A stretch of 64,000 nucleotides of DNA from Arenicellaceae bacterium (GTDB lineage: Bacteria > Pseudomonadota > Gammaproteobacteria > Arenicellales > Arenicellaceae), in NCBI GenBank assembly GCA_029246505.1, contig JAQWNC010000030.1, positions 1 to 64,000 on the forward strand, read 5' to 3'. The notes under the pieces were generated by a model. It had not been told where the DNA came from and searched no databases. It was given only the letters and a program-made list of their open reading frames with translations. How positions within the stretch are numbered: position 1 is the first letter of the stretch; each line of letters starts with the position of its first letter. The translations under genes were made by a program, and so were the position numbers. Shown here piece after piece: positions 1-64,000 of the stretch.

Positions 1-294
1 ACGCGGTCTGAAGCTCGGCAGCTTGTCAATCATAAGTCTATTCTTGTAAACGGTATCATCGTTAACATTCCTTCATATCAGGTAAAGTCTGGCGATGAAA
101 TTGAAGTGCGTGAGAGATCTAAAAGCCAATTGCGCATTACCTCTGCTTTGGAAATCACTGAACAAATTGGATTCCCTCAATGGACAGAAGTTGACCCTAA
201 AGCAAAAAAGGGTATTTTTAAGTCGGCGCCTGATCGGTCCGAAATTTTTGCAGATATCGATGAATCGTTAGTGGTCGCGTTGTATTCTAAGTAA
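1..294 (+). CDS. rpsD: 30S ribosomal protein S4, C-terminal part
   Basis: This is the 3' end of an open frame that is already open at base 1, so the N-terminal half lies outside the window. The 97 visible residues read as the S4 RNA-binding domain ([16 protein letters not shown], then [14 protein letters not shown]) and the usual S4 tail. S4 is a primary 16S rRNA binder of the small subunit and, in many bacteria, the translational repressor of the alpha operon. It sits 76 bases before rpoA, the normal order. The identification is firm. The ATG/GTG-like codons within the visible part are not starts. Confidence 0.96.
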
Positions 295-370
295 CCTGGC
301 GCTTAGCAAGTTACTTAGAATTTACGTGATTGATTGAACAGTCCGACCTAGAAATACGGAGAAATACCAA

Positions 371-1363
371 ATGGCAGATTCTGCTACGAGTTTTTTAAAA
401 CCAAAACTGGTTGATGTAAATACTAAAGATGGTACTCGTTCACGAGTGACGATCGAGCCTTTAGAGCGTGGGTTCGGCTACACACTGGGACATGCGATGC
501 GCCGCATTCTATTGTCGTCTATACCAGGTAGCAAAATTACTGACGTGCGAATAGATGGCGTACTGCATGAGTATTCAACAATTGAGGGTGTACAAGAGGA
601 TGTCATCGATATTCTAATGAACCTGAAAAGCGTATCTTTATTAAAGCATTTGCCGGACGCTGCAGTTCTTAAGCTATATAAGGAAGGTCCTTGTGTGGTT
701 ACTGCTGCTGATATACAGCTGGATCATGAGATTGAAGTCGTTAATCCAGAGCAAGTAATTTGTAATTTGTCGAAGGATGGAAAAATTAGTGCTGAATTGA
801 CGGTTCGAAATGGACGTGGTTATGAAACGGTTGATCAACGCAAGCAAACTGATGAGGACAAGCAAATCGGTATGATGCAGCTTGATGTTTCATACAGTCC
901 TATATTGCGAGTTTCTTATTCGGTTGATAATGCGCGTGTTGAACAGCGTACTGACCTGGACAAGCTAACGCTAAACCTTGAAACTGATGGTTCAATTGAG
1001 CCTGAAGATGCGGTGCGTCGGGCAGCTACTATTTTGCATCAGCAGATTGCAGTATTCGTCAATCTTGAAGAAACTGAAGCTGAGGAAGAAGAAGATCTGG
1101 GTCCAGAAATAGATCCGATACTTTTGCGTCCAGTAGATGAGCTCGAATTGACGGTACGTTCAGCAAACTGTCTAAAAGCAGAGAGTATTTATTATATCGG
1201 TGATTTGGTTCAGCGAACTGAAGTTGAATTGTTGAAAACGCCTAATTTGGGGAAAAAATCTTTGACTGAAATTAAGGATGTTTTAGCTCAGCGTGGCTTA
1301 TCACTCGGAATGCAGTTAGAAAAATGGCCACCTGCTGCTTTGCGGGTTGATGTTAAACGATAA
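371..1363 (+). CDS. rpoA: DNA-directed RNA polymerase alpha subunit
   Basis: The 330-residue product has the usual alpha-subunit length. Residues from about 25 to 230 form the N-terminal assembly domain ([20 protein letters not shown] is its hallmark helix). An acidic linker follows ([16 protein letters not shown]). The C-terminal domain ([20 protein letters not shown], then [16 protein letters not shown]) contacts UP elements and activators. The ATG follows a GGAGAAAT Shine-Dalgarno at a normal distance. The gene lies between rpsD and rplQ, as in the gammaproteobacterial alpha operon, and is probably cotranscribed with both. Nothing unusual was seen. Confidence 0.99.
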
Positions 1364-1375
1364 GGTATTGGTATA

Positions 1376-1804
1376 ATGAGACATCATAAAGCAGGTAAGC
1401 AGCTCGGCAGAAATTCTAGCCATCGACAAGCTATGTTTCGAAATATGTCGGTATCACTAATTCAGCACGAGCAAATAAAGACTACAATTCCCAAGGCGAA
1501 AGAACTTCGTCGAGTGCTCGAGCCACTAATTACGCTCAGTAAAGAGTCTTCGATTAGTAATCGTCGACTAGCGTTTTCACGCTTGCGCGATAAAGCAGCG
1601 GTCGGTAAATTATTCGACGATTTGGGTGAACGTTTTTCCGATAGGCCAGGTGGTTATTTACGTATATTAAAGTGCGCAAATCGTCCCGGCGATAATGCGC
1701 CGATGGCATACGTTCAGTTGGTCGAAATGCTAGTAGAAGCTACTTCTAAAGACGATGATCAGGTTGAAGACGCCACGGTTGTGACAGATAGTGAAGTTGC
1801 TTAA
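1376..1804 (+). CDS. rplQ: 50S ribosomal protein L17
   Basis: The product is 142 residues. It begins [20 protein letters not shown], the conserved L17 start, and contains the typical [25 protein letters not shown] segment split across its first helix. L17 is a large-subunit protein near the peptide exit tunnel. The C-terminal tail after about residue 120 is acidic ([19 protein letters not shown]) and is longer than the minimal family core; such tails vary in this family. The gene starts 12 bases after rpoA and is the last gene of the alpha operon, followed by a terminator hairpin. Confidence 0.98.
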
Positions 1805-1828
1805 AGCAGCATTTTCTGATATTCGTAT

Positions 1829-1853
1829 AAACCCGCTAGTGGCGGGTTTTTTC
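1829..1853 (+). terminator. Rho-independent terminator after rplQ
   Basis: ACCCGC and GCGGGT pair across a five-base loop, and the hairpin runs into six T residues. It lies 25 bases after the rplQ stop and closes the alpha operon. Confidence 0.85.
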
Positions 1854-1856
1854 TTA

Positions 1857-2243
1857 AAGTATTAATCTATAATTAATTTTTAGCAGGCTTAATTGTTGAT
1901 ATTGAGCTGGTTTAAGTAAACTTCCCTGTCGGAAGAAATTCTACGCAATAGGACTGAATTAAGTGGTTTGAGTTAAGACCACGCGGGTTTTGTTGTTTTT
2001 TTGTTATAGCTAAATAGTACCGACAAGTAGGCTTAATAAGGTCAAATTCCATTTTCTGAAGGATAACTCTACGTGTATAATACGCCGAATTTTGTGTAGC
2101 AAGCACCTTCGGGTTTATGTGCCCTATAACATTACCAACAGACTACTTATCAGACTGCCGTTGCCCCCAGCAGGCGCAATTTCAAATTTTGAATGTGTTA
2201 GCGCGATACTGTACTAGGGCGGTCGCCAGACGAGAATATAAAT
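1857..2243. other. Non-coding gap before the inositol-phosphate synthase gene
   Basis: No convincing gene lies in this 387-base stretch. A perfect TATAAT occurs at 2076-2081, but 17 bases upstream there is only a poor -35 (TTTCTG). It is a weak candidate promoter for the rightward inositol gene, which would leave a leader of about 160 bases. The leader contains a short AT-rich inverted stretch (CAAATTTTG) around 2183. No tRNA or recognised RNA family was seen. Confidence 0.4.
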
Positions 2244-3338
2244 ATGAGTAAAATCAAAGTTTCTATAATAGGTATGGGCAATTGTGCTAGCTCTCTAATT
2301 CAGGGGGTCTATTATTACGATGGGAAGTCCGCAACCGACTGCATTGGCTTGATGAATTGGGATTTGGGCGGATACCTCCCAACCGATATAGAAATTGTTA
2401 GTGCTTTTGATGTTGATAAGCGAAAAGTTGGTCAAGATGTTAATACGGCAATATTCTCGGCCCCTAACTGCACTACGGTTTTTTGTGATGATTTGCCTGA
2501 GTCGGGCGTCAAAGTTTCTATGGGGCAGATATTAGATGGTTGTGCCGACCATATGGATCAATATGCCGACAACCGGACGTTTCTGTTAAGTGATGCTAAA
2601 CAGCCTACCCAGGATGACGTGGTGGCTTTGCTTAAGTCTTCTGGTGCTGACGTGTTAATGAATTATCTTCCAGTTGGTTCCGAACAGGCAACTCGTTTTT
2701 ACGCAGAGTGTGCGCTGGAAGCTGGTGTGGCATTTGTAAATAACATTCCGGTTTTTATTGCTAGTGACAAGGTGTGGGCCAAGCGTTTTGAAGATGCGAA
2801 TATTCCAATTATTGGTGATGATATCAAAGCGCAACTGGGTGCGACGATTACGCACCGTATTCTTACCGATTTATTTAAGAAACGTGGCGTTAAGCTAGAG
2901 CGTACCTATCAGCTCAATACTGGCGGAAATACTGATTTCTTGAACATGCTTAATCGTAATCGTTTGGCATCAAAAAAGGAGTCAAAAACTGAGGCCGTGC
3001 AATCAGCAGCAGCCAATCGACTGGATGATGACAATATTCACGTTGGGCCAAGCGATTACGTTGCTTGGCAAAACGACAACAAGGTTTGTTTTTTGCGTAT
3101 GGAAGGCAAATTATTTGGCGACGTGCCGATGAACCTTGAGCTTCGCCTATCGGTTGAAGATTCTCCAAACTCTGCAGGCGTTGCGATAGATTCTATTCGC
3201 TGTGCGAAGTTAGCACTAGATCGTAGTATTGGTGGTGTTTTGAATGCACCATCGGCTTATTTTTGTAAGCACCCTCCGATTCAGTTTACAGATGACGAAG
3301 CCTACAATTCTGTTCAAGAATTCGTTCAAGGCAAATAG
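2244..3338 (+). CDS. ino1: myo-Inositol-1-phosphate (3-phosphate) synthase
   Basis: The product is 364 residues, the length of the compact bacterial/archaeal type and much shorter than the roughly 510-residue eukaryotic enzyme. The N-terminus has the NAD-binding Rossmann loop (IIGMGNCASSLIQGVYYYDG). The middle holds the conserved GDDIKAQLGATITHR and QLNTGGNTDFLNM segments that bind NAD and the substrate. The enzyme cyclises glucose 6-phosphate to inositol phosphate by an internal NAD redox cycle in the cytosol. Two genes downstream supply a nucleotidyltransferase and a CDP-alcohol phosphotransferase, so its product probably feeds CDP-inositol formation. Inositol synthesis is uncommon in gammaproteobacteria, so horizontal acquisition is likely but not proven here. 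Confidence 0.93.
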   Translation: MSKIKVSIIGMGNCASSLIQGVYYYDGKSATDCIGLMNWDLGGYLPTDIEIVSAFDVDKRKVGQDVNTAIFSAPNCTTVFCDDLPESGVKVSMGQILDGCADHMDQYADNRTFLLSDAKQPTQDDVVALLKSSGADVLMNYLPVGSEQATRFYAECALEAGVAFVNNIPVFIASDKVWAKRFEDANIPIIGDDIKAQLGATITHRILTDLFKKRGVKLERTYQLNTGGNTDFLNMLNRNRLASKKESKTEAVQSAAANRLDDDNIHVGPSDYVAWQNDNKVCFLRMEGKLFGDVPMNLELRLSVEDSPNSAGVAIDSIRCAKLALDRSIGGVLNAPSAYFCKHPPIQFTDDEAYNSVQEFVQGK

Positions 3339-3418
3339 GATATTTTGACCTCAGGCTAAAGTTGAAGCTAATAGTTGAAGCGATTTAGAAGCAGCCAGAC
3401 TAAACCGGTGCAACTAAT

Positions 3419-4138
3419 ATGAAGTGTTTGATAATAGCGGCGGGCCTGGGAAGTCGTCTACGCCCCAAGGCAGAAATTAAGCCATTAGCGCCAGTTGGTG
3501 GTATACCGCTTATTGATCGTGTAATCACAACGGCTAGTGAAGCTGGTTGCGATGAGTTTTACGTGGTTACTGGTTATCGTGGGCGTCGACTGCGGGAACA
3601 CCTTAAAGAATTGGCGGATCAAACCGGTATTAAAATCAAAGCGTTTATGAATCCAGATTGGGATAAACCTAATGGTTGGTCGGTTCTGTGCGCTCGCAAT
3701 GAAATAACAGAACCTTTTATTTTGAGCATGTCCGACCATTTGTATCCTGTCAGTCTTATGCGAGGACTTATAAAGGCAGCAGATGGCCTGAGTGAGGGCA
3801 TAATGTTGGCGGTAGATTCAAATATAGAAAATCCTGATATTAATTTAGATGACGTGACACGCGTATATCAGGAGCAGGGCCGTATCAAAACGATTGGTAA
3901 GGTAATCAAGCAATACAACGCCTTCGATACAGGTGTGTTTGCCTGTACTTCGGATTTATTTGATGCAATCGAAACCAGTATTGAAGAACACCATGATGGG
4001 TCTCTTAGTGGTGGGGTACGCGCATTGGCCAATCAAGGATTGGCGAAGACTCATGATATTGAAGGGCTATATTGGCTGGATGTCGATGATCCAAATGACC
4101 ACGAAATAGCTGAGGCCCAGTTAGAGCGTCTCATCTGA
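3419..4138 (+). CDS. NTP transferase, probably CTP:inositol-1-phosphate cytidylyltransferase
   Basis: The product is a 239-residue single-domain nucleotidyltransferase. It begins with the nucleotide-binding loop IIAAGLGSRLRPK, followed by KPLAPVGGIPLIDRVI. A metal-binding aspartate is seen in SMSDHLYP and another near the C-terminus in WLDVDDPNDHEIA. The fold matches the sugar-phosphate nucleotidyltransferases. The specificity is inferred from position: it lies 80 bases after inositol-phosphate synthase and converges on a CDP-alcohol phosphotransferase, the same trio that makes di-inositol phosphate in Archaeoglobus and inositol lipids in Rhodothermus. A hexose-1-phosphate substrate cannot be excluded. 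No strong Shine-Dalgarno precedes the ATG. Confidence 0.75.
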   Translation: MKCLIIAAGLGSRLRPKAEIKPLAPVGGIPLIDRVITTASEAGCDEFYVVTGYRGRRLREHLKELADQTGIKIKAFMNPDWDKPNGWSVLCARNEITEPFILSMSDHLYPVSLMRGLIKAADGLSEGIMLAVDSNIENPDINLDDVTRVYQEQGRIKTIGKVIKQYNAFDTGVFACTSDLFDAIETSIEEHHDGSLSGGVRALANQGLAKTHDIEGLYWLDVDDPNDHEIAEAQLERLI

Positions 4139-4150
4139 GCTAGCGGTTAC

Positions 4151-4178
4151 GCTTTTATAGGCAATTGCCTATAAAAGC
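4151..4178. terminator. 28-base perfect palindrome, likely shared terminator
   Basis: Two 14-base arms (GCTTTTATAGGCAA and its complement) form a perfect palindrome between convergent genes, 12 bases after the rightward stop. The outer arms carry TTTT/AAAA runs, as in bidirectional terminators, but no long T tract follows. A protein-binding site is the alternative. Confidence 0.55.
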
Positions 4179-4227
4179 TTGTCTCTTAAACCTTTGAAGT
4201 ATTGTCTCTTGTAAGGTGAGTTATTCA

Positions 4228-4243
4228 GTAATTCGGGAATTAC
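4228..4243. repeat. 16-base palindrome in the convergent gap
   Basis: GTAATTC, GG, GAATTAC form a perfect seven-base inverted repeat, 33 bases before the stop of the leftward gene. It could be the terminator for that gene or a binding site. There is no T tract on either side. Confidence 0.4.
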
Positions 4244-4275
4244 GAATACTGATTGATTGGAATACAAACTGAATA

Positions 4276-5487
4276 CTACCGAGCGTTTCGAAGTCCGATA
4301 AGATAGTAAAGTATAATCATCAGGATCATACATAGAGCGCCCCAAAACATAATGTGAAATCCTGCTGTGGAGCCAAGTATTGACGGCACAACTGCAATGA
4401 GGAAAACAATAAACGAGAAGGAATCTCGTTTACCTAAAATGTTAACCGCATCTAGCGTTTTGTATATGAAACCAACGTGTTCACGTTCAACGCGTTGCGC
4501 CAAATCAGTTTGAACGGCGGTCATGGTTCCAGATTGCTTGTTAAGTTTTAAATATAAAGCCATTCCACCAATCAGGGTTATGGTGAGCGCTAGCGTAGTA
4601 ATGCCAATGGGTAACACATAGCCTGCAAACCAAAGTTCTGCGGTAGTAGCGAATCGACTATAGCCGATGGCTAAACCAGCAATGAAGGTAATGTATACAA
4701 GATTGTCACCGATAGTATCGATCCATGCTCCCAGATTAGATGCGCTGAATTTTCCGCGGGCTAATTCACCATCAACTCCATCCAGAGCAGAACTTAGCTG
4801 GAATAGTGTGCCGGATATAATCAAGCCAGTTATGCTTCCAAAGGCGATAAAATATCCCGAGAGCATACCGATTAGGGCGCTAAATATAGTTAACTGATTG
4901 GGCGTGGCCGGATAGTCTGAGAGGAACTCGCTCATCGGTAGCGAAAGCTTAGAGTTAATCAATCGAGAAACTGGCCCGGAGCTGAGTTTTGAAACATTTT
5001 TGAATATCGTTTTACGTGCGTATTTAGCGTGTTCAGGTTGCGTGACCGGGTACACAAAAGGAGAGCTACTAGCGTCGCTCTCGGCGTAGAATGGTTGTGT
5101 CTCGGAATATCCGACTACCTCCATTGAGGGAGCTTGAGTGACGCTCATATTTGTCGTAGCGGCCACTAAGGCACCCCAGACTGGATTACCTACCACCACA
5201 TTCGCTTCAACGACTATCCTCTTATTGGGTAGCGGCTTTTCGGTGGCGTTCCATTTAATCTCTACCGGACTCTTTCGCAATGCCTTGCTGTTAGTTAGGT
5301 GTTGTTTCGTTTGCTGACTAGTATCCGTGATATAAGCTCTGGAGATACCAGCTTTCGCAGCGCCCAGCAGTAGTCGTTCGATAACACTCAAGCCTGCTAC
5401 TCTTATTAGGGCAGCACTGCCAGACTCGCTATTAGACGTTTCGGCGTTAGTAGAGTTTTGAACCCGTATTTCGCAAACATTAGGCAT
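4276..5487 (-). CDS. CDP-alcohol phosphotransferase with a degenerate N-terminal nucleotidyltransferase domain
   Basis: This is a 403-residue membrane protein. The C-terminal half carries the complete CDP-alcohol phosphotransferase signature: D236, D239-G240, A243-R244, G253, D257 and D261 at the canonical spacing, within several membrane segments between about residues 200 and 400. Such enzymes transfer a phospho-alcohol from CDP to an acceptor hydroxyl. The N-terminal 190 residues resemble a nucleotidyltransferase (RVAGLSVIERLLLGAAKAGI aligns with the PVGGIPLIDRVI region of the neighbouring enzyme), but the glycine-rich nucleotide loop is absent, so it is probably inactive. This layout recalls the bifunctional archaeal IPCT/DIPP synthase. 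The inferred role is attaching inositol phosphate from CDP-inositol to a lipid or to inositol phosphate. The gene converges on the two inositol genes. Confidence 0.8.
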   Translation of the reverse strand: MPNVCEIRVQNSTNAETSNSESGSAALIRVAGLSVIERLLLGAAKAGISRAYITDTSQQTKQHLTNSKALRKSPVEIKWNATEKPLPNKRIVVEANVVVGNPVWGALVAATTNMSVTQAPSMEVVGYSETQPFYAESDASSSPFVYPVTQPEHAKYARKTIFKNVSKLSSGPVSRLINSKLSLPMSEFLSDYPATPNQLTIFSALIGMLSGYFIAFGSITGLIISGTLFQLSSALDGVDGELARGKFSASNLGAWIDTIGDNLVYITFIAGLAIGYSRFATTAELWFAGYVLPIGITTLALTITLIGGMALYLKLNKQSGTMTAVQTDLAQRVEREHVGFIYKTLDAVNILGKRDSFSFIVFLIAVVPSILGSTAGFHIMFWGALCMILMIILYYLIGLRNAR

Positions 5488-5572
5488 GCTTTTTATTCTA
5501 TTTATTTTATAAGAAGGCAGGTTTCGAATTGCGGCGAACTTTAATTACCACGGCTTCTAATTACAAGTAAAA

Positions 5573-6170
5573 TTATCTTTGTTGCTTGGTAGAGCGCCAG
5601 ATTATTAGTAATTCCAGCTGTTGTCCGTCCAGATAAACTTCAACACCATCAGCATGTGGTTCTGACGACTGGCGCATACCATCGCAGTTTCCATCAAAGA
5701 AAATAAGCCCTTTTATACTCCCGCTGCCGTTGAGCCCGCTATTCGTGCCCATGGACTGCAGGTCTCGTCCACCACCATTCCCATAGCGTATGAAAAATAA
5801 TACTGTGTGGGTATTTTTAGAGGATTGGAGCACTTCTACATCGGGCTTAAAAGCGGCTGTTACAGACTGTACGTAATTGACGTTTAATTTGGTGCTCCAA
5901 TTTCGGGCGATCGGCATGGAATCGTTAATGCTTGTTCTGCCGATGGCTTGTTGAAATTTAGATCCTTGGTATTCGCTGTGGAGCCTATAAGCGTAGCTTC
6001 GCTAAGGCTTTCCGACTCAGCCAGGGCGTATATTGGAGTATTACCTGGAATAGACTAAGCTGATAGAACGCTCGAAAATAATATGACGGTAATGGTTGCC
6101 GCGATAGTGCCAGCGATTTTAAATAGGATTTTTGAGGGGGTGACGATCCGTTAAGGTGAAAATTCTTCAC
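5573..6170 (-). pseudogene. Remnant of an exported protein with an SdrD_B-like domain
   Basis: The 3' part (5573-5917) is open and ends in a segment of the form GSIKGLIFFDGNCDG followed by EPHADGVEVYLDGQ. This is the pattern of SdrD_B-like beta domains found in large surface proteins and fimbrial ushers. Upstream, another frame encodes a signal-peptide-like stretch (KIAGTIAATITVI, then FSSVLSA) that runs straight into a TAG, and no normal start codon precedes it. The frame of the 3' part is closed by a TAG close to 6000. The pieces suggest one gene that lost its middle and its frame. The parent family is only tentatively identified. Confidence 0.5.
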
Positions 6171-6314
6171 CAGCGAGAAGCAATATTGCTTTAATATGTC
6201 GCCCGAGCACTGTAACCCGCAACAAATTTCTGTCGAGTAGCGCTCTATGAAATTAAACTATTGTATGAAAATAATAAATTTAACATAACTATATAAATAC
6301 TTTATTAAAAATAT

Positions 6315-7238
6315 ATGAGTAAGTTCAAGGAATTTGTAATACACGAATGTGTGGAGTGGTTATCACATGATGAAGATGTTGCCTTGGTAACTTTGGTAGC
6401 GACACTAGGGAGTTCACCGAGGCGAATTGGTAGCCAAATTGCAGTATCCGGACTAGGTGATTCTGTTGGGAGTATTAGCGGTGGATGCGCTGAGTCAGCG
6501 ATTGTTGAGCTGGCACTGGAAGCGATTGGTAAACAAGAAAATAAGTTAATTAGATTTGGCGAAGATTCGCCTTATTTAGACATTAAATTGCCTTGTGGGT
6601 CCAGTATCGACGTATTTATTGAGGTTGGTCTTAAACGAGAAGATTTTATCCATATTTTGAATGAAATAGGCCAGCGAAAGCTCGCCTATATGGCTTTTGA
6701 TCTCCAGAGTAAAACCTCTCAGGTAGTGCGGAGTGTGGTGGAGGCAGATTATCTACATACTTATCATCCGGCTACCCAGATAATTATTGCTGGCAATGGA
6801 CCAATTGTTCCGGCATTAGTAGCTTTGTGCCAGTTATTGGAGTTTGAGGTAATGGTTTGTAGCTCTGAACCGGAGACTTTGGATCAGGTCGAGACCGTAT
6901 CTGTTAAGCGTAATTTGCTTAAACCTGGCCCGCTGGATGGCGTGGAGTACGATAAATATACCGGTTTGTGCTCGGTATTCCATGATCATGAATGGGAGCC
7001 TGAACTGATTCAGCAGGCGCTCGATGGAGGTGCTTTTTATGTTGGTGCGTTGGGCAGTCAAAGCGCCCATGAGTTGCGTAAGCTTGAGTTAGTCGAATTG
7101 GGGTTAAGCGCGGTGGTGATCGAATCTATACGCGCACCTATCGGTATTGATCTGGAGGTAAATGGGCCACATGAAATTGCTATTGCGATTGCTGCGGAGT
7201 TGGTAGATGGTAGAAATCGAATAAATAATGACGATTGA
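6315..7238 (+). CDS. XdhC/CoxI family molybdoenzyme maturation protein
   Basis: The product is 307 residues with the two expected parts. The N-terminal XdhC/CoxI domain has LVATLGSSPRRIGSQIAVS and VGSISGGCAESAIVELAL, then LPCGSSIDVFIE. The C-terminal Rossmann-like XdhC domain follows (QIIIAGNGPIVPAL, later FYVGALGSQSAHE and APIGIDLEVNGPHEIAIAIA). Family members load or sulfurate the molybdenum cofactor for xanthine-dehydrogenase-type hydroxylases. The stop overlaps the start of the next gene by 11 bases, so the two are translationally coupled. No molybdenum hydroxylase gene is in the window, so the client enzyme is unknown. Confidence 0.85.
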   Translation: MSKFKEFVIHECVEWLSHDEDVALVTLVATLGSSPRRIGSQIAVSGLGDSVGSISGGCAESAIVELALEAIGKQENKLIRFGEDSPYLDIKLPCGSSIDVFIEVGLKREDFIHILNEIGQRKLAYMAFDLQSKTSQVVRSVVEADYLHTYHPATQIIIAGNGPIVPALVALCQLLEFEVMVCSSEPETLDQVETVSVKRNLLKPGPLDGVEYDKYTGLCSVFHDHEWEPELIQQALDGGAFYVGALGSQSAHELRKLELVELGLSAVVIESIRAPIGIDLEVNGPHEIAIAIAAELVDGRNRINNDD

Positions 7239-7821
7239 AATTTTTGTCCTCGCTGCCGGTAGTGCCACTCGGATGGGCGGTGCAAGCAAGCTTAGCCAGC
7301 CGATTGGTGAGCGAACCGTTATTGGGAGAGTAATTGAAAACCTTGAAGTAGCAGGTGTGGATAGGATGACGGTGATATATGGTGACCGTTGGGGCTTGGA
7401 TGATCTTGAATTACCAGAACATGTGCATGCACTCCACAACGAGAATGCCGAACATGGCATGGGCAGTTCCATTGCTTTAGCAGTTGCTAACTTGTCTCCC
7501 GACACTACGCGCTTGCTGCTGGCTTTGGGTGATATGCCGCAGGTTAGGTCAGAAACCTTAAGCTTACTAATTCAGGAAAGTAGACACTCAGATGCGAATA
7601 TTTGGGCGCTAACTTACCAAGGAAGGCAGGGCCATCCAGTAGTATTTGCCAACTGTTGGTTTGATGAGCTATCCAAATTGGATAGTGATGAAGGCGGCGC
7701 AAAGCTGTTTAGGCACGAGCGTGCCAAGGCGGCTTATATTGAAGTAGACGACCCGGGGATACTAATCGACATAGATACGCCCGCAGATTTATCCAAAATG
7801 CGGGCCGATTTGAAGATTTAG
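7228..7821 (+). CDS. mocA: MocA-like molybdenum cofactor nucleotidyltransferase
   Basis: The 197-residue NTP-transferase-3 protein begins EIFVLAAGSATRMGGASKL, the MocA/MobA nucleotide loop. It continues with LLLALGDMPQV, whose aspartate is the metal ligand, and GHPVVFANCWFDEL. MocA attaches CMP to molybdopterin to make the cytosine dinucleotide form used by xanthine-dehydrogenase-family enzymes. Overlap with the XdhC-like gene supports that role over MobA (GMP transfer) or a sugar nucleotidyltransferase. It ends only 18 bases from the convergent moaC stop. No terminator hairpin fits in that space. Confidence 0.8.
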   Translation: MTIEIFVLAAGSATRMGGASKLSQPIGERTVIGRVIENLEVAGVDRMTVIYGDRWGLDDLELPEHVHALHNENAEHGMGSSIALAVANLSPDTTRLLLALGDMPQVRSETLSLLIQESRHSDANIWALTYQGRQGHPVVFANCWFDELSKLDSDEGGAKLFRHERAKAAYIEVDDPGILIDIDTPADLSKMRADLKI

Positions 7822-7839
7822 TTGCAAATTGACAAGTTA

Positions 7840-8331
7840 TTAAGTTTTCTGGCTATCCGCGTTCCAGTTTCCGGATTTGCCGCCGGATTTACTTATTAAG
7901 CGCGTACGGTTGATCTCTATGCCTTTGTCTATAGCTTTGCACATATCATAGATGGTAAGGGCAGCGACGGACGCTGCAGTCAAGGCCTCCATTTCAACGC
8001 CAGTTTTTCCGGTTGTGCTACATTCGGCTCGTACCAACATTTTGTTGTCTCCCAAGTACTCAAAATCTATCACTACTTTACTAAGTGGCAGTGGGTGGCA
8101 AAGAGGAATCAGCTCAGCACATTTTTTCGCCGCTTGAATTCCTGCAATGCGCGCGGTTCCGTAAATGTCGCCTTTTGGTATGCCGTTACTTTCAATGGCA
8201 GCGGTAACGGTCGCTGGCAGCACTAGAAGGCTTTCTGCGATTGCTACACGTTTGGTGGATGCCTTATCACTAATATCGACCATAGTTGCTTGGCCGCGTT
8301 CGTCTAGATGGCTGAATTTATTTATTTTCAT
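7840..8331 (-). CDS. moaC: Cyclic pyranopterin monophosphate synthase MoaC
   Basis: From the ATG at 8331 the product is 163 residues, the usual length. The frame is open further upstream, but the extra 22 residues match nothing in the family, so the internal ATG is preferred. Conserved MoaC segments are present: SHLDERGQATMVDIS at the start, LIPLCHPLPLSKV in the middle, and GKTGVEMEALTAASVAALT then YDMCKAIDKG near the end, including the active-site Asp-Lys. MoaC carries out the second step of molybdenum cofactor synthesis in the cytosol. The start overlaps the end of the upstream potassium-channel gene by 14 bases. No other moa gene is nearby. Confidence 0.95.
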   Translation of the reverse strand: MKINKFSHLDERGQATMVDISDKASTKRVAIAESLLVLPATVTAAIESNGIPKGDIYGTARIAGIQAAKKCAELIPLCHPLPLSKVVIDFEYLGDNKMLVRAECSTTGKTGVEMEALTAASVAALTIYDMCKAIDKGIEINRTRLISKSGGKSGNWNADSQKT

Positions 8332-10159
8332 TACTTGAGCTATTGGAGCTAATATTTTTGGGGTTACTTTCAGGGCTAGAATTACCGGGTTTAGCACGCT
8401 GCTGATAGTTAAAGAACCATCGAATACCCGGGATAGCGCTGCGGTCAGGTTTCAAGATTTGATCTAGCAGGTCTACGTCTTCACATAAGCGTAGGCTGTT
8501 TCGTCGAGCTTTGCCAGTGCCACAGAACAAGAATTGTTGATTGGGTAGCACCTGATCGGTTAGCTCGGGAAGTAATTTTGTGTTGCCGTCCTCGACAAGT
8601 AATAGTGGTATTGCCTGCTTGTCCTTTGTATTCGGCTGCTGGATAAGGTCCCTGATTGTGATTACAGAGTTTTTCGCCAACATTTGACTAATTGCCGGGG
8701 TTTGGTCAGAGCTAATGGAGTATCGCCAACTAACTGGTTTACTCCCGCCGGTATTGGACCGAATAGAGCTCATTAGATTTTCTATGGTTTTTTTTGGTAA
8801 TTGGTGAGCCAGGCGAAGGAATTGTGTTACCAGGGGTCGGTCTACGATCGCGAGGATGCGGTCGGCTAGAGCTTCATTTCGTCGTATTACCAGGTCCAGC
8901 TCGGCCGCCCTAAACAAAACATCATTAGAAAAAGAGTTTAAACGAGCGATGGTAAACAAGTCCCTGCGCAACTCCTTTGCGGTCATCACGATAGAAAGAT
9001 TATCCGAATCGTCTGAAGTTGCAGCTACAATTCCGCTAGCGGTAGCCAAGTCTGCTTTGATTAGAGTGTCAGCTTCTGTGCCTCGCCCAACAACGCAAGA
9101 CCGGGGTGCCTGATGGCTTTTCGGCTCAGGATCTACTACCGTGACCTCAATTTTTCGTTTTTTAAGTATAGTTTCCAGAGATTTACCGAGTCGACCATAT
9201 CCGCAGATAATCCAGTGTCCGGCAGGGGGGGCTTTATCTTCACTGAGCGATTTTTCGCCGTTATCGGTTAGCCAGCGGCTGAGGGTATACAACTGGTGGT
9301 CATGGATCGCGAGCCCAAACTGATTAGCGAAGGTTTGAAATGGGTTTAACACGACATTGGTGCCGAACGACTTCATATTGCGAGTCGCATCTTCGCTTTC
9401 GGAGCGACAAATGACGGTTAGATTTGGATTGTCCTGCAATTGATTTGCCACCACAGCTACTTTTAAGTTGGCGTTATCGTCGCTAGCCAGAGAGATAACG
9501 CCTGCGCAATCTTTGTGTGCAATTCCTGCTGCAACCAGGTTTTCGGGAATAGTCATATCAGCTAACAGTGCCGGCACACTGCCACCATAGTCTACAAGTT
9601 CAAGCGCATCTAATGCGCTTTGCTTAGAGTCGATAACTACAACATTGATATTGTTATCTATCAGGCGCTCCATTAAGGCGTGCCCGGTAGTGCCAAGCCC
9701 GCAAATGATCCAAAAATGCTCGCGCTGTCGTTTAACTTTATTTCGAAATCCCTGAAATGTGATTGCGCGTTTGAAAGCAGGGTCTTGAAATAATGTTAGC
9801 AGGGAGCCTATTGTGTATAACCAAGCGATGACTGATGTATAAATACCTACCAAAACCCAAACACGCTGTGGATCGGTGAACGGGTATGGGATTTCCCCAA
9901 ACCCAATGGTTGAACCCATAAAACTCACGAAATAGAAAGCGTGAAAAAAACTTAAATAGTGCAAATTACCCTGATCATCCTGTCCAGGGACCAGTGTTAG
10001 CCCAAGGGTCGCAAGCGCATACACTAATATTAGTATTATTAACGGCAGGCGCATGCGCCGTAGAAAAATAAAAATTACACTAGTCATTAGGTGTTGTTTG
10101 GAGTATTTAAGTGAAGGCGTGACTGAGAATGTAGGTGGTGTGCAAAGCTGGCGCGCCAC
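8318..10159 (-). CDS. Potassium channel protein with two TrkA-N (RCK) domains
   Basis: The 613-residue protein has an N-terminal pore module: TM1 (LPLIILILVYALATLGLTLV), a pore loop with the filter STIGFGEIPYP, and TM2 (VLVGIYTSVIAWLYTIGSLL). Two cytoplasmic NAD-binding domains follow (WIICGLGTTGHALMERLIDN near 150 and WIICGYGRLGKSLETILKK near 315), then a TrkA-C-like tail. The filter TIGFGE differs from the common TVGYGD but keeps the TxGxG core. The start is uncertain. The GTG at 10159 overlaps the upstream stop by one base, while an ATG 24 codons later (10087) begins a sequence more like family N-termini. It is coupled to the small membrane gene upstream. Probable role: ligand-gated K+ flux. 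Confidence 0.88.
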   Translation of the reverse strand: MARQLCTPPTFSVTPSLKYSKQHLMTSVIFIFLRRMRLPLIILILVYALATLGLTLVPGQDDQGNLHYLSFFHAFYFVSFMGSTIGFGEIPYPFTDPQRVWVLVGIYTSVIAWLYTIGSLLTLFQDPAFKRAITFQGFRNKVKRQREHFWIICGLGTTGHALMERLIDNNINVVVIDSKQSALDALELVDYGGSVPALLADMTIPENLVAAGIAHKDCAGVISLASDDNANLKVAVVANQLQDNPNLTVICRSESEDATRNMKSFGTNVVLNPFQTFANQFGLAIHDHQLYTLSRWLTDNGEKSLSEDKAPPAGHWIICGYGRLGKSLETILKKRKIEVTVVDPEPKSHQAPRSCVVGRGTEADTLIKADLATASGIVAATSDDSDNLSIVMTAKELRRDLFTIARLNSFSNDVLFRAAELDLVIRRNEALADRILAIVDRPLVTQFLRLAHQLPKKTIENLMSSIRSNTGGSKPVSWRYSISSDQTPAISQMLAKNSVITIRDLIQQPNTKDKQAIPLLLVEDGNTKLLPELTDQVLPNQQFLFCGTGKARRNSLRLCEDVDLLDQILKPDRSAIPGIRWFFNYQQRAKPGNSSPESNPKNISSNSSSNENK

Positions 10160-10539
10160 TATCGTCTAAATAGTAATGTCTCAACTACAAGTAGAATAAC
10201 CGAGACTATATTTGCCACTAAGGCACCGCCTGACAATGACACAATGCTTGCCATTGTGCCCGGGCTTATGGAGCCATCGCTGGCGGTAGCTGAACCCCAT
10301 ACAACAACAGCAGCAATGAGTTGCAGGTCTGCTACCAAGCTGGATGCTACTAATATTGCCCCCATTTGGGATCGATCTCCAAACTTAAGAACCGTAGTGA
10401 TAAGGCTGATCACCAGTGCAGCGTAGAGCTCGTAATGGTGATGATGGGCTGGGTTGTCTATGTCGCCAACAAAAAATCCAAAGTTGACGGTTAGCGCGAG
10501 CAGAATAAAGAAACCAAAAACGACCTTTTCCAAGTTCAT
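10159..10539 (-). CDS. Small membrane protein, DUF6394-like, partner of the potassium channel
   Basis: The 126-residue protein has about four hydrophobic segments: residues 5-25, 40-55, 60-85 and 100-122. A histidine-rich loop (NPAHHHHYELYAA) follows the first, and KFGDRSQMGAILVASSLVADLQL lies in the centre. I recall similar small proteins encoded beside Kch-type channels in gammaproteobacteria under a DUF6394 label; this comes from memory. The stop overlaps the channel start, arguing for a shared transcript and possibly a complex. The biochemical function is unknown. Confidence 0.65.
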   Translation of the reverse strand: MNLEKVVFGFFILLALTVNFGFFVGDIDNPAHHHHYELYAALVISLITTVLKFGDRSQMGAILVASSLVADLQLIAAVVVWGSATASDGSISPGTMASIVSLSGGALVANIVSVILLVVETLLFRR

Positions 10540-10994
10540 AATAGTACTACCTGAGTATTAAATGCCTGATTGAACGCTACCGCGCGCATCGACTGGATTC
10601 AATGCATAATTTGCTAAATTCGTATTTATTACAGTCCTAGTTGCAGTTGCCGGTAGTCGACAAATAAGTATTAATTGCGCCGCCATTTTGGGGCCAACCT
10701 AAAGACCGATTAATTACAGACGGAGTAGCCACGTAAAGCCGCCTTATCGCTTAGTTCATTTAGCCATTTGGGTAAACCTCTTCTGGAGATGTTGTGTTTC
10801 CGCTAAAATCTGTTGGAGTTTTGGGTGAGGATTATGTTGGCTAAAAGCCAACTATGCCGGTTAGAATGGATGATAAGGTAATAATCAGCTGGCTAATAAT
10901 TGAAGATAAAAAAATCTCGGAGTGGTGTTGATTCCGCCGGGTACTAGACGGGGTTATCGAAATTAATCGGGGTGAAAGCGGGTACTACTATCTG
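10540..10994. other. Non-coding stretch upstream of the apbE remnant
   Basis: No gene is recognisable on either strand in these 455 bases. A hairpin GTTGGCT-AAA-AGCCAAC lies at 10836-10852 without a following T tract. Since decayed apbE and nqrM follow, this may be the eroded site of former nqr genes, but no NqrF-like segment could be read in any frame. Confidence 0.35.
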
Positions 10995-11671
10995 TTGTGT
11001 TTGAGTCTTATGGCTATGTCAGTGAATCTATTGAAAATTTCCGACAATAAAATACGCATTCGTTTAAGAGCTCTGGTGCGTATATTTATCACCCTCTCAT
11101 TAGCCGGATTACTAGCCTGTTCGCAGTCGAACGTTATTATTCATGCTAGTGAAACCATGGGTACCTATTATCGGGTGAGCTATTACGGCAATGGAGATTA
11201 TTCTTCACATATCCGAAACATACTCTCTGATGTTAATACTAGTATTTCCAGTTGGTTGCTGGATTTTGAAATAAACCGATTTAATTCCAAACCGATCGGC
11301 AGACCGATAAAGTTATCACGAGAATTGTGTGAAGTGGTTAGTTTTGCCCTGCAGTTGGGAGTATTGAGTGATGGTGCTTACGATATAAGCATTGGTAGAT
11401 TGGTTACAAATATGGGGTTTGCCCCGAAACTTGGCAGTCAAGCTAATAGCCATAGAGTTACTTCACTTAGCGTATTAAACGCAAATACTATGCAAGCGGA
11501 TGCTTGGGCTACTGCTTTGTTCGTGATGGGCGCAAAGCGATCTATGGACGCAGCAAACAGGTTAAAATGCCTGTTTACATGCTGCTAAGATCGGCACAAA
11601 ATGACGGCGTAAAAGTGGTGGGTACTAGTGCTGAACTGGCATTGATTGAGGTACTGGCGAACTCATATTAG
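10995..11671 (+). pseudogene. apbE: Decayed FAD:protein FMN transferase (ApbE)
   Basis: The N-terminal part reads as an ApbE lipoprotein: lipobox SLAGLLACS, then SETMGTYYRVSY and DVNTSISSWLLDFEINRFN. It jumps from SDGAYDISIGRLVTNMGF to a segment typical of the C-terminus (NANTMQADAWATALFVMGAK). About 100-150 residues of the flavin-binding middle are missing compared with the usual 330-350. Near 11567 the frame shifts; the continuation KMPVYMLLRSAQNDGVKVVG is in another frame and ends at TAG 11671. ApbE attaches FMN to Na+-NQR and RNF subunits. The start could be TTG 10995 or the ATG at 11010. The gene is almost certainly non-functional. Confidence 0.8.
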
Positions 11672-11800
11672 CATGATTATTTTGATTGATACTTACTTGG
11701 AAAATACGCTAAAAAACGATTGGGAAAACTACCAGGATTGCGGTTCGATATTTTGAACTCAGTTTTTTTGTTAATTGTGCGGTATAGGAATTATGATGTT

Positions 11801-12014
11801 ATGGGTTTATTCGTTGTTATATTCACAGTATCTGTTTTTACACTATCGGCGCTAGCAATTGGCGTTATTGTCGAAAGTAGACGCATAAAAGGAAGTAGAG
11901 TTGCTAGTATTGGTGGGCTTGTATGCATGTGAATTCTGCGAGTGTAGGTCTGAATGCAAGCGAAGCAGGCGAGCGGAACCTTTGCGGACTATGGGTAACT
12001 TCAAATCTATTTAG
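11801..12014 (+). pseudogene. nqrM: Decayed Na+-NQR maturation protein NqrM
   Basis: From the ATG at 11801 the frame encodes one membrane helix (LFVVIFTVSVFTLSALAIGVI) then RRIKGSRVASIGGL. This is the NqrM layout, in which the sequence after IKGS normally starts a cysteine-rich tail. Here the first cysteine reads arginine, and the frame stops at 11932. The cysteine-rich tail survives in the next frame as ACEFCECRSECKRS, ending at TAG 12014. NqrM delivers iron for the NqrD/NqrE cluster. It follows apbE as in intact nqrABCDEF-apbE-nqrM operons, which supports the identification of both remnants. Confidence 0.68.
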
Positions 12015-12093
12015 CAAGCACCTACTATAGTAAGATCAGGCTTATAACCTTTACTAGAGTTTTAAATTTTTGATAAAAGATGAGATTGTGTAA

Positions 12094-13035
12094 ATGAACG
12101 GCCCAGCGGATTACCCTGAAAACCGAACTGTCAGGGAGATAAATGGCAAACAGGAAGTTTATTACGATGGTTGTTGGATTCGTTGGTATGAACCGCCTGA
12201 AGATAACCTGTCGGAGAAAATGGCATTAATCGATTCGCTTACACGCCGGGCTTTTCACCACACCGAGGCCGGTATTAATACCCCTGGTGATAAACTTGAT
12301 CTGGCTCGATCCAGTTATGAAGAGGCCAAAAATTCTGAATGTAAACGAGTAAATGGTGCCATGCTGGCTGGGGCCTTGTTTAATCGGGCCACAGATATAT
12401 TCACTAGTGTTGTAGAACTTGAAGAAAAGGGTGTTCAAGTTAGCCAACAAAATGAGTTGATGCGCGTATGCGAGGATTGCCTACGCGAGGCCTTGGAGCT
12501 TGGCCGCTTGGTTCGACATTTCAGTGGTGAAGAGGGTGTTGATGAATTGTGGGGTGAGCCTTTCAAAGCATTCACGTTGCCAATGAAGGCATTTTTTGAA
12601 AGCCGCTATATTAAAGTAGCCCAAACGTTTCGTGATATCGATCAAATCGTAGCGGAGTTGAGCAATATATATATAGCATCTAATGATTTAAGCGGGTTAG
12701 TTGAACTGTTTAATGATTTAGCTCGAACAGGAAAGCTGGAGGCCGAAACCATGCGCTCTGACCCTGTGACGTTTCAAGTGTGGCCGCAGTATGTTGCTGC
12801 CAAACAGGCAATTGAAAATTATCGGCCGGCCTCTATGGAACTCGCCAATGGAAAGATGTTACGTAACCTTGAAGACGGGTTACGCTTGGCGCATAGGGGT
12901 AAAGAAATTATCGATTACATTGTTGGGGTTAGGGTGCCAATGTCTGCGACAACAAAAGATTTTTTGCTCAAGGCAGAGACATACAAACAAACAGGGTCTT
13001 TAGATAGTGGGTTTTCTTCGACCGGACGTTGCTAA
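12094..13035 (+). CDS. Uncharacterised 313-residue protein coupled to cysB
   Basis: I do not recognise a family. The protein is soluble, without a signal peptide or membrane helix. It is predicted mostly alpha-helical after a short N-terminal beta-like section (TVREINGKQEVYYDGCWIRW followed by YEPPEDNL). Three acidic/leucine-rich helical blocks follow (about 40-110, 115-190 and 200-300). Cysteines occur at CWIRW, NSECKR, RVCEDCLRE and the final residue. Its TAA overlaps the ATG of cysB as TAATG, so the two are probably cotranslated and it may act with CysB or sulfur control. The ATG follows a weak purine stretch. Codon use looks like its neighbours. Confidence 0.7.
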   Translation: MNGPADYPENRTVREINGKQEVYYDGCWIRWYEPPEDNLSEKMALIDSLTRRAFHHTEAGINTPGDKLDLARSSYEEAKNSECKRVNGAMLAGALFNRATDIFTSVVELEEKGVQVSQQNELMRVCEDCLREALELGRLVRHFSGEEGVDELWGEPFKAFTLPMKAFFESRYIKVAQTFRDIDQIVAELSNIYIASNDLSGLVELFNDLARTGKLEAETMRSDPVTFQVWPQYVAAKQAIENYRPASMELANGKMLRNLEDGLRLAHRGKEIIDYIVGVRVPMSATTKDFLLKAETYKQTGSLDSGFSSTGRC

Positions 13036-14015
13036 TGAAATTAAGACAGCTTCAATACGTTGTTGAGGTCGTTAACCAAGGGCTTAATATTACTAATGCA
13101 GCTGATAGCTTACACACTGCACAGCCCGGGATAAGTAATCAAATTAAAAGCCTGGAAGAAGAGTTAGGCGTTTCTTTATTTGAGCGCAACGGCAAGCACA
13201 TTACTCGCCTGACACGTTCTGGCGAAGCGCTTGTTGGTCACTTTAACCGTGTTTTGGATGAGGTTGAGGTAATAGAAAAAACTGCGGCTGATCATGCTGA
13301 CCCTGGTCGTGGCGGTTTAACGATTGCTACTACCCATACTCAGGCACGATATGTGCTACCAACAGTTATTTCTAGATTTGTTGAAAAATATCCCGACGTC
13401 ACGCTGCATATTCATCAGGGAACACCCACTCAAATAGCTGAAATGACTGCTGCCGGGGTTGCTGACGTAGCGATCGCGACCGAAGCATTGGAGCTTTTTG
13501 AAGGGCTGTGTTTGCTGCCTTGCTACCGTTGGAACCGTTGTATTATGACGCCCAAAGGACACCCCTTGGTTAAGGAAAAACTGCTGACCCTTGAGGCAGT
13601 ATGTCAATACCCGATTATTACCTATGTGTTCGGCGTAGCTGATCGATCTTTTATTAACCGGGCTTTTGTTGAGCGTGGGTTAGATTTTAATGTTGTGCTC
13701 ACTGCTGCTGATGCTGAAGTGATTAAAACTTATGTCCGCCATGGTTTAGGCATAGGCTTAGTTGCTCGTATGGCATACGATCGTGAGCAAGATCAAGACT
13801 TACAGGTATTGGATGCCGGGCACTTGTTTGAAGAGAGTGTGACTAGTCTGGCGATTCGCAAGAGCGTTGGTTTAAGGGATTATATGTTTGATTTTATAGA
13901 AATGTTCTCGCCACATTTAAACAGGGGAATAGTGGAAAAAGTCATGGCGGTAAGTGATACCAAGCTGCAACAATCTCTATACGAGGAGCACGTCGCAAAC
14001 ACTGAAACTCGTTAA
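13035..14015 (+). CDS. cysB: LysR-family regulator CysB
   Basis: From the ATG at 13035 the product is 326 residues, close to the E. coli CysB length. A TTG two codons earlier is less likely because the ATG overlaps the upstream stop. The N-terminal winged helix-turn-helix (MKLRQLQYVVEVVNQGLNIT, HTAQPGISNQIKSLEEELG) is followed by a substrate-binding domain with ATTHTQARYVLP and HQGTPTQIAEM, both typical of CysB/Cbl. It continues with YRWNRCIMTPKGHPL and HGLGIGLVARMAYD. CysB senses N-acetylserine and sulfide status and activates cysteine and sulfate-assimilation genes. Cbl is the nearest alternative. No sulfur gene is adjacent in this window. Confidence 0.93.
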   Translation: MKLRQLQYVVEVVNQGLNITNAADSLHTAQPGISNQIKSLEEELGVSLFERNGKHITRLTRSGEALVGHFNRVLDEVEVIEKTAADHADPGRGGLTIATTHTQARYVLPTVISRFVEKYPDVTLHIHQGTPTQIAEMTAAGVADVAIATEALELFEGLCLLPCYRWNRCIMTPKGHPLVKEKLLTLEAVCQYPIITYVFGVADRSFINRAFVERGLDFNVVLTAADAEVIKTYVRHGLGIGLVARMAYDREQDQDLQVLDAGHLFEESVTSLAIRKSVGLRDYMFDFIEMFSPHLNRGIVEKVMAVSDTKLQQSLYEEHVANTETR

Positions 14016-14399
14016 AATGGAGCATGTAAAAAAATGAGAAAGGATTAATGATTTTTATTTCGAAATTTAGCGATATTTTGTATAAACTTATTTCGAATTA
14101 GAGTCTTAAAAGTAATACATAATACTTTACTACTGAGATGTTCAGTAGCTTAGCGAAGTTTAAAGTTGAAATTTAGCCCTGATTTGAGCAGTGGATTTTT
14201 GCTTTTTAGCGGTATAAACACCCTGAAATATTCATTAAATTTTACTAAATGGTTTGTTTTGGCAATTAATAAATCGTAACGCTATGGAAAGCCAGTGGTA
14301 ACAGAAGTCCACCTATATTATATGGGTGTGGTCGATACCTTCAATACGATTGTTGGAAGTGCGACTAATATCTGATCCAAGCCTTAAGAGGATTCTTTC
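14016..14399. other. AT-rich non-coding region between cysB and the DegP gene
   Basis: There is no gene in these 384 bases. A direct repeat TTATTTCGAA occurs twice near 14055-14096. The DegP start is preceded by AAGAGGA. No sigma-E type promoter (GGAACTT/TCTRA) could be recognised, so heat or envelope-stress control is not supported by what I can see. Confidence 0.4.
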
Positions 14400-15884
14400 A
14401 TGTGGTTTTTAAAATCTCCCGTTGTGGCGCTGCTGGTTATTCTGGTGGCTTTTTCCTTCAGTCCAGCGTTTAATAAAATTGCCTTTTCGCAGTCGGCCAG
14501 CCCACAAGCTGAGAATTATTCTTTAGCGCCAGCTACTGGTTTTGCGGATTTAATTGAACAAGTTAGCCCGGCAGTGGTGCATGTAGGGATAAGTGGCAAA
14601 GTTAGTCGCGCACGACAAAGTGTTCCAGAATTTAAATTTCCTCCTGGCTCACCATTTGAAGATTTCTTTGAGCAATATAGGAATCAGCAACCGAGCCAAG
14701 AAGACGAAGATGAAAGCTTACGTCCACTAGGGATTGGCTCAGGCTTTATTATAAGCCCTGATGGTTATATAGTTACTAATCATCATGTGGTAAATAATGC
14801 CGATAAAATTACTATAACCATGACGGACGGTGAGGAGTTTGAGGCTAAATTGCAAGGTAGTGACGAAGCAACGGATCTGGCTTTATTGAAAATTGATTCG
14901 AATAAACCACTTCCGTTTGTTGCATGGGGTGACGTAAGTCGATCCCGAGTCGGTGATTGGGTGGTGGCGATTGGAAACCCATTTGGTTTGGGAGGAAGCG
15001 CATCTACAGGAATAATCTCAGCCATTGGTCGTGACATTCGTTCAGGCCGGTACGATGATTTTTTACAAATTGATGCAGCAATTAATCGAGGCAATTCTGG
15101 TGGGCCGCTATTCAACCTTGCGGGTGATGTGATCGGGATCAACAGTGCGATCTATTCTCCAACCGGCGGTAGCGTAGGTATTGGATTCTCCATACCGTCG
15201 GATATGGCTCAGAGCGTGATTGAGCAATTGAAGGAGTCGGGTACCGTCCAACGCGGTTGGTTAGGTGTACAAATTCAATCTCTGGATAATGAGCTTGCTA
15301 AAGGATTTGGTCGCGAGAATAATAGTGGTGCTCTGGTAGCTTCAATAATTGAGGATAGCCCTGCAGAAAAAGCCAAGTTTCAACCTGGGGATATTGTTAT
15401 TGAGTTTGACGGTAAAGTAGTAGATGAAATGCGAGATTTGCCCCGTATTGTTGCGGAGGCCGCGGCCGGCGATACAGTCGATGTGCTAATAATTCGGGAT
15501 GGAAAAGAGAAAACCCTATCGGTGCTAGTAGATCCTTACCCTGAAGAAGGTGCGGCGGTTGCTAAATTAGAACCAAGCAAACCCCAAGGTGATAATGCTA
15601 TCGGTGCAGAGATGGTCGCGCTTACCCGGAAATCAAGAGAAAAATATCAGGTTCCCGATAGTGCTCAGGGTGTTCTCGTGGTAGCAGTAGCTGATGGGTC
15701 GTTGGCAGCTAAGAATGGGATAGTTAAAGGTGACTTGATACAGCGGGTTGGTCGAAGAATAGCCTCCAGACCAGCTGATGTGCTAGACGCTGTTGATGAT
15801 GCGATTAACGCGAGTCGCGATACGGTAGTTTTCCTGTTTAGTCGCGGTGGTTCGAGTAGTTTCGTGCCATTTAAACTAAATTAG
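14400..15884 (+). CDS. mucD: Periplasmic serine protease DegP/MucD (HtrA family)
   Basis: The 494-residue HtrA protease has an N-terminal signal sequence (SPVVALLVILVAFSFSPAF, then SQSA). The trypsin-like domain carries H129 (NHHVVN), D159 (ATDLALLKI) and S233 (GNSGGPLF). Two PDZ domains follow, about 285-375 and 400-490 (RGWLGVQIQSLDNELAKGFG and QGVLVVAVADGSLAAKNGIV). A flexible loop rich in Q, E and D lies before the catalytic histidine. It degrades or refolds misfolded periplasmic proteins. Length and two PDZ domains fit DegP/DegQ/MucD rather than DegS. The Shine-Dalgarno AAGAGGA supports this ATG. A two-component system follows 94 bases downstream, plausibly under a related envelope-stress theme. 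Confidence 0.94.
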   Translation: MWFLKSPVVALLVILVAFSFSPAFNKIAFSQSASPQAENYSLAPATGFADLIEQVSPAVVHVGISGKVSRARQSVPEFKFPPGSPFEDFFEQYRNQQPSQEDEDESLRPLGIGSGFIISPDGYIVTNHHVVNNADKITITMTDGEEFEAKLQGSDEATDLALLKIDSNKPLPFVAWGDVSRSRVGDWVVAIGNPFGLGGSASTGIISAIGRDIRSGRYDDFLQIDAAINRGNSGGPLFNLAGDVIGINSAIYSPTGGSVGIGFSIPSDMAQSVIEQLKESGTVQRGWLGVQIQSLDNELAKGFGRENNSGALVASIIEDSPAEKAKFQPGDIVIEFDGKVVDEMRDLPRIVAEAAAGDTVDVLIIRDGKEKTLSVLVDPYPEEGAAVAKLEPSKPQGDNAIGAEMVALTRKSREKYQVPDSAQGVLVVAVADGSLAAKNGIVKGDLIQRVGRRIASRPADVLDAVDDAINASRDTVVFLFSRGGSSSFVPFKLN

Positions 15885-15978
15885 TAATAACAATTTGTGC
15901 ACTTTGTAGAGCATCTTTTTGCACTCTTGGTAGTGCTCAACTAAATAAACACATACACTGCAAACACTGGAAGCCGAT

Positions 15979-16674
15979 ATGAAACCACAATCAATGATAC
16001 AGCTGCTGGTTATTGAGGACGACCGCGAAACAGCGGCCTATATAAAAAAGGGCCTGACTGAATGCGGGCATGCAGTTGACCAGGCTGGAGATGGCAAGGA
16101 TGGTTTATTGCTGGCTGATTCAAACTCATATCAAGTTATTGTTGTTGACCGTATGTTGCCAAAAGTAGACGGCGTTACGTTAACCAAAACACTTCGTGGC
16201 AATGGGAATAGAACACCTATTTTGATGTTAAGTGCTTTAGGAGAAGTGGAAGATCGTGTTAAAGGATTGAAGGCTGGTGCTGATGACTATTTGGTCAAGC
16301 CATTTGCATTTTCTGAATTGCAAGCGCGTATAGAGGCTTTAGTCCGTCGTGCTGAACCAGAGTCTCCAGACACTGTATTAAACGTTGGCGATCTTTCTAT
16401 GGATTTATTGAAGCGCGAGGTGCGCAGAGGTGACGTTAAAATTGACCTTCAGCCACGTGAGTTTCGTCTGCTGGAATATTTGATGAGGCATAGTGGTCAA
16501 GTAGTGACTCGGACAATGTTGCTTGAAAAAGTATGGGATTATCATTTTGACCCCCAGACTAACGTTATCGACGTGCACGTCAGTCGCTTGCGCGGAAAAA
16601 TTGATAAAGAATTTGAGCAGCCGCTACTGCATACCGTCCGTGGTGCGGGGTATATGTTGAGTGAGCCGGACTAG
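15979..16674 (+). CDS. OmpR-family response regulator
   Basis: The 231-residue regulator has an N-terminal receiver with the acidic pair (VIEDDRE), phospho-acceptor D57 in VIVVDRMLPKVDG, the switch serine in LMLSALGE, and K in DDYLVKPFAF. The C-terminal winged-helix DNA-binding domain contains LQPREFRLLEYLMRHSGQVV and VIDVHVSRLRGKID. It resembles QseB/PmrA/CopR-type regulators. The signal is not deducible. It precedes its histidine kinase with a 14-base overlap, so the pair is expressed together. The start could be the ATG at 15979 or the one five codons later. Confidence 0.93.
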   Translation: MKPQSMIQLLVIEDDRETAAYIKKGLTECGHAVDQAGDGKDGLLLADSNSYQVIVVDRMLPKVDGVTLTKTLRGNGNRTPILMLSALGEVEDRVKGLKAGADDYLVKPFAFSELQARIEALVRRAEPESPDTVLNVGDLSMDLLKREVRRGDVKIDLQPREFRLLEYLMRHSGQVVTRTMLLEKVWDYHFDPQTNVIDVHVSRLRGKIDKEFEQPLLHTVRGAGYMLSEPD

Positions 16675-18049
16675 ACTGTATAACAGTTCAGTATTCCGGC
16701 TAACACTTCTTTATGTTTTGTTATTTGCTGGTTCTGTACTGGCAATATTAAGTTTCTTTTATTGGACGTCGGTCGGTTATTTAACCACGCAAACTGACGA
16801 GACCATTAATGCCGAAATCAAAGGCCTTGCGGAGCGCTATAGTAGCGATGGGTTTACCGGTCTGAGGGTCCAGATCGCAGAACGCCTGTCTCGCCAGCAG
16901 CCTGGTGAGAATACCCTCTATCTGTTGACTGACGAACGTTTTCGTCCAATGCTAGGCAATATCAACGAGTGGCCGGATGCACAGCAAGATGCGGGAGGCT
17001 GGCTGGATTTTGAGTTTACGACACCATTGCGGGGAGCAGACGGTTCTGCGGGTGGTCGAGTTAGAATGTATATGGCTCGCGGTCGAACTTTTTTGATTGG
17101 AAATCGTTACCACCTGTTGGTTGGACACGGCATGCGTGAGTTGCAAGAGGTGAGTCAGCAGATATTGCGTGCGATGATTTTTGGCGTCATCGGTGCGGTG
17201 ATTTTGGCGCTCATAGGAGGAGCCTTGTTGCGTCGCACCTTGACGCGTCGACTTGAAGCCATTATTCGCACCAGTCGTCAGGTAATTCGGGGTAATTTAA
17301 GCGAGCGTGTTCCTACCCGGCATAGTGACGACGAGTTTGATGAGTTATCCGAAAATCTGAACCATATGCTTTCACAGCTTGAGCAAGGTATGGATGGTGT
17401 TCGGCGCGTTAGTGACAATATAGCCCATGATTTAAAAACCCCTCTGGCTAGATTACGTAATCGCCTGGAAGAATTGCGTTTAGCGGGTTCGGATGCTGAA
17501 CAGCGAGAACAAATGATTGATCAGGTTGTTGCTGAGGCTGACGGATTACTTGCAACCTTTAACGCACTATTACGTATCGCACGCATCGAGAGCAGCGGCA
17601 AGCGTGAGGCATTCACTGAAATAGAATTAAGTTCTATCTTACGGGATCTGCAAGAGTTATATGAAGCGCTTGCCGAAGAAAAACACCAGGAATTCGTGTT
17701 CGAGGCCGACCATACGCAGTCGCTGGAAGGGGATCGAGATATGCTGTTTCAGGCGCTTGCTAATTTGCTTGATAATGCGATTAAGTACACTCCTAAAGGT
17801 GGCGCAGTGGGGCTGCGAATGTTTGAGCAAGATAACGAGACTCTTATACAGATTAGCGATAGCGGGCCAGGGATTCCGAAGTCAGAGCACGACAACGTGC
17901 TGCAACGGTTTTACCGGGTAGATGAGAGTCGTACCACGCCGGGCAGTGGCTTGGGCTTAGCTCTGTCAGATGCAGTGTTTCGATTACACGGCATGAAGCT
18001 TGGATTCTCTAATAATCATCCAGGATTATGTGTCACGGTAGTGGTGTAA
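16661..18049 (+). CDS. Sensor histidine kinase partnered with the upstream regulator
   Basis: This is a 462-residue membrane kinase. TM1 is VFRLTLLYVLLFAGSVLAIL, then a periplasmic sensor of about 130 residues, TM2 near 170-190 (MIFGVIGAVILALIGGALLL-like), and a HAMP segment. The phospho-acceptor is H256 in NIAHDLKTPLARLRNRL. The ATP-binding domain has N in LANLLDNAIKYTP, then DSGPGIP and GSGLGLALSDAV. The GTG start lies inside the end of the regulator gene. Activity is inferred to be autophosphorylation and transfer to D57 of the partner. The periplasmic domain has no feature that identifies a ligand. Confidence 0.92.
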   Translation: MSRTRLYNSSVFRLTLLYVLLFAGSVLAILSFFYWTSVGYLTTQTDETINAEIKGLAERYSSDGFTGLRVQIAERLSRQQPGENTLYLLTDERFRPMLGNINEWPDAQQDAGGWLDFEFTTPLRGADGSAGGRVRMYMARGRTFLIGNRYHLLVGHGMRELQEVSQQILRAMIFGVIGAVILALIGGALLRRTLTRRLEAIIRTSRQVIRGNLSERVPTRHSDDEFDELSENLNHMLSQLEQGMDGVRRVSDNIAHDLKTPLARLRNRLEELRLAGSDAEQREQMIDQVVAEADGLLATFNALLRIARIESSGKREAFTEIELSSILRDLQELYEALAEEKHQEFVFEADHTQSLEGDRDMLFQALANLLDNAIKYTPKGGAVGLRMFEQDNETLIQISDSGPGIPKSEHDNVLQRFYRVDESRTTPGSGLGLALSDAVFRLHGMKLGFSNNHPGLCVTVVV

Positions 18050-18126
18050 TGTTGATGAAAATAGTACTGGATAATTAATCATAAAACATTAGAGTTCTCG
18101 ATTCTTGAAAAAATGCAAATGGTTAA

Positions 18127-19125
<999 letters not shown>

Positions 19126-19179
19126 ATTAATCAACCCGCTTTGAAGGTGAGTACATTCAACTAAGAACGCTAGAAAATA

Positions 19180-19497
19180 TTATTGCGATACTGGCAACCG
19201 GACAACCAGGCCCTCTAATTCGACGGTTACCTTAATCTGACAAGAGAGCCGGCTATTGTCTTTCGGCTCCAATACGCACTCAACCATTGCTTCTTCCATA
19301 TCATCTGCTGTTGGTATTTTACTTAGCCACGCTTCGTCAACATAAACATGGCAGGTCGCGCAGCTACAAGCGCCACCACATTCGGCTAAAATACCGTCAA
19401 TACCATTGTCAACTGCTCCCTGCATGACGCTGTTACCCTCAGCCACCTCCACTTCGTATTCGTTGCCGTTATGCTGAATGTATTTAATGAGTGCCAT
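19180..19497 (-). CDS. Adrenodoxin-type [2Fe-2S] ferredoxin
   Basis: The 105-residue protein has cluster ligands C40, C46, C49 and C86, i.e. the C-x5-C-x2-C-x36-C spacing of adrenodoxin/putidaredoxin-like ferredoxins. The segment [20 protein letters not shown] is typical. It carries electrons to oxygenases, cytochrome P450s or biosynthetic enzymes; the partner is not in the window. The family also includes the Isc ferredoxin, but no isc genes are nearby and the sequence ([13 protein letters not shown]) looks more like the P450/monooxygenase type. It reads leftward alone, facing trxB. Confidence 0.9.
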
Positions 19498-20140
19498 CTA
19501 ATTCTCCAAACCTTGTGTCTTTAAATTTCTGTGCGCGATTATACGTAATTAGTCGCTCGTTGATAGTGGATAGTTATCTTTGTTTATTGCGACTTTTTGC
19601 TGGTATTTACTAATGCTTTTGTGCACAATCTCAAGCATTGGATAAGTATGACGTGCTTTTCGGCAGGAGCCTGCAGTCAGACCAAGGTCATACTCGATCG
19701 TTTTACTCTTTCGAAGTGCATCCGATACACAAGTAGGCTTTAATATCCTCCATTGGTTTCCTCATAAATAATTCAAAGGAAATCGAGAATTTTTATGTTA
19801 GCCCTTTTCTATAAACGGCTGAATATAGGTATGCCGCCATTGTATCCAGTGCCGGATTAAGTAGCTCAGTGACGTTGCCGATTGTGGTTGAATAGCATAT
19901 CTATGCTCTGCTAAATCTGGGACAACTGTTTAATATATCAATTGATAGTATTTGCGGACAGCGCATATACACAGGACTCAATAGACAAGCTCGTTTGGCA
20001 CAAAATTGATAGTTTTAGTGCATTTTGCATAGGTTCGTATCGTTAAATGAACAACTGCCTAAAAGTTAATGAAAGCAAAAGTTTTACCATGAACAGTTGA
20101 GCTAATAGCAAAAATTTTAATTACGTTCGAATAAAATTAT
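19498..20140. other. 643-base gap without a recognisable gene
   Basis: No conserved gene, tRNA or known RNA was seen between the divergent ferredoxin and pcnB genes. On the minus strand a 20-codon frame near 19700-19765 contains an isolated C-x2-C (KAYLCIGC), and the following 60 codons in another frame are open but have no start. These may be remnants, but nothing can be identified. Promoters for both flanking genes must lie here. The pcnB-proximal end is very AT-rich. Confidence 0.35.
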
Positions 20141-21778
20141 ATGTCAGAAAAAAAATTGAACCAACAATTGGAAAAGCAACCAGTGGAAGCAAAAATACTC
20201 GGTGCAAGTGAGTATTCGATTACGCCAGATCAATTGAGCAAAGCAGCAAATATTGTGATTAACACGCTGCAAGAAGCGGGTTATGAAGCCTTTGTAGTTG
20301 GTGGGTGTGTCCGTGATCTTATTGTTGGTAAGCGCCCCAAAGACTTTGACGTCTCGACCGATGCTTCGCCTGAGCAGGTGTGTGGATTATTTAAAATGGC
20401 ACGAACGGTTGGGCGGCGGTTTCGTATAGCTCACGTAAAGATAGATCGTGAAATTATTGAAGTAGCGACATTTAGGGCTGCTGCTGATAAAGATACACGG
20501 GTCGGCCAAATGGTTGAAAGTACCGAAGGTATGCTTACTCGTGACAATGTTTATGGGACTCGGGCAGAGGATGCGTTAAGACGAGATTTTACCGTGAATG
20601 CACTTTACTACGATCCGGTGAGTAGCCTGCTATTGGATGATGTTGGTGGGTTGGATGACATCGAAGCTAAGTTTTTACGAAGTATTGGTCCGGTTGAACA
20701 GCGCTTCCGAGAAGATCCAGTGCGGATGCTTCGAGTGATTCGGTTTTCGGCCAAGCTAGGTTTTGAAATGGAACCAGAAGCTATGAGCATGATCGAAGAG
20801 TTAGGCGGTATGCTGAATAATGTTCCACCAGCGAGGATGTTTGACGAAGTATTGAAACTTTTTCATGGTGGTGCTGCTTTGGCAACATTTGTATTGCTGC
20901 GTAAGTATGCTTTGTTTAAGTACTTGTTCCCGTTCACTGACCATTGCCTGGATGACGATGAGCCTGGCCTCCCTGAAAAAGCAATGGCCAACACGGATAA
21001 ACGTGTCAATGAAGGCAAGCCGGTTATTCCTGCGTTTCTCTTCGCTTGTATGCTGTGGGAGCCGGTACGTGATGATGCTGAAAAGATTATTACTAGCGGG
21101 GCATCGGCTAATCAAGCCTGGAAAATCGCGATAGATGACACTTTGCGAGATCAGTGTCAATACGTAGCGATTCCAAAGCGACTAGCCGAAACTATCGTGG
21201 ATATATGGGACTTGCAGATGCGCTTGGCTCGCCGCCAACCTGTAGAAATAAAGTCGTTGATGGGACAAAGGAGATTTCGTGCGGCGTATGATTTTTTATT
21301 GTTACGCTCGGAATTGAGCGAGGTTGATCGTGATATTGTTGATTGGTGGACCGAAATCCAAGAGCAAGATGCCGAGCAGCAGCTGGAGATGGTTCAAACG
21401 TTGAAGCAAGAGCGTGAAGAGGATAGCGATTATCCGGACGATAACATTGGTAATCGAGTTGATGGCCCAGATCGAAATACCAGCGGCAATACGAGTAATA
21501 ATAGTGCTCGTCAAAATAAAAATAAGTCACGTGGCCGCGGTCGTGGGCGGCGTAATACGCCAAATAGTGGTCAGGCCAATGGTCAAAGAGGTGGTCAAGG
21601 GCAGCAGCCTAAAGGTGCCGGGCAGTCCAGGCGTCGAAAGCGCCCTAGCGGGGGTGGTCCGAAAACAGCTAGCGATTCGAACGGCCAGCATCGCGATGGG
21701 CGGGCCCGTGTTCCAGGTAAGCGTTTTGGCGGAGGTCGTAATCGTAAAACCAGCGATACTAGCTCAGCTTCGAGTTAA
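20141..21778 (+). CDS. pcnB: Poly(A) polymerase I
   Basis: The 545-residue class II nucleotidyltransferase has the catalytic head GGCVRDLIVGKRPKDFDVS, whose aspartates bind the metals. It is followed by RTVGRRFRIAHV, the conserved RRDFTVNALYYD and REDPVRMLRVIRFSAKLGFE. The last 110 residues are a basic, glycine/asparagine/serine-rich tail with RG repeats (SRGRGRGRR), a feature of PcnB C-termini here unusually long. The enzyme adds 3' poly(A) to RNA and promotes decay. It could be confused with CCA-adding enzyme, but the RRDFTVNAL context, length and following folK favour PcnB. Unlike E. coli pcnB, it begins with an ordinary ATG, with no clear Shine-Dalgarno. Confidence 0.94.
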   Translation: MSEKKLNQQLEKQPVEAKILGASEYSITPDQLSKAANIVINTLQEAGYEAFVVGGCVRDLIVGKRPKDFDVSTDASPEQVCGLFKMARTVGRRFRIAHVKIDREIIEVATFRAAADKDTRVGQMVESTEGMLTRDNVYGTRAEDALRRDFTVNALYYDPVSSLLLDDVGGLDDIEAKFLRSIGPVEQRFREDPVRMLRVIRFSAKLGFEMEPEAMSMIEELGGMLNNVPPARMFDEVLKLFHGGAALATFVLLRKYALFKYLFPFTDHCLDDDEPGLPEKAMANTDKRVNEGKPVIPAFLFACMLWEPVRDDAEKIITSGASANQAWKIAIDDTLRDQCQYVAIPKRLAETIVDIWDLQMRLARRQPVEIKSLMGQRRFRAAYDFLLLRSELSEVDRDIVDWWTEIQEQDAEQQLEMVQTLKQEREEDSDYPDDNIGNRVDGPDRNTSGNTSNNSARQNKNKSRGRGRGRRNTPNSGQANGQRGGQGQQPKGAGQSRRRKRPSGGGPKTASDSNGQHRDGRARVPGKRFGGGRNRKTSDTSSASS

Positions 21779-21829
21779 CTAAGTTAAAATGGGTTACTAC
21801 AGCTCGCATTACGGATAAACCAGAGGTTT

Positions 21830-22342
21830 GTGGTGGTCATAGCCTATTTGGGGGTTGGTGCGAATTTGGGGCGACCAGAAAAGCAAATCCAGCTTGCTAG
21901 TGCTTTGTTGGTAAATCACTGCGCAGTTCAAATTCTTAAATCATCGTCAATGTTTCGGAGTGCCCCGATAGGTCGTTCGCCTTATAGTGGTAAAGGTTTG
22001 GGTTTTTATGTAAACGCTGTCTGGCAAATTCGTACGTCCTTGTCGGCGTATAAACTTTTATCAGTATTGAAGTCTATCGAGCTTAGATTGGGTCGTAATC
22101 GATTTCGCAGTAGTAAAAACCTGGCCCGAACACTAGATTTGGATTTGTTGTTGTATGGTGCCCAACGAATCAATACGAAAAATTTAACCGTGCCGCACCA
22201 AAGGATGCATCAAAGGCGGTTTGTCTTGGAGCCGTTAGCTGAAATTGCGCCAAGGCTTCTTGTGCCAGGTGTTGGGGCGGTTCAGAACCTGATTAAACAG
22301 AATTATATAGTAGCCCAGGCAGTTGAGTTGTTGCCAAGTTAA
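21830..22342 (+). CDS. folK: 6-Hydroxymethyl-7,8-dihydropterin pyrophosphokinase
   Basis: The 170-residue protein starts AYLGVGANLGRPEKQIQLA and has the HPPK signature RTLDLDLLLYG, whose aspartates bind magnesium, followed by LTVPHQRMHQRRFVLEPLAEIAP. It transfers pyrophosphate from ATP to the pterin, the step before FolP in folate synthesis (folP is at 58879). GTG starts at 21830 or 21833 both fit the AGAGG upstream; there is no ATG. pcnB-folK is the standard order, but the panBC genes that often follow are absent. Confidence 0.93.
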   Translation: MVVIAYLGVGANLGRPEKQIQLASALLVNHCAVQILKSSSMFRSAPIGRSPYSGKGLGFYVNAVWQIRTSLSAYKLLSVLKSIELRLGRNRFRSSKNLARTLDLDLLLYGAQRINTKNLTVPHQRMHQRRFVLEPLAEIAPRLLVPGVGAVQNLIKQNYIVAQAVELLPS

Positions 22343-22380
22343 ACAGGGCCGTTATTCCCTTCTTTGATTTTGTATTAGAC

Positions 22381-22935
22381 ATGGCGCAAGTTTTTCATGT
22401 ACAACCTGAAAATCCTTAATCTAGATTGCTCAAACAAGTAGTTGAAATACTACAATAGGCCGGTTTGGTTGTGTATCCGACTGATAGCAGAGATACAATG
22501 GTTTGTCATATTGGTGATAAAGAAGCTATGCGGCGTATAGGGCCAATCCGTGCATTGAATAAGGATCACCACTACACCTTGGTTGGACGAGGCATATCGC
22601 AACTAAGTCAATATTTCAAAATGACGAATGAGCAGTTTCGTTTACTTTCAGCTTGCACACCTGGAGCGTATACTTTTATTTTACCAGCAACCCGAGAGGT
22701 GCCGCGCCGGCTTCAGCATCAGAAGCGACGTACCATAGGGTTTCGGATACCGGATAATCGCATTGTGCAGGATCTATTAGGGCTATTGGCTGAACCGATT
22801 ATAATCTCTACCCTGATCTTGCCAAACTCTGAATTTCCAATGGGTGACCCAGATGAAAGTCGGGCGAACCTTAAGTATCAGGTTCAAGTGGTTATTGATG
22901 GGGGCACGGAGGTAAAGAGCCAACTACGCTTTTAG
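22381..22935 (+). pseudogene. yciO: Broken YciO (Sua5/YrdC family) gene
   Basis: From ATG 22381 the frame reads MAQVFHVQPENP then TAA (22417-22419), SRLLKQVVEILQ then TAG (22456-22458), and then AGLVVYPTDSRDTMV. The rest matches the YciO family to the end (TPGAYTFILPATREVPRRLQ, IGFRIPDN, STLILP, VVIDGG). The conserved PTDSGYALGC has become PTDSRDTMVC. Two stops in one frame near the start argue for inactivation rather than sequencing error, although the rest stays open. In relatives yciO lies upstream of trpS-scpA-scpB-rluB, as here. A GTG restart at 22465-22470 is conceivable but would lack the first strand. Confidence 0.82.
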
Positions 22936-23148
22936 CATGGACTGATGAAAATCCAAAGATCCTCCGCCGTTTAGATAAAGTTATTGTATTCCGATAGGAA
23001 GAAGTATTCTTCGAGTAACAACTCGTTACTTATTCACGATCTGTCGCATACTACTAAATTTTTGCGCTAGGCCTAAGAAAGCTTAGAACCTAGACAGGTA
23101 TTTGTTACCATTGCGGGTATTAATTTTGTTGAATTTTAGGAGTAAGCA

Positions 23149-24366
23149 TTGATTAGTAAGTCCGGGCAGCCAAATCGAGTTGTGTCAGGTATGCGGCCTA
23201 CGGGGCGGCTGCATCTTGGTCATTACCATGGAGTGCTAAAGAATTGGATAGAGATGCAGCACGAATATGACTGCTACTTTTTTGTTGCCGATTGGCATGC
23301 CCTAACGACGCACTATGAATCTGAAACGGCTAGTATTTCGGATAGTGTATGGGAAATGGTGATTGATTGGCTAGCGGCTGGTGTGGACCCAAGTCGGGCA
23401 ACTTTATTTGTACAATCACGCGTGCCACAGCATGCAGAATTAAATTTATTACTCTCAATGATTACCCCTCTTGGCTGGCTTGAGCGGGTGCCTAGCTACA
23501 AAGATCAACAGGATAAATTGCACGAAAAGGATTTATCTACGCATGGGTTTTTAGGTTATCCGGTGTTACAAGCTGCGGATATAACTTTGTATCAAGCCTC
23601 TAAAGTGCCTGTCGGCGAAGATCAGGTTCCGCATGTGGAGTTAACCCGTGAGATCACCCGCCGATTTAATTATCTTTATGGGCGTGAACTAGGATTTGAA
23701 GAAAAAGCGGAATTAGCGATTGGTAAATTAGGGAAGAAAGGAGCGAAATTATATCGGACCCTTAAAACTGCCTATACTGAACGCGGGGAACAAGATGCTA
23801 TTGAGCGTAGTCATGCGTTGCTACTCAGCAATCAAAATTTAACCAATGCCGAAAGCGAGCTGCTGTACGGTTATATTGAGGGGGGAGGTCGGGTAATTCT
23901 TCAAGAGCCAGAGGCCCTGTTGACTGAGGCTTCTAAAGTCCCGGGACTGGATGGGCAGAAGATGTCTAAGTCTTACGGTAATACTATTGCACTTAGAGAT
24001 GATCTTGCTCGAGTAGAGCGTGAATTAAGGGCTATGCCGACTGACCCGGCGCGAGTAAGGCGAAATGATCCGGGGAATCCAAACTTATGCCCAGTATGGG
24101 ATTTACATCATATTTATGCCGATCAAGATACTAAAGATTGGGTGGAAGAAGGCTGTCGAACAGCGGCCATAGGCTGCGTGGATTGCAAACAGCCTTTGAT
24201 CGATGCGATTCTAAGCGAACAGAAAGATATAGCTCAACGTGCGAATGAGTATTCGCACGACCCAACATTGGTAAAGAATATTATTGCGGATGGTTGTGAG
24301 CGGGCACGTGATACTGCAGAAGAGACGATGGACGAAGTACGACGTGCGATGTCACTTGATTACTAA
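23149..24366 (+). CDS. trpS: Tryptophanyl-tRNA synthetase
   Basis: The 405-residue class I synthetase has the HIGH-type motif in GMRPTGRLHLGHYHGVLKNW, then the KMSKS motif (LDGQKMSKSYGNTIALRDD). It is longer than the roughly 330-residue E. coli enzyme. The extra length falls in the middle (about 180-245) and resembles the long TrpRS form seen in Pseudomonas-type bacteria. The start is TTG at 23149, chosen because TAGGAG lies six bases ahead and no ATG precedes the HIGH region in frame. It charges tRNA-Trp and is followed by scpA 29 bases on. Confidence 0.96.
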   Translation: MISKSGQPNRVVSGMRPTGRLHLGHYHGVLKNWIEMQHEYDCYFFVADWHALTTHYESETASISDSVWEMVIDWLAAGVDPSRATLFVQSRVPQHAELNLLLSMITPLGWLERVPSYKDQQDKLHEKDLSTHGFLGYPVLQAADITLYQASKVPVGEDQVPHVELTREITRRFNYLYGRELGFEEKAELAIGKLGKKGAKLYRTLKTAYTERGEQDAIERSHALLLSNQNLTNAESELLYGYIEGGGRVILQEPEALLTEASKVPGLDGQKMSKSYGNTIALRDDLARVERELRAMPTDPARVRRNDPGNPNLCPVWDLHHIYADQDTKDWVEEGCRTAAIGCVDCKQPLIDAILSEQKDIAQRANEYSHDPTLVKNIIADGCERARDTAEETMDEVRRAMSLDY

Positions 24367-24395
24367 GGTCTTTTGCAAAATTGAAAGAAAAGTAA

Positions 24396-25265
24396 ATGAC
24401 AGCTGACGACGATAATCTACAGCCCGATAGCGAGTTGGGAACCACTGCTAAACAAGGTGAATTGTCGTCGTCCGCAGACAACAACGGCTACGGTGGCGCT
24501 TTGCGTGCAGTTGTGTTAGGTCAAGTGATGACCGAGCTGCCCAAGGATTTATACATTCCACCAGATGCGTTGGAAGTTATATTGGAGGGTTTTGAAGGCC
24601 CGTTAGACTTGTTGCTCTACCTGATTCGCAAACAGAATATAGATATTTTGGATATTCCTGTCGCTGAGATTACCCGTCAATATATGGGTTATGTTGAATT
24701 AATGCGCATAGCGAATTTGGATTTAGCGGCGGAATATTTGGTGATGGCGGCGCTACTTGCGGAAATTAAGTCTCGTATGTTACTACCTAGGCAGGCGACC
24801 AATGAAGAGGATGAAGAGGACCCTCGAGCAATTTTAATTCGACGATTGCAGGAGTATGAGCGATACTCGCAAGCGGCTACCGCGCTAGAAGACTTGCCTC
24901 GACTGGAGCGAGACATCCACAGGGCGCAAGTTAAGTATGATATTCCAAAAGAGGATGTGGCTGATCCGAACGTCACATTGCAACAGCTAATGCTTGCTTA
25001 CGAGCGTGTTGTTGCACGCGTAGAGAGTCGTGAAGGTTTGTTCGTCAGCAGAGATACTTTGTCCATACGCGAGCGCATGACGGATATTTTGAAGATTCTT
25101 CGCATCCAGAAGAATGTGATGTTTGAACAATTGTTTAAACCTGAGGAGGGCCGCTTGGGTGTGGTTGTTACTTTTATTTCATTGCTGGAATTATTTCGGG
25201 GTGATTCGCTTATTGTTGTTCAAAACGAAGCTTTTGCACCCATACATATTAGGGCAGCTGAATGA
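24396..25265 (+). CDS. scpA: Segregation and condensation protein A
   Basis: The 289-residue kleisin has its conserved core beginning at about residue 60 (EVILEGFEGPLDLLLYLIRK, IDILDIPVAEITRQYM, AAEYLVMAALLAEIKSRMLL) and a C-terminal winged helix (FISLLELFRGDSLIVVQNEA). The first 50 residues are a hydrophilic extension. ScpA bridges the Smc heads with ScpB in chromosome condensation. Its stop overlaps the scpB start (ATGA), so they are made together in matched amounts. Smc itself is not in the window. Confidence 0.95.
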   Translation: MTADDDNLQPDSELGTTAKQGELSSSADNNGYGGALRAVVLGQVMTELPKDLYIPPDALEVILEGFEGPLDLLLYLIRKQNIDILDIPVAEITRQYMGYVELMRIANLDLAAEYLVMAALLAEIKSRMLLPRQATNEEDEEDPRAILIRRLQEYERYSQAATALEDLPRLERDIHRAQVKYDIPKEDVADPNVTLQQLMLAYERVVARVESREGLFVSRDTLSIRERMTDILKILRIQKNVMFEQLFKPEEGRLGVVVTFISLLELFRGDSLIVVQNEAFAPIHIRAAE

Positions 25266-26062
25266 GTGAATCGAAAGAAAAACCCACCAGGAATTTAAAC
25301 TTTCTTGGTGGAACAGATGAGCTAGAGCGAATTATAGAGGCAGCATTGTTTGCGACCGATGAGACCTTAAGTATTCGCCAGTTGCAGGCATTGTTTCTAG
25401 TCGATGCAGTACCGACCACTGATGAATTGAAATCCGCACTGGATTCGCTAACCACTTTTTATCAGAGCAGAGGTGTTGAATTGCGGAGGCTGGGTAAAGG
25501 CTGGCGTTTTCATACTCGCGATATATATTCTGATTGGATAGCAAAGATGTTTCGTGAAAAGCCGCCGCGGTACTCACGCGCGCTGATGGAGACACTATCT
25601 ATTATTGCCTATCGGCAACCGGTTACTCGCGGCGAAATTGAAGAAATTCGAGGGGTGGCAGTTAGTTCCGATATGGTACGAACTTTGACAGAACGTGGTT
25701 GGGTGGTTGCGGTCGGTCACAAAGATTTACCTGGGCGGCCTGAATTACTAGGAACCACCGATGTATTTCTTCAGTATTTTAATTTACCTGGCCTAAAAGA
25801 ATTACCTGAGCTACCGGATAGGCGAGACCTTCAGGACGTGGCGAAAGATAGTAATGTAGAAATGCCAGTATTGCGAGCCCCTGAATTAGATGGGTCCGAA
25901 AGCGAGGTCGCTGTTACAGAAACGACTGAACTGGCGGAAGCCGTGCCGAAGGGTGATCGTCAAACGGCTTCTGCTGTTGGCGGAGTCCAGCTTGCTGAAG
26001 TAATCAAGTTGCCTATATCTAGTTCCGAAGATAGCGATGGCTTAAGTAATCAAGACGATTGA
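25262..26062 (+). CDS. scpB: Segregation and condensation protein B
   Basis: The 266-residue protein is the partner of ScpA in the Smc complex. It has tandem winged-helix domains: ERIIEAALFATDETLSIRQL and WRFHTRDIYSDWI, then SRALMETLSIIAYRQPVTRG, EIEEIRGVAVSSDMVRTL and PGRPELLGTTDVFLQYFNL. The last 70 residues form an acidic, probably disordered tail (LDGSESEVAVTETTELAEA), common among gammaproteobacterial ScpB proteins. Four-base overlap with scpA; rluB follows after 35 bases, the usual order. Confidence 0.95.
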   Translation: MSESKEKPTRNLNFLGGTDELERIIEAALFATDETLSIRQLQALFLVDAVPTTDELKSALDSLTTFYQSRGVELRRLGKGWRFHTRDIYSDWIAKMFREKPPRYSRALMETLSIIAYRQPVTRGEIEEIRGVAVSSDMVRTLTERGWVVAVGHKDLPGRPELLGTTDVFLQYFNLPGLKELPELPDRRDLQDVAKDSNVEMPVLRAPELDGSESEVAVTETTELAEAVPKGDRQTASAVGGVQLAEVIKLPISSSEDSDGLSNQDD

Positions 26063-26097
26063 TTATTCAAAACCTCGACTCATTGGCCGGCTAGAAA

Positions 26098-26991
26098 ATG
26101 ACTGAGCGTATACAAAAAATATTGGCTGGTGCCGGACTTGGGTCCCGTAGACAAGCTGAACGCTGGATAGAAGAAGGGAGAGTAAAGCTAAATGGTAAGC
26201 GAGCCAAGCTAGGTCAGTCAGCGACTAAGCGCGATCTAATTCAGTTTGATGGCAAATCTGTGACAATGGCAGAGACCTTGCCATCCGATGCGCGTGTATT
26301 GCTATATCATAAACCCGAAGGCGAGATTTGTACTCGTGCGCCCGGTGAGAAACGACCAACTGTTTTTGACAATTTGCCGGTCTTGGTTTCCAGCCGTTGG
26401 ATATCAGTAGGGCGACTCGACTTGAATACCAGCGGCGTGTTGCTGTTTACTAATTGTGGGGATCTGGCAAATCGTTTGATGCACCCTTCGAGTGAAATAG
26501 AGCGAGAGTATGTCGTTAGACTTTTGGGGCCAATCAAGAAAGGTGCTATTGATGCATTGCTCAATGGTGTCACTATTGATGGAAAGTCAGCGGCGTTTGA
26601 TCGTGTTGAAGAGATTCAGGGTAGTGATGGGTGTAATCAATGGTTTCGCGTGGTGATTCGGGAGGGGAGATACCGCGAGGTTAGAAAACTTTGGGAGGCG
26701 GTGGGTTACACGGTTAACCGATTAAAACGCATCCGTTATGGAGATATTAAGCTGCCTCGAAGTTTGCGAGCCGGCAAGTTTAATGCAATGCCTCCTAGAC
26801 AGAGGGATAAGGTGCTGGGAATGGCTGGTATGTTGTTAGAGGCTTGTCACATAAATTTGAAACGTAGACCCAGTAATAATTTAGTAGCAGAAGCCCAGGG
26901 CACAAAGTTAAATCGGGTTAAAACTGTTGGTCCAGCTAAAAAGTCGGATAAACGTAAGGTAAGCAAAGCTACGCCAAGACGAAGGAGCTAG
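26098..26991 (+). CDS. rluB: 23S rRNA pseudouridine(2605) synthase
   Basis: The 297-residue protein has an N-terminal S4-like RNA-binding domain (IQKILAGAGLGSRRQAERWI). A RsuA-family catalytic domain follows, with the active-site aspartate in SVGRLDLNTSGVLLFTNCGD and then REGRYREVRKLWEAVGY. The last 70 residues are basic and lysine/arginine-rich, as in RluB. It isomerises U2605 of 23S rRNA. RluE/RluF are alternatives, but the scpB-rluB linkage and basic tail favour RluB. Downstream lies degraded DNA. Confidence 0.93.
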   Translation: MTERIQKILAGAGLGSRRQAERWIEEGRVKLNGKRAKLGQSATKRDLIQFDGKSVTMAETLPSDARVLLYHKPEGEICTRAPGEKRPTVFDNLPVLVSSRWISVGRLDLNTSGVLLFTNCGDLANRLMHPSSEIEREYVVRLLGPIKKGAIDALLNGVTIDGKSAAFDRVEEIQGSDGCNQWFRVVIREGRYREVRKLWEAVGYTVNRLKRIRYGDIKLPRSLRAGKFNAMPPRQRDKVLGMAGMLLEACHINLKRRPSNNLVAEAQGTKLNRVKTVGPAKKSDKRKVSKATPRRRS

Positions 26992-27093
26992 TATTCGTCA
27001 TGCGAGTGTCTGTTATAACGATTTTTTTAACGCGTTTGTTATAATTCAATACACATCAGATTTGGTAGCTCGCTAGCTCGGTAGAGAGATAGT

Positions 27094-27782
27094 GAGGTTG
27101 AACATATTGCCATCGATGGTGGTTCTGCGATGGCACTGTTGAATTGATTGAATCGACGCAGACACAAATAGCGCATCTGGTAAGTGAACCGGGTGGCGGA
27201 ATATACGATGCCATGAATAAAGGTCTGCAGATGGCGACAGGCTATGTGGTAGGTTTGTTAAATGCTGACGATGTGTCGGTTCATGATCGATTTTTGGTGC
27301 AGGTTAAGCTTACATTACAGCCAGAAAATATTGATAGCTGCCATGCTGATTTAGTTTATTTGGATCAAAATTCAGATAATAGTCTTCTGCGTTACTGGCG
27401 GTCAAATGATTACGATAAAGGTAGTGCCAGGCTTGATTGGATGTCTCCACACCCGATAATCTATTTAAAGAAGCCCTCACTTGTGCGTATTGGGCTGTAT
27501 CGAGTTGATATTGGGCCACAAGCAGATTTGGAATACTGCGCGTGACTTTTTGAAATACATGAGTTTTCTAAGTGTGATGTACTTGAGGTTTGGGTGCGAA
27601 TGCGGGTTGGTGGGGTAACCAATCATCGTTTGATTGATATTTTACGTGGCAATTGGCGTTCATATGTCGCGTTGCGAGAATTGGGTTTAGTTTCTGACCT
27701 AATATACTTTTTCTTTAAAAGGTTGATGTTTCGTATACCCACATTTTTTAATATCAAATCCGCCAAACTTCCCAAACCTTAA
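27094..27782 (+). pseudogene. Decayed family 2 glycosyltransferase
   Basis: Pieces of one gene are readable in order. First is HIAIDGGS in one frame. A frameshift at about 27127 gives DGTVELIES, followed by VSEPGGGIYDAMNKGLQMAT and GLLNADD, the donor-binding region of GT2 enzymes. A TGA at 27543-27545 stops the frame. Beyond it comes the family's C-terminal end (MRVGGVTNHRLIDILR). The N-terminal 20 or so residues with the start are missing. The parent probably added a sugar to a surface polysaccharide. The neighbours rluB and the leftward SDR gene are intact. Confidence 0.78.
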
Positions 27783-27825
27783 TTGACTATCCCAGCATAT
27801 AAAGTAACCAAAAAATTAGGTTCTA

Positions 27826-28590
27826 TCACCGGACTAGCAGGGTTTTACCTCGGTATTTCGAATCCATAACGCTTAGTGCTTGAAGATAGGCGGGTATGAT
27901 TTCTATTGGATCGGGGGATTCTTCAGATTTCTCACCGGGGTGAGATAATCGACGCATTGCGGTTCTTACGGCTCCCGGGTTAATACAGCTAAAGTGGAGC
28001 TTGGTCGTGTTTTCAAGTTCTTCATGCCATAGTGACATCTGCTTTTCTACCCCGGCATAGGCAATAGCGTATGCACCCCAAAACGCGCTTGGACGAGTTG
28101 CGCTATCGGTAGTCGTGAAAAGTACACGGCCATTATTGGCATTTTGAAGTAAAGGAAGCAATTCTCGGGTAAGTAAGTAAGGTGCGTGTAAGTTGACCTG
28201 CATTACGGTGTTCCATTGTTGTAAGTCATATTGGTCGAGCGGGGCCAATGTGCCTAGTTCTGCTGCGTTGTGCACCAATGCATCCAGTCGCCCAAAGTCT
28301 TGCTCCAAGCCGTGCACCAGAGCATTAATATTCTCGGCATTAACTTGAGTGAGGTCGGTAGGAAGCATCACTGGTTCGGTCGCATTTTCTGAACATAGCT
28401 CGTCATATAACTTCTCTAAGTGTCGCTGCTTTTTATCTAGCATGATGACGGTTGCGCCTCGAGTAGCTAATTGCTTGGTTAGCGTAGACCCGATACCTCC
28501 AGCTGCTCCGGTAATGAGAATGACCTGATCATCAAAGCGAAGCGCATCAGCATCAAACTCCTGCCATGGTAGTTTTATTGTGTTATCCAT
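27826..28590 (-). CDS. YciK-like short-chain dehydrogenase lacking the catalytic lysine
   Basis: The 254-residue SDR protein has a cofactor loop VILITGAAGGIGSTLTKQLA, the NAG-like motif in ALVHNAAELGTLAPL, and a serine (LFTTTDSA) and tyrosine Y174 in WGAYAIAYAG. The residue four after the tyrosine, normally the catalytic lysine of YxxxK, is Y178 (codon TAT read on the minus strand). Either the protein has lost oxidoreductase activity or it uses another residue. Length, start (LPWQEFDADALRFDDQVILI resembles YciK) and context with gph and ubiG fit YciK, whose physiological substrate is not settled. It is the last gene of a leftward run. Confidence 0.8.
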   Translation of the reverse strand: MDNTIKLPWQEFDADALRFDDQVILITGAAGGIGSTLTKQLATRGATVIMLDKKQRHLEKLYDELCSENATEPVMLPTDLTQVNAENINALVHGLEQDFGRLDALVHNAAELGTLAPLDQYDLQQWNTVMQVNLHAPYLLTRELLPLLQNANNGRVLFTTTDSATRPSAFWGAYAIAYAGVEKQMSLWHEELENTTKLHFSCINPGAVRTAMRRLSHPGEKSEESPDPIEIIPAYLQALSVMDSKYRGKTLLVR

Positions 28591-28603
28591 AGATTTAGCT
28601 GGT

Positions 28604-29881
28604 TTAGGTATTTTTTTTGGTTAATGTAAGGATTGCTTTGCTGAGAATTTTTGGCTCTGTAGGCTCATCATCAGGGGCTACACCGAGTTCACTAAATTTC
28701 CGTGCCCCCGGCAATACTTTGCTTTCATATGAGCGAACCAAACGATTAAATTGGGTCACACTATTATCGAGACTGTTCCCAAGCTTTTCGATGTAACTCG
28801 ATAATTTGGCTAAGCGGTTATGCAGGTCTCTACCTATGTCACGGATGGCAGATGCATTTTTGTTTAATGCGTCTTGGCTCCAGCCGTAGGAAATTGCCCG
28901 CAGTAAGCCGACCAAACTTGTTGGAGTCGCAAGAATAATGCGCCGTTCCATCGCATATTCGATTAAATTGTGATCTATTTCGAGTGCTGCAGATAAGAAT
29001 TGGTCTCCAGGTATAAACAGCACGATAAAATCTGGTGACTGCTCAAATTGATTCCAGTATTTTTTTTCTGAGAGTTCTCGAATACGCATTTTTACATTTT
29101 TTGCGTGTTGCTTGAGAAAACCCGATTGTGCCTCGTCATTTTCAGACTGTACTGCACTTAGATACGCATCTAATGGTGTTTTGACGTCAACTATAAGGTC
29201 TCGCTCACCGGGCATATGAACAATCATATCTGGGCGTAGCACGCCTGTATCAGTGCTGACTTGTGGTTGTTCAGTGAAGTCACAATGTTGCGACATACCT
29301 GATAGCTCTGCTAGCCGTTTTAACGTTAGTTCTCCCCACTGGCCACGTACTTCAGGCTTACGGAGTGCTTGTACAAGGTTTCGTGTTTCACCGTGCAGTG
29401 AACTTTGAGCCTGCATTAAACCCTGAATTTGTTCGTTTAATTGGCCTTGTGATCGGGCTCGTTCTTGCTCCAGTTTGCGGAGTTGTTGATCTGTTTTGTC
29501 CAATGTTTCGCGAAGCGGATTAACCATATTGGCAATACTTTTCTCGCGCGATTCTAGGTCGCTTTTCGCATGCTCTTGATACTTGCCAAGCGTTTGTTTT
29601 GCAAGGTTTAGAAAGCTCTGGTTATTCGCCTGAAGTGCATTTTGAGATAGCGCAGAAAAGGTGTCACGTAAGCTATCTATCTGTTCGTCGTGTTGTCGTT
29701 CCAGTCTTGTGATTTCAGATGCAAATTTTGCTAGCTCTTTCCCCCCATTATGCTTGGCCCACCATTTGCCAAGAATCCAACCTGTGGATAGGCCGAAAAT
29801 TAATAGTAGTATCGCTCGTGCATCTGGCGAGAATTTCAAGCCTATGGCTTGAAGGAATGAATCTAATGATTGCTCGATCAT
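28604..29881 (-). CDS. rmuC: DNA recombination protein RmuC
   Basis: The 425-residue protein has an N-terminal membrane helix (ILLLIFGLSTGWILGKWWAK). A long coiled coil follows from about 45 to 165 (heptads such as TDQQLRKLEQERARSQGQLN). The RmuC nuclease-like domain comes next: KPEVRGQWGELTLKRLAELSG, MIVHMPGERDLIVDVKTPLDAY, VLFIPGDQFLSAALE and PTSLVGLLRAISYGW. The family limits rearrangements at inverted repeats by an undetermined, probably nucleolytic, mechanism. Its ATG overlaps the gph stop by four bases. Confidence 0.94.
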   Translation of the reverse strand: MIEQSLDSFLQAIGLKFSPDARAILLLIFGLSTGWILGKWWAKHNGGKELAKFASEITRLERQHDEQIDSLRDTFSALSQNALQANNQSFLNLAKQTLGKYQEHAKSDLESREKSIANMVNPLRETLDKTDQQLRKLEQERARSQGQLNEQIQGLMQAQSSLHGETRNLVQALRKPEVRGQWGELTLKRLAELSGMSQHCDFTEQPQVSTDTGVLRPDMIVHMPGERDLIVDVKTPLDAYLSAVQSENDEAQSGFLKQHAKNVKMRIRELSEKKYWNQFEQSPDFIVLFIPGDQFLSAALEIDHNLIEYAMERRIILATPTSLVGLLRAISYGWSQDALNKNASAIRDIGRDLHNRLAKLSSYIEKLGNSLDNSVTQFNRLVRSYESKVLPGARKFSELGVAPDDEPTEPKILSKAILTLTKKNT

Positions 29882-30534
29882 ATTAGATCGAAAATATCTT
29901 TTGGCGAACTAATTCTATAGGTAGCTCCCCATTGGCTGGGGTCATCTCCAGAGGCAATATATCCCCACTCGGCAGTAGCGGTTCGCGTGCCTGCCAGTTT
30001 GCCAGACGCTATGTCGCGGGCTGCATCACCAATATACAGGCATTCGCTAGGTGCAATATTGAGCAGCATGCAAGCATGTAATAGCGGCATTGGGTAGGGT
30101 TTACTTTGAGGAAGCGAGTCACCACCTATAGTAACTGCTGACCTTTGGTCAAGGTTGAGCCCTTTGAGTAGGGCATTAGTTAAACCTTCTGGTTTGTTAG
30201 TGACTATGCCCCAAAGCAAATTATTCTGTTCACAATGCTCGAGTACTTCCTGCATGCCATTAAATAGCTGACTTTTGTCGGCGATGTTCTTCTCATATTC
30301 GGTAAGGTATTCTTTGCGTAAATTTTGGTACTGACCATCTTCAGTGCTAATTCCAAAACCAAGTTTAATCAACGCGGCCGCCCCATGGGATACGAAAGCC
30401 CGTGCTGTTTCGAACGGTACTAGTTCACGCTGATGCGATTCAAGTTGACGATTTAAAGCAGCAACCATGTCGGGGGCGGTGTCGATCAGCGTGCCATCCA
30501 AGTCTAGCAATAAGGCTTTAACTGCTTGTTTCAT
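29878..30534 (-). CDS. gph: Phosphoglycolate phosphatase (HAD family)
   Basis: The 218-residue HAD hydrolase has nucleophile motif LLLDLDGTLIDTAPDM, motif II threonine in WGIVTNKPEG, the lysine in SKPYPMPLLHAC, and motif IV in CLYIGDAARDI. A helical cap lies between residues 20 and 85. It hydrolyses 2-phosphoglycolate arising from DNA repair or oxygenation. The assignment over other HAD phosphatases rests on context, since ubiG-gph-yciK is a common gammaproteobacterial order. It lies 48 bases after ubiG in the leftward operon. Confidence 0.9.
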   Translation of the reverse strand: MKQAVKALLLDLDGTLIDTAPDMVAALNRQLESHQRELVPFETARAFVSHGAAALIKLGFGISTEDGQYQNLRKEYLTEYEKNIADKSQLFNGMQEVLEHCEQNNLLWGIVTNKPEGLTNALLKGLNLDQRSAVTIGGDSLPQSKPYPMPLLHACMLLNIAPSECLYIGDAARDIASGKLAGTRTATAEWGYIASGDDPSQWGATYRISSPKDIFDLI

Positions 30535-30582
30535 ACGCTTGGACTCAGAGTATAGGAAATGCTTGGAATATCGGGCGAATGG

Positions 30583-31287
30583 CTAGTCGCCAGCTTGAGT
30601 GTGCAACATATAGTTGACGTCCAATCCTGGCGCTAGCGTGTAGGCTTTCGTCAGCAGGTTGTAGTGTAGGCCGGTAGATTCTTTAAATTGTAAATTTGAA
30701 TTTCGTCCCCAGCCTACAAGCTCAGCGGGTTGAATAAACTTTTTATAATCGTGGGTACCTTTGGGTAATAGGTTTAGAAGGTATTCTGCACCGACCACTG
30801 CAAATAGCCAGGCTTTCGGTTTTCGATTAATTGTTGAAAAGTAAACGTGGCCACCGGGTTTAACCATCTTGGCGCAGGCGGTGACAACAGAGGAGGGATC
30901 AGGAACGTGTTCCAGCATTTCCAGACAGGTCACTATGTCGAATACTTGCGCGTTGTTTTCTGCAAATGCTTCAGCGGTCGATTGTAGGTAGTCAACTTTG
31001 AGCCCGCTTTCTAGTAAATGTAGTTTTGCCACACTAAGCGGGGCAGTCCCCATATCGATCCCGGTGACTGTTGCACCTAATTGAGCCATACCTTCGCTAA
31101 GTAAGCCGCCGCCACACCCAACATCCATTACGTTTTTGCCTGTCAATGGGCTGCGTTGGTTGATGAAGTTTAAGCGCAGGGGGTTTATATCGTGTAGGGG
31201 TTTAAATTCACTGTCCGGATCCCACCATCTTGATGCCAGCTCTTCAAACTTACTTATTTCAGCTTGGTCTATATTTTGCGATTGCAT
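30583..31287 (-). CDS. ubiG: Ubiquinone biosynthesis O-methyltransferase UbiG
   Basis: From the ATG at 31287 the product is 234 residues, the usual length. The frame is open further upstream, but that would overlap most of the preceding gene end and adds non-family sequence. The start is [20 protein letters not shown], and the SAM site is [20 protein letters not shown] followed by [24 protein letters not shown] and the [16 protein letters not shown] segment complete the family pattern. It performs both O-methylations of ubiquinone synthesis, so the organism respires with ubiquinone. It starts one base after the mtaD stop. Confidence 0.96.
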
Positions 31288-31288
31288 A

Positions 31289-32614
31289 TTATTCGTTGCC
31301 AATATTCGGTACGCTGATCTTTGCAGCCCACTCTTTAGCGAGTGCCAGTACTCTTGGTGTATCAATACGGGTATGTAGACCGTCTTTCAATACTTGTTTG
31401 CCAGCTATCCAAACCTGGCGCACTTGTTCGCGTGAACAGCTGTAGATAAGTTGCACAATGGGGTCGTATACGGGTTGTGTTGCCACACCGCCAAGATCTA
31501 TTGCAACGATATCAGCTGATTTTCCAATTTCCAGGCTTCCAATGGTTGCGTCCAGATTTAGTGCTTTCGCACCATTAATAGTTAGCATTTCCAGAGCCTG
31601 CGTGGATGGGATAACTTTGGCATTATCGCTGAGACCTTTGGCTACAAGAGCGGCGAGTCTTGCTTCGCTTAGTAGATCAAGTTCATTATTACTGGCAACA
31701 CTATCGGTTCCTAAAGCAATGTTGGCGCCGGCATTCAGGAGTTTTGTTATCGGGGCAAATCCGCTGGCCAGTTTAAGATTAGATTTTATGCAGTGAGAGA
31801 TATTTACGCCCTGTTTGGCAAGCGTTTCAATCTCAGCATCTAATAGTTGGGTCATGTGCACAGCTAGTAATCGAGGGTTTAATAAACCCAATTGACTTAA
31901 GCGTTCCAATGGGCGCATTCCGTAGCGGGCATTAGATTCTTCAATCTCACCAGCAGTTTCGTGTAAATGAATGTGTAGCGGAATGTCTAGTTCGTCCGCG
32001 AGAGTTAGTGCGCGAATCAACGGTTTATCAGAAACCGTATAAGGCGCATGTGGTGCAAATGCGGTACTTACCAGAGAGTAGCTATTAACTTGATCATGAG
32101 TTTGCAGGCCTTTGTCAAAATATTCGTCGGACGAATTCGCCCAGACGGAAGGAAAATCGAGCACTATCAGGCCCACAACGGCTCGCATCTGAGCTTTTTG
32201 CGCAGCTTCTGCGGCAACATTAGGAAAAAAATACATATCGTTAAAGCAGGTGATTCCAGCGGCCTGCATTTCGGCGATTGCGAGTTCCGTGCCGTCACGG
32301 ACAAACTCCGGGCTCATCCACTGGCCTTCAGCTGGCCAAATATGATTGCGCAACCAGTCCATTAGCGGTTTGTCGTCTGCCATACCACGAAATAGATTCA
32401 TCGCTGCGTGGGTATGCGTATTTACAAAGCCGGGGGTAAGTAAATGATCATCCAGATGCTCGTGGGGTGCATCCGACCATAATTTTAAGGCTTCGCTTAA
32501 CGGTAATAAACCGACAATTTCGCCCTGTTTTATAGCGATTGCATGATCTGATAGCACCTTGTTTTCTGGTCTAACCGGGGCAATCCAGGTTGCCGAAATA
32601 ATTCGATCAACCAT
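31289..32614 (-). CDS. mtaD: 5-Methylthioadenosine/S-adenosylhomocysteine deaminase
   Basis: The 441-residue amidohydrolase has metal-binding histidines in [20 protein letters not shown], further ones in IHLHETAGE and LAVHMTQL, and the late aspartate in [12 protein letters not shown]. MtaD deaminates methylthioadenosine or adenosylhomocysteine. Other TRZ/ATZ hydrolases are possible, but linkage to ubiG beside gyrA is the MtaD position in Pseudomonas. Its start overlaps the end of the DegT-type aminotransferase by eight bases. Confidence 0.9.
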
Positions 32615-33743
32615 GATTTAGGCTCTGCACGGTAGAGTTTATAACCCCACAAATTATATCAATCTGGTGTTTCTCCAAATACGGATGCATCGGCAGGCTA
32701 AACATTGTTTTTGAGAGGCTCTCGGAAACTGGAAAGTCACCGACTTGATGATCCAAATGTGCATAGGCCGTCGATAGGTGAATCGGTGTTGGATAGTACA
32801 TGGCCGTAGGGATTTGTTTGTCGCTCAATGCAGCGCGGATTGCGTCACGATACTCACTGGTGATTGAGTATTGGGCCCAGACAGAAGTACAATCTTCAGC
32901 AATTTTAGGTGTGTTAACGTGGTCTTTAAGTGATTTGCTGTATTGCTCGGCCACGCGCTGGCGTAGTTCAATCTCTGTTTCATAGAATTTCATCTTTTCT
33001 ATAAGCACAGCTGCTTGAATACTATCCATACGTGCATTTAAGCCCAATCGGACATTGTCGTATTTGTCTTGTCCTTGCCCATGAACCCGTATCGATTTCA
33101 TGGTTTCTGCAACGTCGGCATCATTTGTAAATACCGCACCACCGTCACCGTAACATCCAAGTGGTTTGGCGGGAAAAAAACTGGTCGCAGCTAACGGTGT
33201 GTTAGAGCACGTTCGGGCGCCTTTGTAAAGCGCGCCAAAGCTTTGGGCAGCGTCTTGTAATACAAATAGCTCGTGCTCGACGGCTACTGTATTAATAGCA
33301 TCGTAATCTGCAGGGTGACCGAACAAATCGACTGGAATAATACCCTTTGGATTAACTTCTCCTTTGCTAATTGTCTGCTTTATAATTATTGCAAGGGCAA
33401 TCGGGTCGATATTGTAGGTGACTGGGTCCACGTCGACAAAGACAGGCGTTGCGCCAACTAAGCTAATGACCTCGGCGGTAGCGAAAAAGCTGTAGGGAGT
33501 GGTGTAAATAGCATCACCTTTTCCTACTCCTGCCGACATCAGAGCTAGTAGTAGGGCATCAGTTCCACTTCCACAGGCAATAGCGTAGTTGGCGCCTGTG
33601 AATTTTTGTAGCTCGGTTTCAAGACGATCAATTTCCGGGCCCATAATATAACGACCATGTTCCAATACGGCGTTGATCGAGGCCTGAATTTCGATTTGAT
33701 GTTTTTTATACTGCGTCTGCAGATCGATGAATGGAATAGTCAA
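32607..33743 (-). CDS. DegT/DnrJ/EryC1/StrS sugar aminotransferase
   Basis: The 378-residue PLP enzyme shows the family start IPFIDLQTQYKKHQIEIQAS, the phosphate-binding ACGSGTDALLLALMSAGV, DLFGHPADYDAI with DAAQSFGA, and the PLP lysine in ATSFFPAKPLGCYGDGGA. RVHGQGQDKYDNVRLGLNAR completes the core. The FFPAKPLGCYGDGGA form resembles WbpE/WlbC-type enzymes that aminate UDP-3-keto sugars for O-antigen. The start is TTG at 33743, since no ATG precedes the conserved N-terminus. It heads the leftward operon, although a sugar enzyme ahead of mtaD is not the usual arrangement. It could be borrowed from a polysaccharide locus. Confidence 0.87.
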   Translation of the reverse strand: MTIPFIDLQTQYKKHQIEIQASINAVLEHGRYIMGPEIDRLETELQKFTGANYAIACGSGTDALLLALMSAGVGKGDAIYTTPYSFFATAEVISLVGATPVFVDVDPVTYNIDPIALAIIIKQTISKGEVNPKGIIPVDLFGHPADYDAINTVAVEHELFVLQDAAQSFGALYKGARTCSNTPLAATSFFPAKPLGCYGDGGAVFTNDADVAETMKSIRVHGQGQDKYDNVRLGLNARMDSIQAAVLIEKMKFYETEIELRQRVAEQYSKSLKDHVNTPKIAEDCTSVWAQYSITSEYRDAIRAALSDKQIPTAMYYPTPIHLSTAYAHLDHQVGDFPVSESLSKTMFSLPMHPYLEKHQIDIICGVINSTVQSLNHG

Positions 33744-34126
33744 ACTGTTTAATAATATTGCTAAAGGGTTTTCGTTAGGCAGATTATAAAGCTTGTGGTG
33801 AACCTGCGCGCGATATTATTGTATGCTTTTAACGTATTAGCCCGATTAGATCGTGAGAGACATTAGCCGTATTTAGAACTTAAGCTCTTCAAATAGGTGT
33901 GTAGTTAAGAGCTAAAAAGTAGCCTTAAGCAGCTCGAGAAACTAACCCTTGTGCCTATCTAGTATTTGGATAAATTGGTCCGCATTTGCAGTCGTGCAAA
34001 CTACTATTGCAGTCGGCAGCATGTTAGAATGTTATCCATAACAACAGCCCATTTTTTAAGCCAAAAGTAAGTGTTGCTTTGATGGCTTAAAGACCATAAA
34101 AAGCAGCCACTTATAGGCATTTCTGC
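33744..34126. other. Divergent promoter region between the DegT gene and gyrA
   Basis: These 383 bases must hold promoters in both directions. A GTTAT-CC-ATAAC inverted repeat lies about 95 bases before gyrA. A TTGCAG and a TAGAAT are present just ahead of it but are only about 12 bases apart, so a standard promoter is not supported. No gene or RNA was seen. Confidence 0.4.
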
Positions 34127-36796
34127 ATGGCCGAATCCTTCGCTAAAGAAACCATCCCTGCAAGCCTCGATAATGAGATGAAGCAGTCCTATCTTGATTA
34201 CGCGATGAGCGTAATTGTAGGGCGCGCATTACCCGACGTGCGAGATGGATTAAAGCCTGTGCATCGGCGAGTATTATTCGCGATGTCGCAGTTGGGAAAT
34301 GAGTGGAATAAGGCATATAAAAAATCTGCTCGTGTGGTGGGTGACGTTATTGGTAAATATCATCCACATGGGGATTCGGCGGTCTACGATACGATCGTGC
34401 GTATGGCACAGGATTTTTCGCTACGTTACCCACTGGTGGATGGTCAAGGAAACTTCGGGTCGGTAGATGGCGACTCGCCGGCGGCAATGCGATATACCGA
34501 GATTCGACTAAGCAAAATCGCACAGGAATTGCTTGCCGACCTTGAAAAGCAAACTGTCGATTTCGGTCCAAACTACGATGAGACCGAAATGCAACCGCTG
34601 GTTATGCCAGCACGCATCCCCAATTTACTGATTAATGGGTCATCTGGTATTGCTGTTGGTATGGCGACTAATATTCCGCCACACAATCTTACCGAAGTGG
34701 TGAGCGCATGCTTGGCAATGATTGATGATGCCGAGATTGATGTGGATGCCTTGATGGAAATTATACCGGGTCCGGATTTTCCAACTGCAGCTTTTATTAA
34801 CGGGCGTGCGGGCATAGTTCACGCATACCGAACCGGGCGTGGCAAGATATACATGCGTGCGCGTGCTGAAATCGAGACTATAAACGAGTCGACTGGTAAG
34901 CAGGCGATTGTGGTGCATGAATTGCCTTATATGGTTAATAAGGCACGTTTGCTTGAAAAGATCGCTGACCTGGTTAAGAACAAGAAAATTGAGGGTATAA
35001 CCGAGCTGCGGGATGAGTCCGATAAGTCTGGCATGCGAATGGTCGTCGAGTTACGTCGAGGAGAGGTAGCCGAGGTTATCTTGAATAAGCTATACCAGCA
35101 GACTGTGATGCAGACAGTGTTCGGTATCAATATGGTTGCGTTGATAAATAATCAGCCGCGCATTTTTAATCTTAAAGAGTTGCTTGAAGAATTTATTCAG
35201 CATCGCCGAGAAGTGGTTACCCGGCGGACTATCTTTGAATTGCGCAAGGCTCGTAATCGGGCACATGTATTAGAAGGCTTGGCTGTTGCGCTTAACAATA
35301 TTGACTCGATTATTGAGATGATTAAGGCCGCGCCTAACCCTGCGGCAGCAAAAGAAACATTAATTGCTACGGTTTGGTCTGCAGGTGAGATTAGTAGTTT
35401 ACTGGATCAAACTGGTGCAGGTTCATCTCGGCCCGAGGGTTTGGATGAGGGCTATGGCTTGCTTAAAGACGGGTATCATTTGTCGGATGTTCAAGCTCAA
35501 GCAATATTGGATTTGCGATTACACCGCCTTACTGGGTTGGAGCAAGACAAGATTCGTGAAGAATATCTGGAAATTCTCGAAAAAATTGCTGAGCACCTTA
35601 AAATTTTGGGTGACGTCGGTCGGTTGATGGAAGTTATTCGTGAAGAATTGGTTGAGATTCGTGATGAATATGGTGATCAACGTCGTACAGAGATTCTCGA
35701 AAGCCAACTAGACCTTACCGATGAAGATTTAATTGTTGAAGAGGACCTGGTTGTTACGCTTTCTCATGAGGGGTATGCGAAGTCACAACCTTTGTCTGAT
35801 TACCGGGCTCAGCGACGTGGCGGTAAAGGCAAGTCGGCAACTAAAACCAAGGATGAAGATTTTGTTGAACGTATGTTTGTGGCAAATAGCCACGACACAG
35901 TACTTTGTTTTTCATCGGTGGGTAAGGTTTATTGGCTGCGGGTGTTTCAATGGCCGCAAGCTGGACGAATGGCGCGCGGTAAGCCGTTAGTGAATCTGCT
36001 GCCTTTGGTTGGGGAAGAAAAGATCACCGCTGTGTTGCCCGTTAAGGGCTTTGATGAGGGTGGCTATGTCTTTATGTCTACCAGCGACGGTACGGTTAAG
36101 AAAACTTCTTTATTAGACTTTTCACGTCCCCGTGCCAGTGGAATTATTGCTATTGACTTGGTTGAAGGTAATGAGCTCGTCGGAGTTGGGTTAACTAGTG
36201 GAGAGCAAGATGTGTATGTGTTCTCAGACGCCGGCAAAGGTATTCGCTTTGATGAACAAGACGTGCGAGTAATGGGGAGAACGGCACGTGGCGTTAGAGG
36301 TATTAAATTAGCCGCCGGGCAAAAAGTTATTTCGATGATCATAGCTGATCGTGAAGTTGATGGTGGCACTATTCTGACAGCCACCGAACGTGGCTATGGG
36401 AAACGTACTAGGCTTAACGACTATACGCGACAGGGTCGTGGTGGTCAGGGTGTGATCTCGATTCAAGTAAATGATAGAAACGGCAAGGTAGTGGGTGCCT
36501 CTCTGGTCGAAGAGGATAATGAGGTTATGTTGATAACCGATGGAGGTATTTTAGTTCGCACCCGCGTTAGTGAGGTCTCTACTTTAGGGCGTAATACACA
36601 AGGAGTAACGTTAATTGGTGTTGATGATGATGAGTCGTTAATGAGTATTCAGAAAGTAGCGGAATCAGAAGATGATGATGCGATTATAGATGCCGCCGAT
36701 TTAATGGAGCCGGAATTTGCGACTGATGATTCTGCTGTTGAGTCTAGCGAGTCTGCTGATGAGTCTGATAGCCCTGACACCACTAGTGAAGACTAG
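34127..36796 (+). CDS. gyrA: DNA gyrase subunit A
   Basis: The 889-residue protein has the breakage-reunion domain from the N-terminus ([20 protein letters not shown]) with catalytic Y123 in [10 protein letters not shown]. It is followed by the coiled coil and a C-terminal beta-pinwheel bearing the GyrA box (RQGRGGQGV). The quinolone-determining positions are S84 and D88 (GDSAVYD), equivalent to E. coli S83 and D87, i.e. the sensitive-type residues. The last 50 residues are very acidic. It passes DNA duplexes to introduce negative supercoils with GyrB. ParC lacks the GyrA box, so the assignment is secure. serC follows as in Pseudomonas. Confidence 0.98.
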
Positions 36797-37133
36797 ATTT
36801 AGCCTAGGCTGCGTTGGCAGGAGCTAATTAGAGTGCCAGTATCGTGAGTGAATGCTTCCAGAATGCGTTCGCAGCAGTTTGGTTGGTTTCACATAACCTT
36901 ATTAATTGTTAAGTTAAAGATCCGATCGAATAAAAACATTGTTGCCATTCGAGCAAATTGTCTTATTTGTCGATAGGTTTTTGCTGGGTTTACCTTTATT
37001 ATTCTCGCCCCAAAATTAGATCATATAAAAGGCAAGTCTTTGGTGTGGTTTTGAGTAAATTTAAAAGTGACAGGTCTTACATACTGGAATGTTAGATACT
37101 GTAACCGTTTGAAAAAATACGGAGTTTAGAGTA
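36797..37133. other. Gap between gyrA and serC
   Basis: These 337 bases contain no gene. No strong terminator hairpin was found after gyrA. serC has a clear Shine-Dalgarno (GGAG at 37121). A serC promoter probably lies here, but no convincing -35/-10 pair was identified. Confidence 0.35.
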
Positions 37134-38219
37134 GTGGCAAGAGTATTCAATTTTAGTGCTGGTCCTGCGACCCTTCCTTTAGAGGTTTTGCAGACAATTC
37201 AAGAAGAAATTCTGGAGTGGGGTGGCACCGGCGCTTCGGTAATGGAAGTGTCGCACCGCGGTAAGCCATTTATGGCAATGGCTGCGCAGGCAGAGCAAGA
37301 CGCGCGTGATTTGCTGGGAATTTCAGACAATTATAAAGTGTTGTTTTTGCAGGGTGGGGCGCAAATGCAATTTTCCTCTATTCCACTGAATTTAATAGGC
37401 GATGCTGATAGTGCTGATTATGTGACTACTGGTTCATGGTCCAAAAAGGCTGTTGCAGAAGCTAAGCGTTTTTGTACGGTGAATGTCGCCCTGGATACAG
37501 AATCCAGTGGCTACACTAAAATTCCACCACAGGCTGAATGGAATACAAACCCTAACGCCGCATATTTACATTATTGCTCTAACGAAACAATTGGTGGTGT
37601 TGAGTTTAATTGGGTGCCGGATATTGGAGATGTACCATTAGTATGCGATATGTCTTCGAACTTTATGTCGCGCCCCGTCGACGTGAGTAAATATGGGCTA
37701 ATTTATGCCGGTGCTCAAAAAAATATTGGTCCTGCTGGGATAACAATGGTAATTGTGAGAGAAGACTTATTGCGTAAGACCAGTGACTTGGCACCATCCC
37801 TATTTAATTATGAAAAGCAGGCCGCATCTGATTCGATGGTCAATACCGTGCCAACATTTTGTTGGTATGTTTGTGGCCTGGTTTTTAAATGGCTTAAGAA
37901 TAATGGAGGTTTGGAAGCGATGGAGCAGATTAATATCCGTAAAGCCGCAAAGCTATATGACTGCATTGATAACTCGAATGGTTTTTATACTAATAGTGTC
38001 GAGGTGGCTTCCCGTTCGCGTATGAACGTAACGTTCATTTTGGACGATAGTAGTCTAGACATAGATTTTCTTGCTGAGTCGCATGATGCTGGTTTGCATT
38101 CCCTTAAAGGGCATCGGGCTGTCGGCGGAATGCGGGCTAGTATCTACAACGCAATGTCGGAAGCTGGCATCGATGCCTTAATTGCATTTATGCGAGATTT
38201 TCAGGTTCGAAACAGTTAA
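37134..38219 (+). CDS. serC: Phosphoserine aminotransferase
   Basis: The 361-residue PLP enzyme begins RVFNFSAGPATLPLEVL and has the conserved EVSHRGKPF, FLQGGAQMQF, CSNETIGGVEF and the PLP lysine in IYAGAQKNIGPAGITMVIV. RSRMNVTF and SLKGHRAVGGMRASIYNAM close the protein. It makes phosphoserine for serine and also acts in pyridoxal synthesis. The start is GTG with GGAG nine bases upstream. A phosphoglycerate dehydrogenase gene follows, giving the first two serine steps side by side. Confidence 0.97.
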   Translation: MARVFNFSAGPATLPLEVLQTIQEEILEWGGTGASVMEVSHRGKPFMAMAAQAEQDARDLLGISDNYKVLFLQGGAQMQFSSIPLNLIGDADSADYVTTGSWSKKAVAEAKRFCTVNVALDTESSGYTKIPPQAEWNTNPNAAYLHYCSNETIGGVEFNWVPDIGDVPLVCDMSSNFMSRPVDVSKYGLIYAGAQKNIGPAGITMVIVREDLLRKTSDLAPSLFNYEKQAASDSMVNTVPTFCWYVCGLVFKWLKNNGGLEAMEQINIRKAAKLYDCIDNSNGFYTNSVEVASRSRMNVTFILDDSSLDIDFLAESHDAGLHSLKGHRAVGGMRASIYNAMSEAGIDALIAFMRDFQVRNS

Positions 38220-38395
38220 TAAGCTGAAGTTATCTATTGGTATTTAGTCGATTTGAGTTGCGGTGAGTGCCAAGCTTGAGCCTAACAATACAATTTAGCT
38301 CTTAGTTCACACAGTTTTATGACTAAGGCAAATATTTAAAGTTCTATTGGAGCTTAGGGCACAATGATGATGCTTACTTTTATTGAAGAGTACAA

Positions 38396-39559
38396 ATGAC
38401 ATACCAAATACAAACCCTAAATAATATTTCGCCAGTTGGCCTGGATAGGCTCACCAAGGATTACAGTGTAGGTGATGATGTATCCGCACCGGATGCAATT
38501 TTGTTGCGGTCTTTCAAGATGCATGATTTGGAAATTCCTGTAACACTTAAAGCGGTGGGTCGGGCTGGTGCCGGAGTAAATAATATTCCAATTGATAAGC
38601 TTGCCAGCATGGGTATTCCAGTGTTTAACGCGCCTGGTGCCAATGCAAATGCGGTTAAAGAGTTAGTTTTGGCGGGCATGCTGATGTCTTGTCGAAACCT
38701 AACGGATGCTTGGATGTATGCCAGAGAGCTAAAGGGTGAGGATGCCGAGCTAGCCAAACTGGTTGAAGCTGGGAAAAAGAAATACGCAGGATTCGAATTA
38801 CCCGGACGGACCGTAGGTGTGGTTGGCTTGGGTGCGATCGGACGTTTAGTGGCTAACATGTGCGTTGAATTAGGTATGAACGTTATTGGTTTTGATCCAG
38901 CTCTAACAGTTGACGGTGCCTGGCAGTTATCTTCGAGAATATTACGTGCGCAAACTCTTGATGAGATGCTACCAAAGGTGGATTTCATTACTTTTCATGT
39001 ACCACTAATTGACGCCACGAAAGGTATGCTGAACGATAGCAATATCAATAAAATGCGTTCAGGTTCTACAGTTTTGAATATGGCACGCGGCGGCATAGTT
39101 GATGACGATGCGGTTTGTAGCGCAGTTGATTCAGGGCATTTACACGTTTATGTAACGGATTTCCCCAATAACCGTACCAAGCAGTCCCCGAAAGTGATAG
39201 GGCTGCCCCACCTAGCTGCTTCGACGGCTGAAGCAGAGGATAATTGCGCGATAATGGTGGCGGAGCAGGTGATGAATTTTCTTGAAAATGGCAATATTGT
39301 GAATTCGGTAAATTTTCCGCGAGTTGTTATGTCTCGTGGAACAAAACATCGTTTAATTGTTGCCAATGCTAATGTGCCAAATATGGTTGGACAGATATCC
39401 ACAGCAATGGCATCAGCAAAGCTCAATATTCATGACATGATTAATCAATCGCGTGGTGATATCGCCTATACGGTGGTGGACGTTGATAGTCCATTACCGG
39501 AAACTTTACTAGATGCAATTCTAAGTATTGATGGTGTGAAAATGGCGCGAGCTTTATAA
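38396..39559 (+). CDS. serA: D-3-Phosphoglycerate dehydrogenase (ACT-domain form)
   Basis: The 387-residue 2-hydroxyacid dehydrogenase has the substrate motif VGRAGAGVNNIPIDKLAS and NAPGANANAVKELVLAGML. The NAD loop is VGVVGLGAIGRLVANMCVEL, the catalytic arginine region is VLNMARGGIVDDDAV, and the histidine is in GLPHLAASTAEAE. A C-terminal ACT domain (IVANANVPNMVGQISTAM, then NIHDMINQSRGDIAYTVVDV) suggests serine feedback. It oxidises 3-phosphoglycerate, supplying SerC. Its position between serC and pheA differs from Pseudomonas, where hisC lies further along and serA is elsewhere. Confidence 0.93.
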   Translation: MTYQIQTLNNISPVGLDRLTKDYSVGDDVSAPDAILLRSFKMHDLEIPVTLKAVGRAGAGVNNIPIDKLASMGIPVFNAPGANANAVKELVLAGMLMSCRNLTDAWMYARELKGEDAELAKLVEAGKKKYAGFELPGRTVGVVGLGAIGRLVANMCVELGMNVIGFDPALTVDGAWQLSSRILRAQTLDEMLPKVDFITFHVPLIDATKGMLNDSNINKMRSGSTVLNMARGGIVDDDAVCSAVDSGHLHVYVTDFPNNRTKQSPKVIGLPHLAASTAEAEDNCAIMVAEQVMNFLENGNIVNSVNFPRVVMSRGTKHRLIVANANVPNMVGQISTAMASAKLNIHDMINQSRGDIAYTVVDVDSPLPETLLDAILSIDGVKMARAL

Positions 39560-39595
39560 ACTATTCTAGTTCGCTATGGATTTTGCAAATAAGCT

Positions 39596-40681
39596 ATGAC
39601 TGACGGTAAAAATAAGCTGGATGAGTTACGACTGAAAATCGACCTGCTCGATCAGAAAATTCAATCATTAATCAGTGAACGTGTAGCGGTCGCTGGTGAT
39701 ATAGCAAAGGCAAAAGTGGCTGGAGGTTCAACCGTATTTTATCGTCCGGAGCGTGAAGCTCAGGTTCTGAGGCGCATACGAGAGCGCAATGAAGGGCCGT
39801 TATCAGACGAAAAAATCGCCCGGCTTATGCGTGAAATTATGTCGGTCTCACTGGCAGAGGAGATGCCGTTAACCGTTGCATATTTAGGGCCTGAGGGAAC
39901 ATATACCCAAGCTGCGGTATTGAAACACTTTGGGCATGCGGTTACCCCTCGTGCGGTAAATACTATCGCCGCAGTATTTGAAAGCGTAGGAAGGGGCGAT
40001 TCGCATTACGGTGTGGTGCCGGTGGAAAATTCTTCCGAAGGTGTAGTCAGTAGTACACTAGATTTATTTCTTGAATCTGAGTTAAGCGTTTGTGGTGAGG
40101 TCCAGGTGCGAATAGAACATCAATTACTTGGCAAAGCTTCTGGCATTGATGCCGTGAAACGTATTTATGCCCACCCTCAGTCTTTTGGACAAACTCGCGC
40201 GTGGTTGGTTAACAACATGCCGGATGCTGAATTAGTTGCTGTTGAGAGTAATGCCCGCGGTGCTATTCGTGCTCAAGAAGATATGCAGTCCGCCTGTATA
40301 GCTAGCGAATTTGCCGCAAGTTTGTATGAATTACGAACCTTGGCCCAAAATATTCAAGATGACGTAAATAATACCACCCGGTTTCTTATTCTTGGGAAAA
40401 CGGCTTTTACGGCAAGTGGAGAAGATAAAACATCCGTCGTAGTTTCAACCAAGAATGAAGCAGGCGCTCTACATAGCTTGCTAGAGCCATTAGCACGATA
40501 CAACGTTAGTATGACCAGAATCGAATCACGCCCATCAAGGCAGGGGTTGTGGGAATATGTATTTTTTATGGATTTGGTCGGACATTCAGAAGAGGAAAAT
40601 GTTGCTCGCGTGTTAGCAGATTTGGAGAAGGAGGCGGCTTACTTCAAATTATTAGGCTCATACCCAGAAGCTGCACTTTAA
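39596..40681 (+). CDS. pheA: Bifunctional chorismate mutase / prephenate dehydratase
   Basis: The 361-residue P-protein has three parts. The first is an N-terminal AroQ chorismate mutase helix bundle (DELRLKIDLLDQKIQSLISE, VAVAGDIAKAK). The second is the dehydratase domain (AYLGPEGTYTQAAVLKHFG, GVVPVENSSEGVVSSTLDLF, NNTTRFLILGK). The third is the ACT regulatory domain with the phenylalanine site GALHSLLEPLARYNVSMTRI and ESRPSRQGLWEYVFFMDL. It converts chorismate to phenylpyruvate and is normally inhibited by phenylalanine. It starts 36 bases after serA and is followed closely by tyrA and aroA, one likely operon. Confidence 0.96.
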   Translation: MTDGKNKLDELRLKIDLLDQKIQSLISERVAVAGDIAKAKVAGGSTVFYRPEREAQVLRRIRERNEGPLSDEKIARLMREIMSVSLAEEMPLTVAYLGPEGTYTQAAVLKHFGHAVTPRAVNTIAAVFESVGRGDSHYGVVPVENSSEGVVSSTLDLFLESELSVCGEVQVRIEHQLLGKASGIDAVKRIYAHPQSFGQTRAWLVNNMPDAELVAVESNARGAIRAQEDMQSACIASEFAASLYELRTLAQNIQDDVNNTTRFLILGKTAFTASGEDKTSVVVSTKNEAGALHSLLEPLARYNVSMTRIESRPSRQGLWEYVFFMDLVGHSEEENVARVLADLEKEAAYFKLLGSYPEAAL

Positions 40682-40708
40682 TACGAGCGATCAAATAAGG
40701 TTTTAAAT

Positions 40709-41599
40709 ATGTCGGTGCGCTACCAATTTGAGAAAATGGTTATTGTTGGAGTAGGCCTAATTGGTGGGTCTTTGGCACGCGTGGTCCGGCACAAACGCAT
40801 CGCTGCAAAAGTTGTTGGTGTTACCAGGTCACGTGAATCAATAGAAAAGGCTCTAAAATTAGGAGTTATTGATTCTGGCACTAACTCACTTGGAGAGGCC
40901 TTGCCTGGGGCAGATTTTGTGGTGTTAGCCACCCCAGTAAAAACATTAGAACGGCAACTTGGCGAGGTGGCAACGTTAACCTCAGATGATTGCACAGTGA
41001 CTGATGTTGGTAGTGTGAAGACTAATTTGGTTGAAGCGGTTGCTTCAGGTTTCCCAAGCATGTTGAAACGCTTCGTTCCAGGCCACCCTATAGCGGGTAA
41101 GGAAAGTTCCGGTGTTGGGGCTTCAACTGTTGATTTGTTCGAAGGAAACAATGTAATCATCACACCAATCGAACAGTCGTCTTTTTATCATATCGAACGT
41201 GTTACATGCTTATGGGAATCTGTAGGTGCCCAGGTATTAAGTATGACACCGGCTGATCATGATCGCGTATTTGCCTGGACCAGTCATTTGCCGCATGCAG
41301 TTGCATTCGCGCTGGTTAAAGCGATGGCGAGTCATACTGAGGCCGATACAATGTTCGATCTTGCTGCCGGCGGGTTTTACGACTTTACCCGTATCTCATC
41401 GAGTGATCCGGTAATGTGGCGAGATGTTAGCCTGGCCAATAAAGAGGCCCTGTTAGAGGCGATTAGCGGCTATAAAGAGGCATTGAATGAGTTAGAAAGG
41501 CTTATTGTCAGTGGTGATTCAATCGGTATTGAACGCTATTTTAAGCAGGCGCGAGATGCCCGTAATATGGGGTTGGAGCAAAAAAATGGTATTGTTTGA
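40709..41599 (+). CDS. tyrA: Prephenate dehydrogenase
   Basis: The 296-residue enzyme has the NAD loop MVIVGVGLIGGSLARVVRHK, the VVLATPVKTLERQL strand, PGHPIAGKESSGVGA with the substrate histidine region, and TSHLPHAVAFALVKAM. It makes 4-hydroxyphenylpyruvate (or uses arogenate) for tyrosine. No chorismate mutase domain and no ACT domain are attached. In Pseudomonas this domain is fused to AroA; here aroA is a separate gene starting 17 bases later. Confidence 0.95.
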   Translation: MSVRYQFEKMVIVGVGLIGGSLARVVRHKRIAAKVVGVTRSRESIEKALKLGVIDSGTNSLGEALPGADFVVLATPVKTLERQLGEVATLTSDDCTVTDVGSVKTNLVEAVASGFPSMLKRFVPGHPIAGKESSGVGASTVDLFEGNNVIITPIEQSSFYHIERVTCLWESVGAQVLSMTPADHDRVFAWTSHLPHAVAFALVKAMASHTEADTMFDLAAGGFYDFTRISSSDPVMWRDVSLANKEALLEAISGYKEALNELERLIVSGDSIGIERYFKQARDARNMGLEQKNGIV

Positions 41600-41616
41600 A
41601 CTAACGATTATGCCTT

Positions 41617-42960
41617 ATGACCGAACCCTTGTCTGAACTGTGCTTTGTTAGTGCCAAAGCACAGGTAATACATGGATCGATAAGGGTGCCAGGCGACAAG
41701 TCTATTTCGCATCGATCGGTAATATTTTCTGCGCTAGCGGATGGCGTATCTAATATAGAAGGATTACTCGAGGGCGAGGACGTGCTGGCAACCTTGGCTG
41801 CGTTTCGAGCGATGGGTGTTCAGGCAGAAGGTCCGGTTGACGGTAAATTAACCGTATACGGCGTTGGAATGCAGGGTTTAGAAGCTCCAGAGTCTCCGCT
41901 CGACATGGGGAATTCAGGTACTGCGATGCGTTTAATGAGTGGATTATTGTCAGCACAATCATTCACTTCTGTGCTGATCGGCGATGAGTCACTGTCCAAA
42001 CGCCCTATGCGGCGAGTTATGCTTCCGCTTAAGCTGATGGATGCCAATTGTAGCGCGGAGCAGGACGGAACGCCGCCGATTGAGATACATGCCAGTGAGC
42101 AGTTAAATGGCATTCACTATGATTTACCGGTAGCAAGTGCCCAGGTTAAATCTGCGATACTGCTCGCAGGATTGTATGCTAAAGGTACCACTAAGGTGGT
42201 AGAGCCTGCGGCCACTCGTGACCATACTGAGCGTATGTTGAATGCTTATGGCTATGTCTGCTCTGCTGAGCAGGGAGTTATTTGTTTAACCGGTGGGGGC
42301 AAGTTAACCGCACAAGATATTTCGATCCCCGCGGATATTTCTTCAGCGTCCTTCTTCATGGTGCTTGCTAGCATTATTCCAGATGCTAATTTGTTATTAG
42401 AACATGTGGGTGTTAATGCCACTCGCGTGGGAGTCATTAATATATTGAGGCTTATGGGTGCTGATATAGAGTTACTCAATCAACGCGAGGCTGGTGGTGA
42501 GCGGGTAGCAGATATTCAAGTGCGTTATCGATGTTTAACTGCAGTGGATGTGCCACCTGAGCAGGTACCGTTAGCGATTGATGAGTTTCCAGTGCTGTGT
42601 ATTGCTGCCGCCTGCGCAACTGGGGTAACCCGGTTTCGAGGCGCAGAGGAACTAAGACATAAAGAAAGTGATCGTATTTTTGCAATGAGTGAAGGTCTGC
42701 GGGCTATTGGTGTCAAGATCGATGAGTACCCAGATGGAATGGATATCGAAGGTGGAGATATACGCGGAGGGAAGGTCGATAGTCAGTTAGATCATCGTAT
42801 AGCAATGGCGTTTGCAGTTGCTGGTGCAGTTGCGGAAAACCCTATCGAGATAAGCCGCTGTGAAAATGTAGCAACATCTTTTCCTAATTTTGTCGAATTA
42901 GCTAATCAAGTAGGTATGCGGCTGAGTATCAATAACCCTATTATAGGAGGCCGTAATTAA
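41617..42960 (+). CDS. aroA: 5-Enolpyruvylshikimate-3-phosphate synthase
   Basis: The 447-residue enzyme has the substrate motif RVPGDKSISHRSVIFSALA, LDMGNSGTAMRLMSGLLSAQ, SKRPMRRVMLPL and the late RGAEELRHKESDRI. It condenses PEP with shikimate 3-phosphate, the glyphosate-sensitive step. Around the inhibitor site the sequence is the common LDMGNSGTAMRLM form. It ends with TAA at 42958-42960, directly followed by cmk, whose probable ATT start overlaps that stop. Supplies chorismate to PheA and TyrA upstream. Confidence 0.97.
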   Translation: MTEPLSELCFVSAKAQVIHGSIRVPGDKSISHRSVIFSALADGVSNIEGLLEGEDVLATLAAFRAMGVQAEGPVDGKLTVYGVGMQGLEAPESPLDMGNSGTAMRLMSGLLSAQSFTSVLIGDESLSKRPMRRVMLPLKLMDANCSAEQDGTPPIEIHASEQLNGIHYDLPVASAQVKSAILLAGLYAKGTTKVVEPAATRDHTERMLNAYGYVCSAEQGVICLTGGGKLTAQDISIPADISSASFFMVLASIIPDANLLLEHVGVNATRVGVINILRLMGADIELLNQREAGGERVADIQVRYRCLTAVDVPPEQVPLAIDEFPVLCIAAACATGVTRFRGAEELRHKESDRIFAMSEGLRAIGVKIDEYPDGMDIEGGDIRGGKVDSQLDHRIAMAFAVAGAVAENPIEISRCENVATSFPNFVELANQVGMRLSINNPIIGGRN

Positions 42961-43669
42961 GCCAGCCTCAAACCTCCCACCAGTACTGGCATTGGATGGC
43001 CCTAGTGGTGCGGGTAAAGGTACGGTTGGTACCCGTTGTGCAGAGCAGCTTGGCTGGCATTACCTTGATAGCGGCGCGATTTATCGTGCGGTAGCTTGGC
43101 AGGCGCTTGCCGCTGGTGTGGCAGCGGGTGATGACGAGGGGTTACGCGGTATTTGCGATTCCTTACATTTTAGAAGTGTTCCCAATCTTGGTGATGTGGT
43201 TGATATATTCGTTAATGATCAAAATATTACTAGTGATGTTCGTGGCGAAGAGGTAGGTATACATGCTTCCCATTTTGCAGCCAGACCAGTGGTAAGAGAA
43301 TGTTTGCTTACCCTTCAACGGCGTTCTCGCCAGTGGCCAGGTTTGGTGGCCGATGGTCGTGATATGGGTACTGTGGTTTTTGCTGACGCAACTGCTAAAG
43401 TATTCGTTACTGCAAATGCGGAAGTACGCGCCGAAAGACGATATAAGCAGTTGAAGGAAAAGGGGTTGGGTGGTAATCTCCGCGCCCTTCTTGAAGCGAT
43501 CAAGGAACGCGACGCCCGGGATTCGGGGCGAGCGGTATCTCCACTAAAACCAGCGGATGATGCCACTATTCTTGACACCTCTGATATGAGTATTGATGAG
43601 GTGGTGTCCGCGGTACTTGATTTGGTTAACCAACATTTGCATCCGATCCGGCCGGACCGCAATAAATGA
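42956..43669 (+). CDS. cmk: Cytidylate kinase, probable ATT start
   Basis: The kinase begins with PVLALDGPSGAGKGTVGTRC, the Cmk P-loop, and has HYLDSGAIYRAVAW, VADGRDMGTVVFADATAKVF and DARDSGRAVSPLKPADDATI. It phosphorylates CMP and dCMP. No ATG, GTG or TTG lies ahead of the first beta strand. The in-frame stop TAG at 42944 leaves only ATT at 42956 as a sensible start, five bases after a perfect AGGAGG. That gives 237 residues. CTG 42986 or TTG 42992 would remove the strand PVLAL and give under 226 residues. The ATT overlaps the aroA stop by five bases. Start confidence is moderate; function is certain. Confidence 0.9.
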   Translation: MKPASNLPPVLALDGPSGAGKGTVGTRCAEQLGWHYLDSGAIYRAVAWQALAAGVAAGDDEGLRGICDSLHFRSVPNLGDVVDIFVNDQNITSDVRGEEVGIHASHFAARPVVRECLLTLQRRSRQWPGLVADGRDMGTVVFADATAKVFVTANAEVRAERRYKQLKEKGLGGNLRALLEAIKERDARDSGRAVSPLKPADDATILDTSDMSIDEVVSAVLDLVNQHLHPIRPDRNK

Positions 43670-43717
43670 TTAGGCTGCTGTCATCGCGATTACGTGCTGA
43701 TAGCAAGGTAAAATGAA

Positions 43718-45391
43718 ATGAGTGAGAGCTTTGCAGAGCTATTTGAAGAAAGTTTAAAAGAAACGGTTATGACCGTTGGAAAAGTGATCTCAGCGCAAAT
43801 TGTGGAGGTCGCGGGTGATTACGTCACCGTAAATGCCGGACTAAAGTCTGAAGCAGAAATTCCATTGATTCAGTTCGGTCCTATGGATGCCGAAGAAGAA
43901 CTTAAAGTTGGAGACTTCGTGGATGTTGCCATTGAAGCTCTGGAAGACGGGTTTGGTCGTACTCGGTTGTCTCGTGAAAAAGCGCGTCGAGTTAAAGTTT
44001 GGGATGAGTTGGAAAAAGCGCAAGAAAACGAAGAAATCGTTATTGGTCAGATAACTGGCAAAGTCAAAGGTGGCTTTACGGTTTCTCTGCAAAATGTTCG
44101 GGCATTTTTACCAGGTTCACTGGTCGATGTTCGTCCGGTTAAAGATACCGCGTATCTGGAAGGACGCGATCTTGAATTGAAAGTAATTAAACTCGATCGC
44201 CAACGGAACAATGTTGTTGTTTCCAGACGTGCAGTCGTAGAGAACGAAATGGGTGCCGAGCGCGAACAATTGCTCGAGAAGTTAGAGGAAGGCCAAATTG
44301 TTAAAGGTATTGTGAAAAACCTTACTGATTATGGTGCATTTATTAACTTGGGTGGCTTGGACGGACTATTGCATATCACTGATATGGCATGGAAACGAGT
44401 CAAGCATCCATCGGAAGTGCTCGAGGTTGGTCAAGAGCTGGATGCTCGTGTGCTGAAGTTTGATCGGGAAAAAGGTCGGGTTTCGTTAGGTATTAAACAA
44501 TTAGGTGATGATCCTTGGGTAGATCTGCCGCGGCGTTACCCAGAAGACACTCGACTTTTTGGTAAGGTTACCAACATTACCGATTATGGTGCTTTTGTCG
44601 AAATTGAAGAAGGAGTTGAAGGTTTGGTGCATGTATCTGAAATGGACTGGACCAACAAGAATGTTCACCCAAGCAAAATTACAACGCTGGGAGATGAAGT
44701 TCAGGTGATGGTATTAGATGTCGATGAAGACCGTCGCCGTATATCACTTGGTATGAAGCAATGTAAAACTAATCCTTGGGAAGAGTTTACTGCTTTATAT
44801 AAGAAAGGCGATAAAGTTACCGGACAGATTAAATCAATAACAGACTTTGGGATTTTTATTGGTTTGGATGGTGGCATTGATGGACTGATCCATTTGAGTG
44901 ATCTTTCGTGGGAAGACGAAGGTGAAGACGCGCTTAGAGACTTTAATAAAGGCGATGACGTAGAGGCGGTGGTATTAGCCGTAGATCCCGAGCGTGAGCG
45001 AATCTCTTTAGGTGTTAAGCAAGTTCAAGGTGATCCTTTCTCTGACTTTGTTGCCGCTAATGGTAAAGGTAGTGTGGTGTCCGGTGTGATTGGTGTGGTC
45101 GATGCACGAGGCGCTACTGTAAACTTTGGTGATGGTGTGGAAGGTTACTTGAGAGCATCTGAGCTTTCGCGTGATCAGGTTGAAGATGCGCGTAGTTACT
45201 TAAAAGAAGCCGATGAAATTGACTCTAAAGTGATTAGTTTTGATCGTAAGTCACGGCGTATTTCACTCTCGGTCAAGGCCCTTGAAGTACAAAAAGAAAG
45301 TGAAGTAATTCAGGAATATAACCAAAAATCTGCTGGCGGAAGTAGTCAACTCGCTGATAAACTTAAAGAAAAGCTGAAAGCTAGTGAGTAA
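43718..45391 (+). CDS. rpsA: 30S ribosomal protein S1
   Basis: The 557-residue protein has six S1/OB domains in a row. Examples of the repeating strand are [40 protein letters not shown] and [20 protein letters not shown]. The first two divergent domains anchor to the ribosome ([16 protein letters not shown]); the rest bind mRNA. It delivers mRNA to the 30S subunit. cmk-rpsA-ihfB is a conserved gammaproteobacterial order. A hairpin 45 bases after the stop probably terminates the transcript. Confidence 0.98.
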
Positions 45392-45435
45392 GATTTTACT
45401 AAAAGAGATTCTATTAAATACGCTTTAATAATATT

Positions 45436-45464
45436 GCCGACTTACCAGAAATTGGTGGGTCGGC
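45436..45464 (+). terminator. Probable terminator after rpsA
   Basis: GCCGACTTACCA pairs with TGGTGGGTCGGC (12 pairs, two of them G-T) around a five-base loop. The following TTGCCTTCTTT is T-rich but broken, so termination may be partial. Confidence 0.55.
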
Positions 45465-45494
45465 GTTGCCTTCTTTAGCATGAGTATTGATTGA

Positions 45495-45507
45495 TATCAA
45501 AAGTTTG
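45495..45507 (+). promoter_or_regulatory. Consensus IHF binding site upstream of ihfB
   Basis: TATCAAAAGTTTG matches the IHF consensus WATCAANNNNTTR at every fixed position. It ends about 98 bases before the ihfB start, where autorepression by IHF is known in E. coli. By base composition one or two chance matches are expected in 64 kb, so position is the main support. Confidence 0.55.
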
Positions 45508-45605
45508 TTTTGGTTTCAACAGATAGATTATTTGGAAAGCTCGGTTCGCTAACAGTTTGGCAAGCTAACGACTGAACATAGCATATAAAAAAGGTGCATT
45601 TGTAT

Positions 45606-45917
45606 ATGACTGACTCGACAATTACCAAGTCCGAAATTATTGATATTTTGGCTGATGCGCAGCCTCAGTTTCCGCATCGAGACGTTGAGCTCGCGGTAAA
45701 ATCTATCATTGATCATATGAGGGACTCGCTTATAGAGGGAGATCGTATAGAAATCCGCGGGTTTGGTAGCTTTTCGTTACATCATCGTGCCTCGCGTTTA
45801 GGTCGCAACCCTAAAACTGGAGCGGCTGTTCAAGTTAAAGATAAGTACGTGCCACATTTTAAGCCCGGAAAAGAGTTGCGTGATCGGGTCGATTTTAAAG
45901 GCAAAAAGCAAGAATAG
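45606..45917 (+). CDS. ihfB: Integration host factor beta subunit
   Basis: From ATG 45606 the product is 103 residues. A GTG four codons earlier overlaps the AAAAAAGG Shine-Dalgarno and is less likely. [20 protein letters not shown] starts the family fold, and the DNA-wrapping arm and tip are [20 protein letters not shown] and [25 protein letters not shown] ends it. IHF bends DNA by about 160 degrees in recombination and transcription. The longer FKPGKELR ending and rpsA linkage mark it as the beta subunit. Confidence 0.97.
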
Positions 45918-46093
45918 GACTTCTAACTAGATTAATAAGACTCGTGGTTAGGTGTCTGAAGCCAGTCTTTATGCTGTAAGACCTTAGGATGCTTATTTTT
46001 AAGTCTCATGGGCCACAAAAAGGATGGTTATTTTAATCAATTGTCAATTGAAAAGAGCAAAGTCCGGCGAAGTGTTAAACGAAGAGATATCCA

Positions 46094-46387
46094 GTGCGTA
46101 AAATAGTTTTGCTAATTTCTATGTTTGTTGTTATTACACTAGCGATAACATTTGCGTTACGTAATCCGCAGGTTGTAGAAATTAACTACTACATGGGCTT
46201 TATTTGGCGCGGTCAACTTACGTTTCTTTTATTAATCACACTTTCTGTTGGCATGATCTTCTCGGCCTTGATAATGTCAATATCATTAGTTAAACATCGT
46301 GCGCGTGCATCCCGGGCTAATCGTAGGGCACTTAAATTAGAGAACCAACTCGATGAGCTAAAGGCTTTGCCGGTCGACGGGATTTAA
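46094..46387 (+). CDS. lapA: Lipopolysaccharide assembly protein A (LapA/YciS)
   Basis: The 97-residue membrane protein has two hydrophobic helices (IVLLISMFVVITLAITFALR and FLLLITLSVGMIFSALIMSI) with NPQVVEINYYMGFIWRG between them, then a basic cytoplasmic coil (RARASRANRRALKLENQL). LapA works with LapB in regulating LPS synthesis through FtsH/LpxC. The start is GTG. It is followed one base later by lapB, the standard pair. Confidence 0.93.
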   Translation: MRKIVLLISMFVVITLAITFALRNPQVVEINYYMGFIWRGQLTFLLLITLSVGMIFSALIMSISLVKHRARASRANRRALKLENQLDELKALPVDGI

Positions 46388-46388
46388 A

Positions 46389-47591
46389 ATGGCTCTAGAT
46401 GTATCCGCGGACTGGTCAGTTTTGGCACTGGTTGCTTTGGCGGGATTAATGCTCGGTTTGTTTATTGCTTGGGCAGCAGGGCGTCGGCAAGCAGCTCGTA
46501 AAGATTCCGACCTCTCGAGGAACTATTTTCGTGGCCTTAACTATTTACTAAATGAAGAGCCCGATAAAGCTATTGAAGTTTTTATTCAGGCGCTTGAGGT
46601 TGATGAGGACACAGTCGAACTTCATTTTGCATTAGGTAAATTATTTAGACGCAGCGGCGAGCTTGATCGAGCGACCCGGTTACATCAGAACCTTATCGCG
46701 CGCCCGGCCCTCCCCCCAAGCCAACGCCAAACGGCCATATATGAGCTAGCACACGATTATATGAGTGCAGGTTTATATGATCGTGCTGAAGGCCTATTCG
46801 AGGAGTTAACCGGTAATTCTGAATATCGTGAACGGGCTTTATTAGCTTTGGTGCGTGTTTACGAACTTGAAAAGGACTGGTCAGCGGCAATAACTGCGTC
46901 GCGTAGCATGGGTGAATCTGAGCAGGGCAATAATATCCGGATGTTGCACTATTATTGTGAACTTGCTGAATTGGGTTTTGCGCAAGAAGATATGGACGTC
47001 GTTGCCACTGCTCTGGATGCGGCTCAAAAGCTTGACCCTAAATCTCCTCGAGCAATAATGCTTAAAGTTCAAATGCTTTTAAGTATGGGTAAATGTGGAG
47101 AAGCTCTGGATCAGTGGGAGCATCTAGTTTCCAACCAGTCGCAGTATGCTGAGATTATTGATGATGTGTTCTTACAATTGGATAGCATGTCCAAAACTCA
47201 GCAACGGAGGGTGTTGGTGCTTATCAAAAAGATTGTGCTGGATTTGGAAGACTTGCCGATGGCCGAGAAGGCGATTGAATTGTGCGCTGGTCTTGATGGT
47301 CAAGCTGCGGCGGATAGCTTACTTCATGTCTGGTCAAATAACTGTAGTGGGCCTGTGCGGATTTATGCGCTGAAGCGACTGGTAGAGGCTGATGGAGAGA
47401 CCTCAGCAGAGTATGCAGCTTTAGCAAACTTTGCCCTTGGCTCTGAGATCGAATCGACAGATTATCTTTGTAGTGAATGTGGTTTTGAGGCTAAAGCTAT
47501 GCTTTGGCAATGCCCAAATTGTAATCAGTGGGGTAGTTTGATGCGGCAATTTGGGAACGATATACCTGCCGTTAAAGGATCCCAGGGTTGA
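46389..47591 (+). CDS. lapB: Lipopolysaccharide assembly protein B (LapB/YciM)
   Basis: The 400-residue protein has an N-terminal membrane anchor (LALVALAGLMLGLFIAWAAG), about nine TPR units beginning at NYFRGLNYLLNEEPDKAIEV, and a C-terminal rubredoxin-like zinc module with CSECGF and CPNCNQWG. LapB bridges FtsH to the LPS enzyme LpxC; the client protease is encoded at 56895. The cysteine pairs and DRATRLHQNLIARPAL segment are typical. It follows lapA directly. Confidence 0.96.
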   Translation: MALDVSADWSVLALVALAGLMLGLFIAWAAGRRQAARKDSDLSRNYFRGLNYLLNEEPDKAIEVFIQALEVDEDTVELHFALGKLFRRSGELDRATRLHQNLIARPALPPSQRQTAIYELAHDYMSAGLYDRAEGLFEELTGNSEYRERALLALVRVYELEKDWSAAITASRSMGESEQGNNIRMLHYYCELAELGFAQEDMDVVATALDAAQKLDPKSPRAIMLKVQMLLSMGKCGEALDQWEHLVSNQSQYAEIIDDVFLQLDSMSKTQQRRVLVLIKKIVLDLEDLPMAEKAIELCAGLDGQAAADSLLHVWSNNCSGPVRIYALKRLVEADGETSAEYAALANFALGSEIESTDYLCSECGFEAKAMLWQCPNCNQWGSLMRQFGNDIPAVKGSQG

Positions 47592-47634
47592 TGAGTAAGC
47601 GGATGTATATACAAGATTCGCGTGCCTTGCATTT

Positions 47635-48665
47635 GTGATTAATAAGGGCAGCCGTACAACTATATTTATTGGTTTTCCAGCGAAGGAAGAAGTTTTGGTT
47701 CGGTCTTTTCTAAATTTGGCGCGAAGTGACTTACCGGTTGATGTGATTCCAATGGATGGTGGTGAACAAGCAAATTTGGTGGTGGTAGATAGTTCAGTGA
47801 ACGATCCACCTAAATTGGTGCTGGAGGCTCGTATTATAGCGGTTGTCGATCAAGCACCCACTTGGAGAGCCGACGTTCATGTCGCTCGATAGGGTGCTAG
47901 GTAATCCGCCGGAAGATTCGAGTATTTCTTTACTAGCGATAGAATTGGACGTGGAGCGTATTGAAAGCGTTTACGGAGAACCCGACACAAGCGGGAAATT
48001 TCAAGTTTCTGACGACATAGAAAAATTTCTTGAGCGAGGTGTTCAGATAGGCTGGCACGATGTATCCGAACTAACCGGTATGTATTTGGAATTATCTCAT
48101 CGTTACTCGAGATCGGGAGTCTGCTGCATGATACTCGCGAAGATACTAAGCTAGCCGATAGGGGTGTACAAATAAAACTAGAAGGGCTTGGAAATGAGCT
48201 CGAATTTTGGGTGGGCCACACCATGGTGGTGCTCGACTATGAGCTTATATTTTATACTCACCCTGAAGAGCAGCTTGTTTATTCGGCTTTGCCAGAGCGT
48301 GAATAGCTAGAGTTGCTGAGCAAATCGGTTTTGCAAAAGTACATTGGGTAACCGAGCTCAGACCAGATACAACATATGACCGCTTATCCTTTAGAGCCTT
48401 TATTATGGTGGTCATCACTGCGAGGTCAGAGGGGTATTTAGATGACGGAATTGAACGCGAACAAAAATTTGAATTACGTGTATGTCCGCCACTCGACCTA
48501 ATTCGGTTTGATAATTCTCTGATTCGCATGTCTACAATGCTTGCGAGAGAGGGCCATTCGGTCACGAGTTTGGTTGAACATACACATTTTCGCGGCAGGA
48601 AAATGATTGCTTTTATGAATGCTTGCCAGCAATTAGGTTTGTTACATCGGATATCTTCGGGCTGA
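47635..48665 (+). pseudogene. Gene broken by several frameshifts, parent function unknown
   Basis: Consecutive pieces in different frames form one former protein of about 340 residues. The pieces are: TTIFIGFPAKEEVLVRSFLN (47635-47892); a second piece LLAIELDVERIESVYGEP; then in another frame LEGLGNELEFWVGHTMVVLD with LIFYTHPEEQLVYSAL. A fourth piece reads YPLEPLLWWSSLRGQRG, and another shift leads to RFDNSLIRMSTMLAREGHSV and HFRGRKMIAFMNACQQLGLL. The last portion resembles the C-terminal repeat-like domain of uncharacterised proteins in gammaproteobacteria and Xanthomonadales, where a helix-turn-helix-like end follows a WPNFTR-type motif. I cannot name the family. The flanking lapB and dapB are intact. 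Confidence 0.7.
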
Positions 48666-48779
48666 TTACAAAAGTAAAAGTTGTTGCTTAAGTAGCGATA
48701 CTTTTTATTGGTTTAAAACTGTATTTCTAAAGCGCTTAAATATAGAGTCTACTTATATCGAATCTATGTTGAGCTACTG

Positions 48780-49580
48780 ATGTTGAAATTAGCGATTGCC
48801 GGCGCAGCCGGTCGAATGGGACTAACACTGTTGCAAGCAGCTGATACTGATCCAAAATTTTCTGTGGTATCTGCGCTACTACGAGAGGGGCACACTGATC
48901 TGGGTGATCTAGTTAAAGTGTTGACAGAATCCGTTTGCTATAGCAGTGTAATTGCCGATGACGTGCAATGTTTGATCGACTTTACGACGCCTACATATAC
49001 TCTGTTACTACTTGAGAACTGTGTGGCTTCCAGGATTCCATGTGTTATTGGCACAACCGGGTTTGAAGCCGCGCAGCTGAAAGAGGTAAGTAAAGCTGCT
49101 TCCAAAATTCCAGTTCTGCTGGCACCCAATACCAGTCTTGGTGTTAATTTAGTTTTAAGTTTGCTTAGCACTGCGGCAACGGCGATTGGTGATGTGGCGG
49201 ATATTGAAATTATAGAAGCTCATCATCGCGGCAAACTTGACGCACCATCGGGTACAGCGCTTCGAATGGGAGAGGTGATTGCTGACGCCGTCGGTCATTC
49301 TTTGTCTGACGTCGCTATTTACGGTAGAGAGGGGCTCTCAGATAGCGTGCGACCAAAAAATCAAATAGGTTTTTCTACCATTAGAGCGGGTAATACAATC
49401 GGAGACCATTCGGTACTGTTCGCTTTAGGCGATGAGACGATTGAGATTTCTCATAGAGCGAATAGTCGAGAGTTGTTTGCTAGGGGTGCTTTACGTGCGG
49501 CCGAGTGGCTTGTAATCCAGCCGTCTGGTCTCTACGATATGAACGATGTTCTCGGTTTAGATAGGGCTAGGTCGAAGTAG
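48780..49580 (+). CDS. dapB: 4-Hydroxy-tetrahydrodipicolinate reductase
   Basis: The 266-residue enzyme has the dinucleotide loop LAIAGAAGRMGLTLLQAADT, the family signature EAHHRGKLDAPSGTALRMGE with the catalytic lysine/histidine region, and FSTIRAGNTIGDHSVLFAL. It reduces the dipicolinate intermediate of lysine and diaminopimelate synthesis. The dapB-carA-carB order is common in gammaproteobacteria. A promoter and hairpin lie between it and carA. Confidence 0.97.
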   Translation: MLKLAIAGAAGRMGLTLLQAADTDPKFSVVSALLREGHTDLGDLVKVLTESVCYSSVIADDVQCLIDFTTPTYTLLLLENCVASRIPCVIGTTGFEAAQLKEVSKAASKIPVLLAPNTSLGVNLVLSLLSTAATAIGDVADIEIIEAHHRGKLDAPSGTALRMGEVIADAVGHSLSDVAIYGREGLSDSVRPKNQIGFSTIRAGNTIGDHSVLFALGDETIEISHRANSRELFARGALRAAEWLVIQPSGLYDMNDVLGLDRARSK

Positions 49581-49620
49581 TTTTTTTATAGCGAAGATTG
49601 GAAAAAATATCGAAATTAGA

Positions 49621-49649
49621 TTGAACAAGTAAACCCAGTTACATAGAAT
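49621..49649 (+). promoter_or_regulatory. Candidate sigma-70 promoter for carA
   Basis: TTGAAC, a 17-base spacer and TAGAAT fit the sigma-70 consensus (4 and 5 of 6 matches) just after dapB. Predicted initiation near 49656 gives an 81-base leader for carA, which contains the hairpin-terminator below. Start site is inferred, not shown. Confidence 0.5.
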
Positions 49650-49681
49650 ACTGGCGACACGAGCCAGCGCTCGAAAATAAT

Positions 49682-49712
49682 GGGAGAAACTTAACGGTTT
49701 CTCCCTTTTTTT
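49682..49712 (+). terminator. Intrinsic terminator in the carA leader (possible attenuator)
   Basis: GGGAGAAAC and GTTTCTCCC form a nine-base perfect stem with a six-base loop and a run of seven T. It ends 24 bases before the carA start, too close for a promoter in between, so carA transcripts must read through it. A small hairpin CTGGC/GCCAG (49651-49667) precedes it. A four-codon frame (ATG GGA GAA ACT TAA, 49680-49694) lies on its left arm. It may instead simply end dapB. Confidence 0.75.
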
Positions 49713-49736
49713 GAATAAAAACCGAGAAATATCAAC

Positions 49737-50906
49737 GTGATAGTCCCTGCGATCCTTGCTTTAGAAGATGGCACCATATTTCGTGGTACGTCTATTGGTA
49801 TTGATGGGCAGTCAGTCGGTGAAGTCGTTTTTAATACGTCAATGACTGGTTACCAAGAAATCCTCACAGATCCATCCTACGCGCGTCAACTGGTCACTCT
49901 TACTTATCCTCATATCGGCAATACTGGCACTACGATTGAAGATAAAGAATCCGATACCGTGTTTTCTAGTGGTTTAATAATTCGACGGCTACCTAAACGT
50001 CCAAGCAGTTGGCGAACAAGCGTAAGCTTGAGTGAGTACTTACAACATAAACAGGTAGTTGGGATTGCTGATATTGATACAAGAAAACTAACTCGCTTGT
50101 TGCGAGAAAAAGGCGCTCAAGGCGGTTGTGTTATGGTTGGGGAGGCAATTGATGAAGCTGCCGCAATTATATATGCTAAGGAGTTTTCAGGGTTGCAGGG
50201 GATGGATTTAGCCAAGCACGTCACTACAGCTGAGATATATAAGTGGGACCCAGATCAGGGTGGTGAGTGGACTCTGAGAGACGGTTATGTCGATGCACCG
50301 GACTCAAAATATCATGTTGTTGCTTATGATTTTGGCGTTAAACGAAATATTCTGAGAATGCTTGTCTGTCGAGGTTGCGATGTAACGGTGGTCCCAGCTC
50401 AGACCTCAGCCAAAGACGTTATAAACTTGAAGCCCGATGGAGTTTTTCTTTCCAATGGTCCCGGGGACCCGGAGCCGTGCGACTACGCAATCAAAGCAAT
50501 ACAGGAAATTATTTCGCAAGGAATACCGATTTACGGCATTTGCCTTGGGCACCAACTATTATCTCTAGCATCTGGTGCCAGCACTATGAAAATGAAGTTT
50601 GGACATCATGGCGCTAATCACCCAGTACAAGAATTAGTCTCTGGAAAAGTAATGATCACGAGCCAGAATCATGGGTTTGCTGTCGATGAGGAAAGCATGC
50701 CGAAAAATCTAGAGATCACACATCGTTCCTTGTTCGACGGTACGGTTCAGGGTGTCGCACGATCTGACGTACCTGCGTTTTCGTTTCAAGGGCACCCGGA
50801 AGCTAGCCCGGGGCCTCATGATGTGGCTGGTCTATTTGATAAATTTATTGATCTTATGCAAAACAGCAAAGAACAGCTTACGACTTCTTCCGGCGGTTAC
50901 GGCTAG
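49737..50906 (+). CDS. carA: Carbamoyl-phosphate synthase small subunit
   Basis: The 389-residue glutaminase subunit has the N-terminal domain [20 protein letters not shown] and [20 protein letters not shown], then the class I amidotransferase domain with C269 in [14 protein letters not shown] and the histidine in [12 protein letters not shown]. It hydrolyses glutamine and passes ammonia to CarB for arginine and pyrimidine synthesis. The start is GTG. carB begins directly after its TAG. Confidence 0.97.
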
Positions 50907-53900
50907 ATGCCTAAACGTAGGGATTTGGAAAGTGTAATGATCATCGGTGCTGGGCCGATTATTATTGGTCAGGCATGTGAGTTTGATTATTCAGGTGTGC
51001 AGGCTTGTAAGGCTCTTAAAGCCGAGGGTTACCGGGTCGTACTGGTTAATTCTAATCCAGCGACAATTATGACGGACCCAGGGTTTGCTGATGTAACCTA
51101 TATTGAGCCATTACGGTGGGAAGTCGTTGCGAAAATTATTGAGAAGGAACGTCCATCGGCTTTGCTACCTACGATGGGTGGTCAGACAGCACTGAATTGC
51201 GCACTTGACCTGGTACGCGAAGGCGTACTCGAAAAGTTTGATGTAGAGTTGATTGGTGCTAATCGTGACGCGATTGATAAGGCTGAAGACCGCGAGCGCT
51301 TTAAGAAAGCGATGCAATCGATTGGGTTAGAGACCGTGAATGGTGCGATCGCACATAGCATGGAAGAAGCTTTTCAGGTTGAGGCGATGGTTGGTTATCC
51401 AGCGATAATTCGGCCATCCTTTACGATGGGTGGTACCGGTGGTGGTATCGCGTATAACGAAGAGGAATTCATTGCAATTTGTGCCCGTGGCTTGGATGCT
51501 TCACCAACAGATGAACTGCTTATCGAAGAGTGCATATTCGGATGGAAAGAGTTCGAAATGGAAGTGGTCCGCGATTGTAAGGATAATTGCATCATTGTTT
51601 GTGCAATCGAGAATCTGGATGGTATGGGTATACATACCGGAGATTCGATCACGGTAGCTCCAGCACAAACCTTAACCGATAAAGAATATCAAATAATGCG
51701 CAACGCCAGCATTGCGGTGCTACGTGAAATTGGTGTTGATACTGGGGGCTCGAACGTACAATTTGCGGTGAACCCGAAGGACGGTCGGATGGTCATTATT
51801 GAGATGAATCCACGTGTTTCTAGATCGTCTGCGTTGGCTTCTAAGGCCACCGGATTTCCTATCGCAAAAATTGCTGCCAAACTGGCGGTTGGTTATACCT
51901 TGGATGAGTTGAAGAACGATATTACTGGAGGCGCAACCCCGGCTTCATTCGAACCAAGCATAGACTATGTAGTTACTAAAATTCCACGGTTTGATTTTGA
52001 GAAGTTTCGTCAGGCTGACGATACGTTAACAACTCAAATGAAGTCTGTTGGGGAAGTCATGGCAGTTGGTCGTGATCTATCAGAATCATTGCAAAAAGCG
52101 ATGCGTAGTCTCGAGATTGGAAGTTACGGATTTGAGCCACAGGTGGATATTTCGGAGGCTGAGGCGCTTGATACAATTCGCCAGCAGTTGCGTGTACCAA
52201 AGGCTAACCGGCTTTGGTATATCGGTGATGCTTTTCGTGCGGGTATTGAGTTTGATGAAATTCAGGAACTCAGTGGTATTGATCCCTGGTTTCTGGCTGA
52301 AATTGAAGACATTATTCTCACTGAGCAATCATTGTCAGGTCAGAAACTAGCTGATCTAAGCGGACTTGAATTGCGGAAGTTGAAGGCGGCCGGTTTTGCC
52401 GACGTGCGTTTAGCCGATTTATTTGAAACCTCTGAGCAGACAGTGCGTGATCAACGCACCAAGCTTGGCGTGCACCCCATATATAAGCGAGTTGATTCCT
52501 GTGCTGCGGAGTTTGCTACAGCAACCGCGTATATGTATTCATCTTACGATGAAGAGTGCGAGGCCCATCCTACCGATAACAACAAGATTATGGTACTTGG
52601 CGGCGGGCCAAATCGAATTGGGCAAGGTATCGAGTTTGATTATTGTTGCGTGCATGCGGCAATGTCTTTACGCGAAGATGGTTTTGAGACAATCATGGTT
52701 AATTGTAATCCCGAGACAGTATCAACGGATTACGATACGTCTGATAGGTTATATTTCGAACCCTTGACCTTAGAAGATGTATTAGAGATTGCTCGCGTGG
52801 AAAATCCTGGTGGCGTTATCGTTCAATATGGAGGGCAAACGCCGCTTAAACTTGCCCGGCCATTAAAAATCGCAGGCGTAAATATTATTGGTACTTCTCC
52901 GGAAGCGATACACGATGCTGAAGATCGGGAAGAGTTTCAAAGCTTGCTTGAGGCGCTTGGGTTGCGTCAACCGCCTAATCGTACCGCCACCAGTGAAGAA
53001 CAGGCCCTAAGCCTTGCTGAAGAAATCGGTTATCCGTTGGTCGTTAGACCATCGTATGTGTTGGGTGGACGTGCCATGGAAATAGTTCACGGAGCAGATG
53101 ATTTACGCAATTACATGCGTATTGCTATTAACGTATCTAATGAATCCCCAGTGTTACTGGATCGATTTTTGAATGACGCGATTGAAGTAGATGTAGACGC
53201 AATTTGCGATGGAAAGGACGTTTTAATCGGCGGGGTGATGGAGCATATTGAAGAAGCCGGGGTTCACTCGGGTGATTCGGCATGTTCTTTGCCTCCGTTT
53301 TCGTTAGATAAAGGCATTCAAAATGAGTTGCGCGAGCAAACCAAAAAAATGGCGCATGCTTTGAATGTTATTGGCCTTATGAATGTTCAGTTTGCAGTAA
53401 AGGGTAGTGATATATATGTGCTTGAAGTTAATCCCCGTGCCTCAAGAACAGCGCCATTTGTATCCAAGGCAACATCGATACCACTTGCCACCGTAGCTGC
53501 CCGTGTTATGGCGGGGAAAAGTCTGGTAGATCAAGGGTATACACATGAAATTGTCCCACATTACTACGCCGTAAAAGAAGCTGTATTTCCATTTATCAAG
53601 TTTCCTGGAGTTGATACAGTTTTAGGCCCGGAAATGAAAAGTACCGGCGAAGTGATGGGGGTAGGTGAAACTTTTGGAGAGGCTTTTGATAAGGCACAGC
53701 AAGGTGCTGGAATGAATATTCCAACGGGTGGGGAAATTTTTCTAAGTGTTCGCAAGCATGATCGAGTTGCAATTCTTGCAATTGGGAAGTATTTTGCAGA
53801 TGCGGGGTTTCGTGTATTTGCAACTAAAGGTACTGCGAGAACATTGGATGAGCGCGGTGTTAAGGTAGAGGTAATAAATAAAGTGAAAGAAGGTCGTCCA

Positions 53901-54125
53901 CATATTGTCGATCGAATCAAGAACGGTAGGGTTAGCCTCATCGTTAATACTACCGAAGGTAAACAAAGCCTTAAGGATTCTTATACTATTCGGCGAGAGG
54001 CCCTTATGCATAAAGTTACTTATTACACTACAGTTGCCGGTGCTAGTGCGGCATGTGAAGCTCACAAGGTCATGGGGCAATTCACTATAAATCGATTGCA
54101 AGACTTGCATGCGGAGTTGGTCTAA
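50907..54125 (+). CDS. carB: Carbamoyl-phosphate synthase large subunit
   Basis: The 1072-residue protein has two homologous ATP-grasp halves ([20 protein letters not shown] near 170 and [19 protein letters not shown] near 710), a central oligomerisation region, and a C-terminal regulatory Rossmann domain ([20 protein letters not shown]) that binds UMP and ornithine in relatives. It makes carbamoyl phosphate from bicarbonate, ammonia and two ATP. The ATG follows the carA stop with no gap, and its TAA overlaps the greA ATG. Confidence 0.98.
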
Positions 54126-54601
54126 TGGATAGAGTTTTGATAACTGTTTCCGGTGCTGAAAGATTACACGCTGAGTTAAAAAACTTAAAAAGCGTGCGGC
54201 GTCCTAAGGTGATTGCAGCGATTGCAGAGGCCCGGTCGCATGGTGATTTATCTGAAAATGCGGAATATGACGCTGCCAAAGAGCAGCAGGCATTCATTGA
54301 AGGCCGCATCGCTGAATTAAACAGCCAGTTGTCTATTGCTGAGGTGATTGACCCGACCAAACTTAGTGCCAACGGCAAAGTAGTTTTTGGTGCTTACGTT
54401 AAATTGTTTGACGAACAAAAAGAAAAGGAAGTGACCTATCAGTTGGTAGGAAACTTGGAGGCCGATTTGGCCAAAGGCCAGATATCTTTAAGCTCGCCAA
54501 TGGGCAAGGCACTGATCGCGAAACAAGAAGGCGATGAAGTGGTGGTTAAAGCGCCGGCGGGTGATCAAGTATACGAAGTGCTGTCGGTCCGTTATCAGTA
54601 G
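54125..54601 (+). CDS. greA: Transcription elongation factor GreA
   Basis: The 158-residue factor has an N-terminal coiled coil with the acidic tip that enters the polymerase channel (SVRRPKVIAAIAEARSHGDL, SENAEYDAAKEQQAFIEGRI) and the C-terminal FKBP-like domain (ISLSSPMGKALIAKQEGDEV). It stimulates cleavage of backtracked RNA. The translational overlap with carB (TAATG) makes it part of the car operon, a usual arrangement. Confidence 0.97.
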   Translation: MDRVLITVSGAERLHAELKNLKSVRRPKVIAAIAEARSHGDLSENAEYDAAKEQQAFIEGRIAELNSQLSIAEVIDPTKLSANGKVVFGAYVKLFDEQKEKEVTYQLVGNLEADLAKGQISLSSPMGKALIAKQEGDEVVVKAPAGDQVYEVLSVRYQ

Positions 54602-54683
54602 CCAGAACCCAACACGTCAGCGTGTAGTGCTGGAGTTATTTTTCATTAGGTTTCTGTAGTGTTAAACATATCAAATAGTTCAC

Positions 54684-55118
54684 GTGCACCGCTTTAGTAG
54701 TCTTTTACTATGCCTCTGGTTGGGTGCTTTTTTGGCGGTTGGCGCGCTTTTTGCTCCAGCGATTTTTGACGCTGCCGAAACAAGTTCACAGGCGGGGCTA
54801 ATTGCGGGCACAGTGTTCGAGCGGTTAAATATCGCAGGAATTTATTTCGCCATTACTGTTTTATGTATGCAGCGGCCTATTGCTGGTCTCGTGGGTACTT
54901 TACTAGGTTTGATTGTATTGTTGATTGTAGTTAGTCAGTATGTAGTAACGCCTAAAATTGAATTACTCAGAGAATTATCGGGTAGGATGTTAAGTAGCGG
55001 AACTGTTGAGTATCAGGCATTTTGGAAATGGCATGGAATATCTAACCTATTATTTTTTACTGAGGCGATTATTGTAGCGGCAGTTTTATGTTTGAAATTC
55101 AAGGAAAACCAAAGCTAA
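54684..55118 (+). CDS. DUF4149 family membrane protein
   Basis: The 144-residue protein has four predicted membrane helices, e.g. SLLLCLWLGAFLAVGALFAP and LVGTLLGLIVLLIVVSQYVV. The FAPAIFD motif and the final WHGISNLLFFTEAIIVAAVL segment match the DUF4149 pattern found beside greA in gammaproteobacteria. Function is not known. The start is GTG without a strong Shine-Dalgarno. It overlaps the GtrA-type gene by 31 bases in another frame. Confidence 0.75.
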   Translation: MHRFSSLLLCLWLGAFLAVGALFAPAIFDAAETSSQAGLIAGTVFERLNIAGIYFAITVLCMQRPIAGLVGTLLGLIVLLIVVSQYVVTPKIELLRELSGRMLSSGTVEYQAFWKWHGISNLLFFTEAIIVAAVLCLKFKENQS

Positions 55119-55504
55119 ATGCCTTTATTCGGCGATTTACCCGCTACTTTATGGTGGGCGGTCTGTCGGCAATTATTGACTGGACGTTATTTGCGCTATT
55201 TTATTATATCGGTGGGGTTCATTATCGGGTTGCTGCTCTATGTTCTTTTTCACTTGCGTTTGTATTTAATTTTTTTACTGGTCGAAAGTTCGCCTACGCA
55301 CCCACTAGCCGGGGAGCGAAGTGGGAAATGGCGCTGGTATTGCTGGTGAGTCTAATTGGTTTGGGGGTTAACGATCAGATATTAAAGCTGAGTGTAGAGA
55401 CTTTTGGTCTGGACGAAATGATTGGTAAAGTAATAGCTACAGCGGTCACCTTTGTTTGGAATTTTTCTGCGCGACAGTTCTGGGTTTATCGTGAGGTTAC
55501 ATAG
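55088..55504 (+). CDS. GtrA-family membrane protein
   Basis: The 138-residue protein has four membrane helices with the family features FTRYFMVGGLSAIIDWTLFA, FSLAFVFNFFTGRKFAY and AVTFVWNFSARQFWVYR. GtrA-like proteins are thought to flip undecaprenyl-linked sugars or take part in surface polysaccharide modification; the substrate here is unknown. It overlaps the DUF4149 gene by 31 bases, unusual for two membrane-protein genes, and converges on yhbY. Confidence 0.86.
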   Translation: MFEIQGKPKLNAFIRRFTRYFMVGGLSAIIDWTLFALFYYIGGVHYRVAALCSFSLAFVFNFFTGRKFAYAPTSRGAKWEMALVLLVSLIGLGVNDQILKLSVETFGLDEMIGKVIATAVTFVWNFSARQFWVYREVT

Positions 55505-55619
55505 AGCGAAGAAGGCAAACCTTAGCTAAATATTTAGTTTGTAATGGCAAGGTGACTAGAAGTTTTTGGTGAAAAAACGGATTAACGTAGAAACGGGTAG
55601 AGCTAAGAAGCCTATAAAT

Positions 55620-55910
55620 TTACACTAATTCAATTTCACTTTTTTCAGCTTTACGATAAAGAACACCGACCCTTCCAATTAGTTGTACTGATTCGGACAG
55701 TGTTTCGGCGCAAGCTTTAGCGAGCATAGCAGTTCGTTCTTGTTTGTCTCCGGCAGGTAATTTTATTTTGATTAGCTCATGATGCTCCAAAGCGATTTCA
55801 ATTTCGCTGAGAACAGCTTCAGAAAGCCCCTGAGAACCAATCGAAACGACGGGCTTTTTATCATGAGCCATACCGCGAAGAGTGCGCTTTTGTTTTCCAG
55901 TAAGTTGCAT
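55620..55910 (-). CDS. yhbY: YhbY ribosome assembly RNA-binding protein
   Basis: The 96-residue CRM-domain protein has KQKRTLRGMAHDKKPVVSIG, the GSQGLSEAVLSEIEIALEHHE helix and ELIKIKLPAG followed by LIGRVGVLYRK. It associates with pre-50S particles. It is transcribed away from rlmE, with which it is usually linked in gammaproteobacteria. Confidence 0.94.
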   Translation of the reverse strand: MQLTGKQKRTLRGMAHDKKPVVSIGSQGLSEAVLSEIEIALEHHELIKIKLPAGDKQERTAMLAKACAETLSESVQLIGRVGVLYRKAEKSEIELV

Positions 55911-56055
55911 TTTAGGGTTCGAGGTATCACATTTTTGCTAGTCAATTAGTTGGTAATTTTACAGTAATATGCGGCTGAGATACGGAGAAATTGAGGTTCT
56001 GATTAGTTAGCCTTCCTAATACTTACTCAATGATCAATAGCGAGAAAAAGTTTTA

Positions 56056-56694
56056 ATGGCAAAAAAGAAAAAGTCGTGGATTAATCAACATTTGAATGAT
56101 GGGTGGGTGCGTGAGGCTAATAAACAGGGCTACCGATCCAGAGCAGCATTTAAATTAGAACAGTTGGACAAGCAAGATAGATTGCTCAAACCGGGACAAA
56201 CTGTGGTTGACCTTGGTGCAACGCCAGGGGGGTGGTCTCAGTATGCCGCTCGTAAACTTGGTGAAAAAGGTAACATTATTGCTATCGATATTGTGTCAAT
56301 GGTAGATATTGCTGGGGTGAGTTTTCTGCACGGCGACTTTAACGATGTTAAAGTTCAAAAATCTTTTGCTGCTCTCCTAAATGGAGAAAAAGCCGATATT
56401 GTAATTTCGGATATGGCCCCCAATATAAGTGGAGTGAAAGATAAGGATGAAGCGGGTTTTTCCGATTTATTCTTTTCTATTTTACAATTTGTAGATAGTA
56501 ATTTGCGCTCGGGTGGGAATTTAGTTGTTAAGGGTTTTGAGGGAGTTTCTGCAGGTGAGCTACGTAAAAAATGCAAACGATTATTTCAAACGGTGAGTAT
56601 CAGAAAACCAGAAGCATCCAGAGATAAAAGTAGAGAGCGTTATTTGGTTGCAAAAGGGTATTTTGGGCCGAATTCGTTTAGAAAGACTAATTAA
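56056..56694 (+). CDS. rlmE: 23S rRNA 2'-O-ribose methyltransferase RlmE (FtsJ/RrmJ)
   Basis: The 212-residue SAM enzyme has the first catalytic lysine in YRSRAAFKLEQLDKQ, the SAM site VVDLGATPGGWSQYAARKLG, the catalytic aspartate in DIVISDMAPNISG, the second lysine in NLVVKGFEGV, and the glutamate and tail SIRKPEASRDKSRERYLVAK. It methylates U2552 of 23S rRNA. ftsH follows 200 bases on, as in E. coli. Confidence 0.97.
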   Translation: MAKKKKSWINQHLNDGWVREANKQGYRSRAAFKLEQLDKQDRLLKPGQTVVDLGATPGGWSQYAARKLGEKGNIIAIDIVSMVDIAGVSFLHGDFNDVKVQKSFAALLNGEKADIVISDMAPNISGVKDKDEAGFSDLFFSILQFVDSNLRSGGNLVVKGFEGVSAGELRKKCKRLFQTVSIRKPEASRDKSRERYLVAKGYFGPNSFRKTN

Positions 56695-56894
56695 GCTTTG
56701 TTTAGAGGTCTCGGCAATGGCTTCTTGCTTAGACTATAATTATTAGTATTTGAATTTGTTAAAGTTTATATTGAATGGCTATTTTAAGTGGCTGCGAGGG
56801 CTTAGTTGCCCCACAGTAAGATATTTTGGATGATAAGCTTGTGTTTGGCTTAAAGAGTTACTACACAGTTGCACAATAATGTGGGTATAGAGAA

Positions 56895-58790
56895 GTGAAT
56901 AAGTTTACGACAAATGTATTGATTTGGATTTTTATAGCTATGGTGCTGGTGGCTATGGCTAATACTTTTTCGGCTCCGACGGTGCAATCGCTGGCGTTGA
57001 ACTACACCGCATTTATAGCCAAGGTGCGGGCTGGTGAAATAGAGAGTGTCACGATCAATGGGAATCAGATATCGGGCGATGAAATTAGCGGTGCCAGTTT
57101 TATCACTGTCGCCCCTGAAGATGATCATCTGGTAAGTGAGTTACTCGAGCATGACGTTACCATTGATGTGCAGAATGAAGATGGGCCGGGACTACTTTGG
57201 CAGATGTTGATTAGTTGGGCTCCGTTAATATTGATTGTAGGCGTTTGGATTTACCTTATGCGTCAAATGCAAGGCGGCGGGCGTGGTGGCGCTATGAGCT
57301 TTGGGAAAAGCAAAGCCCGAATATTGAATGAAGAAACAAACAAAACTACGTTTGAAGATGTAGCGGGTGTTGAGGAAGCTAAAGAGGAAGTAGGCGAGTT
57401 GGTTGAGTTTTTGAGTGACCCAAGTCGTTTTCAAAAGCTTGGCGGTAGAATTCCACGTGGAATATTAATGACCGGCAGCCCAGGTACCGGTAAAACATTG
57501 CTTGCCAGGGCAATTGCCGGCGAAGCGAAAGTACCATTTTTCTCTATTTCCGGATCTGACTTTGTCGAAATGTTTGTGGGAGTTGGCGCTTCACGTGTGC
57601 GCGATATGTTTGAGCAGGCAAAAAAGCATGCACCTTGCATCATCTTTATTGATGAAATAGATGCTGTCGGCCGTCAACGCGGAGCAGGTTTGGGCGGAGG
57701 CAACGACGAGCGCGAACAGACTCTGAACCAATTGTTGGTTGAATTGGAAGGGTTTGAAGGTGGTGAAGGTGTAATTGTTATCGCTGCAACCAATAGGCCT
57801 GATGTGCTTGATCCGGCGCTATTGCGGCCTGGACGATTTGATCGTCAAGTACATGTACCGCTACCTGATATCCGTGGCCGCGAGCAGATTTTGCTTATTC
57901 ATATGCGCAAGGTTCCGATGTCCAAAGATGTTGATGCCAGTGTGATCGGTCGAGGAACGCCGGGTTTCTCGGGTGCTGATTTGGCTAATCTTGTCAACGA
58001 GGCGGCTTTATTTGCTGCACGTGCTAGTAAGAAATTGGTCGAGATGGAAGATTTTGAATTAGCCAAAGATAAGGTGCTAATGGGTGCTGAGAGGCGCTCG
58101 GTGGTAATGCCGGAGGAAGAACGACGGAATACGGCCTATCATGAATCTGGCCATACGGTGGTTGCAAGAGTATTGGAGCATACTGACCCGGTTCACAAGG
58201 TCACTATTATTCCACGTGGTCGAGCTTTGGGTGTAACTATGCAGTTGCCGGAAGAAGATCGTTATAGCCATAACCGTGAATACTTATTGGCTAGAATCGC
58301 GGTCCTTATGGGCGGCCGAATCGCCGAAGAAGTGTTCATGAACCAGATGACTACCGGTGCCTCCAATGACTTTGAGCAGGCTACTAATATGGCTCGTAAT
58401 ATGGTCGTAAGATGGGGTATGAGCGATTCTCTTGGTCCTCGTGTATACGGTCAGGACGATGGTGAAGTATTTCTAGGTCGGGATATGACCTCAAATAAAA
58501 ATATCAGCGATTCTATGGCTGAAAAAGTTGATGAGGAAATTAATCGTATTATTAGCGAGGAATATGTGCGGGCAGAAAAGGTCATAAAGAAAAACAAAGA
58601 TAAAATAGAAGTGATGGCCAAGTACCTGTTGGATTGGGAAACACTAAATGCCCTTCAGATAGAAGATATTATGAGTGGCGGTAACCCGCGGCCACCAGAA
58701 GACAGTAGTTCAAAGACGCCAAAGCCTAAAAAAGCAAGAAAGAGAAAGATAAAGCCTCAAGTGGATAAGCCTGCCAGCGATCAAGCCTAG
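56895..58790 (+). CDS. ftsH: Membrane AAA+ zinc protease FtsH
   Basis: The 631-residue protein has two N-terminal membrane helices (about 5-25 and 100-120) flanking a periplasmic domain. The AAA+ module has Walker A GSPGTGKT (194-201), Walker [16 protein letters not shown], and the second region of homology [17 protein letters not shown]. The zinc site is H416-E-S-G-H420. The Walker A proline-serine order (GSPGTGKT rather than the usual GPPGTGKT) is a small departure; all contact residues are present. It degrades membrane proteins and LpxC, with LapB (46389) as adaptor. The start is GTG. Confidence 0.97.
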
Positions 58791-58878
58791 TTTACCTAGT
58801 CTACTCAAGCGGGGTCTTTTAACGTAATTATCCATAAATTAACCAGACTAAAGACCGGTTAATACTTATTAAGCTCTA

Positions 58879-59703
58879 TTGAATTCTCTCGCTAAACTGA
58901 TCGCTGAATCGGTGCGTCCGCTAGTGATGGCGATACTTAATCTAACACCCGATTCGTTTTCAGATGGTGGTCTATATCTCGATTCAAGTGCCGCCATTGA
59001 ACGGGGAATCAAACTGTTTGAAATGGGCGCGGATATTGTCGACATAGGTGCTGAGTCTACTCGACCCGGAGCTGATCCAGTCGCAGAGCAAAAAGAACTG
59101 GATAGATTGTTGCCGGTAATCACTGAGTTATCTAAACAAGGGGTTACTTTGTCGGTAGATACCATGAAGCCTTCGGTTATGCAGGCTGCTACAGACGCAG
59201 GTGCATCCATGATAAACGACGTGAACGGATTATTAGCCGACGGTGCTTTAGAATTAGTAGCCGAGTTGGAAATGCCAGTTTGCATAATGCATATGCAAGG
59301 TAAACCTGGAAGCATGCAGAAAAAGCCGAAATATATTAATGTAGTAGGTGAGGTTGTTGATTATTTATCAGATCGGGCCAAGGCTGCATTAGATGCAGGT
59401 ATAGCCCGACACAACATTGTGATAGATCCAGGCTTTGGCTTCGGTAAAACAGTGGCACACAATTTTGAATTATTGGAACATTTACCACAATTGACCGAAC
59501 TCGGGTTTCCCGTGCTTGCGGGACTGTCTCGTAAATCTATGATTAGTAAAACTACCGGTCGATCATTTGAGCAACGGATCAGTGGAAGTATAGTTTTGGC
59601 GTATCGGGCTATTCAACAAGGCGCTAGAATAGTGCGGGTCCACGATGTGCCAGAAACAGTTGATATGATTAAGCTTCACCAGGCAACACTAACAGCAAGA
59701 TAG
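58879..59703 (+). CDS. folP: Dihydropteroate synthase
   Basis: The 274-residue TIM-barrel enzyme has the pterin motif VMAILNLTPDSFSDGGLYLD, then VDIGAESTRPGADPV, LSVDTMKPSVMQAA, IVIDPGFGFGKTVAHN, GLSRKSMI and HDVPETVDMIKL. It joins the pterin product of FolK (21830) to p-aminobenzoate and is the sulfonamide target. The start is TTG at 58879 with a weak Shine-Dalgarno. ftsH-folP-glmM is the standard order. Confidence 0.95.
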   Translation: MNSLAKLIAESVRPLVMAILNLTPDSFSDGGLYLDSSAAIERGIKLFEMGADIVDIGAESTRPGADPVAEQKELDRLLPVITELSKQGVTLSVDTMKPSVMQAATDAGASMINDVNGLLADGALELVAELEMPVCIMHMQGKPGSMQKKPKYINVVGEVVDYLSDRAKAALDAGIARHNIVIDPGFGFGKTVAHNFELLEHLPQLTELGFPVLAGLSRKSMISKTTGRSFEQRISGSIVLAYRAIQQGARIVRVHDVPETVDMIKLHQATLTAR

Positions 59704-59713
59704 AGAGGATATA

Positions 59714-61093
59714 GTGAGCCCAGATAACGCTAGACAAAAGTTTTTTGGTACTGATGGAATTCGAGGACGTGTAGGCACACAGCCGATAGTACCTAAAACA
59801 ATCGTTCAGTTAGGTTGGGCCTTGGGTGAAGCCTTACGCGCCGAGCATGGTGCCGGTACCGTTGTTATAGGTAAAGATACCCGTATTTCAGGTTACATGT
59901 TTGAATCATCGCTAGAGGCGGGCTTGTCGGCTGCCGGCATGGACGTAATGTTGATTGGCCCATTGCCAACCCCAGGTATTGCATACCTCACGCGATCTTC
60001 CCGTGCTTTGGCTGGAATTGTAATTAGTGCTTCGCACAATCCTCACTATGATAATGGGATAAAGATCTTCTCAGGCGCTGGCTACAAGCTTTCTGACGAA
60101 TTAGAGGTCAAAATAGAGACGTTAATGGGAGTAGCGATGAAGGTCGTTGATGCCGCAGAGCTTGGTAAAGCATCTCGTTATCCGGATGCTGCAGGCCGCT
60201 ATATCGAACATTGCAAAGCTACGGTGCCAGACGATTTTTCTTTGGCAGGTATTAAAATCGCACTTGATTGTGCCAATGGTGCCGCTTATCACGTCGGACC
60301 TGCCGTTTATAAAGAACTAGGCGCAGATGTTGATTGTATAGGTATCGATCCGGATGGTTTGAATATCAATGACGGGGTTGGCTCTACCCATATGGAAGCG
60401 ATTCAAAAACACGTCAAGGCCTTTGGCGCGGATATTGGAATCTCTTTGGATGGGGATGCAGATCGGGTACTGATCGTCGATGCAGATGGTGATGTTGTTG
60501 ATGGCGATGCGATGCTTTACTTGATGGCGAAAGCGCGACTACGTCAAGGTGAGGAAGTACCAGGCGTGGTGGGTACGTTGATGTCCAATTTGGGGATACA
60601 ACGTGCGGTGGAGGCAATAGGTATTAAATTTGAGCGGGCCTCGGTAGGCGACCGATATGTGATGCAACTGCTTCAGAAGAAAAATTGGAAATTAGGCGGT
60701 GAGTCGTCTGGTCATTTAATTGATCTTGATAAAACTACTACTGGTGATGGCATAGTGTCTTCCTTACAGATAGTTCGCGAACTTAAGGAATCAGGTAAAA
60801 CACTAAGCCAATTGCTTGACGGTGTAACAAAATTTCCGATGTTGATGATCAACGTAGATATATCGGCTGCTGGTGGCACTGACGCTGCGATTATTTGTGG
60901 TGTAGATGTTATACAGAACATCGTACGAGAGGCTGAACAGGGCCTCGGTAAAGAAGGTAGAGTGTTACTACGACCATCTGGTACCGAACCTCTAATTCGA
61001 GTAATGGTCGAGGGTAAAGATGAGCAACAGGTCGATCATTGGTGCCGTAGGATTGCAAGCTGCGTAGAACAGCAACTCATTGAGTATTCATAA
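59714..61093 (+). CDS. glmM: Phosphoglucosamine mutase
   Basis: The 459-residue enzyme has the start KFFGTDGIRGRVGTQPIVPK, the phosphoserine S107 in GIVISASHNPHYDNGIK, the metal loop SLDGDADRVLIVDADG, the sugar loop GGESSGHLI, and the phosphate-binding RPSGTEPLIRVMVEG. It converts glucosamine 6-phosphate to the 1-phosphate for peptidoglycan and LPS precursors. The start is GTG after GAGAGG. It follows folP by 10 bases. Confidence 0.97.
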   Translation: MSPDNARQKFFGTDGIRGRVGTQPIVPKTIVQLGWALGEALRAEHGAGTVVIGKDTRISGYMFESSLEAGLSAAGMDVMLIGPLPTPGIAYLTRSSRALAGIVISASHNPHYDNGIKIFSGAGYKLSDELEVKIETLMGVAMKVVDAAELGKASRYPDAAGRYIEHCKATVPDDFSLAGIKIALDCANGAAYHVGPAVYKELGADVDCIGIDPDGLNINDGVGSTHMEAIQKHVKAFGADIGISLDGDADRVLIVDADGDVVDGDAMLYLMAKARLRQGEEVPGVVGTLMSNLGIQRAVEAIGIKFERASVGDRYVMQLLQKKNWKLGGESSGHLIDLDKTTTGDGIVSSLQIVRELKESGKTLSQLLDGVTKFPMLMINVDISAAGGTDAAIICGVDVIQNIVREAEQGLGKEGRVLLRPSGTEPLIRVMVEGKDEQQVDHWCRRIASCVEQQLIEYS

Positions 61094-61105
61094 GCCTTCG
61101 CTGAA

Positions 61106-61136
61106 TAATAAATAGCTACCTGTCTAGCTATTATTA
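61106..61136 (+). repeat. AT-rich hairpin after glmM
   Basis: TAATAAATAGCTA and TAGCTATTATTA pair with one bulged base around CCTGTC, 12 bases after the glmM stop. No T tract follows, so termination is doubtful; it may protect the mRNA end. Confidence 0.4.
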
Positions 61137-61259
61137 GTCGAGGTTTACCGCTCCATTTCGGTTGCTTTATACAGTGTGGGTGGTTAACATCCGGCCTCGA
61201 TTTTGTGCTAAGCGATGATTTTTGGTTAGTTTGGCACCTCGTAAGGTTCGAATGAAATA

Positions 61260-62030
61260 ATGCAGCAAGTAAGACGCAAACTGGTAGCCGGGAATTGGAA
61301 GATGCACGGTTATCCAGCTTTAGTTGCGGAATTGGTACCCAATGTTGTGGCCGCAACACAAAACCTGAATATGGATGTGCTGTTTATACCTCCATATACA
61401 AGTCTGGCTGCTGTTTCTGAACAGGTAAAAAACACGCATTGTTTTGTGGGTGCGCAGAGTGTCAGCGAATACCCCGAAGGAGCTTATACCGGTGAGGTTT
61501 CGACGAGAATGCTATTGGATCTTGGTTGCAAGTTTACCTTGGTTGGTCATTCGGAGCGTCGTAGTATTTTTGGTGAGAGTAATGCTGATGTGGCGGCCAA
61601 GTTTTTGGCGGCCAAACAGGCAGGAATAGAGCCAATATTATGCGTAGGGGAAACCTTACAGCAAAGAGAAAGTGGCGATACAGAACAGTGTATTGATCGG
61701 CAACTGCAAGCAGTAGTGGATGTGCTAGACAGTATTGGTGGTGCAGATGGTTTGAATGGAGCCATTGTGGCGTATGAGCCAGTCTGGGCTATTGGTACCG
61801 GGCGTACAGCAAGTGCTGAACAGGCGCAGGCCGTTCACGCGTTTATACGAGATGAGATAGCTGAGTTAAATAGTGACATTGCTGAAGAGCTTAAGATTTT
61901 GTATGGCGGCAGTGTCAACGAAAGTAATGCGGGTGAATTATTTGCCCAGAAAGATATTGATGGTGGGTTGATTGGCGGTTCGTCACTAAAGGCAGACAGT
62001 TTTTCGGCAATTTGTCAGGCAGCGTCATAG
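61260..62030 (+). CDS. tpiA: Triosephosphate isomerase
   Basis: The 256-residue TIM barrel has RKLVAGNWKMHGYPALVAEL at the start, the catalytic H97 in LVGHSERRSIFGE, catalytic E173 in AYEPVWAIGTGRTA, and the phosphate-binding LYGGSVNESNAGE and DGGLIGGSSLK. It interconverts the two triose phosphates of glycolysis. The usual next gene, secG, follows after 63 bases. Confidence 0.98.
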   Translation: MQQVRRKLVAGNWKMHGYPALVAELVPNVVAATQNLNMDVLFIPPYTSLAAVSEQVKNTHCFVGAQSVSEYPEGAYTGEVSTRMLLDLGCKFTLVGHSERRSIFGESNADVAAKFLAAKQAGIEPILCVGETLQQRESGDTEQCIDRQLQAVVDVLDSIGGADGLNGAIVAYEPVWAIGTGRTASAEQAQAVHAFIRDEIAELNSDIAEELKILYGGSVNESNAGELFAQKDIDGGLIGGSSLKADSFSAICQAAS

Positions 62031-62093
62031 AAGGTTTAGACGTTTAAAGTCTGGATTTAGTTAAGGTTACATAGGTTACCAAAGAGAATTAAC

Positions 62094-62477
62094 ATGACAG
62101 CAAACATATTATTAGTGATCGATGTTTTCGCGGCTATAAGCCTTATTGTGTTGGTGCTTTTACAACAAGGTAAAGGTTCTGATATGGGCGCGGCGTTTGG
62201 CGGTGGCGGATCGCAATCAGTATTTGGAAGTCGAGGCTCAGCTAACTTTTTTAGTCGGGCGACGTCGACGCTGGCAGCGGTTTTTTTCCTCAGTAGCTTA
62301 GGATTGGCCATGGTTTATACGCAAGCGGTGGAAGAGAGTTCGGTCACAGACTTATTACAGGTAGAAGATACTGCGATAGAACAACCTCTGGAACCAGCTA
62401 TAGAATCTGACGTGCCGGCAGTACCAGTAGAATTTGATGCAGTTGAAGCGATTGATGATGGCGTACCCAGATTGTAG
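62094..62477 (+). CDS. secG: Protein translocase subunit SecG, tail interrupted by TAG
   Basis: The 127-residue product has two membrane helices (LLVIDVFAAISLIVLVLLQQ and ATSTLAAVFFLSSLGLAMVY) with the family loop GKGSDMGAAFGGGGSQSVFG between them. An acidic, proline/valine-rich tail follows (PAIESDVPAVPVEFDAVEAI). SecG assists SecYE export. The frame meets TAG at codon 128 (62475-62477), but the same frame continues for 32 codons of the same composition (AEETFQEDVPAIEGVV, AVDIEVPAVQK) to TAG 62571. A premature stop in a once longer tail is likely. The membrane core is unaffected. Confidence 0.93.
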   Translation: MTANILLVIDVFAAISLIVLVLLQQGKGSDMGAAFGGGGSQSVFGSRGSANFFSRATSTLAAVFFLSSLGLAMVYTQAVEESSVTDLLQVEDTAIEQPLEPAIESDVPAVPVEFDAVEAIDDGVPRL

Positions 62478-62597
62478 AGCGCCGAAGAAACATTTCAAGA
62501 AGATGTTCCAGCCATTGAGGGTGTGGTGGCATCGGGTGCAGTGGACATCGAAGTTCCAGCGGTACAGAAATAGCAGAGGTGTAGTGATTAAGTAATT

Positions 62598-62682
62598 GCC
62601 GAAGTGGTGAAATTGGTAGACACGCTATCTTGAGGGGGTAGTGACGAGAGTCGTGCCGGTTCAAGTCCGGCCTTCGGCACCA
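62598..62682 (+). tRNA. tRNA-Leu (anticodon GAG)
   Basis: The 7-bp acceptor stem GCCGAAG pairs with CTTCGGC, followed by discriminator A and an encoded CCA. The D arm is GTG/CAC. The anticodon stem is CTATC/GGTAG with loop TTGAGGG, so the anticodon is GAG. A long variable arm (GACG-AGAG-TCGT) and T arm CCGGTTCAAGTCCGG complete a class II leucine tRNA. It follows secG as in other gammaproteobacteria, and its 3' end is a typical integration target; an integrase remnant starts 153 bases downstream. Confidence 0.97.
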
Positions 62683-62794
62683 AATTCTAGTTTACAGGGA
62701 TGCCATAAAGTACCAATAACCGCATAGAATATACTCATTTTTGAGTTTAGGTGTGCCAGTGAGTACCATGCTGTCATTGTTATACCATCAGTTT

Positions 62795-62831
62795 GCGGGT
62801 ATATTTTCAAAGCCAATATAAATATACCCGC
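62795..62831 (+). repeat. Perfect 12-bp inverted repeat just before the integrase start
   Basis: GCGGGTATATTT and AAATATACCCGC are exact complements around a 13-base loop. The right arm ends four bases before the ATG of the integrase remnant, so it would either be an operator or a hairpin covering the ribosome-binding site. No T tract follows. Confidence 0.7.
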
Positions 62832-62835
62832 AATT

Positions 62836-63258
62836 ATGCTTACTGATGCGAAAGTAAAAGCACTTCAGCCAAAGGATAAGGATTACAAGGTCTCTGATGC
62901 TCATGGATTATACCTCCACGTCCACAGCAACGGCTCAAAGTACTGGCGGCATAACTATCGCTATAACGGAAAGCAAAAAACGATATCGCACGGTATTTAT
63001 CCCTAGGTCAGCTCTGTTAAAGCAAGAGAAAAAATACGTGAAGCGCGTCTTTTATTGGAAGATGAACTTGACCAATGGGTGAGCGGCAGTTACAAAAGTT
63101 ATCTAAGATCGAGCAGACTGAAGCTGCTTTTGAGAATATCGTCAGGGAGTGGGTAAATATCAATGATCTATGGAGTGACCGACACCGCAAACGGGTACTC
63201 AAATCTTTGAAAAAAGATGTTTTCAACATAATTGGTAGTAGACCAATAGCAGAGATAC
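62836..63258 (+). pseudogene. Truncated P4-type tyrosine integrase
   Basis: The frame from ATG 62836 begins MLTDAKVKALQPKDKDYKVS, then HGLYLHVHSNGSKYWRHNYR and NGKQKTISHGIYP, the DUF4102 N-terminal domain of P4-like integrases. It hits TAG at 63004-63006 and continues (SSVKAREKIREARLLLEDEL). A frameshift near 63075 moves to ERQLQKLSKIEQTEAAFENI, ending in VFNIIGSRPIAEI, the core-binding domain. The catalytic domain with its R-H-R-Y residues is missing. It lies just downstream of tRNA-Leu, the usual place for such integrases, so this is the decayed left end of an integrated element. Confidence 0.85.
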
Positions 63259-63355
63259 AGCAGCAGAAATCTTCGATTACATTGAGGTACTTTATAATCG
63301 AGCTAGACGTCATAATCACCTGGGAAATATCAGCCCTGAGGCGTTTGAAAACTAA
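63251..63355 (+). mobile_element. IS3-family transposase 3' fragment
   Basis: The frame reads RDTAAEIFDYIEVLYNRARR, then HNHLGNISPEAFEN and TAA at 63353-63355. This is the very C-terminal end of an IS3-family OrfB transposase (YIEVxYNRxRRHxxLGxxSPEAFE). The rest of the element is absent. It abuts the integrase remnant, and the join near 63255 marks an insertion or deletion point. Only the last 30 or so residues are present, so the subgroup cannot be given. Confidence 0.75.
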
Positions 63356-63367
63356 TGGGCGTCTGTA

Positions 63368-63439
63368 GGGTGAGTGTCCAAGAAATTGGGGCCATTCGAC
63401 GCGATTATGGGGTGAGTGTCCAGAAAAATGGGGACATTC
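63368..63439 (+). repeat. Two imperfect 30-base direct repeats
   Basis: Two copies starting GGGTGAGTGTCCA (63368-63397 and 63410-63439) continue as AAGAAATTGGGGCCATTC and GAAAAATGGGGACATTC, 42 bases apart. A third shorter related piece (TGAATGTCCGGAGAA) starts at 63452. They lie directly after the transposase fragment, so they are probably IS-end sequence or duplicated ends. Confidence 0.6.
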
Positions 63440-63492
63440 CACCGCTCTTAACTGAATGTCCGGAGAATCGGCGTAAAACCAGGAGATGCTAA

Positions 63493-64000
63493 ATGAATAT
63501 AGTCCTTTTTGGGGTAGGTGGACATGCAAGAGTTGTTGCTGAAGTCGTCAACCTGGAGGGTAAATACAACGTAGTCGGATTGGTTAGCGATAGAAGCGTT
63601 TCAAGTTCTTTTTTAGCGCCTAGTGAAGTTGTGGGAACTAATTCCGAGCTAGCAAATATTATAGTACGTTTCGAAGTTCAGGGGGCCATAGTTGCTCTTG
63701 GGGAAGCAAGAGCCAGAGAGCGTTTGGGATTGCTCGCAGGGGAGCATGATCTCATGCTTGTAAAGTCGATCCATCCTAAGGCGATTATCTCTTCGGAAAC
63801 CACCATTGGGGAAGGTTCAGTAGTGACGGCTGGAGCTGTAGTCAATTCAGGTACATCCATCGGGGCTGGGTGTATTATAAATACACTTAGCTCAGTTGAT
63901 CACGATTGCAAACTAGGTGATTTTGTTCATGTTTGTCCAGGAGCTGTAATAACAGGAACAGTTACCATTGGCAATAGAACATGGGTTGGAGCCGGTGCTG
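63493..64000 (+). CDS. PglD/NeuD-like sugar O- or N-acyltransferase, 5' part
   Basis: The gene starts at ATG 63493 behind AGGAGATGCT and is open to the window end (169 residues seen). An N-terminal PglD-type Rossmann domain (VLFGVGGHARVVAEVVNLEG) is followed by hexapeptide left-handed beta-helix repeats (TTIGEGSVVTAGAVVNSGTS, IGAGCIINTLSSVDHDCKLG) including the catalytic-type histidine in SVDHDCKLGDFVHVCPG. Such enzymes acetylate UDP-amino sugars or sialic-acid-like sugars for surface glycans. It sits in the island after tRNA-Leu and implies a polysaccharide or glycosylation cluster beyond the window. Confidence 0.9.
   Translation, partial: MNIVLFGVGGHARVVAEVVNLEGKYNVVGLVSDRSVSSSFLAPSEVVGTNSELANIIVRFEVQGAIVALGEARARERLGLLAGEHDLMLVKSIHPKAIISSETTIGEGSVVTAGAVVNSGTSIGAGCIINTLSSVDHDCKLGDFVHVCPGAVITGTVTIGNRTWVGAGA

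Follow-up and report, generated by a model that had tools for sequence, protein, structure and literature searches.

An immobilised tRNA-Leu(GAG) island with a broken P4-type integrase and three sugar genes in an Arenicellaceae draft genome

Overview of the locus

Near the right end of the 64,000-nt window analysed here, a P4-type element most probably entered the gene of tRNA-Leu(GAG), its integrase died, and three sugar-related cargo genes remained; we assign a probability of about 0.86 to this reading. The window comprises positions 1-64000 of contig C15, which extends beyond it to 101,920 and is part of a 2.64-Mb draft genome (30 contigs, 97.5% complete). Observed are the tRNA gene, a pair of direct repeats, a broken integrase, the tail of an IS3-family transposase, the protein families of the cargo, and XerC and XerD alone as full tyrosine recombinases of the draft assembly (Table 1). 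The locus is an ordinary immobilised tRNA island, and the type of event is common. Viewed singly, the locus is a routine case of fossilised horizontal gene transfer, and it clearly exemplifies cargo that has outlived its integrase.

Islands of the P4 type typically target a tRNA gene at its 3' end, carry their integrase beside attL and facing away from the tRNA, and are bounded by direct repeats at both ends. Here, a P4-type recombinase with arm-binding, central and catalytic domains would have inserted the element at the 3' terminus of tRNA-Leu(GAG); in this process, the tRNA would have been rebuilt on the left side (attL), and a 35-bp copy would have remained on the right (attR). The integrase would then have been lost: a nonsense codon and a frameshift break its reading frame, and its 3' part is replaced by a fragment of IS3. 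The locus is like other P4-type islands with respect to the tRNA 3'-end target, the Arm-DNA-bind_3 and Phage_int_M domains beside attL, which read away from the tRNA, and the end repeats. It differs from them by the missing catalytic domain of its integrase and by its small size of about 4.7 kb.

Table 1. Features of the tRNA-Leu(GAG) locus, and integrase stubs and left ends at other tRNA genes of the same genome. Positions without a prefix refer to the window.
Feature	Position	Strand	Basis and remarks
tRNA-Leu(GAG), presumed integration target	62598..62682	+	ARAGORN
Putative attL core	62660..62694	+	Last 23 tRNA bases and 12 beyond; 34/35 copy at C15:67341-67375
Candidate arm-type repeat 1	62700..62715	+	ATGCCATAAAGTACCA; sequence and left-end alignment; putative role
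Candidate arm-type repeat 2	62753..62768	+	GTGCCAGTGAGTACCA; sequence and left-end alignment; putative role
14-bp perfect inverted repeat	62793..62833 (62793-62806 / 62820-62833)	.	Sequence; directly before integrase start codon
Integrase N-terminal arm-binding domain	62836..63006	+	PF13356; 56 codons, then TAG
Integrase central-domain remnant, other frame	63078..63269 (ends approximate)	+	PF22022
IS3-family transposase C-terminal tail	63260..63355	+	NF033516, PF13333
IS3-type right end, terminal CA	63369..63394	+	By eye
Second, similar IS-end-like repeat	63411..63436	+	By eye
NeuD/PglB/VioB-family sugar acetyltransferase, 211 aa	C15:63493-64128 (window part 63493..64000)	+	TIGR03570
GT61 glycosyltransferase, 428 aa	C15:64184-65470	As acetyltransferase	Open frame and profile match
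DegT/DesI-like aminotransferase	C15:65652-66830	As acetyltransferase	Open frame and profile match
tRNA-Leu(CAA) stub and left end	C8 (L009:7683-7973)		84% over 234 bp to Leu-GAG left end
tRNA-Asn left end, non-coding arm alone	C21 (L010:2151-2269)		83% over 69 bp to Leu-GAG left end
tRNA-Leu(CAG) stub, different integrase	C6 (L213:2229-2740)		PF13356, E = 1.5e-19; open frame of 87 aa
tRNA-Leu(TAA) stub, different integrase	C16 (L211:243-560)		About 20 codons in two frames, mainly by eye; weak match, E = 0.25

The broken integrase and the IS3 remnant

To the left of the tRNA gene lie tpiA and secG, in this order. The first-pass annotation, which was made from the sequence alone, had described secG and tRNA-Leu followed by a P4-type integrase with a TAG codon and a change of frame, cut off where the tail of an IS3-family transposase begins. 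The former part was confirmed by means of ARAGORN and the models TIGR00810 (secG), PF13356 and PF22022, the latter by NF033516 and PF13333. As a side observation, the secG frame ends with a TAG at 62475-62477, while an in-frame reading rich in Glu, Val and Pro persists by eye to about 62572; SecG has 127 residues here versus 143 in the same-genus genome G001.

Arm-DNA-bind_3 (PF13356) matches positions 62836-63003 with an E-value of 4.7e-15, and this first frame is closed by the TAG at 63004-63006. Similarity sets in again from about 63078 in another frame, where Phage_int_M (PF22022) was matched within the frame 63075-63365 (E = 5.8e-10, profile positions 1-48 of 96). The central-domain remnant breaks off before the catalytic domain, at the start of the IS3 transposase tail. 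A whole-genome search with PF00589 (the catalytic Phage_integrase domain) gave two genes, both elsewhere; because there is no match at the tRNA-Leu(GAG) locus, the integrase is a dead P4-type relic and no working member of its family. The two genes encode XerC and XerD, both above the curated cut-offs, XerD being located on another contig. The draft assembly, in which contig gaps may hide integrases, yielded no further full tyrosine recombinases. As the integrase is destroyed, the island is unable to excise by means of its own enzyme.

Two candidate arm-type repeats are located between the putative attL core and the integrase. According to the left-end alignment, repeat 1 was retained with changes in the copies at tRNA-Leu(CAA) and tRNA-Asn, and repeat 2, again with changes, in the copy at tRNA-Leu(CAA). 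The inverted repeat preceding the start codon is a possible autoregulatory site of the integrase.

The IS3 tail corresponds to positions 342-369 of the 369 positions of the NCBIfam model transpos_IS3 (NF033516, E = 1e-5); the match is below the whole-protein cut-off of this model, as expected for 31 residues. The rve_2 model (PF13333) matches the same tail with an E-value of 2.9e-7. An intact IS copy was not found in the genome, where the only other match of the region 63255-63492 spans 26 bp (E = 0.55).

Right end and extent of the island

The first-pass annotation had proposed to look for a duplicated tRNA-Leu 3' end further to the right, and such a copy was indeed found: the sequence at 62660-62694 recurs at C15:67341-67375, about 3.3 kb past the end of the window, with 34 of 35 bases identical. 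The whole-genome E-value of this match is 3.0e-10, and the runner-up in the 41.9 kb examined has 22/35 identical bases; the repeat pair is not due to chance. Multiple attR copies on C15 were considered and rejected, as there is a single one. We infer that the two repeats are attL and attR. Given attR at this position, the island has a length of 4658 bp, and together with the integrase stub the right-hand repeat supports the original claim that an island with a broken mobility gene begins in the window at tRNA-Leu. The only forward frames of at least 90 aa inside the repeat pair are those of the stub and of the three cargo genes.

The G+C content is 0.461 for positions 60001-62597, 0.395 for the cargo and 0.411 for positions 67376-69999. 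Because the low value persists to the right of attR, composition marks the left side of the island only and not its right end. An empty site was not found: no relative joins the present right flank to the tRNA, and G001 is the only same-genus genome among those searched. In G001, the sequence after tRNA-Leu differs, and its contig stops 1.2 kb further on. The remainder of C15 (67376-101920) is gene-rich and has an uneven G+C content of 0.39-0.58 (1-kb windows, first 12.6 kb); near the end of the contig, there is a tRNA-SeC beside genes that by eye resemble selA, selB and selD.

In streamlined aquatic bacteria, an excerpt of PMC10872708 describes repeats formed by the final 20 nt of tRNA-Lys, and islands ranging in size between 330 bp and 42 kb. 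The locus is like these additive flexible genomic islands, or tycheposons, in that tRNA 3'-end repeats lie beside a variable cargo island. Tycheposons as described in that excerpt carry a tyrosine recombinase, named xerD there, whereas the island described here has only a stub.

Cargo genes

Past the integrase relic, three full-length and apparently intact genes follow in the same direction (Table 1). The repeats and the sugar acyltransferase that had been proposed from the sequence alone were both recovered, the repeats by eye at 63369-63436 and the gene, which begins at 63493, by means of TIGR03570 (177.1 bits, cut-off 160.8). Among solved structures, the acetyltransferase is nearest to perosamine N-acetyltransferase (4ea7, E = 5.3e-32), to a pilin glycosylation protein (4m98) and to VioB (7txp). 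At the aligned position the protein has a histidine, which we take to be the catalytic one; in two additional PDB chains of perosamine N-acetyltransferase, N or A stands in its place. For the aminotransferase, DesI is the best model (355.5 bits, under the curated cut-off of 650), and 2po3 is the nearest solved chain (E = 6.7e-76). An FHATK stretch is conserved in the alignment, and its lysine presumably binds PLP. For the GT61 glycosyltransferase, a search of 20 other genomes of the family gave no strong match (marginal matches in two, with E-values of 3.8e-4 and 8.6e-4); the gene was therefore probably acquired. A viral source of this gene was considered and dropped: among 25 pattern matches in viral contigs there was no relative.

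After the loss of the integrase the cargo would have stayed in place. It would plausibly yield an N-acylated 4-amino-4,6-dideoxy sugar, which would be made from dTDP-4-keto-6-deoxyglucose and which the GT61 enzyme would probably attach to a surface glycan, both the target and the role at the cell surface being predictions. A gene for a dTDP-glucose 4,6-dehydratase is absent from the cassette itself. The glycan locus that had been expected beyond the window is supported with respect to the nature of the cargo; at about 4.7 kb and with no more than three cargo genes, it is not a large locus.

In Pseudomonas syringae, the viosamine island (vioA, vioB, vioT) likewise combines a 4-aminotransferase with a 4-N-acetyltransferase and a glycosyltransferase; according to an excerpt of PMC3927599, VioA and VioB together with a transferase decorate flagellin there. 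In the same excerpt, that island differs in having seven genes, a VioT of 1173 aa (versus 428 aa for the glycosyltransferase described here) and chromosomal flanks designated gs and hk, and integration into a tRNA gene is not mentioned there.

The chromosomal site in related genomes

The first-pass annotation had named rimP-nusA as the right neighbour of the site in relatives, and this assumption has to be corrected for the present lineage. In this genome, nusA and rimP are located on contig C18, behind a tRNA-Met. Of 40 related genomes, 31 were checked at the site (for the other nine, there was no tpiA match or no locus was obtained); one of the 31 had no tRNA on the stretch and four offered less than 600 bp, which left 26 with at least 600 bp to be judged. 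Markers, namely nuoA, nuoD, rimP, nusA, uvrB, Fer2 and nitroreductase, were identified by models. Within 600 bp of tRNA-Leu(GAG), the neighbour was nuoA in nine of these 26 relatives, ferredoxin in seven and another sequence in ten; rimP was found in none. In addition, named loci were taken from the best 80 of 579 TpiA relatives (at most 59% identical), and 54 of them had tRNA-Leu(GAG) on the stretch. Here, too, nuoA was the commonest neighbour within 600 bp (32 loci), and rimP followed in eight; the remaining loci had rimP further away (two), nuoA further away (one), other sequence (eight) or too little room (three). Four genomes from other families of the order (G021, G029, G032, G039) have a distance of 14.7-15.1 kb between tRNA-Leu and rimP, with nuoA and nuoD in between. 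In two of these four, what appears to be the whole nuo operon was seen by eye in this interval.

Within the same family, the neighbours are ferredoxin and nitroreductase in seven genomes, and all seven ferredoxin cases belong to this family. In four of the seven, a back-facing tRNA-Asn follows 1.0-6.1 kb further on, and then uvrB in three. As tRNA-Asn and uvrB stand at the start of contig C21 in the genome studied here, C21 is the likelier right side of C15. The putative interval from tRNA-Leu to tRNA-Asn would then be at least 41 kb, counting the remaining 39 kb of C15. Neither ferredoxin nor nitroreductase was found in the stretches of this genome that were examined.

A complete integrase of the same type is located at tRNA-Leu(GAG) in G002, a genome of the sister genus. 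It consists of 386 residues and has all three domains; at its start, 70 residues are 70% identical to the stub. Relatives of the G002 integrase are encoded by 38 loci in viral contigs, with identities of 37-49%. In G008, which belongs to the same family, tRNA-Leu(GAG) is followed by a gene with DUF6538, which we take to represent the N-terminal part of an integrase, and then by a gene that looks TIR-like by eye (C37, L193:1001-2235). Judged by these other occupants in G002 and G008, the tRNA-Leu(GAG) site seems to have been used repeatedly.

Other tRNA sites of the genome

The tRNA census was based on 35 Rfam places, of which 34 were scanned over up to 1200 bp downstream, some having less than 400 bp to the contig end; tRNA-SeC was left out. 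The 35th place, a tRNA-Ser, gave no integrase match. One query, derived from the stub on C6, comprised 15 residues in the wrong frame; the C6 stub was still matched by the other four queries. Integrase stubs were found at four of the five tRNA-Leu genes and a left end lacking an integrase at tRNA-Asn (Table 1); for the fifth gene, tRNA-Leu(TAG), the census gave no stub. Outside the tRNA-Leu genes, there was one weak integrase match in opposite orientation, at a tRNA-Arg (E = 0.65). Stubs suspected by eye at tRNA-Gln(CTG) and tRNA-Lys(TTT) gave no match.

The stub at tRNA-Leu(CAA) has a frame of 21 codons, 17 of which are alike in the Leu-GAG stub. For tRNA-Leu(TAA), a candidate right end at C16:4681 delimits a candidate island of 4351 bp. 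A 293-bp dispersed repeat (87%; C16:4585-4875 and C8:2703-2993) spans a copy resembling the 3' end of tRNA-Leu(TAA) together with the same outer flank. Since the candidate right end sits in this repeat, the tRNA-Leu(TAA) island is less secure than the one at tRNA-Leu(GAG). For the CAA, CAG and Asn sites, right ends were not found in the stretches scanned.

Of greater interest than the single locus is that one and the same genome contains several decapitated tRNA-Leu islands. Together with the tRNA-Asn copy, they display several stages of decay: two of three domains are partly left at Leu-GAG, 87 codons at Leu-CAG, about 20 codons at Leu-CAA and Leu-TAA, and the arm alone at Asn. The series is complemented by the intact relative at the same tRNA in the sister genus. 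A broader claim would be that the lineage was repeatedly entered by P4-type elements seeking tRNA-Leu (at least four of five tRNA-Leu genes and tRNA-Asn), and that every integrase was lost while left arms and cargo were kept. We consider this claim unlikely. If true, the islands would be either cargo fixed after a purge of the recombinases, or short units of about 4.5 kb mobilised in trans.

Alternative explanations

The stub and the sugar genes might be unrelated layers, if an old integrase element had left attL and the stub and the sugar cassette had come separately beside the IS3 element, for example by IS-mediated recombination. In favour of this explanation, the cargo begins right past the two IS-end-like repeats, and the IS3 remnant marks the point at which the integrase breaks off. 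It is nevertheless doubtful: attR is located to the right of the cargo, which therefore lies inside the repeat pair, and as the IS region has no second copy in the genome, none flanks the cargo at the right. A further view, that the arrangement is native to the chromosome and the 35-bp repeat a coincidence, could draw on the widely varying neighbours of tRNA-Leu(GAG) among relatives. It is very improbable, however, considering a repeat match far beyond chance, the presence of integrase and IS fragments, and a GT61 gene lacking a strong match in the family.

A different question is whether the islands lack autonomy but continue to move in trans, using the integrase of a visiting phage or satellite, with the left arm retained for this purpose. 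Left ends were indeed retained at tRNA-Leu(CAA) and tRNA-Asn, every integrase is truncated, attL and attR differ at one of 35 positions, and the two islands for which a right end can be proposed are similar in size. On the other hand, the decay of the Leu-GAG stub by a stop codon, a frameshift and an IS is pseudogene-like and does not look like a designed loss. Moreover, a comparison of C15 with C8 gave 126/153 identical bases for the non-coding arm, which is no better than the coding stub (44/51) and hence does not support selection for movement in trans. There is no sign of excision, and the second right end, being part of a dispersed repeat, is doubtful. We therefore judge movement in trans to be quite improbable and prefer the immobilised island with its dead integrase.

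Further repeats

Three additional pairs of repeats were observed among the compared stretches of the assembly. The pair C15:66988-67064 / C6:90753-90825 is 80% identical, and each member lies about 4.3-4.4 kb past a tRNA-Leu. Inverted repeats with 97% identity are located at C8:243-372 and C8:3262-3391, and a pair with 90% identity at C16:9998-10214 and C18:109818-110035.
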